Below, one piece after another: positions 1 to 63,124 of a stretch of 63,124 bases of DNA. The position numbers and the translations under genes were made by a program. The notes beneath the pieces were generated by a model, which had not been told where the DNA came from, did not search any database, and was given only the letters and a program-made list of their open reading frames with translations. This stretch comes from Streptosporangiaceae bacterium (GTDB lineage: Bacteria; Actinomycetota; Actinomycetes; Streptosporangiales; Streptosporangiaceae), in contig JASHPF010000216.1 in assembly GCA_030038295.1 (NCBI GenBank), positions 1 to 63,124 of the forward strand, written 5' to 3'. The first letter of the stretch is position 1. The number at the start of each line of letters is the position of its first letter.

Positions 1-230
1 GGCGCCGCGACGGCCGGGGCGGCCGCGACCAGAGCCGCGGCGGGCACGGCCTCGGTGTCCGGACGCTGCGCGGCCGCGGCGCCGGACATGCCGGTCAGGT
101 AGGACAGGTAGCCGGGTACCAGCGGCAGGCAGCACGGGGACAGAAAGGTGACCGCCCCCGCGGCGGCCGCCACCGGGATGGCTAGCAGCACCGGTCCCGA
201 GAGGATCAGGTGCTCGACCCCGCCACTCAC
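1..230 (-). CDS. ccdA: Cytochrome c biogenesis protein CcdA/DsbD-type, N-terminal part (cut by window edge)
   Basis: Reading leftward from a GTG at 230, the first residues are hydrophobic and contain the motif TFLSPCCLPLVPGYLSYL, the hallmark first membrane helix of CcdA/DipZ thiol-disulfide transporters, with its redox-type cysteine pair. These inner-membrane proteins move electrons from thioredoxin to extracytoplasmic cytochrome c maturation. A GGGAGG Shine-Dalgarno lies about 8 nt upstream of the GTG. After the first helix there is an Ala-rich acidic loop, and the gene then runs off the window at base 1, so only about 76 residues are visible. The motif is seen directly; the cytochrome c role is the family role. 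Confidence 0.85.
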   Translation of the reverse strand, partial: MSGGVEHLILSGPVLLAIPVAAAAGAVTFLSPCCLPLVPGYLSYLTGMSGAAAAQRPDTEAVPAAALVAAAPAVAA

Positions 231-325
231 CGGCCGGCCTCCCGCAGCGATCGTGGATGTGAACCGCATCTAAGCTACTCGCGCCCGGCCGGTCCGGCAG
301 CGCCGGTGGCGGCGAGGTTGACGGC

Positions 326-445
326 TCACAGCGACGTCAGGAACTCGATCAAGCCGGGAAAGTAGTGCTCAGGATCGTCGAACTGAGCCAGGTGGCTGCC
401 GTGGGGGCAGTGCAGATACCGGCCCTGCGGCAGCTGGCCGGCCAT
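326..445 (-). pseudogene. Remnant: C-terminal tail of an alpha/beta hydrolase (proline iminopeptidase-like)
   Basis: A 39-residue open stretch reads from ATG 445 to TGA 326. It contains GRYLHCPHGSHLAQFDD followed by HYFPGLIEFLTSL. This matches the end of the alpha/beta-hydrolase fold, where GSH carries the catalytic histidine and the last helix ends in an FL motif. Nothing upstream in frame resembles the rest of a hydrolase, and the yidC stop lies only about 20 bp away. I therefore read it as a truncated relic rather than a functional gene. A genuine short ORF cannot be excluded. Confidence 0.6.
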
Positions 446-467
446 CGCTCCGGGCCGCGGCGCGGAG

Positions 468-1241
468 CTACCCAGCCGTCGCGGTCGGCCGCAGCTGACC
501 AGGCCGCCGCGACCAGCGCCGCCAGAACGCCCGCTCCGCCGCCGTCCAGGCCGTGGTTGTCAGCAGGTACAGGCCGGCCGCTAGCGGCACGACCGCCGCG
601 ATGGCGACGGTGAGGTAGGGCAGCACGCGGGTGACCAGGCCCGCGATTCCGGCGATACCGCTGGCGGTGCGCGTCGGGTCGGCCCGGCTAGCGTCGGCCT
701 GGCTGTTGGCCCGGCCGATCCGCGCTATGGCGAAGCACGCGAGCGCCAGCAGCGCGAGCACGCCGAGGAACACCAGACCGTGGGCGCTCAGCGGACCCGC
801 GCTGCTGAGCCAGTGACTGCCGAGGGGTGCGCCCAGCAGGTCCCTGGTGAGCAGCGCGTTCGGCTTGCCCGCCACGGTCTTAGACAGGAACAGCCGGTAC
901 ATCACGCTGAAGAACGGCAACTGCAGCAGCAGTGGCAGGCAGCCGGCCAGCAGGGTGCCGCCCTGGGCCTGGTAGAGCGCGGCGAGCTCCCGCTCCAGCC
1001 GGTCGGGCTGGTGGGCGTAGCGGGCGCGCAGCTCGGCGACCCGCGGCTGGAGCGCGGCCAGGCCAGCCTGGCCGCGTAGCGCGGCAAAGCTGAGCGGAGC
1101 CAGCAGCAGCCGGACCGCCACGGTGAACAGGATGATGGCCGCGGCGGCGGCCAGCCCGCCGGGCAGCGGCGCCAGCAGCTGGGTCAGCAGGAACAGGAAG
1201 TGATAGGCGACGCCCAGCGGCGCATTGAGGAATCCGAGCAT
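468..1241 (-). CDS. yidC: YidC/Oxa1-family membrane protein insertase
   Basis: The protein is 257 aa. I chose ATG 1241 because GGAGGG lies 7 nt upstream and the protein starts directly with the YidC-type first helix (MLGFLNAPLGVAYHFLFLLT); the open frame continues to 1577 but that extension is a basic, low-complexity artefact. It has five hydrophobic segments, the charged cytoplasmic coiled region (ALQPRVAELRARYAHQPDRL) and the groove segment QAQGGTLLAGCLPLLLQLPFF, which places integral membrane proteins into the bilayer. It is shorter than the main chromosomal YidC beside rpmH-rnpA and lies next to a DUF6412-like gene, so it is probably a second, accessory insertase. Confidence 0.85.
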   Translation of the reverse strand: MLGFLNAPLGVAYHFLFLLTQLLAPLPGGLAAAAAIILFTVAVRLLLAPLSFAALRGQAGLAALQPRVAELRARYAHQPDRLERELAALYQAQGGTLLAGCLPLLLQLPFFSVMYRLFLSKTVAGKPNALLTRDLLGAPLGSHWLSSAGPLSAHGLVFLGVLALLALACFAIARIGRANSQADASRADPTRTASGIAGIAGLVTRVLPYLTVAIAAVVPLAAGLYLLTTTAWTAAERAFWRRWSRRPGQLRPTATAG

Positions 1242-1308
1242 GAGACTGCCCTCCAGCAAGTCGACGAGATACTCAGCCGGAGGCGGCCGCGTGGGCCGGG
1301 CTAACGGG

Positions 1309-1614
1309 TCAGGCGGCCGCCGGGGCCGCCGATGGTGCTCGCGGCCGGGCCCGCCCGGCCGCATCGGGGTCGCGCTGGCGCTGGAAAGCCGCGCCCCATG
1401 ATTTGCGCCGCAGCGCGACGGCGCGGCTCCGCAACGGCCCAGCCGTGACCGCACTGCCGGGCACCCGCGCCTGCGCGAGCACCGCGAGCAGGATCCCGGC
1501 GAGCACGACGGCGGCGAGGGCGAGCACCCCCGTCGGGGTGGTCGCCGGGTGTCCGGCCAGCTGCCAGCTGGCCGCAAGCTGAGCCAGCGCGACGGCGACC
1601 ATGATGCGGATCAT
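1309..1614 (-). CDS. DUF6412-like small membrane protein
   Basis: The 101-aa product starts at ATG 1614. Two hydrophobic stretches are followed by a conserved-looking basic tail with FQRQRDPDAAGRARPRAPSA, the pattern I associate with DUF6412 proteins encoded beside accessory YidC genes in actinobacteria. It sits 67 bp upstream of yidC on the same strand and is probably co-transcribed with it. Function is unknown; a partner or substrate of the insertase is a guess from context. The frame extends upstream to 1746, but that part crosses a strong palindrome and is low-complexity. Confidence 0.7.
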   Translation of the reverse strand: MIRIMVAVALAQLAASWQLAGHPATTPTGVLALAAVVLAGILLAVLAQARVPGSAVTAGPLRSRAVALRRKSWGAAFQRQRDPDAAGRARPRAPSAAPAAA

Positions 1615-1653
1615 CCGGGCCACAGCCGATAGCGTACGCGCCGAATGCAGCGA

Positions 1654-1681
1654 CGGCCGTGCGGCCCGGGCCGCACGGCCG
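1654..1681. repeat. Perfect 28-nt palindrome
   Basis: Arms reading CGGCCGTGCGGC and its complement flank a central CCGG, so all 28 bases form one uninterrupted self-complementary sequence. It lies between the gene ending at 1780 and the DUF6412-like gene starting at 1614, both leftward. It could fold into a very stable hairpin that terminates the upstream transcript, although there is no U-tract, or it could be an operator for the yidC unit. The palindrome is directly visible; either function is inference. Confidence 0.6.
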
Positions 1682-1779
1682 CCTCGTGACGCCGGGACGG
1701 CAGGCAAAATTAACGAAGCGGCCCGCGCAGGGACCACCGAGCACAACCTGCCGGGCGCCGACCTGCTCAGTCGGTGCGG

Positions 1780-2058
1780 TCAGGCGTGCGTGCGCTGAAC
1801 GCCGTCGTGCTGCTGCCAGGCGGCGGCGCCGGCGGCGCTTGCTGCCTTCGTCTGGCCCCACTTGTGCTTGACCGCTTCGGTGGGCGGAACGTCGAGCTCA
1901 CGGAACCACTGGCGGCACGCTGCAGCCAGCGCGGTCCCGCTGACGATCACGCCGATGAGCCCGATCAGGCCGCCGGTACCGAACAGCACGGCGCCGGTCA
2001 TCATCGACGTTTTGTTCAGCTGGAATGCGGTCGAGGGGTACGTCTGGCCGTTTTTCAT
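1780..2058 (-). CDS. Small conserved membrane protein of unknown function
   Basis: This is 92 aa, starting at ATG 2058 behind an AAGGAAAC ribosome site. The N-terminus (KNGQTYPSTAFQLNKTSMM) is followed by a glycine-rich transmembrane helix (GAVLFGTGGLIGLIGVIVSG) and a cytoplasmic tail with RQWFRELDVPPTEAVKHKWG. I recognise the layout from hypothetical proteins in other actinobacteria but know no function. It is followed by the perfect palindrome at 1654-1681. A one-helix membrane protein is the most that can be said. Confidence 0.7.
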   Translation of the reverse strand: MKNGQTYPSTAFQLNKTSMMTGAVLFGTGGLIGLIGVIVSGTALAAACRQWFRELDVPPTEAVKHKWGQTKAASAAGAAAWQQHDGVQRTHA

Positions 2059-2281
2059 TGTTTCCTTCCCTGAGTCAGTAGTCGCCTGTCCCCTTTCCCC
2101 ACGGCAGGGCGTCGGCGGTCATCCGTTGCGGGTGATTGGCCAACTACTGGAGGGTTAGCGTGCCGAGGACCGTGCCGCGAGGCGGGGCCGCACCCTGGCG
2201 ACGCCAAGGTCCGTTGGCTGCTCGTGCGTGACACGTCACCATTCGGCGACCCATGTCGGCGGGCCAGCTAGGGGCGACGCG

Positions 2282-2680
2282 CTAGGCCGGCCTGCCCCTG
2301 TCCACCTCGGTGACCCGCACCTGGTCGAGCCGGAGAGCGCGGGTCAGTTCGGCCAGCACTCGCGGCCCGTCGATAGCGCCGCAGCTGAACAGGTCGATGG
2401 CGATCAGCCGCTCCTCCGGCCAGGTGTGGATGGACAGGTGTGACTCGGCCAGGATGAGGACCAGCGTGATCGCGCCGTTGGGGAACACCACGTGACTGTT
2501 AGCGAGCACGTGGCCCGCGCCTGCCCGGACGGCGTCGCCAGCGAGGCCCGCGAGCACGGCCACGTCGGTCACCGGCGACTCGGGCGTGCAGACTGCGTCG
2601 GCGGCGAATAGCCGCTTGGCCGAGACAGCCTCGTGACGCCGCAGATCCGCGTAGCTGCTGGCCGCTTCCATGCCCGGCAT
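2282..2680 (-). CDS. speD: S-adenosylmethionine decarboxylase proenzyme
   Basis: SpeD makes decarboxylated AdoMet, the aminopropyl donor for polyamine synthesis. The 132-aa protein (ATG 2680) is the short class-1B form. It carries the self-cleavage motif [11 protein letters not shown]: cleavage is expected between Glu79 and Ser80, leaving the pyruvoyl group on the new N-terminus. His85 and the catalytic-type Cys in FSCGAID (Cys100) are present. The Shine-Dalgarno is weak and a second ATG lies 9 nt inside. It is transcribed divergently from the bpsA-like gene across a 120-bp region, the strongest clue that the two act together. Longer upstream in-frame sequence overlaps bpsA and was rejected. 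Confidence 0.9.
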
Positions 2681-2800
2681 GATGTGGGAGAATACCGTAC
2701 CGGCCGCCGGGGTCCTCGGGTCGTCCCCTGGTCCCCGGGCTAGCGGCGCAGGGTCGCCCAACGCGGCGGCCGGACGATACCGGGACAAGAAACGCAGCCG

Positions 2801-4045
2801 ATGGACGTGGACGAAGTGGTGACGGAGGTCGCCACGGCGGTCGGCCTGGCAGAGGGCGAATCCGGCATCCGCGACATCTTGTCCGCCGTGCTGGCGGCCG
2901 AGCCGGCCCCGGTGCGCGAGATCGCCCGGCTGGCCGAGCTGCCCGTGCCGATCGTGGCAGCCGCGTGCAACGAGCTCCGCAGGCACGGCATCGTCGATAG
3001 CAAGCGGCCGGTCCATCTCACGGCGAGCGGCCGGGCCGCGATTGCCGACGTCAGCCTCGCCGGCGGCGTGCGCGTCACATGTCCCGAGTGCGGCGGCCGC
3101 GGCGAGATCGTGCCGCCGGAGCTGGCCGGCCTAGCCGCCATGCTGCAGGCGGTCTCGGCGGGGACCCCCGGTGCCAAGGCCGAGCTTGACCAGACGCACT
3201 GCACCGTGGACACCAAGGTGGGCCGCGTACTGCGGCTGCAGCGGGCGCGGGCGCTGGCCGGGCAGCGGATCGTGCTGCTGGGCGACGACGATCTCGTGTC
3301 CGTCGCGGTGGCGCACTACGCGGCCCTGACCGGCAGCCCAGCGGCGGTCCGTCGGCTGGCCGTCGTCGACGCCGACCCGGACATCCTGGCCTGGATCGAC
3401 CAGCAGGTCGCCGGCACCGGTACGACCGTCGAGACGGTGCACCACGACCTGCGCCGGCCGCTGCCAGCATCGCTCGCCGGCGGGTTTGACGTGGTGCTGA
3501 CCGATCCGCCGTACACGGTCCCCGGCGCCCGGCTGTTCCTGAGCCGCGCGGTGTCCGCGCTGGTGCCGGAGCCGGGTCGGCACGTCTTCTTTTCCTTCGG
3601 CGCGCGGCGGCCGGACGAGACGCTGCTCGTGCAGCAGGCCATGGCCGAGATGGGGCTGCTGGTCCGGTCCCTCACGCCCGGCTTCAACGAATACCTGGGC
3701 GCGGGCGTGCTGGCCGGCACCAGCAACCTGTACCACCTGCGAACCGTCGCGGGCGCCAGGCCGCTGATCGAGGGCGACTACGAGGGGCCGTTGTACACGG
3801 CCGACAACCGGGCGGCCGCCGCCCGGCCCTACCGGTGCGCCCGCTGTCGCGCGGTGTCCGAGGTCGGCCCTGGCGCCCGCTGGCCGCAGATCGCGGCCCT
3901 GCAGGCGGCCGGCTGCCCGGCGTGCGGCGGCACCGTGTTCCGGCCCATGCCGCTCCAGTCGCGCGGGGGTCGGGGCGTCGCCGGAGGCGCGCAGCAGTCG
4001 CGCCGCGTTCGGGCCGACGGGGCGGCGCGGGAAGGCAGCCGATGA
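2801..4045 (+). CDS. bpsA: BpsA-like branched-chain polyamine synthase (bis-aminopropyl spermidine synthase family)
   Basis: BpsA enzymes add aminopropyl groups from decarboxylated AdoMet onto spermidine to give N4-branched polyamines. The 414-aa protein shows a winged-helix N-terminus (about 35-85), a zinc-knuckle CPEC at 94-97, then a Rossmann aminopropyltransferase domain with the family motifs GDDDLVS (161-167) and DPPYT (235-239). A second cysteine pair set, CARC (346-349) and CPAC (372-375), forms a probable C-terminal zinc ribbon, followed by a basic tail. The stop overlaps the next start (ATGA). Family assignment is strong. Whether it makes branched polyamines here, or modifies another amine, is inference; no spermidine synthase is in the window. 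Confidence 0.8.
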
Positions 4046-4530
4046 CCGGTTACCTCGTCCGGCCCGCTACGGCCGCCGATGTCGAGGCGATCGTCGGCTA
4101 CGAGATCGACATCGCCGTCGTCTCGTTCGCCGACGAGGCCATCACCGATCCGGCGCTGCACCGCAAGCGAGTCAGCGGCGCGCTCGGCAAGCCGGGGGAG
4201 ATCACGCTGGTGGCCGTTGCCGAGTCGGCGCCGGATGTGCCGGTCGGCTGGGCGTGGGTGTCGGCCCGGACGAATTCGCTGACGGGCGACCGGTACGGGA
4301 ACTTCCGGTCGCTCGCCACGTCAGCCGGTCCCGATCGCAGTCGTGTCGGCGAACTGCTGATGGCGGCCGTGCTGACGGCGGCCGCTCAGGCCGGGCTGAC
4401 CCAGCTGACCGGGAAGGTGCACGCCGCGAATCTGGGCATGCGGACGCTGTACCGAGAGTTCGGCTTCACCGCCACACACCTCACGATGGAGCGCAGAATC
4501 ACGCTCGCCTCGGGCGGAACAGGTGCCTAG
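4042..4530 (+). CDS. GNAT-family N-acetyltransferase
   Basis: The 162-aa protein starts at ATG 4042, inside the stop of the bpsA-like gene. The GNAT fold is visible: an N-terminal YLVRPATAADVEAIVGYE strand/helix, the acyl-CoA loop region around GPDRSRVGELLMAAVL, and the C-terminal RTLYREFGFTATHLTMERR end that closes most GNAT domains. Its place between an aminopropyltransferase and an acyl-carrier module suggests that it acylates an amine, possibly the polyamine made by this operon. The substrate cannot be read from sequence. The last 8 bp overlap the next gene. Confidence 0.75.
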   Translation: MTGYLVRPATAADVEAIVGYEIDIAVVSFADEAITDPALHRKRVSGALGKPGEITLVAVAESAPDVPVGWAWVSARTNSLTGDRYGNFRSLATSAGPDRSRVGELLMAAVLTAAAQAGLTQLTGKVHAANLGMRTLYREFGFTATHLTMERRITLASGGTGA

Positions 4531-5617
4531 CGCGCCGGCCGACGCTGGCGCGGCCGGCGCCGTCGTCAAGTGCGTCGTCTGGGACATCGACAACACCCTG
4601 CTCGACGGCGTCTACCTGGAGTCGAAGGAGCAGCCGCCGCCCGCGGACCCAGTGCTGCTCGGCGTGCTGCGGATACTGGCCAGCCGCGGCATCCTGCAGG
4701 CAGTGGCGAGCCGCAACCCGCCGGCCGCAGCCGACTACGTGCAGCGGCTCGCCGGCCTGGACTTCGCCGCCGCAGAGTGCGGCTGGGACAACAAGCCAGC
4801 CGCCATCGGCCGTATCGCCGCCGACCTCGGCATCGTGCCCGATGCGATGGCGTTCGTCGACGACGACATGGTGGACCGCGCCGAGGTCGCGGCGGCGCTG
4901 CCCGGCGTGCTCGTGCTGACGCCGGAGGACGCCGCCGAGGCGGCAAGCTGGCCGCAGTTCAGCCCGCCGGCGGTGACCGCCGAGGCGCGCCGGCGTGGTC
5001 AGCTGTATGCCGACCGGCGACGTCGTCAGGCGGCCGCACGAGAGTTTGGCGGCTCCCGGGCGGAGTTCCTGCGGCACGTGGGTACGCGCGTGACCATCGC
5101 TCCGGCGACAGCGGCCGATCTGCCCAGACTGCACGAGCTGTCGGTGCGGACCCACCAGCTCAACTCGGCCGGACAGCCGGTGCCGGCCGCCGAGCTGGCC
5201 CGGCTGCTGTCCTCGCCCGGCGCGCAGGTCACCACGGTGGCGCTTGCCGACGACTTCGGCGACGACGGCCTGGTGGGCACGGCGATCTTGCTGGGTGACG
5301 CCGGGGGCCGCCCGCCGGAGCCTGGCGTCGCTACCGTGCCGCTGGTGATGATGTCGTGCCGCGCGCTCGGCCGCGGGGCGCTCGATGCGCTACTGGCCTC
5401 GCTGTGCCGGTCGGCCGCCGCGGCGGGCGCCACCGAGCTGGCGGTACCGTGCCGGGTGACCGACCGCAACGTGCCGTTTCGGCTGGCGCTGGCGGCGGCG
5501 GGTTTCCGGGCGGAGCCAGGCACGGTCACGGCCGACGGGCGAACGCTGTTCCGCCGGCAGCTGACGGGTGACCTGCCGAGCCTGCCCGACTTCGTCGTGA
5601 CACCGGGTCGGTCGTGA
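4523..5617 (+). CDS. FkbH-like HAD-IIIC phosphatase/acyltransferase with C-terminal GNAT domain
   Basis: FkbH-type enzymes take a glyceryl unit from 1,3-bisphosphoglycerate, dephosphorylate it and load it on an acyl carrier protein. This 364-aa protein (GTG 4523) has HAD motif I DIDNTLLDG (21-29), a motif-II-like ASRN (62-65), a conserved Lys91, and motif III FVDDDMVDR (111-119). The C-terminal half has the FkbH signature EFLRHVG and RTHQLN (209-214) leading into a GNAT-like fold. Motif I lacks the GG..GEDG continuation of classical FkbH and the usual CSKN is ASRN, so its donor may differ. It overlaps the genes on both sides, including the ACP, which fits a carrier-loading role. Confidence 0.8.
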   Translation: MPSAPADAGAAGAVVKCVVWDIDNTLLDGVYLESKEQPPPADPVLLGVLRILASRGILQAVASRNPPAAADYVQRLAGLDFAAAECGWDNKPAAIGRIAADLGIVPDAMAFVDDDMVDRAEVAAALPGVLVLTPEDAAEAASWPQFSPPAVTAEARRRGQLYADRRRRQAAAREFGGSRAEFLRHVGTRVTIAPATAADLPRLHELSVRTHQLNSAGQPVPAAELARLLSSPGAQVTTVALADDFGDDGLVGTAILLGDAGGRPPEPGVATVPLVMMSCRALGRGALDALLASLCRSAAAAGATELAVPCRVTDRNVPFRLALAAAGFRAEPGTVTADGRTLFRRQLTGDLPSLPDFVVTPGRS

Positions 5618-5871
5618 CGGCCGCCGCCGACCGGGTGGCCGACGAACTCCGCGTGCTGCTGGCCGAGGTCACCGGGCGGGACGAGCTGCGGGACATCCCC
5701 GCCACGACCGCGCTGCTGGGCGGCGGCGCGGGGCTGGACTCGCTGGCCGGCACGCTGCTGCTACGACAGCTGGAGCGCCGCTACGGCGTCGACGTTGCCG
5801 CCGAGGACCTCAACCTGGACGCCCTGGAGACCCTCGGCACGCTGGCGGCGTTCATCGCCGCTCGGCTCTGA
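5614..5871 (+). CDS. Acyl carrier protein
   Basis: This is an 85-aa acidic helical protein with the phosphopantetheine site GLDSLAG; Ser43 would carry the 4'-phosphopantetheine arm. It begins at GTG 5614, overlapping the FkbH-like stop by GTGA, so the two proteins are translationally coupled. No ketosynthase or NRPS module is nearby, so it is a free-standing carrier, probably for the unit activated by the FkbH-like enzyme. Its 3' end overlaps the convergent antiporter gene by 20 bp. Confidence 0.85.
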   Translation: MTAAADRVADELRVLLAEVTGRDELRDIPATTALLGGGAGLDSLAGTLLLRQLERRYGVDVAAEDLNLDALETLGTLAAFIAARL

Positions 5872-7033
5872 CGGCGCTGCGCCGCAGCAGCGTGGCGACG
5901 GCCGGGAACACCAGGACAGACACGACCCCAGCGCCGACCAGTGCCGCCGCGTTCGAGGGCAGCATGACGCCGTCGCTCAGGCCGATCGCGGCCAGCGCGA
6001 TCAGCAGTGGCATCGTGGTCGCGGTGATGAACGTCATCTCGAGCCGCTCCCGGAAGGGCAGCGCGCGCGCGTAGATCAGCAGCGACGGGAGCCCGCGCAC
6101 GATCAGCAGCAGGGCCGCGAACACGACGAGCCGGAGCGGGTTCTGGATGATCGAGCGAATGTCGAGCGACATGCCGGAGGCGACGAAGAACAACGGGATG
6201 AACACGCCGTAGCCGACGGCCTCCAGCTTCTCCTCCAGCGGCTTGACGTCAACATCCATCCGGCGCGTCCAGCGGCGCAGCACGAGCCCGGCGAGTACGG
6301 CACCCAGAACGACGTCGAGCCCGAAGTGCTCGGCCAGGCTCAGCAGCACGATGAGCAGCACAATCGACCAGCGCAGCGTTGCCTGCGCGGTGGCCCGCTG
6401 GCCCTGCTTGATCAGCGCGCGCAGGCGGGGCTCCCCGATCAGCCGTGGTGCGGCGGTCAGCAGCAGCGCGGCGACGAGCACCGCCGCCAGGGATGCGATC
6501 GCGACGTACTCGGAGCGCCTGGTGAGGAAGATTGAGATCGCCACGATCGGGAGCAGCTCGCCTACCGCGCCGGCGGCTAGCACGTACGCACCGAAGTCGC
6601 CGGAGAGCATGTCGTTGTCCTGCAGGATCGGCAGCAGCGTGCCGAGCGCCGTCGTCGTCAGCGCGAGCCCGATGGGCACGAAGTCGCGGACGAAGCCGAA
6701 GGAGGCGAGGACCGCGACGGCGCCGACCGCGAGTGCCGCGCTGACCAGCCAGCCCATGATGGCCATCCGCCCCGACCGCTGCCGCAACTGGCCGGGCTGG
6801 AGTTCGTAGCCGGCCAGCAGGAACAGGAACCCGAGCCCGATATCGGACAGCAGCTCGATGCTGGCGGGATGGCCGATACCGAGGCCCTGCGGGCCGATTA
6901 GGATGCCGCCGAAGATGAGCACCACGACCTGCGGGATCCGCGGGCCTGGCAGCATCGCGACGACGGCCGGCGCCAGCGCGGCTACCAGGACTGCGGCGAG
7001 CAGGGTATCCAGCCCCTGCGCTGTGGGCGTCAC
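5852..7033 (-). CDS. Cation:proton antiporter (CPA2/KefB-type membrane domain)
   Basis: The 393-aa product (GTG 7033, good GGGGGAA upstream) is almost entirely membrane segments, about 12 helices. It contains the Na+/H+ exchanger features FGGILIGPQGLGIG near the N-terminus, FLFLLAGYELQP in the core, and the ALTTTALGTLLPIL discontinuous-helix region. It lacks the C-terminal TrkA-N/RCK domain that many KefB-like exchangers carry. Expected role: exchange of Na+ or K+ for H+ across the cytoplasmic membrane. The 3' end is convergent with and overlaps the ACP gene. The upstream divergent region holds overlapping inverted repeats. Confidence 0.85.
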   Translation of the reverse strand: MTPTAQGLDTLLAAVLVAALAPAVVAMLPGPRIPQVVVLIFGGILIGPQGLGIGHPASIELLSDIGLGFLFLLAGYELQPGQLRQRSGRMAIMGWLVSAALAVGAVAVLASFGFVRDFVPIGLALTTTALGTLLPILQDNDMLSGDFGAYVLAAGAVGELLPIVAISIFLTRRSEYVAIASLAAVLVAALLLTAAPRLIGEPRLRALIKQGQRATAQATLRWSIVLLIVLLSLAEHFGLDVVLGAVLAGLVLRRWTRRMDVDVKPLEEKLEAVGYGVFIPLFFVASGMSLDIRSIIQNPLRLVVFAALLLIVRGLPSLLIYARALPFRERLEMTFITATTMPLLIALAAIGLSDGVMLPSNAAALVGAGVVSVLVFPAVATLLRRSAVRAERR

Positions 7034-7122
7034 GTGCGGCTGTTCCCCCGTGCCTGACCACCGTTAGCCCCGTGCCCGGCGGTCCGGTGAACATGCCCGG
7101 TCAGCCGGTTCGCTACGCACTG

Positions 7123-7148
7123 ACCGACGGTCGGTGACATCTGTCACC
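7123..7148. promoter_or_regulatory. Two overlapping perfect dyads in the antiporter/DUF1707 divergent region
   Basis: ACCGACGGTCGGT (7123-7135) is a 6-1-6 inverted repeat, and it overlaps GGTGACATCTGTCACC (7133-7148), a perfect 7-2-7 inverted repeat. They lie between two divergent genes starting at 7033 and 7198, where no terminator is needed, so an operator for one or two regulators is the likely meaning. No regulator gene is adjacent. Confidence 0.45.
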
Positions 7149-7197
7149 AGTGGGCGGGGCCCAGGGGCGGCAGAATCAGAGCAGAGGGGTGGTAGCG

Positions 7198-7617
7198 ATG
7201 AACGACGGGTCCCGGCAGTATCCGCCGGGCACCATGCGGGCATCGGACGCCGACCGGGATGCGGTCGTGGCCGAGCTCGGGGAGCATTTCCAGGCGGGTC
7301 GGCTGACGGTCGACGAGCTCGACGAGCGCACCGGCGTGGCGCTGCAGGCTCGGACGTTCGGGGAGCTGGCACCGCTCATCGCGGACCTGCCGCCGATCGC
7401 TCCGGCTGGCCAGGTGGCCAGCCAGTCCGGCGGGATGGCGGCCAGGGCCGGCCGGGCCTGGCCGCCCGCGCCGGTCGTCGTGGGCCTGATCGCGGTGGCC
7501 GTGGTCGCCGCCGCGCTCCTTTCAAGCGGAACCGGTGCCCGCGGCTCCCACGCGTGGTGGCTCATTCTGGTCGTACCGCTCGTGGCCCGGCGGATGATGT
7601 CCCGTCGCCGTCGGTGA
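7198..7617 (+). CDS. DUF1707 (SHOCT-like) domain protein with two membrane segments
   Basis: The product has 139 aa. ATG 7198 was chosen because GAGGGGT precedes it and the DUF1707 motif follows directly: MRASDADRDAVVAELGEHF, then GRLTVDELDERTGVALQART. The C-terminal half has two hydrophobic segments around PVVVGLIAVAVVAAALL and WWLILVVPLVA, then a basic end MSRRRR. DUF1707 proteins are common in actinobacteria and have no firmly established biochemical role. The domain presumably sits in the cytoplasm, tethered to the membrane. Confidence 0.85.
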   Translation: MNDGSRQYPPGTMRASDADRDAVVAELGEHFQAGRLTVDELDERTGVALQARTFGELAPLIADLPPIAPAGQVASQSGGMAARAGRAWPPAPVVVGLIAVAVVAAALLSSGTGARGSHAWWLILVVPLVARRMMSRRRR

Positions 7618-7710
7618 CGCCGACCCGATCTCGGCACATTCGCCAGACCCGCGGATAGAGTGCCGGGTTGTGACCCCGACCGCCAGAACGCTGCGCCAGG
7701 CTAGGGCCGA

Positions 7711-9477
7711 GTGCGCAACCCCGGCATCATTGGTGCCGTGGCAGTTACCCCAACGTTCCCGAGCCGCGAGACCCTCGACCGGCTGAGGTTCAAGCCGCTG
7801 GACGTGATCGTCGGCGCGGGCGTGCTGCTGCTGATCTACGTCGTCGTTCGCGTCGGCGCGGGCGCGCGGGCACCGGTCCATCCGTCGGCGACCATCAGCC
7901 TGTCGCCGTCGAACCTGCCCTACTACGCCGCCCGCAGCCTGCTGCGGATGTTTATCGCGCTGGTCCTCTCGTACGCGTTCAGCCTCGGCTACGCCTATGT
8001 CGCGGCCCGAAGCCGGCGCTGGCGCCGGGTGCTGATTCCGGCGCTGGACATCCTCCAGTCGGTTCCGGTACTCGGCTTCCTGGCCATCACGGTGACGTTT
8101 TTCGTCGCTCTCTCTCCCGGCTCGGAACTCGGGTACGAGTGCGCGGCGATCTTCGCCGTGTTCACGTCTCAGGCCTGGAATATCACGTTTTCCTTCTACC
8201 ACTCCCTGATCAGCCAGCCCGCCGATTTCGACGAGGCCAGCAAGCTGATGGGCCTGTCGCGGTGGAAGCGGTTCTGGACCATCGACGTGCCGGGCGGCGC
8301 GATCGGACTGGTCTGGAACGGCATGATGAGCTTCGGCGGCAGCTGGTTCTTCCTGACCGCCTCCGAGCTGATCACGGTGGGCAATCGCAAGTACACGCTG
8401 CCCGGCGTGGGGTCGTATGTCGGCGTGGCCGAGAGCGAGGGCAAGCTGGCCGACGTCGTCTGGGGCATCATCACGATGATCATCATCATCCTGGTGGTCA
8501 ACTTCTTCTTCTGGCGGCCGCTGGTCGCCTACGTGGAGAAGTTCCGGAACGAGCAGTCCGAGTCGGAGCTCAAGGCCAGGTCGCTGCTGCTGGATACGCT
8601 GCGCCGGTCGAACTGGCCGCGCGCGCTCGGGCGCGGCCGGCAGGCCCTCGCCCTCCCGGTCAACCGGGTGATGGGCCGCGTGACCGGGATCGACGACCAG
8701 AGCCTCGGCGTGCACGAGACCAGGCGCCGGGCCGCGGACGTGGCATTCTTTGCCGTACTGACGATCGCGCTCGGCTTTGGCCTGTACAGCATGCTTACCT
8801 ACATCGCGACCGGCGCGGACGGACTGGCGGTGTTCGGCACCGCGTTCACGGATGGATTTGTCACGTTCCTGCGCGTCGTGACCGTGGTGGCGATCGCCTC
8901 GGTCCTGTGGGTGCCCGTCGGCGTGTGGATCGGCTTCAACCCGCGGGTCGCCCAGTTCATGCAGCCGATCGTTCAGATACTGGCCAGCTTCCCGGCGAAC
9001 TTCATCTTCCCGTTCGCCATCGTGGTGTTCCTGGATATAGGGCTGCCGCTGAACTTTGGCGCGATCGTCCTGATGGCGCTGGGTACGCAGTGGTACGTGC
9101 TGTTCAATGTCATCGCCGGCGCGAGCGCGGTGCCCTCTGATCTGAAGGAAGCCATGGACAACCTCGGTGTCAGAGGCTGGGACCGATGGCGCCGGTTCGT
9201 CCTGCCCAGCATTTTCCCGGCGTACGTGACCGGCGCTATCACCGCCGCCGGGGGAGCCTGGAACGCCACCATCGTCGCGGAGATCGTCTCCTACAACCAC
9301 AAGCAGCTCGTCGCGAAGGGCCTCGGCTCGTTCATCGCGCTGAACAGCGGCTCGACCCACCTGCTGCCCGAGCTGTTCGCCGGTCTGCTGGTCATGTCCC
9401 TGTACGTCACCGGGCTGAACGTGCTCGTGTGGCGCCGGCTGTACAAGCTGGCCGAGACGAGGTTCGCGCCGGCATGA
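7711..9477 (+). CDS. ABC importer permease, two fused NitT/TauT-type permease domains
   Basis: The 588-aa protein contains two homologous BPD-type permease halves in one chain. Each has its EAA loop that contacts the ATPase: DFDEASKLMGLSRW (about 172-185) and DLKEAMDNLGVRGW (about 477-490). Such fused permeases belong to the nitrate/sulfonate/bicarbonate group. Start choice is uncertain: GTG 7711 or GTG 7738. A TAGAGT box at 7656-7661 may be the -10. The gene overlaps the ATPase gene by ATGA. No substrate-binding protein gene is adjacent, so the substrate is unknown. Confidence 0.85.
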   Translation: MRNPGIIGAVAVTPTFPSRETLDRLRFKPLDVIVGAGVLLLIYVVVRVGAGARAPVHPSATISLSPSNLPYYAARSLLRMFIALVLSYAFSLGYAYVAARSRRWRRVLIPALDILQSVPVLGFLAITVTFFVALSPGSELGYECAAIFAVFTSQAWNITFSFYHSLISQPADFDEASKLMGLSRWKRFWTIDVPGGAIGLVWNGMMSFGGSWFFLTASELITVGNRKYTLPGVGSYVGVAESEGKLADVVWGIITMIIIILVVNFFFWRPLVAYVEKFRNEQSESELKARSLLLDTLRRSNWPRALGRGRQALALPVNRVMGRVTGIDDQSLGVHETRRRAADVAFFAVLTIALGFGLYSMLTYIATGADGLAVFGTAFTDGFVTFLRVVTVVAIASVLWVPVGVWIGFNPRVAQFMQPIVQILASFPANFIFPFAIVVFLDIGLPLNFGAIVLMALGTQWYVLFNVIAGASAVPSDLKEAMDNLGVRGWDRWRRFVLPSIFPAYVTGAITAAGGAWNATIVAEIVSYNHKQLVAKGLGSFIALNSGSTHLLPELFAGLLVMSLYVTGLNVLVWRRLYKLAETRFAPA

Positions 9478-12400
9478 GCAGCCCCGTGATGTCAGCGGCG
9501 CAGTCGGCCGGGTCCGTCTCCGGGCCGCCGCTGATCAGCGTGCGGAACCTGAGCAAGTCGTTCTCCGGGCCTGGCGGCCGCCCCCTGCCCGTGCTCGACG
9601 ACATCAACATCGACGTGGCCGAGGGGGAGTTCGTCGCCCTCCTCGGCCGGAGCGGCAGCGGCAAGTCGACGCTGCTGCGGTGCATCGCCGGCCTCATGAC
9701 CCCGACCGAGGGTGAGGTGCGGTTCCGCGGCAAGCCGCTGACCGGGACCAACCGCGAGACCGCGATGGTCTTCCAGACGTTCGCGCTCATGCCCTGGCTG
9801 ACCGTGCAGCAGAACGTCGAGCTCGGCCTGGAGGCGCGCGGCGTGCCGTCGGAGCAGCGGACCGAGCGGGCGCTCCGCGCGATCGACATCGTCGGCCTGG
9901 ACGGCTACGAGACCGCCTATCCCAAGGAGCTGTCCGGCGGTATGCGGCAGCGCGTCGGCTTCGCCAGGGCGCTGGTGGTCGAGCCGGCCGCGCTGCTGAT
10001 GGACGAGCCGTTCAGCGCGCTGGACGTGCTCACCTCGGAGAACCTGCGCGGCGAGCTGCTGGAGCTGTGGGAGGGGCACAAGTTCCCCACCAAGACCATC
10101 GTGATGGTCACGCACAACATCGAGGAAGCGGTCCTGCTGGCCGACCGGATCCTCGTGCTCGGCACCAACCCCGGCCGGATCCGCTTCGACCTGGTCAACC
10201 CGCTGCCACGGCCGCGCCGCCGGCGCACCCCGGATTTCGATGAGCTGGTCGACCAGATCTACCGGATGATGACGCAGCGCACTCCGACCGAGGAGCAGCC
10301 AGCCGCCACCGGCGGGGCGGCGCCGTCCGGCACCATCGGCGACACGCCGCTCCCGCAGGCCACCGTCGACGGGCTGTCGGGCCTGGTCGAGATCCTGCTG
10401 GCCCGGCACGGTGGCGCTGCCGACCTGGCCGACCTGGCCGACAACCTGGGTCTGGAGGTCGACGACCTGCTGCCGCTCGTCGACGCGCTCGTCTTGCTCG
10501 GCTTCGCCGGCCTGCATGAGGACCGGCTGGAGCTGACCGGTAACGGGCAGGTGTTCGCGGGCGCGAGCATTCAGGACTCCAAGGAGATCTTCGCCCGGGC
10601 GTCGCTCGACCACGCGCCGCTGGTCCGCACGATCTACCGCAGCCTGCGCGGCAGCCGGGACGACACGCTCCCGGCCGGATTCTTCACCGACATCCTGCGC
10701 ACCAGCTACGGCGAGGAGGAGGCGGCGCGGCAACTCGACGTCGCGGTGAACTGGGGCCGGTACGCGGAGCTGTACGACTACGACGCGACCCGCGGCGAGA
10801 TCATCCGGGAAGAGCAGGGCATCGGGGCCACCATCGCCGAGGCCCCGCGGCCCGCCGCCAGGGGATCGCTCACGGTCTACCTCGGCCCGGCGCCGGGCGC
10901 GGGCACTACCTACACGATGCTCAAGGAGGGTCAGGCGCTGCGTGCCCAGGGCGAGGACGTCGTCATCGGCTTCGCCGAGACGCACGGCAGGCCGCACACG
11001 GTCGAGGCGCTCGGCGGCCTGGAGACGGTACCGCCGGGAGCCACCGGATCCGTCCCCGAACCCAGCGCCGATCTGGATGTCGCCGCGCTGCTGGAGCGCA
11101 AGCCCGCCGTCGCGCTCGTCGACGACCTCGGTGGCCACACCGCTGCCATCGAGACGCTGCGCACTGCCGGCATTCACGTGATCAGCACGGCCGAGGTGGC
11201 GGACGTGGCCCGCGCCGCTGACGAGGTGGCGGCGATCACCGGCGCCCCGGCGCCGGCCACCGTCTCTGACGAGACGCTGGCGAGCGTCGACGCGCTGCAG
11301 TTCGTCGACTCATCGCCGGAGGCCCTGCGCAAGCGCCTCGGGCACGGCAACATCTATCCGCCGGACCAGATCGACGCGGCGCTGCGCACCGAGTTTCAGC
11401 CCGCCAGGCTCGCGGCCCTGCGGGAAATCGGGCTCCGGCTTGTGGCGCAGTGGTCGGCTGCGCAGGGCGCGACCGGGCAGGCCGCGCGGGTCTCCGACGC
11501 CGCGCGCAGTCGCGCCCGTGACGTGCTGGTCGCGGTGAAGCGGCCGGAGCACGTCGAGGCGCTGGTCCGGCGCGGGATCCGGCTGGCCAGGCAGCGCGGC
11601 GCGCGGTGCCGCGTGCTGCTGCTGCGCGAGCAGGGCGCCGCTGCCGACGAGCTCACCGAGCGCGCCGAGGCAGTCGCCACGGCTGGCGCGGCCACCGTGC
11701 TGATCCGGGAGACCCGCGATCCAGGCGCCGCCATCGTCGCCGCGGTGCAAGAGCTGAATGTCCGGCACCTGGTGCTGGCCGCGCTCCCGCCGGGCTTGCT
11801 GGATCGGTGGCGGGGCACGCTGCCCGAGCGGCTGGCCGGCCAGCTGACCGGTCTGCACCTGTACATCGAGACCGCGCCTGGTCCAGAACGGCCGGGGGAG
11901 CCGGGCAGCGCTCCGGTGACGGCCGACGGCGCCGCGGCGCCGCGTCCGCGCGGCACGATCAGGGTCTACCTCGGCTACGCGCCGGGCTGCGGAACCACGA
12001 CCGCGATGCTCGAGGAGGCGGGCCGGCGCCGCTCGCGTGGCGGCGACGTGGTCGTCGGCGCCGTCGACGCGCACGATCGCGAAGGGGTACTGGCCGAGCT
12101 CGAGGGCCTTGAGCTGGTCGGCGACGGCCGCACGCTGGATACCGCCGCGGTACTCGCCAGGCGGCCTGAGGTCGTCTGCATCGATGACCTGACCGGCGGC
12201 ACCACGACCGCGGAGAGTCGGTTCGCCGCCGCCCGCCGGCTCGCCGAGGCGGGCATCACGGTCGTGGGCACGGTCCAGCTCGGCAGGCTGGGCGTCGCGC
12301 CGGCCGGCGGGCCCGTGCTGCTCGACGAGGCCGGGCTGCTGGCGCTCGCCGACGAGATCGAGCTGGTCGACGTGCCGCCGTCCATCCTGACGGACCGGGT

Positions 12401-12992
12401 CCGCCGCGGCGAGATCGTGCCGGCCGATCAGGTTGCGCAGGCCCTGGCCACGACGTATGCGCCCGACGTGCTGCGCGCCGCGCGAGAGCGCGCGTTCGCG
12501 CTGGTTGCCGAGCACGGCGAGCGGCGACTGGCCGCCTACGCGGGCGAGCCTGCGACCGGGCTCGAGGAGGCACCCGGCGAGGACCGACAGCCGTCGATCC
12601 TCGCCTGCGCGGCGCCGCGGCCCGGCATGGAGGCGCTGATCCGGCGCGCCGCCGCGCAGGCCGCGGGCGTTGACGGGGTGTTCCGGGTCGCCACCGTCCG
12701 CACCGCGCAGCCGGACGCCGGGGAAGACGGCGTGGTGAGCGAGTACGGCAGGCTCACCGAGCAGCTCGGCGGCGAGTTCGTGGTGCTGACCGCGGCGTCG
12801 TCGGCGGCCTCGCGAGGCGCGCCCTCGACCGCCGGCGCGCTGGCCGAGTTCGCCGCCCAGAACAAGGTGACGCAGCTCGTCCTCGCCAGGGCGAAGCCGA
12901 GCCCGGCGGGCCGCTACCCGGTGCTACGCGAGCTCGTGCGGCAGGCCCGCGACGTCGAGTTGCACGTGCTGCCCGTCGAGGAGGCCGACTAG
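9474..12992 (+). CDS. ABC ATPase fused to AAA-associated domain and two KdpD-sensor/USP modules
   Basis: The 1172-aa chain starts at ATG 9474 inside the permease stop. Residues 20-245 are a complete ABC ATPase: Walker A GRSGSGKST (58-66), Q101, signature LSGGMRQR (153-160), Walker B LLMDEP (174-179), His214. Residues about 298-445 match the AAA-associated C-terminal domain of nitrate/sulfonate-type ATPases. Then come two copies of the cytoplasmic KdpD sensor (about 465-655 and 827-1010), each followed by a USP-like fold (about 680-800 and 1040-1166). In both KdpD copies the P-loop lysine is replaced: GAGTT (475-479) and GCGTT (838-842) instead of GxGKT. The KdpD features ETHGRP, NIYPPDQ and LAALREIGLRLV are visible. 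Normal KdpD kinase parts (transmembrane bundle, DHp, CA) are absent. Likely an ABC importer ATPase gated by a KdpD-type ligand or ionic signal; that role is inference. Confidence 0.9.
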   Translation: MSSPVMSAAQSAGSVSGPPLISVRNLSKSFSGPGGRPLPVLDDINIDVAEGEFVALLGRSGSGKSTLLRCIAGLMTPTEGEVRFRGKPLTGTNRETAMVFQTFALMPWLTVQQNVELGLEARGVPSEQRTERALRAIDIVGLDGYETAYPKELSGGMRQRVGFARALVVEPAALLMDEPFSALDVLTSENLRGELLELWEGHKFPTKTIVMVTHNIEEAVLLADRILVLGTNPGRIRFDLVNPLPRPRRRRTPDFDELVDQIYRMMTQRTPTEEQPAATGGAAPSGTIGDTPLPQATVDGLSGLVEILLARHGGAADLADLADNLGLEVDDLLPLVDALVLLGFAGLHEDRLELTGNGQVFAGASIQDSKEIFARASLDHAPLVRTIYRSLRGSRDDTLPAGFFTDILRTSYGEEEAARQLDVAVNWGRYAELYDYDATRGEIIREEQGIGATIAEAPRPAARGSLTVYLGPAPGAGTTYTMLKEGQALRAQGEDVVIGFAETHGRPHTVEALGGLETVPPGATGSVPEPSADLDVAALLERKPAVALVDDLGGHTAAIETLRTAGIHVISTAEVADVARAADEVAAITGAPAPATVSDETLASVDALQFVDSSPEALRKRLGHGNIYPPDQIDAALRTEFQPARLAALREIGLRLVAQWSAAQGATGQAARVSDAARSRARDVLVAVKRPEHVEALVRRGIRLARQRGARCRVLLLREQGAAADELTERAEAVATAGAATVLIRETRDPGAAIVAAVQELNVRHLVLAALPPGLLDRWRGTLPERLAGQLTGLHLYIETAPGPERPGEPGSAPVTADGAAAPRPRGTIRVYLGYAPGCGTTTAMLEEAGRRRSRGGDVVVGAVDAHDREGVLAELEGLELVGDGRTLDTAAVLARRPEVVCIDDLTGGTTTAESRFAAARRLAEAGITVVGTVQLGRLGVAPAGGPVLLDEAGLLALADEIELVDVPPSILTDRVRRGEIVPADQVAQALATTYAPDVLRAARERAFALVAEHGERRLAAYAGEPATGLEEAPGEDRQPSILACAAPRPGMEALIRRAAAQAAGVDGVFRVATVRTAQPDAGEDGVVSEYGRLTEQLGGEFVVLTAASSAASRGAPSTAGALAEFAAQNKVTQLVLARAKPSPAGRYPVLRELVRQARDVELHVLPVEEAD

Positions 12993-13004
12993 CCCTCAGC
13001 CCAG

Positions 13005-14405
13005 CTAGCCGCCGGACACCGCGGTTACCCCGGTCAGCGTGCCGACCAGGACCAGGCTGCCGGACAGCGTGGGCGAGACGAAGTGCGGCAGCGCGCTGGC
13101 CACCCGCAGCTGGTATCTGACCTGGCCGGTGGCCGGGCTCAGCTCATCCAGCACCCCCGAGTCCGGGCTGGCCACCCAGACCGCGCCGCCGCCGACCACT
13201 GGCGAGCCCCACACGTCGGCCGGCCCGCGCCAGACGACCCTGACCGCGGACCCGGCGGTGTTCACCGCGGCGAGTCCGGTCAGGCAGGGCACGTAGACGA
13301 CGCTGCCGCTCACCGCGGCACCGCCGAAAGCGGCGCACACCGGACCGGCCGCTACCTGGCCGCCGACGCCGCCGAGGTGCGCGGTGTCGAGCAGGTAACC
13401 AGTCGCGCTCTTGCCCACCTGGAGGATCTGCCCGTCCGGCAGCAGCGCGGGGGACATGGAGCCCAGGTCGAGGTCGTCGGCGCTGAGCGTGCGCCAGTCG
13501 GTCGGCGCGAAAATGCCGATCTCGGTCAGCTGAGGTGTCAGGGCGGTGACCGAGTCGCTGCCGTCGTAGGGGCCCTGCGTTGGCGCGCCATTGCCGGTGC
13601 TGACGTAGATCGTGCCGTCCGGCCCTATTACGGGGCCGCCCGCCGCCCAGATACCGCCCTGCTTCGCCGTCGGCACCTGGTAGGAATAGACGGCGCCGTG
13701 GCCACTGGCCGGCATGCCAACCACCGAGCCGGTGTAAGGGCCGCAGTCGCCGTAGTGCCCGCCGAAGACCACGTATACGTACCCGTCCTCGAGTGCGAGG
13801 GCGCCGCGCTGCTGGTCATAGAACGGCTGGTGGTCGGGCGAGGGGACATCCTCGCGTACCTCGACGACGCCGGACGCGGGGTTCAGGCCGACGAGCACGT
13901 GCTCGGTGGTGCCGGACTGGGCGACGAAGTACGCCAGTCCGTTCTGCGGGTCGTACACGCCGGTGCTGGTGATGCCGAGCGGATTCAGGTTGCCGCACGG
14001 CTGCTCGCTCAGCGGCTCAGCGGTGCCGACGCCGGTGCGCCAGCGCACCGCGCCGGTTGCCAGGTCCAGACCGTAGATTTCGTCCTGCTCGGTGGCCGCG
14101 AGGACGGTCGTGCCGACGACCAGCGGCTGCCCGTACACCGCACCGCCGAGTGCTGCCGTCCACGCCACGGCGAGCCGCCCGGCCGCGGGCAGGCCGGCAA
14201 CAGTACCCGTTCGGGCCCCGTTCCCGTGGTATTGATACCAGCCCGCCGACGCCGGTGAACCCGGGCTCGAGGCGGCGCTCGCGCTTGGCGTGGCCGCGCT
14301 GCCGGGCGACGGCAAACCGGGCGGCCGGGCCGTCGGCGTCGTCGAGCAGCCGGCGGTCGCGGTGAGGACAGCGAGCGCGGCCAGCGCTGCCGGTGCCGTC
14401 CGCAT
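13005..14405 (-). CDS. Secreted PQQ/beta-propeller lipoprotein
   Basis: The 466-aa product starts at ATG 14405 with a signal peptide ending in the lipobox TATAGC, so it should be lipid-anchored on the outer face of the membrane. A Pro/Ser/Ala linker follows, then repeated blades with PQQ-like motifs: VVGTTVLAATEQDEIYGLDLATGAVRWR is typical, and further blades contain GYVYVVFGG, GTIYVSTGNG and VVYVPCLTGL. This resembles BamB/PQQ-binding propellers. I see no dehydrogenase catalytic residues, so a scaffold or binding role is more likely. It ends 12 bp after the convergent ABC ATPase gene. Confidence 0.8.
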   Translation of the reverse strand: MRTAPAALAALAVLTATAGCSTTPTARPPGLPSPGSAATPSASAASSPGSPASAGWYQYHGNGARTGTVAGLPAAGRLAVAWTAALGGAVYGQPLVVGTTVLAATEQDEIYGLDLATGAVRWRTGVGTAEPLSEQPCGNLNPLGITSTGVYDPQNGLAYFVAQSGTTEHVLVGLNPASGVVEVREDVPSPDHQPFYDQQRGALALEDGYVYVVFGGHYGDCGPYTGSVVGMPASGHGAVYSYQVPTAKQGGIWAAGGPVIGPDGTIYVSTGNGAPTQGPYDGSDSVTALTPQLTEIGIFAPTDWRTLSADDLDLGSMSPALLPDGQILQVGKSATGYLLDTAHLGGVGGQVAAGPVCAAFGGAAVSGSVVYVPCLTGLAAVNTAGSAVRVVWRGPADVWGSPVVGGGAVWVASPDSGVLDELSPATGQVRYQLRVASALPHFVSPTLSGSLVLVGTLTGVTAVSGG

Positions 14406-14517
14406 CCTGCCAGTGTGCACCTGCACGCCATCGGCCCGGTAGATTCGGCCGTGCGGTCCCGCGGGGGGCTACCTGGGGTCGTCCCGCTGGGGCAACAGCG
14501 GCAGACACGAGGGGCAC

Positions 14518-15198
14518 ATGACCCACCAGGACGACGGCGGCGGCCGGGGCTACACGGCGGCGGGCCCGCCGGAAGAGCCCGCCGACCAGGTCCTGACCAT
14601 TCCGAACGCCATCAGCGTGGCCAGGCTGGCGGGCGTTCCGGTGTTCCTGTGGCTGGTGCTCGGGCTGCGCTCGCCGACCGGCGACTGGTGTGCCATCGGG
14701 CTGCTGATCGCCGCCGGCGTGTCGGACTGGCTCGACGGGAAGATCGCCAGGGCGCTGCATCAGCAGAGCCGGCTCGGCCAGCTGCTCGACCCGGCCGCCG
14801 ACCGGCTCTACATCGTGGCTACCGTGGTAGCGCTGGCTATTCGCGTCATCATCCCGTGGTGGCTGGTGGCGCTCCTCGCAGCCAGGGAGGTGCTGATGGC
14901 GGGGGTGCTGTGGCTGCTGCGCCGCCACGGCTGGGGCGCGCTCCAGGTCAGCTTTGTCGGGAAGACGGCCACGCTTTGCCTGCTGTACGCCTTGCCGTTG
15001 CTCTTCCTCGGTCACCACGTTGCCGCATACGCCGAGACTGCGAGGGTAGCCGGTTGGACGATGGCTATCTGGGGAACTGCCCTGTACTGGTGCGCGGCCC
15101 TGCTGTACATCGTACAGGCGAGGCGCTTGCTGACGGCAGACCCGCCGAGCCAGCGCGAGGCGCGGGTGCCGGCCTCCGGCGAATCGCGGTCGGGTTAA
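14518..15198 (+). CDS. cls: CDP-alcohol phosphatidyltransferase, probable eukaryote-like cardiolipin synthase
   Basis: The 226-aa membrane protein (ATG 14518, GAGGGG upstream) carries the CDP-alcohol phosphotransferase motif: SDWLDGKIAR, then GQLLDPAADR, giving the expected metal-binding aspartates. The same gene beside manC in Streptomyces coelicolor (SCO1389) is the characterised eukaryote-type cardiolipin synthase that joins CDP-diacylglycerol and phosphatidylglycerol. The shared neighbourhood supports the same role here. A TAGATT box at 14440-14445 is a candidate -10 element. PgsA-like phosphatidylglycerophosphate synthase is the alternative. Confidence 0.8.
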   Translation: MTHQDDGGGRGYTAAGPPEEPADQVLTIPNAISVARLAGVPVFLWLVLGLRSPTGDWCAIGLLIAAGVSDWLDGKIARALHQQSRLGQLLDPAADRLYIVATVVALAIRVIIPWWLVALLAAREVLMAGVLWLLRRHGWGALQVSFVGKTATLCLLYALPLLFLGHHVAAYAETARVAGWTMAIWGTALYWCAALLYIVQARRLLTADPPSQREARVPASGESRSG

Positions 15199-15213
15199 CC
15201 GGAGAAAGGAGAC

Positions 15214-15246
15214 ATGTCGGCGGTGGAGCCCGTGGTGGTGCCGTGA
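15214..15246 (+). CDS. Ten-codon leader ORF coupled to manC
   Basis: ATG 15214 is preceded by the strong ribosome site AAGGAGA and reads MSAVEPVVVP before TGA 15244-15246. That stop overlaps the GTG start of manC at 15243 as GTGA, while manC itself has no good ribosome site at the right distance. The leader may deliver ribosomes to manC by termination-reinitiation. The overlap is directly visible; the function is inferred. Confidence 0.5.
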   Translation: MSAVEPVVVP

Positions 15247-17741
15247 AAGCGGTGGTGATGGCGGGGGGCGAGGGCACCAGGCTGCGCCCGATGACGGCCA
15301 GCCAGCCGAAGCCCATGCTGCCCGTGGCCAACCGGCCGATCATGGAGCACGTGCTGCGGCTGCTGCGGCGGCACGGGCTGACCGACACCGTCGTGACCGT
15401 CCACTTCCTCGCCTCGATGGTGCGCAACTATTTCGGTGACGGCGAGGACTTCGGCATGCGGCTGCAGTACGCCACCGAGGAGACCCCGCTCGGCACCGCG
15501 GGCAGCGTGAAGAACGCCGAGGACGCACTGCGCGACGAGCCGTTCCTGGTGATCTCGGGGGACGCGCTGACCGACATCGACCTGTCCGACCTCATCGCCT
15601 TCCACAAGGACAACAACGCCCTGGTCACCGTCGCGCTGGCGCGGGTGCCCGACCCGCTGGAGTTCGGCATCGTCATCGTCGATGACGACGGCAAGATCCA
15701 GCGGTTCCTGGAGAAGCCGACGTGGGGCCAGGTGTTCTCCGACACGGTGAACACCGGCATCTACGTGATGGAGCCCGAGGTGCTCGGCCACGTGCCCGCC
15801 GGCCAGGTGGTGGACTGGTCTGGCGACGTCTTCCCGAAGCTGCTGGAGAACGGCGAGCGGCTGTACGGGTGGATCGCCGACGGCTACTGGGAGGACGTCG
15901 GCTCGCTGGAGAGCTACGTGAAGGCCCAGGCCGACGTGCTGACCGGCAGGGTCAACGTCGAGATCGACGGGTTCGAGGTATCGCCGGGGGTGTGGGTCGC
16001 CGAGGGCGCCGAGGTCGACCCGGACGCGGTGCTGCGCGGCCCGCTGTGCATCGGCGACTACGCCAAGGTCGAGGCCGGCGCGCAGCTGCGCGAGTTCACC
16101 GTCGTCGGGAGCAACGTCATCGTGAAGGAGGGCGCGTTCCTGCACCGCGCGATCGTGCACAACAACGTGTACCTCGGCCGCGGTGTCAACCTGCGCGGCT
16201 GCGTCGTCGGCAAGAACACCGACGTGATGAGCCAGGCCAGGATCGAGGAAGGCGCGATCGTCGGCGACGAGTGCGTGATCGAGCCGGATAGTTATGTGTC
16301 CGCCGGGGTCAAGGTCTACCCGTTCAAGACCATCGAGGCGGGCGCGGTTGTGAACACCAGCGTGATCTGGGAATCCCGCGGGCAGCGCATGCTGTTCGGG
16401 CCGCGCGGGATATCCGGCCTGGTCAACGTCGAGATCACCCCCGAGCTGTGCGTCCGGCTCGCCAGCGCCTACGCCACCACGCTGAAGAAGGGCGCGGTGG
16501 TCACCACCTCCAGGGATGCCTCGCGCGCCGCCAGGGCGCTCAAGCGCGCGGTGCACGGGGCGCTGAACGCGAGCGCCATCAACGTGGTCGACCTCGAAGC
16601 GCAGCCGATGCCGCTCGCCAGGTTCGAGACCGCGCGCAGCGACTGCAGCGGCGGGATCGCGCTGCGCACCACGCCAGGGGATCCGCAGTCGCTGGACATC
16701 ATCTTCATGGACCCCGACGGCGCCGACCTGTCCGAGGCGGCGCAGCGGAAGCTGGAGCGGGTGTTCTCCCGGCAGGAGTACCGGCGGGCGTTTCCCGGCG
16801 AGATCGCCGAGCTGACCTACCCGCCGCGCGTGGTCGAGGCCTACACCGCCACGCTGCTCGGCGCGCTCGACATGACGGGCGTCTTCGACGCCGGGCTCCG
16901 CGTGGTGGCCGACTGTGCCGGCGGGACCACGTCGCTCGTGCTGCCTACCCTGCTCGGCAAGATCGGCGTGGACGTGCTGACCGTCAACAACCGGCTGGAC
17001 GAGTCGTCGCCGACGCAGTCGGTGGCCGCCGCGCGCGCCGATCTGAACCGGCTGGCCGAGCTCGTGTCGTCGTCGGGCGCGGCATTCGGCGTCCGGTTCG
17101 ATCCGGTGGGCGAGCGGATCGCCCTGGTTGACGACAAGGGCGCCCTGGTCAGCGACGACAGAGCGCTGCTGGTCGTGCTCGACCTCATCGCCGCGGAGCG
17201 GCGAGCGGGCCGGGTCGCCCTGCCGGTGACGACGACCAGGGTGGCGGAGGAAGTGTGCCGGTACCACGGCGTCGAGGTCATCTGGACGCCGACGTCGCTG
17301 CACGGCCTGTACGAGGCGGCAGCCAGCCCGGACGTGATCTTTGCCGCCGACGGTAAAGGCGGCTTCGTGGTGCCCGGTTTCTCGCGCTCGATCGACGGGA
17401 TCGCCGCCTTCGTGCAGCTGCTTGGCCTAGTCGCCAGGACCAGGCTCACGCTCAGCCAGATCGGCGCCCGGATCCCTGAGGCGAGCCTGCTGAAGCGCTC
17501 CATGCCGACGCCCTGGGCGGCGAAAGGCCTGGTCATGCGCACCGTGGTGGAGGCCGCGGGGGACCGGCAGATCGACACGACCGACGGGGTCCGGGTGCTG
17601 GAACCCGGCCGGGGCTGGGTCCTGGTGCTGCCGGATCCGTCCGACGCGATCACCCACCTGTGGGCCGAGGGTCCCGACGCCGACACGGCGCAGGAACTGC
17701 TCGACGACTGGGCCGCGGTCGTCGAGCGGGCGGGCCGCTGA
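15243..17741 (+). CDS. manC: Mannose-1-phosphate guanylyltransferase with left-handed beta helix and degenerate phosphomannomutase domain
   Basis: The 832-aa protein makes GDP-mannose, the donor precursor for actinobacterial glycolipids and protein O-mannosylation. Residues 1-235 are a nucleotidyltransferase with MAGGEGTRLRPMT and KPMLPVANRP; hexapeptide-repeat beta helix follows to about 350; the rest is a phosphohexomutase-like region. In that region the phosphoserine motif reads TTSRDASRAARAL and the metal loop reads DPDGADLSE rather than DGDxDR, so mutase activity is doubtful. The same cls-manC pair exists in Streptomyces (SCO1388 for manC). The frame extends upstream through cls but that is a shadow; GTG 15243 begins the conserved sequence. 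Confidence 0.85.
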   Translation: MKAVVMAGGEGTRLRPMTASQPKPMLPVANRPIMEHVLRLLRRHGLTDTVVTVHFLASMVRNYFGDGEDFGMRLQYATEETPLGTAGSVKNAEDALRDEPFLVISGDALTDIDLSDLIAFHKDNNALVTVALARVPDPLEFGIVIVDDDGKIQRFLEKPTWGQVFSDTVNTGIYVMEPEVLGHVPAGQVVDWSGDVFPKLLENGERLYGWIADGYWEDVGSLESYVKAQADVLTGRVNVEIDGFEVSPGVWVAEGAEVDPDAVLRGPLCIGDYAKVEAGAQLREFTVVGSNVIVKEGAFLHRAIVHNNVYLGRGVNLRGCVVGKNTDVMSQARIEEGAIVGDECVIEPDSYVSAGVKVYPFKTIEAGAVVNTSVIWESRGQRMLFGPRGISGLVNVEITPELCVRLASAYATTLKKGAVVTTSRDASRAARALKRAVHGALNASAINVVDLEAQPMPLARFETARSDCSGGIALRTTPGDPQSLDIIFMDPDGADLSEAAQRKLERVFSRQEYRRAFPGEIAELTYPPRVVEAYTATLLGALDMTGVFDAGLRVVADCAGGTTSLVLPTLLGKIGVDVLTVNNRLDESSPTQSVAAARADLNRLAELVSSSGAAFGVRFDPVGERIALVDDKGALVSDDRALLVVLDLIAAERRAGRVALPVTTTRVAEEVCRYHGVEVIWTPTSLHGLYEAAASPDVIFAADGKGGFVVPGFSRSIDGIAAFVQLLGLVARTRLTLSQIGARIPEASLLKRSMPTPWAAKGLVMRTVVEAAGDRQIDTTDGVRVLEPGRGWVLVLPDPSDAITHLWAEGPDADTAQELLDDWAAVVERAGR

Positions 17742-18120
17742 CCGGCTCCGGCCGCTGACCAGCGCCAGACTGGCGGCGAGGCGCCGCCGGGCATGAGACA
17801 ATCGCTGCTCAGGCTGACAGTGGACCGGGTAGGCCAGCCGCCGGCGCGCGGCCGGGCTGTCTGGATGACACCTCGGAGGTGCGGCCACCATGTGGCGAAG
17901 GCGGCGCGACGATGCCCAGCGTGGCGCCGGAGAACCGCGATCACGCTGGCTGCTGGTAAGGCGCAGGCCGCAGGCCGCGCGGCGCGGGCGGCGCGTGGAC
18001 CAGCGCGCGCGGGGGCAGGTAGCGTTGACGGTGCCGCCGGAATTCGCGCGAGTCCCTGCCGCGGCCGGTGCAGCGACGGCCGGGGCTGGCCACGGCACGA
18101 AAGGGGGGCTCGGCGAGCTG
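17742..18120 (+). other. 379-bp stretch before the FHA gene; possible N-terminal extension
   Basis: After manC there is a hairpin (17772-17788). An ATG at 17890, in frame with the FHA gene, has a strong GGAGGTG ribosome site 8 nt upstream. From it a 77-residue, very arginine-rich segment (MWRRRRDDAQRG onward) would be fused to the FHA protein. It matches nothing I recognise, and the conserved protein starts at 18121. In related genomes small membrane genes and gcvH lie here; I see no trace of them. Confidence 0.4.
17772..17788 (+). terminator. GC hairpin downstream of manC
   Basis: GGCGGCG and CGCCGCC form a perfect 7-bp stem with a 3-nt loop, about 30 bp after the manC stop. There is no U-tract, as is common for actinobacterial terminators. 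Confidence 0.4.
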
Positions 18121-18663
18121 ATGCCTAGCGTCTACTGCACCACGTGCGGCGAGGCGAACCCCGAGGGCGCGCGGTTTTGCGCTCAGTGCGGCACGGCCCT
18201 GGTCCGGCTCACGGGTGACCGGGCGGCCGACACCACCTCGACGATCTCGATTCCCGGCACCGACCTCGACACCGAGACTGCCGAGGTACTGGCGGCGGAC
18301 GCGGCCGCGGTCGCGGCGCTACCGGTAGGCACCGCGCTGCTCGCCGTGCTGCGCGGGCCGAACGCGGGCAGCAGGTTCCTGCTGGACAGCGACCTGACCC
18401 TGGTCGGCCGCCATCCGGACAGCGACATCTTCCTGGACGACGTGACGGTCTCCCGGCGGCACGCCGAGTTCTACCGGAACGGCGGCACGTTCACGGTGCG
18501 GGACGTCGGGAGCCTGAACGGCACGTATGTGAACAGGGAGCGGATCGAGGAAGTGATCCTGCACGCGGGGGACGAGGTCCAGGTCGGCAAGTTCCGGCTG
18601 GTATTCCTGCTCGGGCCGGCGGCTCCGGCCGAATACGGCGGAGGCTCGCAGGTCGGGGGATGA
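18121..18663 (+). CDS. FHA-domain protein, GarA/OdhI-like, with N-terminal zinc ribbon
   Basis: The 180-aa protein starts with a zinc ribbon (CTTCGEANPEGARFCAQCG), then an acidic linker containing DTTSTIS, with Thr38-Thr39 placed like the kinase-target threonines of GarA. The C-terminal FHA domain has GRHPDSDIFLDD, SRRHAEF and GSLNGTYVNRERI, the phosphothreonine-binding loops. In mycobacteria the syntenic gene is garA (Rv1827), a phosphorylation-controlled inhibitor of 2-oxoglutarate metabolism. The order FHA-ftsR-BFN-MerR-gcvP supports orthology, though GarA itself lacks the zinc ribbon. A longer start at 17890 is possible. The stop overlaps ftsR (ATGA). Confidence 0.8.
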   Translation: MPSVYCTTCGEANPEGARFCAQCGTALVRLTGDRAADTTSTISIPGTDLDTETAEVLAADAAAVAALPVGTALLAVLRGPNAGSRFLLDSDLTLVGRHPDSDIFLDDVTVSRRHAEFYRNGGTFTVRDVGSLNGTYVNRERIEEVILHAGDEVQVGKFRLVFLLGPAAPAEYGGGSQVGG

Positions 18664-19451
18664 GCGCTCAGCCTGCCAGGGGCTACCTCGGCATCAGCGA
18701 TGTCCTGGCTCAGCTTCGCGGCGAGTTTCCCGACATCAGCGTCTCGAAGATCCGGTTCCTGGAAACCGAGGGGCTGATCAGCCCGGCTCGCTCGGCCAGC
18801 GGGTATCGCCGGTTCTGCGCCGCCGACGTCGACCGGCTGCGCTACATCCTCGCAGCGCAGCGCGACCAGTATCTGCCGCTGCGGGTGATCAAGGAGCGGC
18901 TCACCAAGCTGGACCCGGACGGCGAGGCCGCGGCCCGCCCGCCGGAGCGACACCCGGACGGGGACCCGGGCCGGGTCGGTCCCGGGTCCGGGCCGCTGAG
19001 CCGGAGCGAGCTGGTGGCCGCGGCCGGGCTGACCGAGGCGCTGCTGACCGAGCTTGAGACGTTCGGGCTGGTCCGCCGCGTGGGACGGCAGTACGGGCCG
19101 GACGCGCTCCAGGTGGCCAGGGCAGCGGCGGCCCTGGCGGCGTACGGGGTCGAGGCCCGGCACCTGCGCGCGGTCCGCGCGGCCGCCGAGCGGGAGACGG
19201 CCCTGATCGAGAGCCTGGTGGCGCCCATCCTCGCCCAGCGCGGCCGGGGCGCCAGGGACCTGGCCGCCCGGACCGCTGCCGAGGTGGCCAGCCAGGTGCT
19301 CCGGCTGCACGCCGCGCTGGTCGATGCGACGCTGGCCGAAGCTGGCCTGGCCCCTGGCGACGAGGGCGACCCGGACGTCGTCGCCCCGGCCGGAGTGCGT
19401 CCGGCGACTCGAACGGGGCTGGCGACCGGCGTGGCAGGGGCCAGCGCGTGA
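18660..19451 (+). CDS. ftsR: MerR-family regulator FtsR
   Basis: The 263-aa product has an N-terminal MerR winged helix: YLGISDVLAQLRGEFPDISVSKIRFLE..GLISPARSASGYRRF. A helical effector-like region follows, ending in a disordered tail. It is the positional and sequence counterpart of Rv1828/FtsR, which in Corynebacterium activates ftsZ. The typical metal-binding cysteines of classical MerR are absent. It is translationally coupled to the FHA gene by ATGA, so signalling through FHA and division control may be linked. Confidence 0.85.
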   Translation: MSAQPARGYLGISDVLAQLRGEFPDISVSKIRFLETEGLISPARSASGYRRFCAADVDRLRYILAAQRDQYLPLRVIKERLTKLDPDGEAAARPPERHPDGDPGRVGPGSGPLSRSELVAAAGLTEALLTELETFGLVRRVGRQYGPDALQVARAAAALAAYGVEARHLRAVRAAAERETALIESLVAPILAQRGRGARDLAARTAAEVASQVLRLHAALVDATLAEAGLAPGDEGDPDVVAPAGVRPATRTGLATGVAGASA

Positions 19452-19549
19452 CCAGGCGGCAATGTCGTCACGATGACCCGCACCGCGCTCGGGCGGGGCG
19501 CTATTGGGGGTGTACGTTGACAAAGGGAGTGCCTGCAGGAGGAGGGGGA

Positions 19550-19615
19550 ATGCCTGTAGGCGCACTCGCAGGGAACGGCAGCGCACATGCGCGGATAAGG
19601 ACGGAGCCGCCGTGA
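19550..19615 (+). CDS. 21-codon leader ORF coupled to the bifunctional-nuclease gene
   Basis: ATG 19550 follows a very strong AGGAGGAGGGGGA ribosome site and encodes MPVGALAGNGSAHARIRTEPP. Its TGA (19613-19615) overlaps the GTG 19612 start of the next gene as GTGA. A TTGACA box lies upstream at 19517-19522 and the repeated TGCCTGYAGG (19530-19539 and 19551-19560) brackets the ribosome site. The layout mirrors the manC leader. A regulatory or coupling role is inferred. Confidence 0.5.
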   Translation: MPVGALAGNGSAHARIRTEPP

Positions 19616-20082
19616 GGCAGATGGAGGTCGTTGGCGTCCGGGTGGAGATGGCCACGAATAACCCCATCGTCCTGCTGAAGGAAACCGACGGGGAGCGTTA
19701 CCTCCCGATCTGGATCGGACCGAACGAGGCGACGGCCATCGCGTTCGCCCAGCAGGGCATGGTGCCGCAGCGGCCGCTGACCCACGACCTGATGCGCGAC
19801 ATGCTGGAAGCGCTCGACATCCGGCTGACGACCGTGAACATCACCGCGCTCAGGGACGGGATCTTTTTCGCCGATCTGATCTTCTCGAACGGCCGCGAGG
19901 TGAGCGCCCGGCCGTCGGACTCCATCGCGCTGGCGCTGCGCACGGGTGCCGCCATCTACGTCCGCGAGGAGATCCTCGACGAGGTGGGCGTGGCGATCCC
20001 GGACGAGCAGGAGGACGAGGTGGAGAAGTTCCGGGAGTTCCTGGACTCGATCTCGCCCGAGGATTTCGGCCGGTCTACCTGA
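19612..20082 (+). CDS. Bifunctional nuclease (BFN/DUF151) family protein
   Basis: The 156-aa product begins at GTG 19612; ATG 19621 is the alternative. It is a near-complete DUF151 domain: VVGVRVEM, RYLPIWIGPNEATAIAF, RPLTHDLMRDMLEAL, SARPSDSIALALRTGAAIYV. The C-terminus EDEVEKFREFLDSISPEDFG is characteristic of the actinobacterial version (Rv1829). Plant and bacterial members are reported to have nuclease activity; the physiological role in actinobacteria is not settled. It sits between two MerR regulators in a conserved neighbourhood. Confidence 0.85.
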   Translation: MRQMEVVGVRVEMATNNPIVLLKETDGERYLPIWIGPNEATAIAFAQQGMVPQRPLTHDLMRDMLEALDIRLTTVNITALRDGIFFADLIFSNGREVSARPSDSIALALRTGAAIYVREEILDEVGVAIPDEQEDEVEKFREFLDSISPEDFGRST

Positions 20083-20153
20083 GCTGCCCGGTGCGCACGG
20101 GCTGACCCGATATGGCGGGCGCGACACCGGCCCGCGACGCGCCGCGGGGATCG

Positions 20154-20183
20154 TTGACGCGCCCGCTTCCCGCGGCCTACCGT
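20154..20183 (+). promoter_or_regulatory. Sigma-70-type promoter for the second MerR gene
   Basis: TTGACG (20154-20159) and TACCGT (20178-20183) are separated by 18 nt, a good fit to the principal-sigma consensus, and lie about 45 bp upstream of the MerR start. Confidence 0.5.
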
Positions 20184-20228
20184 GCAGAGGAATCCGGAGG
20201 CAACCGGCGCCCTGGGCCGGAGGTGGGT

Positions 20229-20843
20229 GTGGCGGTGAGCGGAGGCGACACGGCGGCCTCGCGGTCGCGGGCGACCTCGCGATCGCGGGTTGGCTCCGGC
20301 CAGCCGGGCGGCGAGCAGCAACTGCTGTTCGGCGAGGACGTGGCCGACCAGCCCGATGACGTGGGATACCGCGGCCCGACCGCGTGCGCCGCGGCGGGCA
20401 TCAGCTACCGGCAGCTCGACTACTGGGCGAGGACCGGATTGGTGGAGCCGAGCGTCCGCGCCGCGAGCGGGTCGGGCTCCCAGCGGTTGTACAGCTTCCG
20501 GGACATCCTGGTGCTCAAGGTCGTCAAGCGGCTACTCGACACCGGCATCTCGCTGCAGCAGATCAGGACCGCGGTGACGCACCTGAGCGAGCGCGGATCG
20601 GCCAACCTGGCGGCGGTCACGCTCATGAGCGACGGGGCCAGCGTGTACGAGTTCACCTCGGCCGACGAGGTGGTTGACCTGCTGCAGGGTGGCCAGGGCG
20701 TGTTCGCGATTGCGCTCGGCCGGATCTGGCAGGAGGTCGATGCGGATCTCGCCAAGCTGCCCGCCGAGCGCGCCGTGGGCGGGGTCGACGGGCCCGGGGA
20801 CCACGATGAGCTCGCGAGCCGCCGCGCCAGGAGGACCGGCTAG
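20229..20843 (+). CDS. MerR-family regulator (Rv1830-like)
   Basis: The product is about 204 aa. It starts at GTG 20229 or GTG 20235; GGAGGT at 20219-20224 serves either. After a Ser/Gly-rich lead, the winged helix reads YRGPTACAAAGISYRQLDYWARTGLVEPSVR, followed by FRDILVLKVVKRLLDTGISLQQIRTAV and a C-terminal regulatory part. Order and sequence match Rv1830, between the BFN gene and gcvP. The ligand is unknown. The downstream region holds a gene relic and the riboswitch. Confidence 0.8.
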   Translation: MAVSGGDTAASRSRATSRSRVGSGQPGGEQQLLFGEDVADQPDDVGYRGPTACAAAGISYRQLDYWARTGLVEPSVRAASGSGSQRLYSFRDILVLKVVKRLLDTGISLQQIRTAVTHLSERGSANLAAVTLMSDGASVYEFTSADEVVDLLQGGQGVFAIALGRIWQEVDADLAKLPAERAVGGVDGPGDHDELASRRARRTG

Positions 20844-21000
20844 CAACCGGGCGCTCGGCAGCGCCGATCCTCGGCACATCCGTGGTGCGTCCGCACCTTG
20901 TGGAGTTTCCGTCGGCGCAAAGCCGGATAAGTCAGGCGCGATCAAGACCGGAACCTCCACACTGTCGGCCTGATCAAGGCACGGCATCGAAGCCCGCCAG

Positions 21001-21111
21001 CCAGGGGCGGGGGGCGCGACGTCCGCGCTGCCCGCTATCGGCATCCTGCTCGGCCTGGCGACGGTACTGACGCTCATCTCGGTGCGCGCGTTCCGCTTGG
21101 ACTCGGCCTAG
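21001..21111 (+). pseudogene. Relic of an ABC-2-type permease C-terminus
   Basis: An open stretch reads SALPAIGILLGLATVLTLIS then VRAFRLDSA and a TAG at 21109-21111. A final hydrophobic helix followed by RAFR is the typical end of ABC-2-type permeases. No start, earlier helices or ATPase is present upstream in 20844-21000, where I see nothing else recognisable. I regard it as a degraded gene end just before the glycine riboswitch. Confidence 0.4.
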
Positions 21112-21145
21112 CACGTGGCCCGGAGCGGGTAGGCTCGGTGCGCTG

Positions 21146-21260
21146 GATCACACCGGCCGGGAGAGACTCCGAGCAGCCAGCGCGGAGCGCCGAAGGGGCA
21201 ACTTCCCCGGAACCTCTCAGGCAGCCAGGACCGGACGGTGTGCGCGGCTCTGGAGCCCGC
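21146..21260 (+). promoter_or_regulatory. Glycine riboswitch upstream of gcvP
   Basis: The conserved aptamer core is present in order: GGGAGAGAC (21159-21167), GCCGAAGGGGCAAC (21189-21202), CCTCTCAGGC (21213-21222), AGGACC (21227-21232) and CTCTGGAG (21248-21255). Only one full aptamer is visible, so it is a singlet, perhaps with a ghost helix downstream. A TAGGCT box at 21130-21135 is a candidate -10. A small hairpin (GCGGGC/GCCCGC, 21302-21316) lies just before the gcvP ribosome site and could be the expression platform. Glycine riboswitches activating gcvP are known in Streptomyces. Confidence 0.9.
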
Positions 21261-21330
21261 GGGTGCGGTCGACAGAGGGGGAGTTCGATACCCAGACGGC
21301 AGCGGGCCAGGCCCGCCCCTGGAGGCTCCC

Positions 21331-24156
21331 ATGGATTTCGCCCAGCGTCATATCGGTCCGCCGCCTGCTGACCAGGCCCGCATGCTCGAGGCCGTCGGCT
21401 ACGCCACTCTGGACGAGCTGACCGCCGCCGCGCTGCCAGCCGAGCTGCGCGCCGATGTCCCGCTCAGCCTGCCCGAGCCGCTCACCGAGGCCGAGGCGCT
21501 AGCCGAGCTGCGCCGGCTGGCCAGCCAGAACACCATCGCGACGTCGATGATCGGGCTGGGCTACTACGGCACGCACACGCCCGCGGTCATCCGCCGGAAT
21601 GTGCTGGAGAACCCCGCCTGGTACACCGCGTACACGCCGTATCAGCCGGAGATCTCGCAGGGGCGGCTCGAGGCGCTGCTGACCTTCCAGACCATGGTGG
21701 AGGACCTGACCGCGCTGCCGGTCGCCGGTGCGTCGATGCTGGACGAGGCCACCGCCGCGGCCGAGGCGATGACGCTGGCGCACCGGGCGCGCGGCCGCGG
21801 TAGCGTGTTCCTCGCCGACGCCGACAGCCTGCCCCAGACCCTCGCGGTCCTGGCCACGCGCGCCGAGCCGCTCGGCATCGAGCTGGTCACCGGCCGGGTC
21901 ACCGCGGAGCTCATTGCCGCGCAGCCGGCCGGGGAGCTATTCGGCGTGCTGCTGCAGTATCCAGGGGCCAGCGGCGCGGTGCGCGACCCGGGCCCGGCCA
22001 TCGCCGCCGCGCACGAGGCCGGAGCGCTCGCCGTGGTGGCGGCGGACCCGCTCGCGCTGACGCTGCTCACCCCGCCCGGCGAGCTCGGCGCCGACATCGC
22101 GGTCGGCACTACCCAGCGGTTCGGCGTGCCGATGGGCTACGGCGGCCCGCACGCCGGCTACATCTGCGTGACCGACGCGCTGAAGCGGCAGCTGCCTGGC
22201 CGGCTCGTCGGGGTCTCGGTAGACGCGGACGGCCACCCCGCCTACCGCCTGGCGCTGCAGGCTCGTGAGCAGCACATCCGGCGCGAGAAGGCCACCAGCA
22301 ACATCTGTACCGCCCAGGTGCTGCTCGCCGTGATCGCCGCCATGTACGCGGCCTACCACGGCGCCGAGGGCCTGGTCGCGATCGCGCGGCGGGTGCACGC
22401 GCGGGCTGCGACGCTCGCCGCCGCGATAACCGACCTTGGCTACGGAACGGGGCCGACGGACTTCTTCGACACCGTCTCGATCAGCCTGCCGGGGCACGCG
22501 GTGGCCGCCGGGGCACGCGCGGCCGCGGCCGGCTTCAACGTCTATGTCGCCAGCCCCGACGTGGTGCAGGTTGCCTGTGACGAGACCACGACCGCCGACC
22601 AGGTAGCCGCCGTGGTCAGCGCGCTCGCGGAGCAGCCGGTCGCCGATCTGCCCGCGACGGCCGGGACGCTGCCGGCGGGGCTGACCCGAACGAGCCCGTT
22701 CCTCGAGCACGAGGTCTTTCGCCGGCACCGCAGCGAGACCGCGATGCTGCGCTACCTGCGTACGCTGGCGGATCGCGACGTCGCGCTCGACCGATCGATG
22801 ATCCCGCTCGGCTCGTGCACCATGAAGCTCAACGCGGCCGCCGAGATGGAGGCGATCAGCTGGCCGGAGTTCGCCGGGCTGCACCCGTTCGCGCCGGCCG
22901 GGCAGGCGGCCGGATACCGGCGGCTGACCGACGAGCTGTCCGCGGCGCTACTGGAGATCACCGGCTACGACGCGATCAGCCTGCAGCCGAACGCCGGCTC
23001 GCAGGGAGAGCTCGCCGGGCTGCTGGCGATCCGCGGCTACCACCACGCGCAGGGCCAGCCGGAGCGGACCGTGTGCCTCATCCCGGAGTCCGCGCACGGC
23101 ACGAACGCGGCCAGCGCGGCGCTGGCGGGGCTGCGCGTGGTCGTGGTCAAGTGCGGGTCGGACGGCGCCGTGGACGTCGGCGACCTGCGCGCCAAGCTCG
23201 ACGCGTACGGGCCGTCGGTCGCCGCGATCATGGTCACCTACCCGTCGACGAACGGCGTGTTCGAGGAGACCATCGGTGAGGTGTGCACCCTGGTGCACGA
23301 GGCTGGCGGCCAGGTCTACGTGGATGGCGCGAACCTCAACGCGCTCGTCGGGCTGGCGCGGCCGGGCCACTTCGGCGCGGACGTGTCGCACCTGAACCTG
23401 CACAAGACGTTCTGCATCCCGCACGGCGGCGGCGGGCCGGGCGTCGGGCCGGTGGCGGCGCGCGCGCACCTGGCGCCGTTCCTGCCGGGTCCGGTGTTCC
23501 CGGCTGGCGGGGACGAGGGCGGTCCGGTCGCGGCTGCGCCGTACGGGTCCGCCGGCATCCTGCCCATCTCGTGGGCCTACATCCGGATGATGGGCGCCGA
23601 CGGGCTGCGGCGGGCGACCGGAGTCGCGATCCTCGCGGCGAACTACGTGGCGCGCCGGCTGACCGCGCACTTCCCGGTGCTGTACACGGGGCGAGGCGGG
23701 CTAGTCGCGCACGAGTGCATCCTGGATCTGCGGCCGATTACCGCCCGGACCGGGATCACCGCCGAGGACGTGGCGAAGCGGCTTATCGACTACGGGTTCC
23801 ACGCGCCGACCATGTCCTTCCCGGTGGCCGGCACGCTCATGGTCGAGCCCACCGAGAGCGAGGATCTCGCCGAGCTCGACCGGTTCTGCGCTGCCATGAT
23901 CGCGATTCGGCAGGAGATCGCGCTGGTGGAGTCCGGCGAGTGGGACGCCGCCGACAACCCGCTGCGCAACGCGCCGCACACCGCCAGCATGCTCATCAGC
24001 GGCGACTGGAAGCACGGCTACGACCGGGAGACCGCCGCGTATCCCGCGGGCGGGGACCGCCGGGCCAAGTACTGGCCGCCGGTCCGCCGGATCGACTCGG
24101 CGTACGGCGACCGCAACCTGGTCTGCGCCTGCCCCCCGCCGGAGGCGTTCGAGTAA
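21331..24156 (+). CDS. gcvP: Glycine dehydrogenase (decarboxylating), P-protein
   Basis: The 941-aa single-chain P-protein decarboxylates glycine and passes the aminomethyl group to lipoyl-GcvH. ATG 21331 follows GGAGG and begins [19 protein letters not shown], the usual N-terminus. The C-terminal half carries the PLP lysine in HLNLHKTF (Lys692) followed by [12 protein letters not shown]. Length is full. No gcvT or gcvH lies in the window, so the partners are elsewhere. Control by the upstream glycine riboswitch is expected. The 3' end is partly duplicated (see repeat at 24138-24180). Confidence 0.95.
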
Positions 24157-24180
24157 CCACAGCCGGAGGCGCTCGAGTAA
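24138..24180. repeat. Tandem duplication of the gcvP 3' end including its stop
   Basis: GCCGGAGGCGTTCGAGTAA (24138-24156) recurs as the same sequence with one change, CTC for TTC, at 24162-24180, giving a 24-bp repeat step. The second copy lies just after the true stop and places a second in-frame-looking GAGTAA there. Confidence 0.7.
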
Positions 24181-24198
24181 GCCCTAGCGTTCCGGAGG

Positions 24199-24576
24199 CT
24201 AGCCCTTCACGTACGCGAGCTTCTCGGTGATCTTGCCGTCGGCGACGGTAAACAGGTCCACGCCACGCACGTGCCCGCCGGGCCAGTCGTACCGCCAGCG
24301 CTGCGCGACGCGCGAGCCTGCGGCGAACGTCTCCTCCACGGTGAACGCGCTCGCCGGGTCGTCGAAGATCGGCTGCCAGGCGGCCCGGATGGCGTCGCGG
24401 CCGGTGCAGCGCTCGCCATCCGGCGGAGCAGTCGACTCGAACACGCAGTCCTCGCTGGTCAGAGCCAGCGCGGCGGCCAGGTCGTGAGCCGCCCACGCGG
24501 CGTTGAACCGCCGCACGACGTCGACCGCCGCCACCGACTCGGCAGGGTCAGCGACGGCTCCGCTCACGGCGCTCAC
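24199..24576 (-). CDS. NTF2/SnoaL-like small protein
   Basis: The 125-aa protein (GTG 24576) has the cone-fold pattern of the SnoaL/NTF2 superfamily: VVRRFNAAWAAHDLAAALAL, then VFESTAPPDGERCTGRDAIRAAW, and the end VRGVDLFTVADGKITEKLAYVKG. Such proteins may be isomerases, hydrolases or binding proteins, and no catalytic set is obvious here. The start overlaps the DUF1059-like stop as GTGA, so the two are co-translated. Confidence 0.8.
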   Translation of the reverse strand: MSAVSGAVADPAESVAAVDVVRRFNAAWAAHDLAAALALTSEDCVFESTAPPDGERCTGRDAIRAAWQPIFDDPASAFTVEETFAAGSRVAQRWRYDWPGGHVRGVDLFTVADGKITEKLAYVKG

Positions 24577-24767
24577 GCCAGCGCGGGCTCAGCGGCCTCG
24601 AGCCCGGCCCTCAGCATCTCCCGCAGCTCCGGAGTGTCCTCGTGACCGTGCTTGGCGACCGCGTGCGCGACCGCTGCGTCCAGCACCTCGTCCTCGGTGC
24701 CGGCGATCGTCAGCGTGCAGCCGATCTCGCTGGGTACCTTGCGGCAGTCGATCATCTTGCGGGCCAT
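24573..24767 (-). CDS. DUF1059-family small protein
   Basis: This is a 64-aa protein from ATG 24767 with GGGAG upstream. MARKMIDCRKVPSEIGCTLT is followed by EDEVLDAAVAHAVAKHGHED, matching DUF1059 with its conserved cysteines and the HGHED box. Function is unknown in the family. It is first in a two-gene unit with the NTF2-like gene. Confidence 0.8.
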   Translation of the reverse strand: MARKMIDCRKVPSEIGCTLTIAGTEDEVLDAAVAHAVAKHGHEDTPELREMLRAGLEAAEPALA

Positions 24768-24821
24768 CTGGGGCTCCCTCCCGCGGCCGGACACGATCCG
24801 GCCGCAGACCTGCGGTTGGCA

Positions 24822-25175
24822 TTAGCGGGCGTAGTTGCCCGCACCGAACCAGTCGATGGTCACTACCGGCTGGTCACCGACGACCCACGCGTCGTGACCG
24901 CTCGGCAGCACGGTGATGTCGCCGGGACCGGCGGTGAACTCGGTGCCGTCGTCCATCCGGATCGCCAGCTGGCCGCTGACGTGGTACTGGAAGTGCGGGG
25001 CCTCGCAGCTATCGGTGCCCGCGATCGGCTTGACGTCGGCCGACCAGCGCCAGCCGGGCTGGAGCACCAGCCGTCCGACCTGGCCGCCGCCCACGTTGAG
25101 GAGTTCGACCCGGCCGCCCGGGAACTCACGGGTCTCGTCCGCGGCGTTGAAGCTCTTGTGCTCGGATTTGTCCAT
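24822..25175 (-). CDS. Cupin-domain protein
   Basis: The 117-aa protein (ATG 25175, GGAGAG upstream) contains a single small cupin barrel: GRLVLQPGWRWSADVKPIA, HFQYHVSGQLAIRMDDGTEF and GPGDITVLPSGHDAWVVGD. The metal-binding histidine set looks only partly preserved. It is transcribed divergently from a TetR regulator, with two dyads between, so repression of this gene by that regulator is likely. Ligand or reaction unknown. Confidence 0.8.
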   Translation of the reverse strand: MDKSEHKSFNAADETREFPGGRVELLNVGGGQVGRLVLQPGWRWSADVKPIAGTDSCEAPHFQYHVSGQLAIRMDDGTEFTAGPGDITVLPSGHDAWVVGDQPVVTIDWFGAGNYAR

Positions 25176-25210
25176 CGTGCTCTCCGGCTGGATGCGGTAG
25201 GCACCGGTAT

Positions 25211-25267
25211 ACTTACCTATTGATAAGTCAGAGCTGTCGATACCAGGAGTCTGACTTACTAGTAGGT
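25211..25267. promoter_or_regulatory. Two related operator dyads between cupin and tetR
   Basis: ACTTACCTATTGATAAGT (25211-25228) and ACTTACTAGTAGGT (25254-25267) are imperfect inverted repeats sharing the half-site ACTTAC. The first overlaps a TATACT box that could be the cupin promoter. They lie in the 118-bp divergent region and are the natural binding sites for the adjacent TetR protein. Confidence 0.6.
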
Positions 25268-25293
25268 TAAGGTCAAGCGGTCTCGGGGGTTTG

Positions 25294-25923
25294 ATGGCGG
25301 CGAGGGTGTCAGCCGGCGACGCGGGCACGGCCGCACGGATCCTCGATGTGGCGGAGCGGCTCGTACAGGTCCGTGGCTTCAACGGGTTCAGCTACGCCGA
25401 CATCGCGACCGAGCTGCGCATCACGAAGGCGGCGTTGCACTACCACTTCGCCGGCAAGGCCGACCTGGGTGAGGCGCTCATCTCCCGCTACGCCACTCGG
25501 TTCGCCGACGCGCTCGCGAGCGTCGACGCCGTCGCCGCGGCGGCGAGCGCCAGGCTGTCCGGTTATGCCGACCTCTACCTGCAGGTGCTGCGCAACAGGA
25601 AGATGTGCCTGTGCGGCATGCTCGCCGCCGAGTATCAGACCCTGCCGCAGCCCATGCAGGACGCCGTCCTCCGGTTCTTCGACGAGAACGAGACGTGGCT
25701 AGAGCGGGTCCTGGAGCACGGCCGCGCGGACGGCAGCCTGCAGTTCCGGGGCACGGCGCGCGACACGGCCCGGCTGATCATCAGCAGCCTCGAGGGCGCC
25801 ATGCTCGTCGCGCGCCCCTACGGGGACGTCGACCGGTTCCAGGCGGTGGCGCAGAGCCTGCTGGCTGGCCTCGCGCGGCCGTCCGCGGCGCCGCCGTCGC
25901 GCAGCGCGTCCGCGGTCGCCTAG
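25294..25923 (+). CDS. TetR/AcrR-family repressor
   Basis: The 209-aa protein starts at ATG 25294. The DNA-binding domain reads ARILDVAERLVQVRGFNGFS and then ITKAALHYHFAGKADLGEAL, the TetR helix-turn-helix with its conserved tyrosine and phenylalanine. The C-terminal half is an all-helical ligand domain with CLCGMLAAEYQTLPQPMQ, a cysteine-containing segment seen in one TetR subgroup. It probably represses itself and the divergent cupin through the dyads at 25211-25267. Its 3' end and the following 40 bp are made of imperfect 20-nt repeats. The 187-bp convergent gap after it shows nothing else. Confidence 0.85.
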   Translation: MAARVSAGDAGTAARILDVAERLVQVRGFNGFSYADIATELRITKAALHYHFAGKADLGEALISRYATRFADALASVDAVAAAASARLSGYADLYLQVLRNRKMCLCGMLAAEYQTLPQPMQDAVLRFFDENETWLERVLEHGRADGSLQFRGTARDTARLIISSLEGAMLVARPYGDVDRFQAVAQSLLAGLARPSAAPPSRSASAVA

Positions 25924-26110
25924 CCGGTCCGCGGTCGCGTATCGCGTCCGTGGTCGCGTGGCGCGGCTCCGCCGGGCAGCCCCGCTCCGGCGCGCCCTCC
26001 TGCTGCGGCTGCCCGCGCCGCTCACGCTGCCGCAGCAAGCGCTCACCGCATGAACGTGGCGATGTGGCGTACGGAGCGGACGCGGCGTTCCGCGATGACG
26101 GGACCGACCG

Positions 26111-27376
26111 CTACGTGCTGTCGCGCGAGAGCACGCGGCCCTTCCAGGCGCCGCCGCGCCCCGCCAGGTGGCGGCGGGCCGAGTCCGCGGTCATGGCCGC
26201 GTACAGCCCGGCGACCAGCGGCAGGCTCAGCGCGCGCAGCGGTGACAGCCGGTAGAGGCGCAGCATCGGGGTGTACGTGACGGTCATGACCAGCCAGCCG
26301 GCCAGGCCCGCGGCGGCCAGCCAGGCCGCAGTGGCCGCGCTGCCGCCAGCGGCGAGCAGCGCCAGGCCGGTAACGGCGGCGGCGGGCGGCAGCAGGTACA
26401 GCCAGGCGAGCCCCAGTACGCACGCCACGGTGGCGGCCAGCGAGTAGCGGAGCTGGGTGTAGGCGCTGCGGGCGACCATGTCCCAGATGTCGGCCAGCCG
26501 GTCGTACCGGCGCCTGCTGGTCACGTCGGTGGTCAGCCCGAGCCAGCAGCGGCCGCCGGCGCGCTTCAGCAGCGTGCCGAGCGCCACGTCGTCGATCCGT
26601 GCCGACCGGATCTGGCCAAGACCGCCTGCGGCCGCGAGGGCGTCGGCCCGGACCAGCATGCAGCCGCCGGCCGCGGCCGCCGTCCTGGCGCGCGGCCGGT
26701 TCACCCGGCGGAACGGGTACAGCTGGGCAAAGAAATAGACGAACGCGGGGATCAGCAGCTTCTCCGCGCGGGTGGTGGCGCGCAGCAGCGCCATCTGCGA
26801 CACCAGCGCGAGCTGGTTGCTGGTCGCCGAGCGCACCAGCTCGGTAAGCGTGCCAGGCGCGTAGGCGATGTCGGCGTCGGTGAACAGGGTGTAGTCAGCG
26901 GCGCCGCCTGCCGCCGCGACGCCCTCGGCCATCGCCCACACCTTGCCCGCCCAGCCCGGCGGCGTCGGGCGCGCGCCGACTACGAGGAGGTCGCGTCCGG
27001 CGGTGGCGCCGAGATCGGCCGCGACTGCCGCCGTGCCGTCGGTGCTGTCGTCATCGACGAGGACGACAGCGAACGCACCCGGGTAGTCCTGGGCGAGCAG
27101 GCTTGGCAGGCAGTCCGGGATCATCCGGGCCTCGTTCCTGGCCGGGATCACCGCGGTGACCGCCGGCAGCGGCCCGGCCGCGCTACGGCGAGACGGCAGG
27201 CGCTGACCGGTCCGCCAGTAGCCACCGTGCAGGGTCAGCAGGTAGACCCAGGCCAGCGCCGCGGCCGTGGTCAGCGCGCAGAAGGTGATGATCGGGCCTC
27301 CCCGGGGCGTCGGCGGGAGCGCGTCCGCGCGCCCGAACCGGCACAATACCGGTGCGCGGATTGCCCAGTTCGCCAC
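26111..27376 (-). CDS. Family-2 glycosyltransferase, HpnB-like
   Basis: The 421-aa membrane protein has an N-terminal helix, a GT-A domain with VTAVIPARNEARMIPDCL, VLVDDDSTDGT, TDADIAYAPG and the RTAAAAGGCMLVRADAL / RIDDVALGTLLKRAGGR blocks, then three to four C-terminal helices. This block order matches the hopene-associated glycosyltransferase HpnB. No squalene-hopene cyclase or other hopanoid gene is in the window, so hopanoid glycosylation is only suggested. GTG 27376 has a weak ribosome site, and the true start may be downstream. Confidence 0.75.
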   Translation of the reverse strand: MANWAIRAPVLCRFGRADALPPTPRGGPIITFCALTTAAALAWVYLLTLHGGYWRTGQRLPSRRSAAGPLPAVTAVIPARNEARMIPDCLPSLLAQDYPGAFAVVLVDDDSTDGTAAVAADLGATAGRDLLVVGARPTPPGWAGKVWAMAEGVAAAGGAADYTLFTDADIAYAPGTLTELVRSATSNQLALVSQMALLRATTRAEKLLIPAFVYFFAQLYPFRRVNRPRARTAAAAGGCMLVRADALAAAGGLGQIRSARIDDVALGTLLKRAGGRCWLGLTTDVTSRRRYDRLADIWDMVARSAYTQLRYSLAATVACVLGLAWLYLLPPAAAVTGLALLAAGGSAATAAWLAAAGLAGWLVMTVTYTPMLRLYRLSPLRALSLPLVAGLYAAMTADSARRHLAGRGGAWKGRVLSRDST

Positions 27377-27575
27377 CTGGGGGTGTCGAGCGCCCTGCTG
27401 GCGGACAAGATGACAACCGGGCGGACGACGAAGATCATCCCGACCGGAACCCGATCTCGGCGGGTACCGGCGACGGTGCCCCGGTCGGCCGCCGGACGCG
27501 AGAGCAGCGGCCGCGGCCTGCCGAGTACGGTCGCGCGGCGGCGCCTGGCAGGCAGGACGAGGCGGCGAGCCGGGG

Positions 27576-27589
27576 TGAGTAGCTACTCA
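27576..27589. repeat. Perfect 14-nt palindrome TGAGTAGCTACTCA
   Basis: The sequence equals its own reverse complement and lies about 110 bp upstream of bldC. A dimeric regulator site is plausible; no specific protein can be named. Confidence 0.5.
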
Positions 27590-27630
27590 AGCTGCCCGGC
27601 CGATCCGGACAAGGCGCCGGGGTATATATC

Positions 27631-27657
27631 GTTAATACGGTTATTACGAGGTTAGGC
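27631..27657 (+). promoter_or_regulatory. AT-rich direct repeats upstream of bldC (candidate autoregulatory site)
   Basis: GTTAATAC (27631), GTTATTAC (27640) and GTTAGGC (27651) follow one another with steps of 9 and 11 nt. BldC is known to bind AT-rich direct repeats cooperatively, so self-binding is a reasonable idea. The site is about 40-65 bp upstream of the bldC start. Confidence 0.45.
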
Positions 27658-27696
27658 TGACCGGGGGCACGCAGAGGAGCGCGGGGGGCTGAGGTG

Positions 27697-27963
27697 ATGG
27701 CACGCGAGGCAGGGAACACGGGTGCGCCGGGTGACGGGGCGAACGGCAGCGGCCGGGGTGATCGTCCGGCGCTGCCGGAGACGGAACGGTTGCTGACGCC
27801 GGCCGAAGTGGCGGCCATGTTCCGGGTCGATCCCAAGACCGTGACCCGGTGGGCGCGTGATGGCAGGCTGACCGCGGTCCGGACGCTGGGCGGCCACCGA
27901 CGCTACCTGGAGTCCCAGGTACTGGCCCTGCTGCGGGAGGCTCGCGGGGCCGGCACCGAATAG
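27697..27963 (+). CDS. bldC: Developmental regulator BldC (MerR-like)
   Basis: The 88-aa protein has a disordered N-terminus and a single winged helix: RLLTPAEVAAMFRVDPKTVT, RWARDGRLTAVRTLGGHRRY, which is almost the Streptomyces BldC domain. BldC holds back development and binds promoters as head-to-tail multimers on direct repeats. The start is ATG 27697, or GTG 27694 immediately before it. AT-rich direct repeats lie in its own upstream region. Confidence 0.9.
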   Translation: MAREAGNTGAPGDGANGSGRGDRPALPETERLLTPAEVAAMFRVDPKTVTRWARDGRLTAVRTLGGHRRYLESQVLALLREARGAGTE

Positions 27964-28022
27964 CGGCTCGGCCGCTTCGGTACCGCCGTGGCGCGTCCGG
28001 CCCCGCTGTCGCCCGGACTGCA

Positions 28023-28028
28023 TAGAGT
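28023..28028 (+). promoter_or_regulatory. -10 box of a leaderless uvrC transcript
   Basis: TAGAGT ends 6 nt before GTG 28035, which would make the start codon the first transcribed bases. There is no ribosome site before that GTG. Confidence 0.5.
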
Positions 28029-28034
28029 TTGGCT

Positions 28035-30083
28035 GTGGCAGATCCGGCGAGCTACCGGCCGGCGCCGGGCTCGATTCCCGAGTCGCCCGGCGTGTACCGG
28101 TTCCGTGACGAGCGCGGCCGGGTCGTCTACGTCGGCAAGGCGAAGAGCCTGCGGTCGCGGCTGAACTCCTACTTCGCCGACTTCGTCAGCCTGCACCCGC
28201 GTACCCAGTCGATGCTGCGCGCCGCCGCGAGCGTGGACTGGACGGTGGTCGGCACCGAGGTCGAGGCGCTGCAGCTGGAGTACTCCTGGATCAAGGAGTT
28301 CGATCCGCGGTTCAACGTCCGGTACCGGGACGACAAGAGCTATCCGTACCTCGCGGTGCTGATGGACGAGGAGTTCCCGCGCGTGCAGGTCATGCGCGGC
28401 GCGAAGCGCCGGGGGGTGCGGTACTTCGGTCCGTACTCGCACGCGTGGGCGATCCGCGACACGGTGGACACGCTGCTTCGGGTGTTCCCGGTGCGGACGT
28501 GCTCGGCGGGGGTGTTCAAGCGCGCGGGCCAGATCGGCCGGCCGTGCCTGCTCGGGTACATCGACAAGTGCTCGGCGCCCTGCGTGGGCCGCATCGACGC
28601 CGCCGCTCACCGGCACCTCGCCGAGGAGTTCTGCGACTTCATGGCCGGCCAGACCGGCAAGTTCATCAGGCGGCTGGAAACCCAGATGCGAGCGGCGGCA
28701 GCGGCCGAGGAGTACGAGCGCGCGGCCCGGCTCCGCGACGACATCCAGGCGCTGCAGCGGGCCCTGGAGAAGCAGGCCGTGGTGTTGCCTGACGGCACCG
28801 ACTGCGACGTCATCGCGCTGGCCGAGGATCAGCTCGAGGCCGCGGTGCAGATCTTCTATGTGCGCGGCGGCCGGGTGCGCGGGCAGCGCGGGTGGGTGCT
28901 CGACAAGGTCGAGGACGTCACGCCCGGCGAGCTGGTCGAGCACTTTCTCGGCCAGGTCTACGGCGACGACCCGGCCGCGGCCGACGGCCCGCCGGCCTCG
29001 CCGGCCAGGGACGGCAAGGGCCGCGGTGGGGAGTCGGAGCGGGCCAGGCTGTCGGCGATCCCGCGGGAGGTGCTCGTGCCGACCCTGCCCCCGGATGTGG
29101 CGACGGTCGAGGAATGGCTAGCGGACAAGCGCGGCGGCCGGGTGAGCCTGCGGGTGCCGCAGCGCGGCGACAAGAGGGCGCTGCTGGACACCGTCGCGCG
29201 GAACGCCGGCGAGACGCTGGCGCTGCACAAGACCCGCCGCGCGAGCGACCTGACCACCCGCAGCCGGGCGCTCGGTGAGATCCAGGAGGCGCTCGGCCTG
29301 GACGAGGCGCCGCTGCGGATCGAGAGCTACGACGTATCCAACCTGCAGGGCACGCATGTCGTCGCGTCCATGGTCGTGTTCGAGGACGGGCTGGCGCGCA
29401 AGTCGGAGTACCGCAGGTTCGCCGTCAGGGGCCTGGACGGAACCGATGACGTGGCCGCGATCCACGAGGTGATCAGCCGCAGGTTCCGCCGTTACCTCGA
29501 TGAACAGGCGGCAGCTCCGCCGGGCCTGGACGACCTGGCGGCAGGCCTGGACGGCGAGCGGCGCAAGTTCTCCTATCCGCCGAACCTGCTGGTCATCGAC
29601 GGCGGCCAGCCGCAGGTGGCGGCGGCGGTCAAGGCGCTGGACGAGCTCGGCGTCGTGGACGTCGCGGTCTGCGGCCTGGCCAAGCGGCTGGAAGAGGTCT
29701 GGCTGCCGGGCGAGGACGACCCGGTGATCCTGCCCCGCGCCAGCGAGGGTCTGTACCTGCTGCAGCGAGTGCGGGACGAGGCGCACCGATTCGCCATCAC
29801 CTATCACCGGTCGAAGCGGGCGGCCGCGCTGACCACGAGCGAGCTGGACGGCGTACCCGGCCTGGGCCCGGCCCGGCGGGCGACGCTGCTGCGCCGGTTC
29901 GGCTCGGTCCGCAAGCTCAGGGCGGCGTCGGTGCCCGAGATAGCCGCGCTGCCGGGGCTCGGACGGCAGACCGCCGAGGCGGTGTACCGTGCGCTGCATC
30001 GGGAGGCAGCGGCGATCGCGGCCGACGGCGCTGCACCCGACATGACACCGGCGGCGGGGGCGGGGGCGGACAATGAGCGCTGA
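28035..30083 (+). CDS. uvrC: Excinuclease ABC subunit C
   Basis: UvrC makes both incisions in nucleotide excision repair. The protein is about 682 aa from GTG 28035 (TTG 28029 is possible). Domains in order: GIY-YIG nuclease ([20 protein letters not shown] near residue 16), a cysteine cluster ([13 protein letters not shown]), the UVR motif (about 205-240, [16 protein letters not shown]), the RNase-H-like nuclease ([29 protein letters not shown]) and helix-hairpin-helix repeats ([36 protein letters not shown]). It heads the conserved uvrC-rapZ-yvcK-whiA block and overlaps rapZ by 11 bp. Confidence 0.95.
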
Positions 30084-30951
30084 CGGCGCTTCCCAGCAGG
30101 AGATCGTCATCATCACCGGCATGTCCGGCGCGGGCCGGAGCACGGCCGCAAAGTCGCTGGAAGATCTGGACTGGTTCGTCGCCGACAACCTCCCGGTCGA
30201 CCTGCTGCCGACCATGGCTGACCTGGCCAGGCGGGCCGGTGAGGCGGTGCCGCGGCTGGCCGCTGTGGTCGACATCCGCAGCCGGGCTTTCTCGACCGAC
30301 CTGAAGTCGGCGATCAGCGACCTGTCCGCCCGTGGCGTCCGGCCCTACGTGGTCTTCCTCGAGGCGTCAGACGAGACGCTGGTGCGCAGGTTCGACAGCG
30401 TGTCGCGGCCGCATCCGCTGCAGGAGGGCGGCCGGGTGGTCGACGGCATCGCGGCCGAGCGCGAGCTGCTCCAGGGCATGCGCGCCGAGGCCGACCTGGT
30501 GCTGAACACCAGCGAGCTGAACGTGCACGAGCTGCGGGCCCGGGTGCGCGAGGTGTTCGCCAGCGACGGTGACGTAAGCCTGCAGGTGAACGTCGTGTCG
30601 TTCGGTTTCAAGTACGGCCTGCCGATGGACGCGGACATGGTGGCGGACTGCCGGTTCCTGCCCAATCCGAGGTGGGTACCGGAGCTGGCGCCGCAGAGCG
30701 GCCGGGACGAGGCGGTCATCGACTACGTGCTCGGCCAGCCCGGTGCGGAAGAGTTCCTGGACGCGTTCGCGCGCGCGGTCGGGGTGGCCCTGGACGGCTT
30801 CGGCCGCCGGGGCCGGCATGACGTGCTCGTGGCGGTGGGCTGCACCGGGGGCAAGCACCGCAGCGTGGTGATGGCCGACAAGATCGCGGCCCGGCTGGCG
30901 GAGTCCTGGCCTCAGATCCAGGTCACGCACCGGGATCTGGGCCGGGAGTAG
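30073..30951 (+). CDS. rapZ: RapZ-family nucleotide-binding protein
   Basis: The 292-aa protein has Walker A GMSGAGRS near the N-terminus and the RapZ C-terminal domain with [28 protein letters not shown]-like [13 protein letters not shown] and CTGGKHRSV. In E. coli RapZ is an RNase adaptor controlling glucosamine-6-phosphate synthase; in actinobacteria the role is less clear. The start lies inside the uvrC end and yvcK follows after 1 bp. Confidence 0.95.
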
Positions 30952-30952
30952 C

Positions 30953-31972
30953 GTGGCCGGCAGCTCTCCGCAGGGACGTCCGCAGTACCGCAGGGTGGTC
31001 GCGCTCGGCGGCGGTCACGGACTGTTCGCCTCGCTGTCGGGGCTCAGGCGGGTGACCAGGGAGCTGACCGCGGTCGTGACGGTCGCGGACGACGGCGGCT
31101 CGAGCGGACGGCTGCGCCGCGAATACGGCGTGCTGCCCCCCGGTGACCTCCGGATGGCGCTGGCCGCGCTGTGCGGCGACGACGAGTGGGGCACGACCTG
31201 GAGCCGCGTGATCCAGCACCGGTTCCCGGCGCCGACGGCTGCCTCCGGCAGCGGTGCCGACCTGGCTGCCGTCGGCCGTGGCGGGCTGACCGGTCACACG
31301 GTCGGCAATGTGCTGATCGTCGCCCTGTGGGAGTTGCTGGGCGACACGGTGCAGGGGCTCGACTGGGTCGGCCGGCTGCTCGGCGCGCACGGCCGGGTGC
31401 TGCCCATGGCGGCCGTTCCGCTGGACCTGGTGGCTGACGTCGAAGGGGCAGATCCGGACAGGCTGGACGAGGTGACCATCGTTCGCGGCCAGGTCGCCTG
31501 CGCGACGACGACCGGGCGGGTACGGTCGATATCGCTGATACCCGCCGACCCGCCTGCGTGCCCGGAAGCCGTGCAGGCGATCCGGGCGGCGGACTGGGTG
31601 GTGCTCGGGCCGGGCTCGTGGTTCACCAGCGTGCTGCCGCACCTGCTGGTACCGGAGCTGGCCGCAGCGCTGGTCGGGACTCGTGCGCGGAGGCTGGTAG
31701 CGCTGAATCTGGCGCCGCAACCCGGTGAAACCGAGGGCTTCTCGCCGCACGCCCACCTGGAGGCGCTGGCAGACCACGCACCGGATCTAGCGGTTGACGT
31801 GGTGCTCGCGGACCGCGCCGCGGCCCGCGAGTCGATCACGGAGCTGGAGAAGGCGGCCGGACGGCTCGGTGCCCGGCTTGTCCTCGCCGACCTGGCCATC
31901 GCGGACGGGTCGCCGCGGCACGACCCGCTGCGCCTGGCCGGCGCGTTCGCGCGGATATTCGAGGGGGAGTGA
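30953..31972 (+). CDS. yvcK: YvcK/CofD-like gluconeogenesis factor
   Basis: The 339-aa protein (GTG 30953) has [52 protein letters not shown] and [19 protein letters not shown], the conserved blocks of YvcK proteins with the CofD fold. YvcK is needed for growth on gluconeogenic carbon sources and for cell-wall homeostasis, and binds UDP-sugars in Bacillus and Listeria relatives. It lies between rapZ and whiA in the universal Gram-positive order. Confidence 0.95.
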
Positions 31973-31977
31973 GGCGC

Positions 31978-32958
31978 ATGGCCCTGACCAGCCTGGTCAA
32001 GGACGAGCTCAGCCGGGTGACCGTGCTGAAGCCGTGCTGCCGCAAGGCCGAGGTGTCGACCATCCTGCGGTTCGCCGGCGGACTGCACCTGGCGGCCGGG
32101 CGGATCGTCGTGGAGGCCGAGCTGGACACCGGGGCAGCCGCGCGCCGGCTGCGCAAGGACATCGCCGAGGTGTTCGGGCACACATCCGAGCTGGTCGTGC
32201 TCGCGCCCAGCGGCCTGCGCAAGGGCAACCGTTACGTCGTGCGCGTGCAGACTGACGGGGAGAGCCTGGCCAGGCAGACCGGCCTGGTCGACAGCCGCGG
32301 CCGGCCGGTGCGCGGGCTGCCCCGCCAGGTCGTCTCCGGCCCGAGCTGTGACTGTGAGGCAGCCTGGCGGGGGGCATTCCTCGCGCACGGCAGTCTCACC
32401 GAGCCGGGCCGGTCGATGTCGCTTGAGGTGACCTGTCCGGGTCCGGAGGCCGCGCTGGCGATGGTGGGCGCCGCCCGACGGCTGAAGATCCACGCCAAGG
32501 CGCGCGACGTGCGCGGTATCGATCGCGTCGTGGTCCGGGATGGTGACTCCATCAGCGCCCTGCTGACCCGGCTGGGCGCGCACGACAGCGTGCTGGCGTG
32601 GGAAGAACGCCGGATCCGCCGCGAGGTCAGGGCGACCGCCAACCGGCTGGCCAACTTCGACGACGCCAACCTGCGCCGCAGCGCAAGGGCCGCGGTGGCC
32701 GCCGGGGCCAGGGTGGAGCGCGCGCTGGAGATCCTCGGCGCCGAGGCGCCTGAGCACCTGATCATGGCCGGCCAGCTGCGGATCAAGCACCGCCAGGCGA
32801 GCCTGGAGGAGCTTGGCCAGCTCGCCGAGCCAGCCCTGACCAAGGACGCGATCGCGGGCCGGATAAGGCGCCTGCTGGCGCTGGCGGACCGGCGGGCCGG
32901 CGAGCTCGGGGTGCCCGGCACGGAGGCGGGACTCACCGCGGACATGCTGGTGCCCTAG
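31978..32958 (+). CDS. whiA: Sporulation regulator WhiA
   Basis: This is a 326-aa protein; ATG 31978 was chosen because GAGG precedes it and [14 protein letters not shown] is the usual start. The N-terminal half is the LAGLIDADG-homing-endonuclease-like fold ([32 protein letters not shown]), the C-terminal half a helix-turn-helix with [23 protein letters not shown] and [10 protein letters not shown]. In Streptomyces WhiA works with WhiB to switch aerial hyphae to sporulation septation. Confidence 0.95.
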
Positions 32959-33039
32959 GTCCCCGGCGCCGGGAGGGCGGTCAGGTAGGGTTTTGCGGCA
33001 GGCCGCGACGCCAAGCTGTGAGGGTAGGGGAGCACCGAC

Positions 33040-34260
33040 GTGGGCGGGATGAACGGTGTCGACTCGCTGGCTGTGGCCGGCCGGGTCGTGCTGCTCCGGG
33101 CCGACCTGAACGTGCCGCTGGACGGCACGACGATCACCGACGACGGCCGGATCCGCGCGAGCCTCCCGACGATCGAGACGATCAGGGAACGGGGTGGCCG
33201 GGTGCTGATCGTCGCTCACCTCGGGCGGCCGAAGGGCGACACCTATGCCGAGCGGGTGGCAGGCGGCCCATCGCTGGCTCCGGTGGCCGCCCGGCTGGCC
33301 GAACTGCTCGGCGTGCCGGTCCCGCTGGCCGCCGATGTGGTGGGGGAGTCGGCCTGGGCTATCGCGGCCGGCCTGGCCGACGGCGGCGTCGCGATGCTGG
33401 AGAACATCCGGTTCGACCCCGCCGAGACCAGCAAGGATGACGCTGTCCGGGCGGAGCTCGCCGGTCGGCTCGCGGCGCTCGCGCAGGTCTACGTGGGCGA
33501 CGGGTTCGGCGCGCTGCACCGCAAGCACGCGAGCGTATACGACGTTCCCCGGCTGCTGCCGCACGCGGCAGGCGAGCTGGTGCTGGCCGAGGTCGCCGTG
33601 CTGGAGAAGCTCACCCGGGATCCGGAGCGGCCGTACGTGGTGGTGCTCGGCGGCGCCAAGCCCTCCGACAAGCTGGGCGTGATCGACAACCTGCTCGGAA
33701 AGGCCGACCGGATCCTCATCGGTGGCGGCATGTCGTACACCTTCCTGGCCGCCCAGGGCCTGGAGGTCGGCAGGTCGCTGCTCGAGGCGGACCGGATCGA
33801 TGACGTACGCGCGATCATGGCCGATGCGCGGGCCCGGGGGGTCGAGCTGGTGCTGCCGGTCGACCTGGTCGGCGCCACCGGGTTCGCCCCGGACGCTGCG
33901 CATGACGTCTACCCGGTCGAGCGGTTCCCGGCGGACCGGGAGGGCATGGACATGGGGCCCGCTACCAGGGAGCTGTTCGCCGCGAAGCTGGCCGACGCCG
34001 CCACGGTGTTCTGGAACGGGCCGGTCGGCGTGTTCGAGTTTCCGGCGTTCGCGGCCGGCACGAGGGCGGTGGCCGAGGCGATCGGCAAGCTGCCCGGCTT
34101 CACCGTCGTCGGCGGCGGCGACTCGGCCGCGGCGATTCGCCGCCTCGGGCTGCCGGAGGATGCCTTCAGCCACATCTCCACCGGCGGCGGGGCCAGCCTT
34201 GAGTACCTCGAAGGCGCCACGCTGCCCGGCCTGGAGGCGCTGGCTGGCGGTCAGGAGTAG
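33040..34260 (+). CDS. pgk: Phosphoglycerate kinase
   Basis: The 406-aa enzyme transfers phosphate from 1,3-bisphosphoglycerate to ADP. Visible blocks: [79 protein letters not shown] 33040 has GGGGAG upstream; ATG 33049 is the alternative. A TAGGGT box (32986-32991) is a candidate -10. In most relatives gap lies just before pgk, but here whiA does. tpiA follows after 5 bp. Confidence 0.95.
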
Positions 34261-34265
34261 CCAGG

Positions 34266-35069
34266 GTGCCCCCGGCAGCCACCAGGAAGCCGCTGATCGC
34301 CGGCAACTGGAAGATGCACAACAACCACCTCGAGGCCATCGCGCTGACCCAGAAGCTGGGTTTCGCGCTCGTCGACAGGGACTTCACCGCGGCGGACATC
34401 GCGGTGCTGCCCCCTTTCACGGCGCTGCGCAGCGTCCAGACGCTCGTCGACGGCGACCGGCTCCGGCTGCGCTACGGGGCGCAGGACGTGTCACCGCATC
34501 CCGACGGGGCCTACACCGGTGACGTGTCCGCCCGCATGCTCGCCAAGCTGGGCTGCGAGTTCGTGCTGGCCGGGCACTCCGAGCGGCGGCAGTACCACCA
34601 CGAGGACGACGCGCTGATCAACGCCAAGATCCGGGCCATCCTGCAGGCGGAGATGACGCCGCTGCTGTGCGTGGGCGAGCCGCTGGCGGTCCGCCAGGAC
34701 GGCGGTCAGCTGGCGTATACGCTGGGCCAGCTGGACGGCGGGCTGGCGGGTCTGCTGGCCGAGCAGGTCGCCAGGCTGGTCATCGCCTATGAGCCCGTCT
34801 GGGCCATCGGCACCGGCGAGGTGGCGACACCAGGCGACGCGCAGGAGGTCTGCGCCGCGGTCCGGGCCCGGATTTCCGCCGTTCACGGGCACGCAGTGGC
34901 CGGCAGTATGCGTATCCTGTATGGCGGGTCGGTGAAGGCCGACACCATGCCCGCGATCATGGCCGAGCCAGACATCGACGGGGCACTAGTAGGCGGCGCT
35001 AGCCTTGACCCTAGCGAGTTCGTCCGGATCTGCCGGTACCGTGACCGGCAGGGGGCGAGTTCCCTGTGA
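34266..35069 (+). CDS. tpiA: Triosephosphate isomerase
   Basis: This is a 267-aa enzyme from GTG 34266. Catalytic residues are present: Lys16 in AGNWKMHN, His104 in AGHSERR and Glu176 in [11 protein letters not shown]; the phosphate loop reads [12 protein letters not shown]. It interconverts dihydroxyacetone phosphate and glyceraldehyde-3-phosphate and is co-transcribed with pgk and probably secG. Confidence 0.95.
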
Positions 35070-35120
35070 CCCCCGGCGGGGAACCGGGCGGCGCCGCACA
35101 GAGGGAGACGAGTAACCGCA

Positions 35121-35348
35121 GTGACTGTCGCATTCTCTGTGATCTTGATCATCACAAGCCTGCTGATGGTGCTGCTTGTGCTGCTGCACAAGGGCAAGGG
35201 TGGCGGGCTCTCCGACCTGTTCGGCGGCGGCATCTCGTCATCGCTCGGTCAGTCGTCCGTCGTGGAACGGAACCTGGACCGGATCACGATCGTGACCGGC
35301 ATCATCTGGTTCGTCTGCATCGTGGCGCTGGGGATCCTGGACAAGTGA
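35121..35348 (+). CDS. secG: Protein translocase subunit SecG
   Basis: The 75-aa protein (GTG 35121) has two membrane helices, VILIITSLLMVLLVLLHKGKG and ITIVTGIIWFVCIVALGIL, separated by the loop GGGLSDLFGGGISSS, the standard SecG layout. It associates with SecYE in the membrane channel. It lies in the usual tpiA-secG-rbpA order. Confidence 0.95.
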   Translation: MTVAFSVILIITSLLMVLLVLLHKGKGGGLSDLFGGGISSSLGQSSVVERNLDRITIVTGIIWFVCIVALGILDK

Positions 35349-35403
35349 GTGGGCGCCGCAGCCACGCGGCTGCGGCTCGCGTGTCGTGACCGAGGGGTGA
35401 GCA

Positions 35404-35762
35404 GTGAGCAGTGGCAATGCCATTCGCGGCAGCCGGGTCGGAGCCGGGCCCATGGGTGAAGCGGAGCGGGGCGAAGCCGCACCTCGGGTGCGTGTCTCGT
35501 TCTGGTGCTGCAACCAGCATCAGACCATCCCCAGTTTCGCCTCGACGCCCCGGTCCCCGAGTTCTGGGACTGCCCGCGCTGTGGCCTGCCAGCCGGTCAG
35601 GATGAGGCCAACCCGCCCGCCCCGCCGCACGCCGAGCCCTACAAGACGCACCTGGCTTACGTGAAGGAGCGCCGCAACGACACCGACGGCGCTGCCATCC
35701 TCGCCGAGGCGCTCGAGCGGCTGCGGCAGACGCCAGGGTCCGTCCTGCGGCGCGGAGCCTGA
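35404..35762 (+). pseudogene. rbpA: RbpA-like RNA-polymerase-binding protein gene with a frameshift
   Basis: GTG 35404 starts NAIRGSRVGAGPMGEAERGE and runs through SFWCCNQHQTIPSFA, the N-terminal half of the secG-linked RbpA family. The reading frame then moves. From about 35541 the other frame continues with DAPVPEFWDCPRCGLPAGQD and KTHLAYVKERRNDTDGAAIL to the stop at 35762. Both halves are intact and adjacent, and inserting one base near 35539-35544 restores a full 120-aa protein with its zinc-knuckle cysteines. RbpA proteins help sigma-loaded RNA polymerase open promoters. I think a sequencing or assembly error is more likely than true loss. Confidence 0.85.
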
Positions 35763-35838
35763 CGCCCCCCGATTCGAGGCCCGCGGCGCCGTCCGCGGCT
35801 GTCGCTTCGGACCGTGCTGAACCCCTGAGCTGCGACGG

Positions 35839-37251
35839 CTAGTGGGCGAAGGCGCTGCGCTGGCCCTCGGGCAGCAGCGGTATCGGCCGGTGCGGCGCCG
35901 CCTCGAGCGCTGCTACCTGCGTGCGCAGGTCGTCGAGGAGCAGGTCGGCCATGTCGGTGCTGAAGCCGTTCCGCACCACGATCCGCAGCACGGCGGTGTC
36001 CTGCAGGTCGGCCGGGAAGGTGTACGCCGGCACGAGCCAGCCGCGCAGCCGCAGCCGCTCGGACAGGTCAAACACGGTGTAGCCGGAATCGACCGGATCG
36101 GTCAGCCGGAAGGCCAGCACGGGCAGGTCGGTGCCGTCGGACAGCAGCGTGAACGGGCCCATGGCGGCGATCCTGGCGGCCAGATACGTCGCGACGCGCT
36201 GGCACGTCAGCTGGATCTCGCGATAGCCGTCGAATCCCAGCCGCAGGAAGTTGTAGTACTGCGCTGCCACCTGGGCGCCTGGCCGCGAGAAGTTCAGAGC
36301 GAACGTTGGCATCTCGCCACCGAGGTAGTTCACCCGGAAGATCAGGTCGTCCGGGAGCGCGGCCGCGTCCCGCCAGACGACCCAGCCGACGCCCGGGTAC
36401 ACCAGCCCGAACTTGTGCCCCGAGGAGTTGATGGAGGCGACCCGGCTCACCCGGAAGTCCCAGGACAGGTCGGGCGCCAGGAACGGGGCCACGAACCCGC
36501 CCGACGCTGCATCCACGTGCACCGGGATGTCGAGCCCCGTCCGGCGCTCAAGGTCGTCCAGCGCGGCGGCGATCTCGGCGACCGGCTCGTAGCTCCCGTC
36601 CATGGTGGAGCCCAGCACGGCGACCACTCCGATGGTGTTGTCGTCGCAGCGTGCCGCGGCCGGCTCGCCGGTCAGGTGCAGACGGTCGGCTTCCATCGGC
36701 ACCAGCCGAGGCTCCACCTGCCAGTACCGGCAGAACTTCTCCCAGCAGACCTGCACGTTCGCGCCCATCACCAGGTTCGGCCGCGCGGCCGGTGCGGCCA
36801 CGCCGCGCCGCGCCCGCCAGCGCCACAGCAGCGCCAGCCCGCCCAGCATGCACGCCTCGCTGGAGCCGGTCGTCGAGCAGCCTGTCGCCGCAGCCTCCGG
36901 ATCGGGCGCCGTGGGGGCGTGCCACAGGTGAGCGAGTATGTTGACGCATCGCCGCTCCAGCTCGGCGGTCTGCGGGTACTCGTCCTTGTCGATCATGTTC
37001 TTGCTCAAGCACTCCGCGAACAACTGCTCGGCCTGCGGCTCCATCCAGGTCGTCACGAACGTGGCGAGATTGAGCCGGGCGTTGCCGTCCAGCATCAGCT
37101 CGTCCCTGACCAGCTGCAGCGCCACGTCGGGCGGCATGGGCTCAGCGGGGATCTGGTGGCGGGGCACCGCGTGCTCGACCTCTGTGCAGAACGGGTTGAT
37201 GTCGAGTTCGGCGGTCCCGTGCGTCTCATCGACCTTGGCGTGCAGTGGCAT
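35839..37251 (-). CDS. gadB: Glutamate decarboxylase
   Basis: The 470-aa PLP enzyme (ATG 37251, GGAGGACTCG upstream) has GSSEACMLGGLAL, HVDAASGGFVAPFL and the PLP lysine in SINSSGHKFGLVYPG (Lys280), followed by YLGGEMPTFALNFSRPG. It converts glutamate to GABA, consuming a proton. No GABA antiporter is adjacent, although a GATase of the type that releases GABA from gamma-glutamyl-GABA lies at the window end. The upstream pyrimidine-reductase gene is 20 bp away on the same strand. Confidence 0.92.
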   Translation of the reverse strand: MPLHAKVDETHGTAELDINPFCTEVEHAVPRHQIPAEPMPPDVALQLVRDELMLDGNARLNLATFVTTWMEPQAEQLFAECLSKNMIDKDEYPQTAELERRCVNILAHLWHAPTAPDPEAAATGCSTTGSSEACMLGGLALLWRWRARRGVAAPAARPNLVMGANVQVCWEKFCRYWQVEPRLVPMEADRLHLTGEPAAARCDDNTIGVVAVLGSTMDGSYEPVAEIAAALDDLERRTGLDIPVHVDAASGGFVAPFLAPDLSWDFRVSRVASINSSGHKFGLVYPGVGWVVWRDAAALPDDLIFRVNYLGGEMPTFALNFSRPGAQVAAQYYNFLRLGFDGYREIQLTCQRVATYLAARIAAMGPFTLLSDGTDLPVLAFRLTDPVDSGYTVFDLSERLRLRGWLVPAYTFPADLQDTAVLRIVVRNGFSTDMADLLLDDLRTQVAALEAAPHRPIPLLPEGQRSAFAH

Positions 37252-37271
37252 CGAGTCCTCCGCTGGCTCGG

Positions 37272-38102
37272 CTAGGTGGTCGTGGCGTAGCCGTCATACC
37301 GGATGAGGTAGCGGCAGAGCAGGAAGTCATCGTCGGTCAGCACGTGCGCGAGCGACAGTCGCGGCCGCGCCGCGTCGGCGGGCCGGGCTGGTGAGGTGAC
37401 GATCCGGCCGGCGGAACCAGCGGCCAGCACGGGGCTGGTGGTCAGGCACAGCTCGTCCAGCAGGCCGGCCTCGGCGAGCTGGCCGAGAAGCCTCGGGCCG
37501 CCTTCCGCCAGGATGCTCAGGTAGCCGAGGCCGGCGAGCTTGCCGAGAGCTTCGCGGATATCCACCCGGTCCGCTCCCGCCTCGACGATCCGGGCCATGC
37601 CGCCGAGACGGGCCTTGCGCTCGGCCGGCGCCGTGCTTGTCGTGATCACGATGGTCTGCGTCGGGCCCGGCGGTGCGGACAGCAGCCGCTCGCAGCCGGA
37701 GAGGTCGAGGCTCGCCGTGACGACCGCGACGGGCGGCAGCGCCGCGCCGTCGCGACGCAGCTGTGGCCAGATCTGCGTAGCCTGCACGGGGCGGTAGTGC
37801 TCCGTTCTCGCCGTCCCGGCGCCGACCAGGACGAGATCAGCCAGGCTGCGCAGCATCATGAAGACGGTCCGGTCCGCGGGCCCGGATAGCCCGCCGGATC
37901 GGCCGTCGAGCGTGACGGCGCCGTCCACGCTGTCGACCATGTTTGCCCGCACCCAGCCGCGACCGGGCGAGCCGGTCGCGCCCCCAGCTGCTCCGTTCCC
38001 GTACAGACGCGCGAGCTCGTCGACCGTGGCCGGGAGATAGTCCGCGGCGGTCGGCACGGCGGCCGGAAAGTCGGGTCCCTGAACCGGGTAGATCTGGCGC
38101 AC
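37272..38102 (-). CDS. Pyrimidine reductase-family protein (RibD C-terminal-like)
   Basis: The 276-aa protein (GTG 38102) has the RibD-C/dihydrofolate-reductase-like fold: RANMVDSVDGAVTLDGRSGGLSGPADR, FMMLRSLADLVLVGAGTART, and LSILAEGGPRLLGQL. In riboflavin synthesis this fold reduces the ribosylamino-pyrimidine intermediate with NADPH. No other rib genes are near, and such stand-alone actinobacterial copies have unproven substrates. Confidence 0.85.
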   Translation of the reverse strand: MRQIYPVQGPDFPAAVPTAADYLPATVDELARLYGNGAAGGATGSPGRGWVRANMVDSVDGAVTLDGRSGGLSGPADRTVFMMLRSLADLVLVGAGTARTEHYRPVQATQIWPQLRRDGAALPPVAVVTASLDLSGCERLLSAPPGPTQTIVITTSTAPAERKARLGGMARIVEAGADRVDIREALGKLAGLGYLSILAEGGPRLLGQLAEAGLLDELCLTTSPVLAAGSAGRIVTSPARPADAARPRLSLAHVLTDDDFLLCRYLIRYDGYATTT

Positions 38103-38151
38103 GGCCAGCAGTTAACCAGACCGCGTCGGACCCCCGCCGCAGCCGCCCCGG

Positions 38152-40251
38152 CTAGCGGGCGTCGCTCGCGCGCAGCACGACGACGGCTCGGCTGGTCACC
38201 GTGAGCTTGCTCGCGGCCGGGCGCGCGTCGCCAGCCTCGTGGCCGGCCGTGTCGACAACGACGTCCCAGGCGGCCGCGGGCCCGGCGTCCGGCAGGGTGA
38301 AAGTGACCGGCTGATCGGCGGCGTTGAACAGCAGCACGAAGCTCTGGTCGACGATCGCCTCGCCGCGCGGTCCCGGCTCGGTGATCGCATCGCCGTTGAG
38401 CAGCACCGCCAGCGCCCGCGCGTGCGAGCCCCACTCGGTCACGGTCATCTCGGTGCCCGCCGGCGTGAGCCAGGTGATGTCCCGGCGGCCGGTGCTGCCC
38501 GGCGCTGTGCCGCTGAAGAACCGGCGCCGCCGGAACACGGGGTGGTCGCGGCGCAGGGCGATCAGCGAGCAGGTGAAATCGAGCAGGTCCGCCTGCTTGC
38601 CGGCGGCCTCCCAGTCGATCCAGGACGTCTCATTGTCTTGGCAGTAAGCGTTGTTGTTGCCGAGCTGCGTGCGGCCGACCTCGTCACCCGCCAGCAGCAT
38701 CGGCACGCCCTGCGAGCAGAACAGCGTGACCAGAAAGTTCCGCACCTGCCTGGCGCGCAGTTCGGTGATCGCCGGATCATCGGTCGGTCCCTCGGCGCCG
38801 CAGTTCCATGACCTGTTGTCGTCACTGCCGTCGCGGTTGTCGTCGCCGTTCGGCTCGTTGTGCTTGCGGTCGTAGCTGACCAGGTCGCGCATCGTGAAAC
38901 CGTCGTGGCAGGTCACGAAGTTGATCGACGCCACCGGCCGGCGCGCGCTGGTCTCGTACAAGTCCGACGAGCCCGCGAGCCGGGACGCGAAGTCCGGCAG
39001 CGTCGGCTGGCCGCGCCACAGATCGCGCACCGTGTCCCGGTACTTGCCGTTCCACTCGGTCCACAGCGGTGGGAACTTGCCGACCTGGTAGCCGCCCGCG
39101 CCGACGTCCCACGGCTCGGCGATGAGCTTGACCTGAGATACAACCGGGTCCTGCTGGACTAGCTCGAAAAACGCCGACAGCCGGTCCACCTCGTGTAGTT
39201 CGCGAGCCAGCGCGGCGGCCAGGTCGAACCGGAAGCCGTCGACGTGCATGTCCAGGACCCAGTACCGCAGCGAGTCCATGATCAGCTGCAGCGCGTGCGG
39301 ATGCCGCGCGTTGAGGCTGTTGCCGCAGCCGGTGTAGTCGAGATAGCTGGCGGGGTCGTGGTCGTCGAGCCGGTAGTAGGCGGCGTTGTCGATGCCGCGG
39401 AAGCTGAGCGTGGGGCCGCGCGCGCCGGACTCGGCGGTGTGGTTGTAGACGACGTCGAGGATCACTTCGATGCCCGCGGCGTGCAGCGTCTTGACCATGG
39501 ACTTGAACTCGGCCACCTGGCCATGCGGTTCGGCGGCGCCCGAGTAGCCGTTGTGCGGGGCGAAGAACCCGATGGTGTTGTAACCCCAGTAGTTGGTCAG
39601 GCCGCGCGCGACGAGTTCGCGCTCGGGCACCGACTGGTGCACCGGCATGAGCTCGATCGCGGTGATGCCCAGCCTGGTCAGGTGGTCGATCACGGGCGGC
39701 GCGGCCAGCCCCGCGTAGGTGCCGCGCAGCTCGGGCGGCACCTGCGGATGGCGCACGGTGAGGCCGCGCACGTGCGCCTCATAGATCACCGTCTGGTGAT
39801 AGGGGGTGCGCAGCTGCCGGTCACCGGTCCAGTCGAAGTACGGGTTGATCACCACGTTGCGGGGCACGAACGGCGCACTGTCGGTGTCGCTCGGCTCGTC
39901 CGGTGCGTCCGGCCGGTATCCGAGCAGCGCGTCGTCCCACCGCACGATGCCGTCAACGGCCTTCCCGTACGGGTCGAGCAGCAGCTTGGCGGCGTTGCAG
40001 CGGTGGCCGCGGCGCGGCTCGTAGGGCCCGGCGACCCGGTACGCGTAGCGCTGGCCCGGCCCGACGCCCGGTAGGTAACAGTGCCAGACGAACCCGTCGA
40101 CCTCGGTCAGCTCGAGCCGGGTCTCCGTCCCGGCGTCGTCGAACAGGCAGAGCTCGACCCGGTCGGCGACCTCGGAGAACAGGGCAAAGTTCGTCCCCGA
40201 GCCGTCCCAGGTGGCGCCGAGCGGGTAGGCAGCTCCTGGCCAGACATGCAT
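38152..40251 (-). CDS. glgX: Glycogen debranching enzyme GlgX
   Basis: The 699-aa isoamylase-type enzyme (ATG 40251) begins with a carbohydrate-binding CBM48 domain (GATWDGSGTNFALFSEVADR) and has the GH13 catalytic regions: DVVYNHTAE, DGFRFDLAAALA, KLIAEPWDVG and NFVTCHDGFTMRDLV. It hydrolyses alpha-1,6 branches of phosphorylase-limited glycogen or trehalose-related glucans. It lies 9 bp after the AidB-like gene on the same strand, an unexpected pairing. Confidence 0.93.
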   Translation of the reverse strand: MHVWPGAAYPLGATWDGSGTNFALFSEVADRVELCLFDDAGTETRLELTEVDGFVWHCYLPGVGPGQRYAYRVAGPYEPRRGHRCNAAKLLLDPYGKAVDGIVRWDDALLGYRPDAPDEPSDTDSAPFVPRNVVINPYFDWTGDRQLRTPYHQTVIYEAHVRGLTVRHPQVPPELRGTYAGLAAPPVIDHLTRLGITAIELMPVHQSVPERELVARGLTNYWGYNTIGFFAPHNGYSGAAEPHGQVAEFKSMVKTLHAAGIEVILDVVYNHTAESGARGPTLSFRGIDNAAYYRLDDHDPASYLDYTGCGNSLNARHPHALQLIMDSLRYWVLDMHVDGFRFDLAAALARELHEVDRLSAFFELVQQDPVVSQVKLIAEPWDVGAGGYQVGKFPPLWTEWNGKYRDTVRDLWRGQPTLPDFASRLAGSSDLYETSARRPVASINFVTCHDGFTMRDLVSYDRKHNEPNGDDNRDGSDDNRSWNCGAEGPTDDPAITELRARQVRNFLVTLFCSQGVPMLLAGDEVGRTQLGNNNAYCQDNETSWIDWEAAGKQADLLDFTCSLIALRRDHPVFRRRRFFSGTAPGSTGRRDITWLTPAGTEMTVTEWGSHARALAVLLNGDAITEPGPRGEAIVDQSFVLLFNAADQPVTFTLPDAGPAAAWDVVVDTAGHEAGDARPAASKLTVTSRAVVVLRASDAR

Positions 40252-40260
40252 TCGTAGACC

Positions 40261-41937
40261 TTACCTGCCGGTAAAGACAGTGCCAGCCCTAGCCAGGATC
40301 GCCGGCAGATCGAGCCCACGCGGCAGGCTGCCGAATGGCGTCGCTGGCCCGGCTCCGCCCGACGCGGGCTGGAGCCTGGTCCTGGTGAAGGCGTCGGCGA
40401 CGGCGCTCGGCGCGTGCCTGGCCAGCAGCGCGGCCTGCAGGGTGACGGTAATCTGGCCGGCCAGCCGCCGCGCGTCGCGCTCCGCATCGCGCTCAGCGGC
40501 CGCGGCCTTCAGCTCCGCGCGCAGCCGGTCGGCCGCCGCGGCCACCACCGGATCACCCGCCAGGTCAATCTCGGCGAGCAGCGCGTCGGTGCTGGCCGGC
40601 TCCCGGCTGAGGGCGCGCAGCACGTCCAGGGCGGCGACGTTGCCCGAGCCCTCCCAGATGGAGTTCAGCGGCGCGTCGCGGAGCAGCCTGGGCATGCTCG
40701 AATAGTCCTCCACGTAACCGTTTCCGCCCAGGCACTCCAGTGCCTCCGCGGCGATCAGCGGGGTGCGCTTGCAGACCCAGTACTTGGCGGCCGGCAACGC
40801 GACGCGCAGCAGTGTCGCCTCGGTGGTGTCCCCGCGGGCGGCGCGGTCGGCGGCGCCCGCCAGCCGCATGGCCAGCGTGGTCGCGGCCTCGGATTCGAGC
40901 ACGAGGTCGGCGACCACGCTGGTCATCGCCGCGTGGTCGATCAGGACCGCGCCGAAGGACCGGCGCTTGCTGGTGTAGTCGGCGGCCGTCACGGCAGCCT
41001 GGCGGATCGCCGCTGCGCTGCCCAGCACGCAGTCGAGCCGGGTCGCGCTGACCATCGTGATGATGGTTGGCACGCCGCGGCCTGGCTCGCCGACCCGCCA
41101 GGCGACGGCGCCGTCGTACTCGACCTCGCCGGAGGCGTTGGACGTGTTGCCGAGCTTGTCCTTGAGCCGCTGGAGGTGCACGGCATTGCGGCTCCCGTCG
41201 GGCAGCACCCGAGGCAGCAGGAAGCAGGTCAGGCCCTCGGGGGCCTGGGCGAGCACGAGGAACAGGTCGCTCATGGGCGCCGAGCAGAACCACTTGTGCC
41301 CCGTCAGCACGTAGCTGCCGTCGGCCGACAGGGTCGCGGTCGTGGTGTTCGCCCGGACATCCGAGCCGCCCTGCTTTTCCGTCATGGCCATGCCCGCCAG
41401 CAGCCCGGCCTTCGCCAGCGGGACACGCAGGCCGGGATCGTAGACCGGCGCGGTCAGCAGCGGTTCGTAGGTCGCGGCGAGTTCGGGCGCGTGCCGCAAG
41501 GCCGGCACGGAGGCATAAGTCATCGAGATCGGGCAGCCATGGCCAGCTTCGGCCTGCGTCCAGACCAGGAACTTGGCCGCCCTGGCCACGTGCGCGCCCG
41601 GCCGGTCGTCGGCCCACGGCGTGGCGTGCAGGCCGTGGCTGGCCGCGACACCCATCAGATAGTGCCAGGAGGGGTGGAACTCGACCTCGTCGATGCGGTA
41701 GCCGCGGGAGTCGTGGGTGCGCAGCACCGGCTTATGGACGTTCGCCAGCCGAGCGTGCTCCTCGGTAGCGGCGGCGCCGGCCAGCGTGCCCAGCTCGTGC
41801 AGCTCCTGCTCGGCCCAGCCGCCGCCCTCGCGGTGCAGGCCGGCGACGAGCGCCGGGTCGGCGGCGACGTCATAGCCGGCGAGCGGCGGGACCTGGTTGC
41901 GTACCTCGTGGGTGACGCGTCCGCTGGCAGTTGTCAT
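40261..41937 (-). CDS. AidB-like acyl-CoA dehydrogenase family protein
   Basis: The 558-aa flavoprotein-like product contains the acyl-CoA dehydrogenase regions GMAMTEKQGGSDVRANTTTA, TGHKWFCSAPMSDLFLVLAQ, and YVEDYSSMPRLLRDAPLNSI then WEGSGNVAALDVLRAL. The large N-terminal part and the WEGSGN end are characteristic of AidB, the E. coli adaptive-response protein associated with alkylated DNA. No ada or alkB gene is adjacent, so the assignment is to the family only. Confidence 0.88.
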   Translation of the reverse strand: MTTASGRVTHEVRNQVPPLAGYDVAADPALVAGLHREGGGWAEQELHELGTLAGAAATEEHARLANVHKPVLRTHDSRGYRIDEVEFHPSWHYLMGVAASHGLHATPWADDRPGAHVARAAKFLVWTQAEAGHGCPISMTYASVPALRHAPELAATYEPLLTAPVYDPGLRVPLAKAGLLAGMAMTEKQGGSDVRANTTTATLSADGSYVLTGHKWFCSAPMSDLFLVLAQAPEGLTCFLLPRVLPDGSRNAVHLQRLKDKLGNTSNASGEVEYDGAVAWRVGEPGRGVPTIITMVSATRLDCVLGSAAAIRQAAVTAADYTSKRRSFGAVLIDHAAMTSVVADLVLESEAATTLAMRLAGAADRAARGDTTEATLLRVALPAAKYWVCKRTPLIAAEALECLGGNGYVEDYSSMPRLLRDAPLNSIWEGSGNVAALDVLRALSREPASTDALLAEIDLAGDPVVAAAADRLRAELKAAAAERDAERDARRLAGQITVTLQAALLARHAPSAVADAFTRTRLQPASGGAGPATPFGSLPRGLDLPAILARAGTVFTGR

Positions 41938-41980
41938 GGTGCGACCCTAGCCCGGCCGTCGGCCAGCCAGGCTCGCAGAC

Positions 41981-42655
41981 TCAGGTGTGGATCCCGCACT
42001 CGCTCTTGGCCGAGCCCGCCCATCGCCCGCTGCGGGGGTCGGCGCCGTCGGCGACGCGCGACGTGCAGGTCCGGCAGCCGATAGAGGGGTAACCGTCGAA
42101 GACGAGCGGGTTGATGAGGATGTTGTTGGCGGCGACGTAGTCGTCGACCTGCTGCTGGGTCCACTCGACCAGGGGATTGACCTTGACCATCTCGCGCCTG
42201 GCGTCCCACTCGACCGCCCGGGTGTCGCTGCGTGCCTCGGTCTCCTCGCGGCGGATCCCGGTGAACCAGGCGTCGTAGGGGCCGAGCGCCTCCTCGAGCG
42301 GCACGACCTTGCGCAGATAACAGCACAGATCGGGGTTCCGGCTGTACAGGCGCGGACCCAGCTCGGCGTCCTGCTCGGCGACCGTCGTCGGCGGGGTCAC
42401 GTTGATCACGTTGACCGGATACACGGCGGAGACCGCGTCGCGCGTCCCCAGCGTCTCCGGGAAGTGGTAGCCGGTGTCCAGGAAGAGCACGTCAATGCCG
42501 GGCAGGTGCTTGGACACGAGGTTGACGAGGACCGCGTCGGTCATGGAGGAGGTGATGCAGATCCGCCGGCCGAACGTGCTCGCCGCCCACGCGATGACGT
42601 CGTCGGCGGGCGCGCCTGCCAGCGCAGCAGCGGCTTGCGCGGCTAGCCTCTCCAT
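41981..42655 (-). CDS. cysH: Phosphoadenylyl/adenylyl-sulfate reductase
   Basis: The 224-aa protein reduces APS or PAPS to sulfite with thioredoxin. Cys111-Cys112 and Cys194/Cys197 are the four cysteines of the [4Fe-4S] type, and Cys220 in ECGIH is the catalytic tail residue. SSMTDAVLVNLV, LDTGYHFPETL and RREETEARS are typical. ATG 42655 fits the usual length; the frame can start at TTG 42751. No sulfite reductase or cysDN is nearby. Confidence 0.9.
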   Translation of the reverse strand: MERLAAQAAAALAGAPADDVIAWAASTFGRRICITSSMTDAVLVNLVSKHLPGIDVLFLDTGYHFPETLGTRDAVSAVYPVNVINVTPPTTVAEQDAELGPRLYSRNPDLCCYLRKVVPLEEALGPYDAWFTGIRREETEARSDTRAVEWDARREMVKVNPLVEWTQQQVDDYVAANNILINPLVFDGYPSIGCRTCTSRVADGADPRSGRWAGSAKSECGIHT

Positions 42656-42817
42656 CTCGCTGAGGTCCTCCTCGCGGCGGTCGACTCGCTCTGGCAGCCT
42701 ATCGGGTCGGGCCAGAATGTTCCGAGGACCGCGGGGCCCCTTGTGAGACAAGTCACAGGAGAGCCGGCAGATCGGCGATCACGAGGCGGGTCTCACTCCG
42801 GTCTGGCGGCGCGGGCG

Positions 42818-42943
42818 CTAGCCCTGCCTGATCCAGCCCAGCCGCTCCTCGGTGGGCCGAGTGGGCGGCTGGTGCTGGCAGTCGCACCAGGTGCCCCCCC
42901 GGCACTCCTCATGGCGCTGGGTCCGGCAGCTAGCGCACACCAT
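42818..42943 (-). CDS. 41-aa cysteine-rich micro-protein downstream of whiB
   Basis: ATG 42943 to TAG 42818 encodes a protein with VCASCRTQRHEECRGGTWCD then CQHQPP: five cysteines (3, 6, 14, 20, 22) and two histidines in 24 residues, looking like a small zinc knuckle. It starts 15 bp after the whiB stop, same strand, so it is probably co-transcribed. I have an impression of similar short CRGGTWCDCQH proteins in other actinobacteria but know no function. Confidence 0.6.
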   Translation of the reverse strand: MVCASCRTQRHEECRGGTWCDCQHQPPTRPTEERLGWIRQG

Positions 42944-42958
42944 GGCGGGATGCTCTGA

Positions 42959-43258
42959 TCAGGCGGCGTTCGCGCGCCGCATCCGCCGACGGCGCTCCGA
43001 GGAGCGCTCGTCCTCGTTCAGGCCGCCCCAGGTGCCGTACTTCTCCGGCCTGCTGACGGCGTAGGTCAGGCACTCGGCCCGGACCGGGCAGGCGCCGCAG
43101 ACAGCCTTGGCCTTGCGCTCGCGGATCTCTCGCTCCGGCTGGCGCTCCCCGTCCGGCCCGAAGAAAAGCACCACGTCCCGGCCCCGGCACGCAGCCTCGT
43201 CTTGCCAGCCCCAGTTCGGCCGTTGCAGCAGGGCAGCTTGACGGCGTACCTCAGACAT
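42959..43258 (-). CDS. WhiB-family iron-sulfur transcription regulator
   Basis: The 99-aa protein (ATG 43258, GGAGAG 8 nt upstream) has the four cluster cysteines Cys24, Cys54, Cys57 and Cys63 in AACRG and VCGACPVRAEC, the GTWGGL turn (75-80) and a basic tail (SSERRRRMRRANAA). WhiB proteins bind a [4Fe-4S] cluster and the principal sigma factor to control development or stress genes. The spacing around FFGPDGERQPE is closest to the WhiB3/WhiD-like group, but I do not assign a specific member. A hairpin lies in the leader. Confidence 0.9.
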   Translation of the reverse strand: MSEVRRQAALLQRPNWGWQDEAACRGRDVVLFFGPDGERQPEREIRERKAKAVCGACPVRAECLTYAVSRPEKYGTWGGLNEDERSSERRRRMRRANAA

Positions 43259-43709
43259 GAATAGCTCTCCTCAGCCAGCTGGCCGTGGTCGTCGGCGACC
43301 ACGGCACGTAAGTCCCACGTAGTCGGTCAAACATGCAGATTCGTATGGTCACAACAGGTAGTGCGGTCATCCGTGCCTTGCTACGCTCGCCGCCCGTCAT
43401 CGTTCAGCGGACCCGCCGGGCGCGGTAGGGTCTAGCCAGACGAAGATTTCTCGCGCGCTACGACAATTGCCCCGTCGCATCATGCAACGCGCCGCGCTGA
43501 CCTGATGTTCCCGACGGGTGCTTCCTGCGTGCCGGGCGTGGTATACAGAGCCGCCGGGCGCGCGCCGGACAATCATGCCATCTGTCCCCGCAGCCGCGCA
43601 GCCCGGATCACGAATCTGCCTGGCCCGCCCGCTCTGCGGAGCGTGTGGCGGGTCACACTAAGTGATCATTAACTGGACAGATCGCATGCTTCAGGCCACG
43701 ATAAGCTTC
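43259..43709. other. Long divergent region between whiB and the low-complexity gene
   Basis: This stretch of about 450 bp has no convincing gene. It contains the whiB leader hairpin and several candidate promoter boxes such as GTATAC near 43540. The frame of the next gene is open back to GTG 43662, so up to 48 bp may be coding. I see no tRNA, riboswitch or repeat array in it. Confidence 0.4.
43283..43304 (-). other. Perfect hairpin in the whiB leader
   Basis: CCGTGGTCG and CGACCACGG pair over 9 bp around a 4-nt loop, 25 bp upstream of the whiB start. In the transcript the loop reads CCGA. It may stabilise or regulate the leader, or be an operator. Confidence 0.5.
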
Positions 43710-44768
43710 ATGTCCGTGTCCGATGCAGCGCCGCTGCCTCGCCTCGGCGAGGTCTTCTTCGACGTCAGGGGCAACTCCCGGAGCATGCGACTGAGCTGGT
43801 ACGCCGACACCGGGGTCGCGGTCTTCAGCATCTGGCAGGCGGGAATGTGCACGGGAACCTTCCGGCTGCCCATGGCCGACCTGAGCCGGATGATCGAGAT
43901 CCTGGAGCGCGGTCCGGCGCCGCAGGGACGCGGGCGCGCGCCCGTCCCCACCTCCCAGCGAGGTGACCAGCGAGGGTCGGAATCGGACTGGTACTACGGA
44001 CCTGGCGGCGACGAGCAAGCCGGGGAAGGTGCAGCGTACCCGCCCGACAGCTACCCGGCCGGGGACTATGCCGCCGGCTACGGCCGGTCGCAGTACGAGG
44101 CCGACTACGGGCGCGGCGAGCGCGGGCCCGCCGACTACGGACCGGCTGGATACGGGCACCCCGGCCAGGGCCACCCGGCCGACCGCCCCGATGCTGACTT
44201 CGGCCCGGCTGGCTACGGCGCCACAGGCCCGGCCGAGTACGGTGGCCAGGACCGTGGCGACGAGCGGTACCGCGGGGGCGGCTACGACGCGGCTGGGCAG
44301 GGCGGCGAAGACTACGGGACTCGCGACTATCCGGTCGGCTACGAACGGGACCAGTACGCCGCAGACAGTGGCCACCCGGGCGGATACGAGTCGTCCGGCC
44401 ACGGGCCCGGCGGCTACGGGGCTGGCGGCTACGGGGTCGAAGCGGACTTCCTGACGGGGGAGCACGCAGGTTACCGGGACGAGCGCTGGGCCGCCGCCGA
44501 TCCTGGCTATCCGTCCGGCGGCTACGATCGCCAGGCCTTCCGGCCCGGCGCTGGTTACGGCGACGAGCGCTTTGCGCCCCCGTATGCAGCCGACCGGGGA
44601 GGGTCCTACCCGAATGACAATCCACCCCCGGCGAGCGGCTATGAAGGGGACATGGCGGCCGGAGGTTATCCGGCCGATCGACGGGCAGTTTCGCCAGCCG
44701 ACCCCTATGCGGAGGCACCGGCGCCAGCGGACGCCTATTCCTACGGCGCCGACTATCGATACCGTTAG
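43710..44768 (+). CDS. Conserved N-domain protein with a Tyr/Gly-rich low-complexity tail
   Basis: The product is about 352 aa. The N-terminal 75 residues (RLGEVFFDVRGNSRSMRLSW, FSIWQAGMCTGTFRLPMADL) form a conserved actinobacterial domain of unknown function. From about residue 90 to the end it is low-complexity, dominated by Gly, Tyr, Asp and Pro in GYG, DYG and GGY patterns, with no predicted structure, similar in composition to proteins that form condensates. The start is uncertain among GTG 43662, ATG 43686 and ATG 43710; none has a strong ribosome site. Function unknown. Confidence 0.75.
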   Translation: MSVSDAAPLPRLGEVFFDVRGNSRSMRLSWYADTGVAVFSIWQAGMCTGTFRLPMADLSRMIEILERGPAPQGRGRAPVPTSQRGDQRGSESDWYYGPGGDEQAGEGAAYPPDSYPAGDYAAGYGRSQYEADYGRGERGPADYGPAGYGHPGQGHPADRPDADFGPAGYGATGPAEYGGQDRGDERYRGGGYDAAGQGGEDYGTRDYPVGYERDQYAADSGHPGGYESSGHGPGGYGAGGYGVEADFLTGEHAGYRDERWAAADPGYPSGGYDRQAFRPGAGYGDERFAPPYAADRGGSYPNDNPPPASGYEGDMAAGGYPADRRAVSPADPYAEAPAPADAYSYGADYRYR

Positions 44769-44770
44769 CC

Positions 44771-44788
44771 GCTGAGCGGCCACTCAGC
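44771..44788 (+). terminator. Hairpin after the low-complexity gene
   Basis: GCTGAG and CTCAGC form a 6-bp stem around a 6-nt loop, 2 bp after the stop. No U-tract follows. Confidence 0.4.
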
Positions 44789-45021
44789 GCGCTGCGCTGA
44801 AATCGCCCGGCGGACGCCGCTACGATTGCGTCCCCCGCCTCTTGCCGCACCGGAATGCTCCCGCCCGTCGCGGTCGCCGGACGTGGGGTTGCCGCCTCTT
44901 CCGAGCCCGATGTGGCCGGCCAATCCGCAGTTCACCGGCATTATGCTGGCTGAAGTGACGGCGATGGCCTGGACCGGGCCAGGTTATGAATCTGCTAGCG
45001 CGGACCTTGGTGCCACCGCCG

Positions 45022-45050
45022 TTACAGGCCCCTTGGGCTGGGCATAGATT
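45022..45050 (+). promoter_or_regulatory. Promoter of lsr2
   Basis: TTACAG (45022-45027) and TAGATT (45045-45050) are spaced by 17 nt and lie about 24 bp before the lsr2 start. The rest of the 305-bp gap (44769-45073) shows only the hairpin at 44771-44788. Confidence 0.5.
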
Positions 45051-45073
45051 CGCGGGGGAAGGGGGATCCGCAA

Positions 45074-45409
45074 GTGGCTCAGAAGATCTCAGTCACGTTC
45101 GCGTGCGACTACGACTCAAAAGAGATTCCCGAAGGCGAACACATGACTCGTGCGTTCAGCCTGGACGGCCGGGATTATGAGATCGACCTGTGCGAGCGGC
45201 ACAGCCAGAAGTTCGACGAAGTTGTCGGCCGCTTCGCGGAGCGGGCCCGGAAGCTCAGCAGCCGGGCGAGCAGGCCGAAGCGGCGAACGACGGCTCATCG
45301 TCAGCGCAGCGCCGAAATCCGCGCCTGGGCGAAGCACAATGGAATGGAAGTGAGCGACCGGGGGCGCATTCCGGCGAACGTTATCGCCAAATTCGACGCC
45401 AACCACTAG
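45074..45409 (+). CDS. lsr2: Nucleoid-associated protein Lsr2
   Basis: The 111-aa protein (GTG 45074, GGGGGA upstream) has the N-terminal dimerisation domain (KISVTFACDYDSKEI, FSLDGRDYEIDLCERHSQKF) and the C-terminal DNA-binding domain IRAWAKHNGMEVSDRGRIPA with the AT-hook-like RGR. Lsr2 is the actinobacterial H-NS analogue that bridges DNA and silences AT-rich genes. Confidence 0.95.
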   Translation: MAQKISVTFACDYDSKEIPEGEHMTRAFSLDGRDYEIDLCERHSQKFDEVVGRFAERARKLSSRASRPKRRTTAHRQRSAEIRAWAKHNGMEVSDRGRIPANVIAKFDANH

Positions 45410-45485
45410 CTCGCCACACTCGGGGACAGCGACCAGCAGCCCGGTGCCCGGCGATGTGCTGGGTGCAAGGTCACCCTGGTTCGCC

Positions 45486-46277
45486 TCAGACCACCGGCTC
45501 GCTGGCCCCGGCGCCGCCACCGGTCGGCTGCGCAGGGCCGGCCCCGCTGACCCTGTCGGCCTGGATGGCATCGGGGACCCTGTCGGCCTGGATGGCACCG
45601 GGGACGGCCGAGTCGGCTCCAGGTCGGTCGGGGATCAGCAGCACCGCCGCCGCGAGCGCCTGGGCGTTCGGTAGCAGCATCTGCCCCTGGGCTGTCTGCA
45701 GCCGCACGTAGGCCAGGCTCAGGTCGGTCACCACCCCTTCGATTTCGCCCGATAGCGCGCCCGCCCGGAAGCGGACGTGATCGCCCACCCGGAACGGGCT
45801 GGAGAACAGCAGCACCAGTCCGGCAAACAGATTGCCCAGTGACTGCTGCGCGGCGATGCCGAGGAGCACTCCGGTGACGGCGCCGCCCACGAGGAGCTTG
45901 TCCGGTTTGACGCCGAGTAGGTACAGCGTGATCGTGACGATGGCGAAGACCCCGGCCAGCAGCAAGACGTACCGGACGATGCCGGCGTGCGCCTGGCCGA
46001 CCAGTGGCTGGAGGCCTGACCGCGCTCGGGCGGAGAGCCCAACCGCGGCCGTCAGGCCGAAGACAAGGAACGCCACGAGGCCGCAGAGCCAGACGAGCTT
46101 CTGCACGTGGTCCGACGAGTGCCAGGTACGGTAGCCGTTGAGGCCCCAGAACTCGGCCGCGACCCCGCCCGCAACGGCGAGGATCAGCGCGAGAATGGAC
46201 CGCCATAGCCTCGCCCTGGCCCGGACCCTCGTCATGGTCGCGGTCGTGTCCAGCTGGTGACGTTCCCGGAGATCCAT
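45486..46277 (-). CDS. Small mechanosensitive ion channel (MscS family)
   Basis: The 263-aa product has three to four membrane helices and the MscS core: VGGAVTGVLLGIAAQQSLGN is the pore-lining TM3, followed by FRVGDHVRFRAGALSGEIEG and VTDLSLAYVRLQTAQGQMLL of the beta domain. The C-terminal cytoplasmic cage is shortened and replaced by a Pro/Gly/Ala tail carrying a duplicated nine-residue unit (AIQADRVPD-like). ATG 46277 sits almost on GGAGGA; ATG 46235 is the alternative. Confidence 0.88.
   Translation of the reverse strand: MDLRERHQLDTTATMTRVRARARLWRSILALILAVAGGVAAEFWGLNGYRTWHSSDHVQKLVWLCGLVAFLVFGLTAAVGLSARARSGLQPLVGQAHAGIVRYVLLLAGVFAIVTITLYLLGVKPDKLLVGGAVTGVLLGIAAQQSLGNLFAGLVLLFSSPFRVGDHVRFRAGALSGEIEGVVTDLSLAYVRLQTAQGQMLLPNAQALAAAVLLIPDRPGADSAVPGAIQADRVPDAIQADRVSGAGPAQPTGGGAGASEPVV
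45549..45602. repeat. 27-bp tandem duplication in the MscS gene tail
   Basis: Two copies of a 27-bp unit beginning GACCCTGTCGGCCTGGATGG (45549 and 45576) are nearly identical and in frame, giving two nine-residue repeats in the channel's C-terminal tail. Confidence 0.75.
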
Positions 46278-46396
46278 TCCTCCACGCTATCGGGGCAGGC
46301 CGGTGGAGCGACCCGCACACAGTGTGACCAACCGCACGCCAGAGCCCGGGACCGCCTGGTCCCGGGCTCCGGCGTGCAGTCGCTCTCCCGCAGGGG

Positions 46397-46999
46397 CTAC
46401 AGGTTGAACAGCGGCTTGCCGACCGGCACGACGGTCCTGCCCTTCATGCCGTTGATGACGCCTGCGGCCGAGGCGTACCAGGCCACGAGCGCGGTGATGA
46501 CGCCGATGTAGCCGCCGACCTTGAGCATCGTCGTGTTCGCCGCGAACGCGCCGATGAACAGGAAGATCTCGGTCAACTCCAGGGTAAGGAAGACCCCGAA
46601 CACGGCGACGTTGAGCTGCGTGCTGAAGATCAGCATGTACGTGTTGAAGATCGCGAAGGCCAGCAGGATCCAGCCCAGGTCCTTGTCCGTCGACGACGCG
46701 TGGGCCAGCAGCAGCCACAGTGCGAGCCCGATCCAGAATGCGCCGTAGGTCGAGAAGGCCGTCGAGCCAAACACGTTCCTGTTTCTGAACTCCCACATGC
46801 CCGCCAGCAGCTGGGCCAGGCCGCCATACGCAAGGGCATAGCCGAGCCAGTCCAGGCCTGAGGTGTTGTTCGCCCACCCAGCGTTCACTGCGGACAGCAG
46901 GAACGTGGTCAGCGCGAACGCAGCGAGCCCGAGTGGCGCAGGATCGGCTATGCCGGTGCCCTGGGTGGCAACTGCGGGAGCATCATCAGTGGTGCTCAA
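46397..46999 (-). CDS. satP: Acetate uptake transporter (GPR1/FUN34/SatP family)
   Basis: The 200-aa protein has the family motif DPAPLGLAAFALTTFLLS near the N-terminus and six membrane helices, with GLAQLLAGMWEFRNRNVFGS and STYGAFWIGLALW. Members take up acetate or succinate with protons. The start is TTG 46999, supported by AGGAGGAG directly upstream and the lack of another start. It is downstream of the RCK gene but separated by 328 bp. Confidence 0.9.
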   Translation of the reverse strand: MSTTDDAPAVATQGTGIADPAPLGLAAFALTTFLLSAVNAGWANNTSGLDWLGYALAYGGLAQLLAGMWEFRNRNVFGSTAFSTYGAFWIGLALWLLLAHASSTDKDLGWILLAFAIFNTYMLIFSTQLNVAVFGVFLTLELTEIFLFIGAFAANTTMLKVGGYIGVITALVAWYASAAGVINGMKGRTVVPVGKPLFNL

Positions 47000-47327
47000 A
47001 TGACTCCTCCTGTGGGGCGTGCCTGCCCGGCACGAGCACGCTGCTGGGGCAAGGCAGGCGTGGCGGATGGTCGCAGGCCCCGAGCGCTGGCTGGCCGGTG
47101 GTGCGTCCTGCCGGGCGGGTTAACCCGGCTGGTGACGTCCTGCCGATGACAGGTGCCGGTATCACCATGGCCACTCGCGGACCTTTCTGGGTCTTCACAC
47201 CTGGCTCAGCAGAACCACCTGGAAGATCTGCCCTGAGCGTAACTCGATCATCAGATTTTGTGGAGTCCCCTTTCCGTAGGACAGTTAACTATCTGCCAAT
47301 GTGAGTTTCCGGCCAGCACCGCCGCGG
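47000..47327. other. 328-bp region upstream of the acetate transporter
   Basis: No gene is recognised. It contains the perfect palindrome CGGGTTAACCCG (47116-47127) and an AT-richer part near 47240-47300, next to the end of the RCK gene. I compared it by eye with c-di-AMP and other riboswitch cores and found no match. It is likely the promoter and leader of satP. Confidence 0.4.
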
Positions 47328-49004
47328 CTAAGGCGCGGCGGGCTCCTCTGGTCGCGCCCTAGCCGGGTCATCGCGGCGCAGCAACCCGGACAAGCCGGCC
47401 CTGGTGGCGATGACCATGATCTGGTCCCCCGCGCGAATCACATAGTCCGGCGACGGTGACCAGTCGACCGCCGGGCTGCCGGACTGGCGCAGCGCAATCA
47501 CCCGGAGCAGACCAGGCCGGTGCAGCGCGGAGATCGGCTCGCCGGCCAGCGCGGTGTCGTCGTCGGCGGCCACGTCGGCGAGCAGCAGCACGTGCCTGCC
47601 CACGGCGATCGTGCGCAGTACCTGATGGTCAAGCACGGCGGCAGCGAACTCCGGCGCGGCGAGGTAGGAGGTTGACCGCGACACGGTGTTACTGATATGC
47701 GCCTGCACCCGCGCGGCCAGGTCGTCGTCATAGAGCCGCACCACGATCCGCGGCTCAGCCGCGAGCGCCCTGGCGTTGAGAGCGGTCTCCAGGTTCGCGA
47801 CGTCGCTGTCGGTGACGGAGACCAGGGCGCGGCAGGTCGTGACGCCGGCCGCCCGCAGTGTCTCGTCGCGATGTGCCTCGCCGATGACGATCCGTACGCC
47901 GAGCCGGCGCGCCAACGGGAGGCCGGTAGCGTCCGGGCTCTTGTCGATGGCGACGACCTCCAGGCCGAGATCGTGGAGCTGACCGACGACGCGCGTGCCG
48001 ACGGTCCCCAGCCCCGCGACGATCACATGACCGGACACCGGCGGCTGGTCGCGGTCGGCGATACCCGGCAGTCGCGACCGCACGAATGCCGCCGTGACCA
48101 CGGGCAGGAAGGCCAGGCTGTCGAAGGTCAGCAGGATCTGGGCTAGCTTGTCTGACCAGGGGATGCCGATCTGAGGGACCGCGTCCCCGGTTGTATCCAT
48201 CATGGTCAGGTAGATCGCGTTGGCTAATGACACCTTCGCGGCGATGGCCAGCAGCACGAAGCCGACAATGAGCACGGCGATCAGGCCGGCGAAGATCACC
48301 CCAATCTGCGTGCCGAACATGCGGCGCAGCAGCCGCAGGGGGGCGCCGAGTCGGCGCCGGCCGCGCCTGGAGAGCGGATTACGCGGCGTGCCGTCGGCGA
48401 CGGCGAGCACGACGCCGGATGTCGCGTCGTCCGGGGGGCGCAGGCTTGGTGCCTGCGCGTCGATATCCTCGGCGAGGCCACAGACAATCTTGCCGGCGCC
48501 CACGTGCTCGCGCCTGGCCACGTACATCGTCTGGCCCGCCATTCGGACGTGGCTGGGAGCCGGCTCGCCGAGGGCTGCCGCCACCAGCGAAGGAGCTGCC
48601 GTCCGGGCCTGTGACAGCACGGCGCAATCGGCGAAGAAGCTACGGATCCGCACGCCCAGCCCCACGTTGAAGATCGCGATCACGAGGCGGAGCTGGGGGC
48701 TGAGCTCCTGCGCGCGCAGCGCCGCGTGGAAGTTGCCGAGGTCGTCCTCGTGCAGGATGGCGAGGCCGCGCGCGGTCGGCAGCCCGGCGGCCAGCAACGC
48801 TTCGGTGTCGAGTACGGCCCGTTCCAGAACGCGTATCCCCGGCATGGTGGTCAGCCTGGCGGCGTGCCGGTCGGCGGCCGACGGCACGATGGCCGTCACG
48901 GCTAACCCGTAGCGGACCGTCAGTTCCTCCGCCATCCGTACGGTCAGGGCGTTGGCGCCGCAAATGACGACATGATCGGCCGGCTCGCCTGACTGCGGTG
49001 GCAC
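47328..49004 (-). CDS. Double-RCK (TrkA-N) ion-channel-like protein
   Basis: The 558-aa protein has an NAD-binding RCK-type domain at each end: VVICGANALTVRMAEEL (about 11-130) and VIVAGLGTVGTRVVGQLHDL (about 345-480). Between them are two membrane helices and a pore-loop-like segment, MMDTTGDAVPQIG, where potassium channels have TVGYGD. A C-terminal RCK-C-like region ends VIRAGDQIMVIATRAGL. It is probably an ion channel or its regulator; the altered filter leaves ion selectivity open. Confidence 0.8.
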   Translation of the reverse strand: MPPQSGEPADHVVICGANALTVRMAEELTVRYGLAVTAIVPSAADRHAARLTTMPGIRVLERAVLDTEALLAAGLPTARGLAILHEDDLGNFHAALRAQELSPQLRLVIAIFNVGLGVRIRSFFADCAVLSQARTAAPSLVAAALGEPAPSHVRMAGQTMYVARREHVGAGKIVCGLAEDIDAQAPSLRPPDDATSGVVLAVADGTPRNPLSRRGRRRLGAPLRLLRRMFGTQIGVIFAGLIAVLIVGFVLLAIAAKVSLANAIYLTMMDTTGDAVPQIGIPWSDKLAQILLTFDSLAFLPVVTAAFVRSRLPGIADRDQPPVSGHVIVAGLGTVGTRVVGQLHDLGLEVVAIDKSPDATGLPLARRLGVRIVIGEAHRDETLRAAGVTTCRALVSVTDSDVANLETALNARALAAEPRIVVRLYDDDLAARVQAHISNTVSRSTSYLAAPEFAAAVLDHQVLRTIAVGRHVLLLADVAADDDTALAGEPISALHRPGLLRVIALRQSGSPAVDWSPSPDYVIRAGDQIMVIATRAGLSGLLRRDDPARARPEEPAAP

Positions 49005-49087
49005 AAAAGCGATCTTAATTGGCCGGAGGCCGCGATTGCCGCGCAGAACGTGCGGGGCGCGGGCCGTGCCGAATCGACCGGGCGGCG

Positions 49088-50002
49088 TTACCCCACGCCG
49101 GCCGGGATGCCCGCCACGAGCGCCAGCGCCTCGCCGTAGACCTCGTCCGGATCCAGCCGGCGCAGCTCCTCGGCGAGCAGGTCAGCGATGTCCCGCCGGT
49201 GCAGCGCCACGTGCCGGTCCGGCTGACCGGGCCGGGACAGCGTCGCCACCCGGCCGTCTGGCCGGCTGATGACGACGTCTCCGGCGTCGGTGCGGAGCGT
49301 AACCTCGGTGATGCCGGGACCGGCCGACGTGTCCCGGCTGAACGGGGCGTGCAGCTTGCCCTGGAGCCAGGCCGTGAGCAGGTCGGCGGTCGGGTTGTGC
49401 TCTTCCGCGGCGACTACGCCGCCGGTGATCGTGCACTGCTCCTGGTCCACGGTCGCCGCGAGCAGCGTCCGCCAGGGCGTGGCCCGGGTCCAGCTGAAGT
49501 CGGTGTCACCGGGCTGGTAGCCCGCACTCAGCGCGGCCAGCGCGGCGGCCGGTGCCTTGGCTCGCGCCGCGTCGGTGATCCGGCGCTGCGCCAGCACGCC
49601 GAGCGGCTGCGCCGACGGCACCGCCGGGATCGACCCGTGCCACCAGGTCACCACCGGGGTATCAGGGACCAGCAGCGGCATGATCACCGAGTCGGCGTGC
49701 TCGCTCATCGGCCCGTACAGCCGCAGCAGCACGGTCTGGCCGGGCGTGCCCTCGCCCGATCGGATCTCGGCGTCGAGCCGGGACGTGGTCTGCGAGTCTC
49801 TGGCGATCACGCCGAGCACCCGGCACGGGTGCTCGCGGCCGGCCTGACTGGCCGCCCGCACCGCATCGTGCTGCCCGGACTCATCCGTCACGATGATGAG
49901 GTTGAGCACAACACCCGTGGCCGGCCCGCCTAGCTGGCCCTGAGCCCTGGCGAGTGCGGCACGAATGTCCGTGCACGTGGTGTCCGTCAGGTCGGTCAAC
50001 AT
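49088..50002 (-). CDS. opcA: Glucose-6-phosphate dehydrogenase assembly protein OpcA
   Basis: The 304-aa protein starts at ATG 50002. MLTDLTDTTCTDIRAALARA and TPVVTWWHGSIPAVPSAQPL, with ADLLTAWLQGKLHAPF later, match OpcA, which binds and activates Zwf in actinobacteria and cyanobacteria. It lies 34 bp after zwf in the pentose-phosphate operon, as usual. Confidence 0.92.
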   Translation of the reverse strand: MLTDLTDTTCTDIRAALARAQGQLGGPATGVVLNLIIVTDESGQHDAVRAASQAGREHPCRVLGVIARDSQTTSRLDAEIRSGEGTPGQTVLLRLYGPMSEHADSVIMPLLVPDTPVVTWWHGSIPAVPSAQPLGVLAQRRITDAARAKAPAAALAALSAGYQPGDTDFSWTRATPWRTLLAATVDQEQCTITGGVVAAEEHNPTADLLTAWLQGKLHAPFSRDTSAGPGITEVTLRTDAGDVVISRPDGRVATLSRPGQPDRHVALHRRDIADLLAEELRRLDPDEVYGEALALVAGIPAGVG

Positions 50003-50036
50003 ACGTCCATCCTCGCTACGACACTATGCGGTGGAG

Positions 50037-51565
<1,529 letters not shown>

Positions 51566-51569
<4 letters not shown>

Positions 51570-52684
51570 GTCGTGCTGCCGCCCGCGGCCATCTCCCGGC
51601 TGATGGTGTCCAGCAGCTCCTGCCAGGACACTTCGAACTTCTGCACGCCCTGGTTCTCGAGTACGGTCACGACGTCGTCGTAGTGCACGCCGAGCGCGTC
51701 AAGCTGCCGGAATACCTCACGCGACTGGTCGTAGGTGCCGGCGATCGCGTTGCCGTGCAGCTTGCCGTGGTTGGCGGTTGCGTGGATAGTCGCCTCGGGC
51801 ATGGTGTTGACGGTGCCCGGCGCGGCCAGCTCGGTAACGTACTTGGTGTCGGCGAAGGACGGGTCCTTGACGCTGGTGGATGCCCACAGCGGGCGCTGCC
51901 GGCGCGCGCCGCGCGAGGCGAGCGCGTCCCAGCGCGGCGTGGCGAACTTCTCCTCGTAGAGCTCGTAGGCGAGCCTCGCGTTCGCGAGCGCCGCGGTGCC
52001 GCGCAGCGCGCGCGCCTCCGGCGTGCCGATCTTGTCCAGCCGGTCGTCCACCTCGGTGTCCACCCGGCTGACGAAGAACGACGCGACCGATCCGAGCGTC
52101 GCCACGTCGGCATCGGAGGCGGCCTCCAGCCCGGCCATGAAGGCGTCGATGACCTCGCTGTACCGCTGCAGCGCGAAGATCAGCGTCACGTTGACGCTGA
52201 TGCCTTCTGACAGGCACTGGGTGATGGCCGGCAGTCCCTCGGTGGTAGCCGGGATCTTGATGAAGAGGTTGGGCCGGTCTACCGTCCACCACAGCGCCCG
52301 CGCCTCCGCGACCGTCTTCCGCGTCTCGCGGGCCAGCCGCGGGTCGACCTCGATGGACACGCGTCCGTCGACGCCCTCGCTGGCGTCATACACCGACCGC
52401 AGCACGTCGCACGCCCACCGGATGTCGTACGTGGTGATCAGCCGGGAGGCTTCGCCGACGTCGACGCCGCGGACCGCGAGGTCGGCAACCTGCCCTGCAT
52501 ACGCGGTGCCGCTCGAAAGTGCCTTGGCGAAGATGGTCGGGTTCGAGGTCACGCCGCGAACGTGCATGTCCCGCACCAGCGACGCTAGGTTCCCTGTGGT
52601 GAGCCGCTCCCGGGATATGTCGTCGAGCCAGATCGACACGCCCATCTCCGTGAGCTGGGCGAGGGTATCGGTCTTGGTCGTCAT
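51566..52684 (-). CDS. tal: Transaldolase
   Basis: This is a 372-aa class-2-type transaldolase with [20 protein letters not shown] at the N-terminus, [12 protein letters not shown], and [20 protein letters not shown] containing the Schiff-base lysine, then [19 protein letters not shown]. It transfers dihydroxyacetone units between sugar phosphates. It sits between tkt (30 bp) and zwf (ATGA overlap). Confidence 0.95.
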
Positions 52685-52714
52685 GTCATCGCTCCTGCCC
52701 TCGTGCGCGGTTTC

Positions 52715-54892
52715 CTAGCTCCGTACCGGCCGCCCGCCCGCAGCGGCCAGGCTGGTCAGTGCCGCCTGCGCGGCTCGTTCTGCGGTGATGCCGAACTCCG
52801 CGTATAGCTTGTGGTAGTCGGCCGAGGCACCGAAATGGTCCAGGCCCACGCTCACCCCCGCGTCGCCCACGTACTCGCGCCAGCCCAGAGTGAGCCCGGC
52901 CTCGATGCTGACCCGCGCCCTGACTGACGCCGGCAGCACCTGCTCCCGGTAAGCGTCGTCCTGTTCGGCGAACCACTCCAGGCAAGGCATGGACACCACC
53001 CTCGCCGTGACCTGGCTGGCAGCTAGCAGCGCACGGGCGGCGAGCGCGATCTGCACCTCACTACCCGTTGCGATCAGGATAACCTCCGGCGTCCCGCCCT
53101 CGGCCTCGGCCAGCACGTAGCCGCCATGCGCGGTGCCCTCGGCGCTGGCGAGGCCGGGGCCGTCGGCGGAGCGGTCGAGCACCGGTAGCTCCTGCCGGGT
53201 GAGGCAGAGCCCGGCTGGCCGGGCTCCGTCCAGGATCGTGCGCCAGGCGACCGCGGTCTCGTTTGCGTCGCCGGGCCGCACCACTGCGAGGCCAGGGATC
53301 GCGCGCAGCGCCCACAGGTGCTCGACCGGCTGGTGCGTCGGCCCGTCCTCGCCGAGTCCGATGGAATCGTGTGTCCAGATGAACGTGACCGGCTGCTGCA
53401 TCAGCGCCGCGAGCCGGACCGCAGGCCGCATGTAGTCGCTGAACACCAGGAACGTTCCGCCGTACGGTCTGGTCAGCCCGTGCAGGGCGATGCCGTTGAG
53501 TACGGCACCCATGGCGTGCTCACGGATGCCGAAGTGCAGCGTCCGGCCGTAGGCATCGCCGGGGAACATCCTGGTCTGGTGCACCCGCGGGATGAAGGAC
53601 GGCTCGCCTTTCATGGTGGTGTCGTTGCTGCCAGCCAGGTCGGCTGAGCCGCCCCACAGCTCGGGGAGGACGGGGGCGACCGCGCTGAGCACCGCACCCG
53701 AGGCTTTCCTGGTTGCCATCCCCGCTGCGTCGGGGGGGAACGCCGGTAGTACTGCGGCCCAGCCATCCGGCAGGTCGCGGCGCGCCAGCCGGTCAAGCAG
53801 CCGGCGCTGCTCCGGGTGCGCGGCCGACCACGCGGCGAATCCGGTGTCCCAGGCCGCGTGCGCCTGCCGGCCGCGCTCGCCGACCGCGCGGGCGTGCGTC
53901 ACGGTCTGCTGCTCGGCCGGAAAGCTGACGGCCGGGTCGAAGCCGAGGATCTCTTTGGTCGCTGCCACCTCGACCGCGCCGAGCGCGGATCCGTGCGCGG
54001 CGCCGGTGTCCTGTTTGGTCGGCGCCGGCCACCCGATGATGGTCCGCAGCGAGATCAGCGACGGCGCCGCGGTGTGCGCACGGGCTGTCAGCAGCGCGTC
54101 GTACAGAGCCTGCACGTCTTCGTGGTACCCGCGGGGGGTGTTCCGGGGCTGGCCACCCGAGCTGACCCCGCCATCGTCGCCGCGAAAGCTGACCCGCTGC
54201 ACGTGCCAGCCGTACGCCCGGTAGCGAGCGCACACGTCCTCGGACTTGGCGATGTTCGTGTCGTCCTCGATCGAGATGGTGTTGTCGTCGTAGATGACCA
54301 CGAGGCTGCCGAGCTGCTGGTGACCGGCGAGTGAGCACGCCTCGTGGCTGATGCCCTCCTCGATGTCGCCGTCGGACATGATCGCGAACACGTGGTGGTC
54401 GAACGGGCTGGTCCCGGCCGGCGCGTCCGGATCGAGCAGGCCTCGCTCGCGCCGCGCGGCCATCGCCATGCCGACCGCGTTCGCGATGCCCTGGCCGAGT
54501 GGTCCGGTGGTTGTCTCGACGCCCGGCGTCAGCCCGTGCTCGGGGTGGCCAGGGGTGATGCTGCCCCAGGTGCGATACCGCCGGATGTCATCGAGCGTGA
54601 CGCCGTAGCCGGCCAGGTAGAGCTGAAGGTAGAGGGTCAGGCTGGAGTGCCCGCAGGACAGCACGAAGCGGTCGCGGCCCAGCCACGCAGGGTCCGCGGG
54701 GTCGTGCCGCATGACCTTCTGAAAGAGCAGGTAGGCGGCGGGAGCCAGGCTCATCGCGGTGCCGGGGTGACCGGAGCCTGCCTGCTCCACGGCGTCCATG
54801 GCCAGGACGCGGATGAGATCCACGGCTCGGGCGTCCGCGGCCGACCAGTCCAGGGCGGGCCCGTCGGCCCCGGCACGCATGTCGCTACTCAC
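52715..54892 (-). CDS. tkt: Transketolase
   Basis: The enzyme is about 725 aa, thiamine-diphosphate dependent. [32 protein letters not shown]-like [14 protein letters not shown] and [11 protein letters not shown]-type [20 protein letters not shown] are present, as is the ThDP/Mg motif [23 protein letters not shown] 54892 follows TATAC and has no good ribosome site, so it may be leaderless; ATG 54880 and GTG 54913 are alternatives. It heads tkt-tal-zwf-opcA. pgi and pgl, often in this operon, are absent here. Confidence 0.93.
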
Positions 54893-55025
54893 GCTGACGT
54901 ATATCCCTCTCACCCCGGACGCCGCTACCGCCTCGACCCTATCCCTGCCGCCCCCCGGCCAACTGTGCCTGACGCTGGTTAACTCCAGGGTTCCGCCGGG
55001 ACACGGCCGTGCTACGGCGACCTGG

Positions 55026-55814
55026 CTACGGCAGCGCGCGGAGGAACTCCAGGAGAGCGACGTTTACCTGGTCGGGGTGGCTGAGATTAGCGGCGTGCGT
55101 GCCGCCGTCGACGAGCACGAGCTCGGCCGGTCCGGCGAGCCCGGCCTGCACCGCCTCCGCCTTCGCCACCGGGATGGCGGCGTCCGCGGTGCCGTGCAGG
55201 ATGAGCGCCGGGCAGTCGATCTCGCCGAGCGACGGCGTGACGTCGTCCCGGTCCATCAGGCAGCGGAACGCCAGCCGAAGTTCCTCGCGGTCGGCGGCCG
55301 CCCACTTGGCGAACCAGGGTGCGTGGTCAGCGGGACCGTCCGGCGGGCCGAGGATGATCGACGCGACGATGTCCTGGACCGGCGCCGGGCCCTGCTCCAG
55401 CCAGGTCTGCTCCAGCTGCTCGTAGGCGGGCGCGAGCGCCGGGTCCTCCAGGCCGGCTTGGGTGTCGATGAGCACGAGGGCGCGAACCCGCCGCGGTGCG
55501 AGCAGCGTGGCACGCAGGCTGACGAACCCGCCCTGGGACATGCCGCCCAGCACCGCGTGGTCGACGCCGAGGTGGTCAAGCAGTCCGAGGAGGTCCCGCG
55601 CGGAGTCCCAGAAGGTGAACGGGCCGCTCGCGCGGCTGCCGCCGAAGCCGCGCTGATCCCAGGTGATCACCCGGTATTCCGGGCTCAGGGCCGCGACCTG
55701 GGGATCGAACATGGTCGAGTCCATGAGGTAGCCGTGGCTGAGGACCACCGGCTCACCGTCACCGCCGGTGTCCGAATAGCTGAGCGTGACCCCGTTGATC
55801 AGTGCCGTCGACAT
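55026..55814 (-). CDS. Alpha/beta-fold hydrolase
   Basis: The 262-aa protein (ATG 55814) has the full catalytic triad: nucleophile Ser93 in GGMSQGG, Asp211 in LHGTADAAIP and His240 in GGTHAANLSHP, with the oxyanion segment VLSHGYLMDSTMF. The likely substrates are small esters or haloperoxidase-type acyl compounds; the exact one is not readable. It lies between ctaA and tkt, where ctaB is found in other actinobacteria. Confidence 0.9.
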   Translation of the reverse strand: MSTALINGVTLSYSDTGGDGEPVVLSHGYLMDSTMFDPQVAALSPEYRVITWDQRGFGGSRASGPFTFWDSARDLLGLLDHLGVDHAVLGGMSQGGFVSLRATLLAPRRVRALVLIDTQAGLEDPALAPAYEQLEQTWLEQGPAPVQDIVASIILGPPDGPADHAPWFAKWAAADREELRLAFRCLMDRDDVTPSLGEIDCPALILHGTADAAIPVAKAEAVQAGLAGPAELVLVDGGTHAANLSHPDQVNVALLEFLRALP

Positions 55815-55853
55815 GGCCGACAACGTATCGCGACGCCCCGCCGGGCGGGAAGA

Positions 55854-56879
55854 TCAGCGCGGCACGCCGGCGTCGGCGCCGTGCTCCGCCAGCGGTCCGG
55901 ACCGCAGCTCGGCAGGCTGCGCGCCGCGGTCGCGCAGCGTGTACGGCAGGAACAGGGCCGCGAGCCAGATGGTGACGGACCCCGCGACGTGCACCCACAC
56001 AAGGCCGGCCGGCAGCCCGGAGAAGTACTGTGCGTAGCCGATCGCGCCCTGTATCGCGACGAGCCCGCCGAGCAGCCACCCGAGCCGCACCGCGCGGTGC
56101 GGGGCGCCGCCCAGCCGCAGGCCGAGCAGTAGCGCCACCACGAGCCCGCCGAGCAGCCACCCGATGTCGGCGTGCAGCTGCGTGACGCCCTCGAGCGGCA
56201 GGTGATAGCGGGCCACGCCGCGCGCGCCGGCCAGCGGGCCCGTGCCGGTCACGACGGTGCCCGCCGCCATCATGAGCGCGACGGCGCCGACCACGGCGAA
56301 CGCGATCAGCCGGACCGGTCGCGGCACGAGGGGCCGGGCCGGGCCCTCGCGCTCCTGGCACCGCACGTACAGCCCGACGGTCGCCGCGACCAGGGCCACC
56401 GACGCCAGGAAGTGCGCCGAGACCAGCGCGGGGTTCAGCTTGGTGAGCACGACGAGGCCGCCGAGCACGGCCTGGGCGACGATCCCGGCCGGCTGGGCGG
56501 CCGCCAGCCAGACCAGATCGCGGCGACGGCGACCGTGGTGCTTGTACCGCCACGCGGCGACGAACACCCCGACGGCCACCACGAAGATCGCCACCGTCAT
56601 GAGCCGGTTGCCGAACTCCACCCAGCGGTGGATCAGCGGGTCGCCGGTCGTGCCGCTCGCCGCCAGGCTAGTGGCGGTGCAGTCGGGCCAGTCCGGGCAG
56701 CCGAGGCCGGACTGGCTGAGCCGGACCGCAGCGCCCGTCAGGATGATGAGCACGGACGTGATCAGTCCGGCCGCCGCCCAGCGGCGCAGCGCCCGCGGCG
56801 TCGGTGCCAGCAGCGCATCCGCCAGCAGCCGCGACCAGGGTGCGACCGGGGTTGTCCGGGCGGCGGGGGCGCGTTCCAT
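55854..56879 (-). CDS. ctaA: Heme A synthase CtaA/COX15
   Basis: The product has about 341 aa and eight membrane helices. TGAAVRLSQSGLGCPDWPDC, HRWVEFGNRLMT, AHFLASVALVAA, and QLHADIGWLLGG carry the conserved heme-ligand histidines. It oxidises heme O to heme A for cytochrome oxidase. ATG 56879 was chosen; a TACAGT box 10 nt upstream would give a 3-nt leader. The heme O synthase ctaB is not in the window. Confidence 0.92.
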   Translation of the reverse strand: MERAPAARTTPVAPWSRLLADALLAPTPRALRRWAAAGLITSVLIILTGAAVRLSQSGLGCPDWPDCTATSLAASGTTGDPLIHRWVEFGNRLMTVAIFVVAVGVFVAAWRYKHHGRRRRDLVWLAAAQPAGIVAQAVLGGLVVLTKLNPALVSAHFLASVALVAATVGLYVRCQEREGPARPLVPRPVRLIAFAVVGAVALMMAAGTVVTGTGPLAGARGVARYHLPLEGVTQLHADIGWLLGGLVVALLLGLRLGGAPHRAVRLGWLLGGLVAIQGAIGYAQYFSGLPAGLVWVHVAGSVTIWLAALFLPYTLRDRGAQPAELRSGPLAEHGADAGVPR

Positions 56880-56922
56880 GGTAGGAAGCACTGTAGCGCG
56901 GCCGGTGGTGTGGTCGGCTGCG

Positions 56923-57936
56923 TCAGCCGGAGCTGTGCCGGGCGGCGCCCGCGCAGGCGACGATGACCAGGGCTATCGCCAGCCACTGCCGGGCCAGCAG
57001 CGACTCGCCGAGCAGCGCCAGCCCGATCAGCGCCGCCACGGCCGGCTCCAGGCTCATCCAGATGCCGAACACGCGAGCCGGCACCCGCCGCAGCGCCTCC
57101 AGCTCGAGGCGGTAAGGGATGACGGACGAGAGCAGGCCGATTGCGAGGCCCGTGGCGATCACGGCGGGTCGGCGAAGCTCCGGCCCGGCCGTGGCGAGCG
57201 CCGGTCCGCTCACCAGCACGGCCGCGACGACCATGGCGATGACCAGGCCCGAGGAGCCGCCGAACCGGCGTCCGGTGGCCCGGCTGAGCAGGATGTAGCA
57301 GGCCCAGCAGGCGGCGGCGACGAGGGCGAAGGCCACCCCGGCAGCCTCCGTGCTCAGGCCGAGCACCGGCCCCGCCCGGCCGCCGTGCACGGCCCGCCCC
57401 GCGCCGCCGTCGGTCAGCAGCAGCACGCCGCCCGCCGCGAGCACGATCCAGGCGAGATCCAGCGGCCGCCGTGACGAGGCGACCGCGACGGCGAGCGGGC
57501 CGAGGAACTCGATCGTCACCGCGACGCCGAGCGGAATCCGGGCGAACGACTGGTAGATCGAGAAGTTCATGACGCCGAGCACGACGCCGAACGACAGCAC
57601 GACGGCGAGATCGCGCCAGGCGCGCCGCGCCACGGCGGCCCGCACGGCCCGGACTGCGGGTCGGCCGCCCGCGGCGGCGACGATGATCGCCGACCACCAC
57701 AGCCGCAGCCCGGTTACCCCGGCCGGGCCGAGGTCAACGAATAGCCGGCCGGCCAGCCCGGCGCCCAGCTGAACTGACACGATGCCCGCGACGACCAGCA
57801 GGGACGCGGGGGCCGCTCCCGGCAGTACGAGCCCTGGCCGGAGCGGCGGCCCACTGCGACGACGTGGACCGCGATGGCCCGGAGCACCCCGGCGGCTGAG
57901 CCGCCTGGTGCCCGCGGCTTCGTCGCGGACCGTCAC
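56923..57936 (-). CDS. EamA/RhtA-type exporter
   Basis: The 337-aa protein has ten membrane helices in two EamA repeats, with FSIYQSFARIPLGVAVTIEF LGP-like sequence in the first and PYRLELEALRRVPARVFGIW in the second, typical of RhtA threonine/homoserine exporters. It starts at GTG 57936, overlapping the ABC-permease stop by GTGA, so it is co-translated with the ABC exporter genes. Confidence 0.88.
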   Translation of the reverse strand: MTVRDEAAGTRRLSRRGAPGHRGPRRRSGPPLRPGLVLPGAAPASLLVVAGIVSVQLGAGLAGRLFVDLGPAGVTGLRLWWSAIIVAAAGGRPAVRAVRAAVARRAWRDLAVVLSFGVVLGVMNFSIYQSFARIPLGVAVTIEFLGPLAVAVASSRRPLDLAWIVLAAGGVLLLTDGGAGRAVHGGRAGPVLGLSTEAAGVAFALVAAACWACYILLSRATGRRFGGSSGLVIAMVVAAVLVSGPALATAGPELRRPAVIATGLAIGLLSSVIPYRLELEALRRVPARVFGIWMSLEPAVAALIGLALLGESLLARQWLAIALVIVACAGAARHSSG

Positions 57937-58727
57937 TCCCACCGGAACGTGCGGACCGCGAGCGCGATCGCGGCCGCGGCCCACACGCACAGCACCAGCA
58001 GATCAGTGCCGGGCACCCCGCCGCCGTACAAGAGCACCGAGCGCAGCCCATCCGCCAGCGCGTCGGCGGGCAGCAGCCGGAGCACCGGACGGGCCGCGGC
58101 GGGGAACTTCGTCAGCGGGAACAGCACGGCACCGAGCCCGAGCATGATCAGGTACAGCAGGTTCGCGGCGGCCAGCGTCGCCTCGGCCCGCACCGTCCCC
58201 GCCAGCAGTAGCGCCAGGCCGCTGAACGCGGCGGTGCCCGCCAGCAGCAGCAGCGGGACCCAGACCAGGGCCGCCGGGTCGGCCACCGGCCGCCAGCCGA
58301 TGGCGGCGCCCACCGCGAGCACGATGGCGGCCTGCGCGACCTCGACCACCAGCACGCTGGCGGTCTTGGCCGCGATCAGACCGCGGCGGGACAGTGGCGC
58401 GGCGCCGAGCCGCTTGAGCACGCCGTAGCGGCGCTCGAAGCCGGTGGCGATGGCCTGACTGGTGAACGCCGTGGACAGCACGGTCAGGGCCAGGATGCCC
58501 GGCACGATGAAGCCGATCCGGCTGACGGACCCGACGCTGACCAGGTCCGCGTGCCCGAAGGCAACGAGCAGCAGCACCGGGATGATGAGGGTGAGCAGCA
58601 ACTGCTCGCCGTTGCGGACGAGCGTACGCAGCTCGAGGCCCGCCTGGGCGCGCACCATCTGCGGCAGCGGAGCGGCGCCGGGCAAGGGCGGTGGCCAGTC
58701 CCGCCGGACGAGCGCCTCGTCTGTCAC
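57933..58727 (-). CDS. ABC-2-type exporter permease
   Basis: The 264-aa membrane protein starts at GTG 58727, overlapping the ATPase stop by GTGA. It has six helices, with FIVPGILALTVLSTAFTSQA, the cytoplasmic ERRYGVLKRLGAAPLSRRGL loop typical of ABC-2 permeases, and LIMLGLGAVLFPLTKFPAAA. With the ATPase it corresponds in place to Rv1457c/Rv1458c near ctaA. Exported substrate unknown. Confidence 0.9.
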   Translation of the reverse strand: MTDEALVRRDWPPPLPGAAPLPQMVRAQAGLELRTLVRNGEQLLLTLIIPVLLLVAFGHADLVSVGSVSRIGFIVPGILALTVLSTAFTSQAIATGFERRYGVLKRLGAAPLSRRGLIAAKTASVLVVEVAQAAIVLAVGAAIGWRPVADPAALVWVPLLLLAGTAAFSGLALLLAGTVRAEATLAAANLLYLIMLGLGAVLFPLTKFPAAARPVLRLLPADALADGLRSVLLYGGGVPGTDLLVLCVWAAAAIALAVRTFRWE

Positions 58728-59650
58728 GACCGTAGGTCCCGTCCGGTCAGCTCGAGGAACAGGTCCTCCAGCGTACGGCTCTCGATCTGAAGTTCTCGCG
58801 CCAGCACGCCGTGCTCGGCACACCAGGCCGTCACCAGGGCGATCAGCTGCGGATCGACCCGGCCGCTCACCTCGACCAGATAGTGCCCGGCTGGTGACTC
58901 CTTGGCGAGGGCGTCGGCGGGCAGCGCTGCGACGAGTCCGGTCAGGTCCAGGTTCGCCTCGGCGCGGAACCGGAGCTGCCCGGCCGACCCGGTCAGCTCG
59001 GTCGGCGGCCCGCTGGACACGGCGCGGCCGTGGTCCACGATGACGATGTGGTCGGCCAGCCGCTCGGCCTCTTCCATGTAGTGGGTAGCGAGGATCACAG
59101 CCGTGCCCGCCGCCCGCAGGCCCTCGATCAGCTCCCAGGTCGCGTGCCTGGCCTGCGGGTCGAGACCGGCCGTCGGCTCGTCGAGGAACACCAGCTCCGG
59201 TCGGCCGATCACGGCCGCGGCCAGGCCGAGGCGCTGCTGCTGGCCGCCGGAGAGCTGCTTGTAGGGAGTGCGCGCGGAGCCGGTCAGTCCGAGCGCCGCG
59301 AGCACGGCTGCCGGATCGAGCGGGTGGGCGTAGAAGCTGGCCTGCACGCGGAGATACTCCCCGGCCCTGGCGCCGGTCGGCACGCCGCCGGACTGGAGCA
59401 TGACGCCGACCCTGGCGCGGAGTTCGCGCGCGTCCGCCACCGGGTCCAGACCAAGCACCCGGACCGTCCCGCCGTCGGCGCGACGGTAGCCCTCGCAGGT
59501 TTCGATGGTGGTGGTCTTGCCCGCGCCGTTCGGGCCGAGAATGGCGGTGACCTCGCCCCGATTGGCGCGCAGCGACAACCCGGCGACCGCGGTAACGTCC
59601 CGGTAACGCTTCACCAGGCCGTCGACCTCGACCGCCGGCGCGTTGTTCAC
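58724..59650 (-). CDS. ABC exporter ATP-binding protein
   Basis: The 308-aa ATPase has Walker A GPNGAGKTTT, signature LSGGQQQRLGLA, Walker B LVFLDEPTAGLD and the H-loop LATHYMEEAE. The C-terminal extension is the DrrA/CcmA-type regulatory region. GTG 59650 is preceded by TAGACT with a 7-nt gap, a leaderless start. The frame can start further up at 59671 without any support. It forms an operon with the permease and EamA genes. Confidence 0.93.
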   Translation of the reverse strand: MNNAPAVEVDGLVKRYRDVTAVAGLSLRANRGEVTAILGPNGAGKTTTIETCEGYRRADGGTVRVLGLDPVADARELRARVGVMLQSGGVPTGARAGEYLRVQASFYAHPLDPAAVLAALGLTGSARTPYKQLSGGQQQRLGLAAAVIGRPELVFLDEPTAGLDPQARHATWELIEGLRAAGTAVILATHYMEEAERLADHIVIVDHGRAVSSGPPTELTGSAGQLRFRAEANLDLTGLVAALPADALAKESPAGHYLVEVSGRVDPQLIALVTAWCAEHGVLARELQIESRTLEDLFLELTGRDLRS

Positions 59651-59657
59651 GCAGGTG

Positions 59658-59663
59658 AGTCTA
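59658..59663 (-). promoter_or_regulatory. -10 box of a leaderless ABC exporter transcript
   Basis: TAGACT on the minus strand is followed by exactly 7 nt and GTG 59650, and no ribosome site is present. Confidence 0.5.
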
Positions 59664-59693
59664 GGGGCCATCGGAGCGCCGCGTGGCCGGGGG

Positions 59694-61172
59694 TTACCCG
59701 GGAGTGGCCGAGACGAAACGCGCCAGCCGCTCTGCCTGGGCGAGCCTGCTCGGTTCGTGCAGGTACATCATGTGACCCGCCTCGTAGTAGCCGTAGCTGA
59801 CATTGGCGGCCAGCTCCGGCGGGATATCGAGGTGCGCGACGGCGTGCTCGGCGGCAAAGTACGGGGTCGCGGCGTCGTAGTAGCCGCAGTCCACGTGCAC
59901 CCGCATGTGCGGGTTGGTGCGCATGGCCGCCGCGAGCTTGTCGAGGACGAAGACGTGCTGGTTCTCGAACTCCGCGTACGACCACGGCCGCACTCGGTCG
60001 GTCAAGATCTCGTACGGCAGGTCGCTGGAGTAGTCGAGCTCGGCCCGCACATAGTGGTTGAGCGCCGCCGTGTACGGGCCAGTGATCGCGCTCATCGACG
60101 GGTCGGCCGACCAGCTCTCCCGGCCGTAGTCGGTGTCCCAGCCGGTAAACCGGCCGTCGATCCGGCCGACGACCAGCCGCCGGTCGCGCAGCAGCTCGGT
60201 GAGGAACCTGATGTGCTCGGGACGCAGGTTCACCCGGTCCAGGTAGTCCGCCGACAGGCCGGTCAGCTCCGCCAGGCGCTCCGCTGCGGCCGTCCGCTCG
60301 GCGGCCGAGAGGCGTGACCCGCGGGCCAGGACCTGCGGATAGTCTCCCGCGGCGTAGGCCTCGGCCGCGGTCAGCACGTCCCGCAGGGGCCGGTCGGCCA
60401 GCTTGCCGTGGTAGTGCGCGATGGCGGCGTAGGTGGGCAGGTATAGCGCGTACGGCTCGTCGTTGCCGCCGCTGAAGATGATGGCCCCGAAGTCCAGCAC
60501 GGCGGAGATGAGCACCACTCCGTTGAGATACATGCCGTACCGCTCCTGCAGGTGCCTGGCAAGCCCGGCGGCCCTCGTCGTGCCGTAGGACTCACCGCAC
60601 AGGTACTTCGGCGACATCCACCTGCCGTTGCGGGAGGTCCACAGCCGGATCACCTCCCCGACCGAGGCGATGTCTCCGCCGTAGCCGTGGAAGTCCTTCG
60701 GCTTCTCGCCCTTGACCGGACGCGAGTAGCCGGTGGACACCGGGTCGATGAACACCAGGTCGCTGTGCCGCAGCAGGGTTTGCGCGTTGTCAGCCAGCGC
60801 GTACGGCGGCGGGAGCAGGGCGCCGACGTCACCCATGAGCACCCGGCGCGGGCCAAGCAGGCCGAGGTGCAGCCACACGCTGGACGAGCCGGGGCCGCCG
60901 TTGAACGCGAAGGTCACCGGGCGGGCGGCCGGATCCTCGCTGTCAGCGGTGTACGCGGTGACGAACACCTCGGCCGTGGCCTTGGCGCCGTCGAACTTGT
61001 CGTCGGTGTGCTCTTCCCGCCGCAGCACGATCCGCCCGGCCGTCGCGGTGTAGCTGAGCTCGCCGTCCGCCAGGGCAATTGTGTGCCGGGTGGTGACGAG
61101 GTCGTCGGTCGGCTCGGTGGCCGCGGCCGCGGGCTCTGCGTTGTCAGGGGGTTGCTGGGCCGTCTCCGCCAT
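59694..61172 (-). CDS. Serine carboxypeptidase-like protein (peptidase S10)
   Basis: The 492-aa protein has FNGGPGSSSVWLHLGLLGPR (oxyanion region), nucleophile Ser195 in CGESYGTTR, a late Asp in CGYYDAATP and His in AGHMMYLH, the S10 catalytic set. There is no signal peptide, so it should act in the cytoplasm, unlike lysosomal or vacuolar relatives. A TACTGT box ends 6 nt before ATG 61172, indicating a leaderless mRNA. Confidence 0.9.
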   Translation of the reverse strand: MAETAQQPPDNAEPAAAATEPTDDLVTTRHTIALADGELSYTATAGRIVLRREEHTDDKFDGAKATAEVFVTAYTADSEDPAARPVTFAFNGGPGSSSVWLHLGLLGPRRVLMGDVGALLPPPYALADNAQTLLRHSDLVFIDPVSTGYSRPVKGEKPKDFHGYGGDIASVGEVIRLWTSRNGRWMSPKYLCGESYGTTRAAGLARHLQERYGMYLNGVVLISAVLDFGAIIFSGGNDEPYALYLPTYAAIAHYHGKLADRPLRDVLTAAEAYAAGDYPQVLARGSRLSAAERTAAAERLAELTGLSADYLDRVNLRPEHIRFLTELLRDRRLVVGRIDGRFTGWDTDYGRESWSADPSMSAITGPYTAALNHYVRAELDYSSDLPYEILTDRVRPWSYAEFENQHVFVLDKLAAAMRTNPHMRVHVDCGYYDAATPYFAAEHAVAHLDIPPELAANVSYGYYEAGHMMYLHEPSRLAQAERLARFVSATPG

Positions 61173-61381
61173 GCCAGCACAGTATCCGGTTTGGGCTAGT
61201 TGGCGCCGCTGGCATACTCGCTACCTGACGGCGGTCTCTGGCACCTAGGCGGGGCCGCGGTGGCCCTGAGGGCGGAGCTGGCTTTCGTTAGGGCGCGATA
61301 TCGTGCGGCTGGCCCGGCCAGCGGCGCTGTGGGTGGTGGCCAGCCCGGAGTGGCCGGGCTCCGCAGGCATCAGGAGCGGGA

Positions 61382-62122
61382 ATGGCAGTGCGGATAGCGG
61401 GCGCGCGAGTGCTCGTGACCGGCGCGGGGCGCGGGCTCGGCCGGGTGTTCACCGAGAGCCTGCTGACTCGTGGCGCCGCCGTTGTCTACGCCGGCACGCG
61501 CGACCCCGCCCAGGTCGTGTCTCCGGGCGCGGTCCCGGTCCGGCTGGACATCACCAGCGCGGCCGACGTCGCGGCCGCAGCCGCGCGGTGCGCGGACGCG
61601 GACGTTCTCATCAACAACGCCGGCGTCATGCGGTTCGCCCCCGTGCTGGCCGCGCCCGACCTGCAGAGCGCCCGCGAGGAGATGGAGACCAATTACTTCG
61701 GCACGCTGCGGATGTGCCGCGCGTTCGCGCCCGTGCTCGCCGCCAACGGCGGTGGCGCGCTGGTGAACGTGCTGTCCATCGTCTCGTGGTTCGCCAACCC
61801 GCAAAACAGCTCGTACTGCGCGTCTAAGTCGGCGGAGTGGGCGCTCACCAACGCCGCCAGGGTCGAGCTGCGGCGGCAGGGCACGCTGGTGACCGGCGTG
61901 TTCGCGGGCGTCATCGACACGCAGATGGGCGCAGCGTTCGCCGACCTGCCGAAGACCAGCCCCCAGCTCGTGGTCGACCAGGCGCTCGACGGCATCGAGG
62001 CGGGCGCCGAGGAGGTGCTCTGCGACGACCGCACGCGCTCGGTGAAGGCGGCGCTGCCGGACGACCTGACTCTCATCTACCCGGCTCACCAGGCTCGCTG
62101 GGACGCCCTGCACCCCGGCTGA
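61382..62122 (+). CDS. Short-chain dehydrogenase/reductase
   Basis: The 246-aa Rossmann enzyme (ATG 61382) has TGAGRGLGRVF for NAD(P), DVLINNAGVM, the catalytic Ser in LSIVSWFANP and the YxxxK in YCASKSAEWAL. It is a classical SDR of unknown substrate. The 209-bp gap before it holds nothing recognisable. Confidence 0.9.
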   Translation: MAVRIAGARVLVTGAGRGLGRVFTESLLTRGAAVVYAGTRDPAQVVSPGAVPVRLDITSAADVAAAAARCADADVLINNAGVMRFAPVLAAPDLQSAREEMETNYFGTLRMCRAFAPVLAANGGGALVNVLSIVSWFANPQNSSYCASKSAEWALTNAARVELRRQGTLVTGVFAGVIDTQMGAAFADLPKTSPQLVVDQALDGIEAGAEEVLCDDRTRSVKAALPDDLTLIYPAHQARWDALHPG

Positions 62123-62128
62123 GAAGCG

Positions 62129-62134
62129 TAGATT
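62129..62134 (+). promoter_or_regulatory. -10 box of a leaderless micro-protein gene
   Basis: TAGATT is followed by 7 nt and ATG 62142, just after the SDR stop, so the small gene has its own leaderless promoter. Confidence 0.5.
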
Positions 62135-62141
62135 CACTGTC

Positions 62142-62345
62142 ATGGCACGGCGGTTTCCGCGCTACGAATCCGGCCCGTACACGCCCGCCCAGGGCGCGCG
62201 GCAGCTCGATCAGTTCTTCGCGGGCCTCGCCCGCCTTGCCCGGCGGCGCGGTTGGCTACGGCGGGTGGTTCCGCTGGCGGCGCTGGTGGCGGCGCTGGCG
62301 ATCTGCGCCCTCCTGCTCGAGGACGCCAGCCGGATCTTCCGCTAG
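62142..62345 (+). CDS. 67-aa single-pass membrane protein
   Basis: The small basic protein begins MARRFPRYESGPYTPAQGAR and continues with an amphipathic LDQFFAGLARLARRRGWLRR stretch, then one helix (VVPLAALVAALAICALLLE). Leaderless promoter support and a plausible membrane layout make it likely real. Its stop shares the bases CTAG (62342-62345) with the stop of the convergent GATase gene. Function unknown. Confidence 0.6.
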   Translation: MARRFPRYESGPYTPAQGARQLDQFFAGLARLARRRGWLRRVVPLAALVAALAICALLLEDASRIFR

Positions 62346-63061
62346 CCCTGTGCCGCGCGAACCAGAGCGTCGAACAGGCTCGGGTCGTCGCCCGCCTCGG
62401 GGTGCCACTGGACGGCGAGCATGAACCGGCCGGCGCCTGCCGGATCTTCGTCGGCGCTGAACTCGATCGCCTCGATCACGCCGTCGTCCGTCCACGCGGT
62501 GGCCACCAGGCCCGCCCCGAGCCGGTCAATGGCCTGGTGGTGATGAGTCGGGACGGCGGTCTCGGTCCGGCCGACGACGCCCGCGAGCCGGGACGTCGGC
62601 GCGACGCTGACCTTGTGCGAGCCGTAGCTGCCCGGGTCGGGCGAGTGGCCATCGTGGCCCACCAGGTCCGGCACGTGCTGGTGCAGCGTGCCGCCCTGCG
62701 CCACGTTGATAACCTGCAGGCCGCGGCAGATGCCGAGCACTGGGAGGCCACTGGCGAGCGCGTGCCGCCACAGCCCGAGCTCGGCGGCGTCCCGTTCCGG
62801 GTTGGCCGGACCGCTGGCGTCGTCCCGCGCGGCACCGTAGTGTGCCGGGTCGATGTCGCCGCCGCCGGATAGCACCAGCCCGTCTAGCCTGCTCAGCACG
62901 CCCGCGACGGCCGGCAGCGGCGGCAGCAGCACCGGCAGCCCGCCCGCCGCCGCCACCATGTCGGTGTAGCGCCGCGGCAGCAGCACCGCGGGCAGATCCC
63001 AGCTGCCCCAGCGAGCCTGCTGGCTGTAAGCGCTGATCCCGATGACTGGCTGATCGCTCAT
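62342..63061 (-). CDS. Class-I glutamine-amidotransferase-type gamma-glutamyl hydrolase (PuuD-like)
   Basis: The 239-aa protein has the catalytic Cys112 in LGICRGLQVINV and the His/Glu pair in VQWHPEAG, with LSGGGDIDPAHYG, matching peptidase C26 / gamma-glutamyl-GABA hydrolases. In the gamma-glutamylated putrescine pathway PuuD releases GABA. An SDR gene lies directly upstream. Pathway assignment is only suggested, since no glutamine-synthetase-like ligase is in view. Confidence 0.88.
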   Translation of the reverse strand: MSDQPVIGISAYSQQARWGSWDLPAVLLPRRYTDMVAAAGGLPVLLPPLPAVAGVLSRLDGLVLSGGGDIDPAHYGAARDDASGPANPERDAAELGLWRHALASGLPVLGICRGLQVINVAQGGTLHQHVPDLVGHDGHSPDPGSYGSHKVSVAPTSRLAGVVGRTETAVPTHHHQAIDRLGAGLVATAWTDDGVIEAIEFSADEDPAGAGRFMLAVQWHPEAGDDPSLFDALVRAAQG

Positions 63062-63063
63062 GG

Positions 63064-63124
63064 CTACAACGGTGTCACGTAGGCGCCGGTGACGCCGCCA
63101 TCGACGACAAACTGCGACGCGGTG
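63064..63124 (-). CDS. C-terminal end of a short-chain dehydrogenase/reductase (cut by window edge)
   Basis: Reading leftward the last residues are TASQFVVDGGVTGAYVTPL and a TAG at 63064-63066. VDGG with VTGAYVTP is the usual SDR C-terminus. It lies 2 bp before the GATase start, so the two are an operon. The rest is outside the window. Confidence 0.75.
   Translation of the reverse strand, partial: TASQFVVDGGVTGAYVTPL

Follow-up and report, generated by a model that had tools for sequence, protein, structure and literature searches.

Characterised enzymes of the branched-polyamine synthase (BpsA) family use polyamines as substrates; in the enzyme of T. kodakarensis the GDDD motif is essential for decarboxylated S-adenosylmethionine (dcSAM), and the acidic C-terminal tail of BpsA is described as an aminopropyl carrier (PMC12979288). 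Branched polyamines are treated as thermophile compounds in a 2026 review. An FkbH-like protein together with a stand-alone acyl carrier protein (ACP) is the known glyceryl-ACP module of tetronate pathways (PMC7489565). For the peptides suomilide and corramycin, the glycerate that FkbH loads is proposed to be converted to an amide (PMC13122637, PMC10099666). The CoA P-loop of GNAT enzymes has the consensus Gln/Arg-x-x-Gly-x-Gly/Ala (PMC4964394), and atypical P-loops also occur in some CoA-dependent members. In the open literature searched, no system joins BpsA or another aminopropyltransferase to FkbH and an ACP, in agreement with the initial annotation of this DNA, which knew of no such set, and nothing relevant is found there for polyamines combined with FkbH or for O-antigen glyceramide operons. 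The enzymes described below are individually known, and their combination appears to be new.

Layout of the locus

The window (the whole analysed stretch of 63,124 nucleotides from a Streptosporangiaceae bacterium) contains a five-gene set, here called the cassette, in which speD on the minus strand stands opposite four overlapping plus-strand genes, bpsA, GNAT, fkbH and ACP (2801-5871). The five families that had been named at 2282-5871 from the sequence are those found by the profile searches, all five being confirmed by Pfam and NCBIfam profiles (Table 1). The overlaps of 4-8 bp that had been given as the linkage of the genes hold for the four plus-strand genes, in which bpsA and GNAT share 4 bp (ATGA at 4042), GNAT and fkbH 8 bp (GTGCCTAG at 4523), and fkbH and ACP 4 bp (GTGA at 5614), judging from the sequence reading. 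These four genes all fall within the span that had been given. The overlaps do not extend to speD, which is divergent and therefore lies outside the overlapping operon. The start of speD is placed at ~2680 (MPGMEAASS) by alignment with relatives, while the raw ORF extends to 3016. The start of the GNAT gene at ~4042 is likewise placed by relatives, and its raw ORF reaches further upstream.

Table 1. Positions of the cassette genes and of selected motifs in the window
Feature	Position	Strand	Description
speD	2282..2680	-	predicted class 1b S-adenosylmethionine decarboxylase; PF02675 4.6e-21
SpeD pyruvoyl Ser codon	2443-2441	-	
bpsA	2801..4045	+	branched-polyamine-synthase-like aminopropyltransferase; PF01861 (BpsA_C) 1.4e-35
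BpsA GDDD motif	3281..3292	+	residues 161-164
BpsA DPPYT	3503..3517	+	residues 235-239
GNAT-fold N-acyltransferase	4042..4530	+	PF00583 8e-6
fkbH	4523..5617	+	HAD-IIIC phosphatase / glyceryl transferase family; TIGR01686 191.6 bits
stand-alone ACP	5614..5871	+	PP-binding, PF00550 1.5e-10
ACP phosphopantetheine Ser43 (DSL)	5740-5742	+	

Recurrence of the gene set and gene fusion

In the genus of the window, the order and orientation of the cassette are kept wherever the contig extends far enough; two contigs (L031 and L037) stop inside fkbH, and one genome of the genus (G004, 72% complete) gives no match. G027, from another genus of the same family, carries bpsA, GNAT and fkbH on one short contig and a SpeD of the genus type on another. 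Class- and phylum-wide searches find cassette-type BpsA in the genus g48, which has genomes of 6-10 Mb and is probably Streptomyces, and also in two more distant genomes, G118 from another family and G553 from another class. Nine of the 296 sampled g48 genomes carry it, and two more g48 genomes come from the class-wide search. speD and bpsA-GNAT are present at each of the 11 g48 loci, and at ten they are accompanied by fkbH and ACP, with the gene order kept. All five genes are also present in G118, with speD placed on the other side. The identity of the five genes between the window genus and g48 and G118 is ~38-48%.

G118 and G553 are the sole carriers of a cassette-type BpsA gene in their samples (1 of 121 genomes of the family and 1 of 24 of the class, respectively), and the distribution is therefore patchy. 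Partial sets are seen as well. In G553 and L055, speD and bpsA are found and the other cassette genes are undetected, the G553 locus ending 1.5 kb past bpsA. In G936 (L142), fkbH is decayed and the ACP and the phosphopantetheinyl transferase described below are missing, with speD and bpsA-GNAT intact; this loss suggests that GNAT may use another donor, or that the G936 copy is decaying.

The manner in which BpsA and GNAT are joined should be noted. They are separate genes in the window genus, and form a single uninterrupted ORF, ~640-710 residues long where measured, in each of the 11 g48 copies as well as in G118; the fusion is confirmed by Pfam in L098, L100 and L142. This gene fusion is strong evidence that both act on one substrate. 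Furthermore, a gene for an Sfp-type 4'-phosphopantetheinyl transferase (PPTase; PF01648) adjoins speD at ten of the 11 g48 loci and in G118, as expected if the ACP must be activated.

The five-gene set is not a chance neighbourhood, since it recurs syntenically in the window genus, g48 and G118. Scrambling in relatives, which the initial annotation had named as a sign against its reading, is not what the neighbourhood survey gives: the cassette is kept in these three groups. The earlier proposal that the genes form one functional unit thus gains from the synteny, and the BpsA-GNAT fusion and the adjacent PPTase lend weight to the view that an ACP-borne acyl group is transferred to a polyamine. 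Recurrence of the set in distant relatives, with two of its genes fused, indicates that the partnership is real, and a functional partnership of the five genes is well supported.

The occurrence of SpeD follows that of cassette-type BpsA. SpeD is present in all nine g48 genomes with cassette-type BpsA (from the sampled set) and in 5 of the 287 without it (Fisher p = 5e-14, with shared ancestry ignored), and the co-occurrence among 60 relatives gives p = 9e-10, again with shared ancestry ignored. Among the genomes checked, cassette-type BpsA never occurs without SpeD in the same genome, and SpeD is present solely as the cassette copy; it is single-copy in 12 of 12 genomes tested.

Features of the encoded proteins

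SpeD of the window aligns to the structures 1vr7/1tlu. It scores above the Pfam cut-off for PF02675 and slightly below that of TIGR03330 (74.1 bits against 75.65). Diagnostic residues that tell decarboxylases of ornithine and arginine from those of S-adenosylmethionine within this family are published (PMC10407285). The window and its genus retain the counterparts of Ser63, His68 and Cys83 in the T. maritima enzyme. At the position of Cys83, Tyr is found in g48, in L055 and in the L086 / G553 copy, and Cys in G118.

In a sequence search, BpsA of the window matches the structure of T. kodakarensis BpsA (5xnc) at 2.7e-28, and T. thermophilus BpsA is also matched. The predicted model is of modest quality (pLDDT 72); BpsA entries, together with the BpsA-like 2qm3, make up its nine top fold matches. 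The alignment gives an N-terminal Cys pair, the GDDD motif and a C-terminal CxxC...CPxCG segment resembling a zinc ribbon. GDDD is present in all cassette-type copies whose matched ORF covers the motif, whereas the distant paralogues have GDHD. Thus, the cassette enzyme shares with the T. kodakarensis and T. thermophilus enzymes the fold, the Cys pair, the dcSAM motif and a SpeD partner. It differs from them around the acceptor: the sequence DPPYT places Tyr at the position of the acceptor residue Glu259 (DPPET) of T. kodakarensis BpsA. Homology to the solved chains stops at residue 304-307, beyond which lies the Cys-rich segment, and comparison with these chains indicates that the acidic flexible C-terminal tail of characterised BpsA is absent. 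The branched product put forward in the initial annotation is not borne out by these two features. The zinc-ribbon-like C-terminus is an addition relative to the thermophile enzymes, as is the GNAT that adjoins or is fused to BpsA. The hosts differ as well, being actinobacterial MAGs and g48, which are not evident thermophiles, unlike the known BpsA hosts.

The AlphaFold model of GNAT (pLDDT 81) has the GNAT fold, while the sequence gives no match to solved structures at E 0.001. The polyamine acetyltransferase DpA is among many tied top fold matches, which is weak evidence because many GNATs tie; the matches are mostly acetyl-CoA enzymes. The cassette protein departs from the CoA P-loop consensus, with variation at the motif Gly (PDRSRVGELL, DNRSDVAELL and others). 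Such a degenerate P-loop fits an ACP as the acyl donor, a compatibility that falls short of proof. The cassette GNAT would thus resemble the polyamine N-acetyltransferases SpeG, PaiA and DpA in fold and in its expected polyamine substrate, and differ from them in an acyl donor that is probably the ACP, in the degenerate P-loop, and in the aminopropyltransferase fusion in g48 and G118.

FkbH of the window is well above the curated cut-off of TIGR01686 (146.65 bits), and that of g48 also exceeds it. In an alignment of 16 sequences, D21, D23, S63, K91, D113, D114 and Cys279 of SCRxxGRG are invariant. The cassette proteins form a divergent group, the window sequence being 37-42% identical to those of g48 and G118. 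FkbH relatives may load acids other than glycerate. The phosphopantetheine Ser of the ACP is invariant across the aligned copies.

The glycerate-utilisation (tetronate) and methoxymalonyl-ACP operons likewise pair an FkbH-like protein with a stand-alone ACP dedicated to it. The cassette differs from these in having no FabH-like, dehydrogenase or methyltransferase partner among its conserved genes (no FabH-like tetronate-forming enzyme is among the genes conserved beside it), in its SpeD, BpsA and GNAT partners, and in several hosts without a detected polyketide synthase (PKS) dehydratase. No PKS dehydratase domain is detected in G000 (87% complete), G001, G003 or G118; G006 and G008 have one weak match each, G005 has three, and G057 is rich in such domains. 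The conservation across hosts is therefore not accounted for by a PKS role. FkbH itself is found in the cassette alone in the genomes checked, the fkbH gene of G005 being split over two contigs. Service of FkbH and the ACP to a distant PKS, the alternative that the initial annotation had raised, is disfavoured by this cassette-only occurrence and by the four genomes in which a reducing PKS is undetected. With the suomilide and corramycin systems, in which nonribosomal peptides are started by FkbH, the cassette would share the conversion of FkbH-loaded glycerate to an amide, as proposed for those compounds. There the amide is made by condensation domains of the nonribosomal peptide synthetase, whereas in the cassette we propose GNAT acting on a polyamine.

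Proposed pathway and competing explanations

We put at roughly one half the probability that the cassette encodes a self-contained pathway for an N-acylated aminopropyl polyamine, each reaction of which we infer. SpeD would decarboxylate S-adenosylmethionine to dcSAM, from which the BpsA-like enzyme would move one or more aminopropyl groups to a putative amine acceptor. The substrate of FkbH would be a phosphorylated acid of three carbons, with 1,3-bisphosphoglycerate the most likely; FkbH would dephosphorylate it and place the presumed glyceryl group on the ACP. The ACP would be activated by a PPTase, whose gene lies beside the cassette in g48 and G118 and presumably elsewhere in the genome of the window. 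Finally, GNAT, if it uses acyl-ACP, would pass the acyl group to one of the amines in the BpsA product to give a glyceramide-type polyamine. Several observations count against this pathway: the missing Glu259 and acidic tail of BpsA, Tyr for Cys83 in g48 SpeD, the loss of fkbH, ACP and PPTase in G936, and the speD-bpsA pairs of G553 and L055, beside which further cassette genes are undetected.

We suggest, tentatively, a wider picture in which the aminopropyl polyamine of a non-thermophile is acylated in a carrier-protein-dependent manner, giving a glyceramide-type polyamine through a fused aminopropyltransferase/N-acyltransferase, and in which the distribution of the system among actinobacteria has arisen through transfer or differential loss. 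If true, this would define a new class of modified polyamines, take BpsA-type chemistry beyond thermophiles to soil actinobacteria as well, and provide a compact, testable pathway of five or six genes in organisms (g48) that are probably culturable streptomycetes.

The acceptor of BpsA is where the pathway would most readily take another course. With Tyr for Glu259 and the zinc-ribbon-like segment for the acidic tail, the acceptor may differ, so that the aminopropyl group would go onto a carrier-bound acid or a non-polyamine amine to give an aminopropylated small acid or amide; the weak spermidine-synthase-family match in the genome of the window (32 bits) points the same way. We regard this as unlikely, given that the characterised family members act on polyamines (PMC12979288) and that G553 has speD-bpsA, further cassette genes being undetected, and no match to PF01564, as expected if BpsA is the polyamine partner of SpeD. 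Another course, which we consider quite unlikely, is that two functions are loosely coupled, GNAT acetylating the SpeD/BpsA polyamine from acetyl-CoA in the manner of SpeG while FkbH and the ACP feed glyceryl to another assembly line. The predominance of acetyl-CoA enzymes among the GNAT fold matches and the retention of BpsA-GNAT in G936 despite the loss of fkbH and ACP agree with such a separation, but the synteny of FkbH/ACP with bpsA-GNAT in three families, the restriction of FkbH to the cassette in the genomes checked, the four genomes in which PKS dehydratase domains are undetected, the lack of the P-loop consensus in GNAT, and the PPTase adjoining the cassette in g48 and G118 argue against it.

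The self-contained N-acyl polyamine pathway could also operate with another acid in place of glycerate, such as one of the lactate or glycolate type, and so give a different N-acyl polyamine. Membership of the FkbH family leaves the acid unfixed, and the divergence of the cassette FkbH group would accommodate such a change. This is the least probable of these explanations, as FkbH of both the window and g48 exceeds the TIGR01686 cut-off with the HAD catalytic residues invariant, and the FkbH activity described in the literature consulted is glyceryl loading.

Other BpsA homologues are distinct from the cassette enzyme. In the BpsA tree, cassette-type BpsA is set apart from the GDHD paralogues and from the GDDD/DPPET BpsA that small-genome members of the phylum carry, each at 100/100; the branches of G118 and G553 are long and their position is uncertain. 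We considered whether the widespread BpsA_C proteins of Streptosporangiaceae represent the same system and rejected this, as they belong to the separate GDHD clade, mostly in genomes without detected SpeD, and the other cassette genes are missing at the loci checked. Plasmid carriage was likewise rejected, the sole plasmid match being a distant BpsA paralogue, without annotation, in Nonomuraea gerenzanensis.

BpsA paralogues and motif-bearing BpsA

BpsA_C-family paralogues with GDHD in place of the dcSAM motif GDDD (L011–L028, L062–L087, L092, L114, L116, and other loci; identity about 36%) are frequent in Streptosporangiaceae and in other families. SpeD was not found in most genomes bearing these paralogues, which are probably not dcSAM enzymes. 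BpsA with both GDDD and DPPET, the latter containing the acceptor Glu259 of the T. kodakarensis enzyme, is observed at L088–L095 in genomes of 1.3–1.8 Mb from the same phylum as the window (G495, G594, G633, G652, G662, G672, and G748), and a SpeD gene lies nearby in at least three of them.

SpeD replacement and a decayed cassette

SpeD of the g48 loci (a genus whose cassette has BpsA and GNAT fused), L055, and L086 carries Tyr at the position of the catalytic Cys (T. maritima Cys83), suggesting that activity or substrate may be altered. In genome G936, intact speD and bpsA-GNAT adjoin the decayed fkbH region, after which a ketosynthase-like reading frame comes.

Fusion ORF in the window

The ORF in the table is an unusual fusion, and an ABC permease adjoins it.

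Positions of the fusion ORF and the decayed cassette
Sequence	Positions	Feature
Window	9186-12992	Single ORF: ABC-transporter ATPase, AAA-associated C-terminal domain, two KdpD sensor domains
L142 (G936)	~10877-13200	fkbH decayed; ACP and PPTase absent
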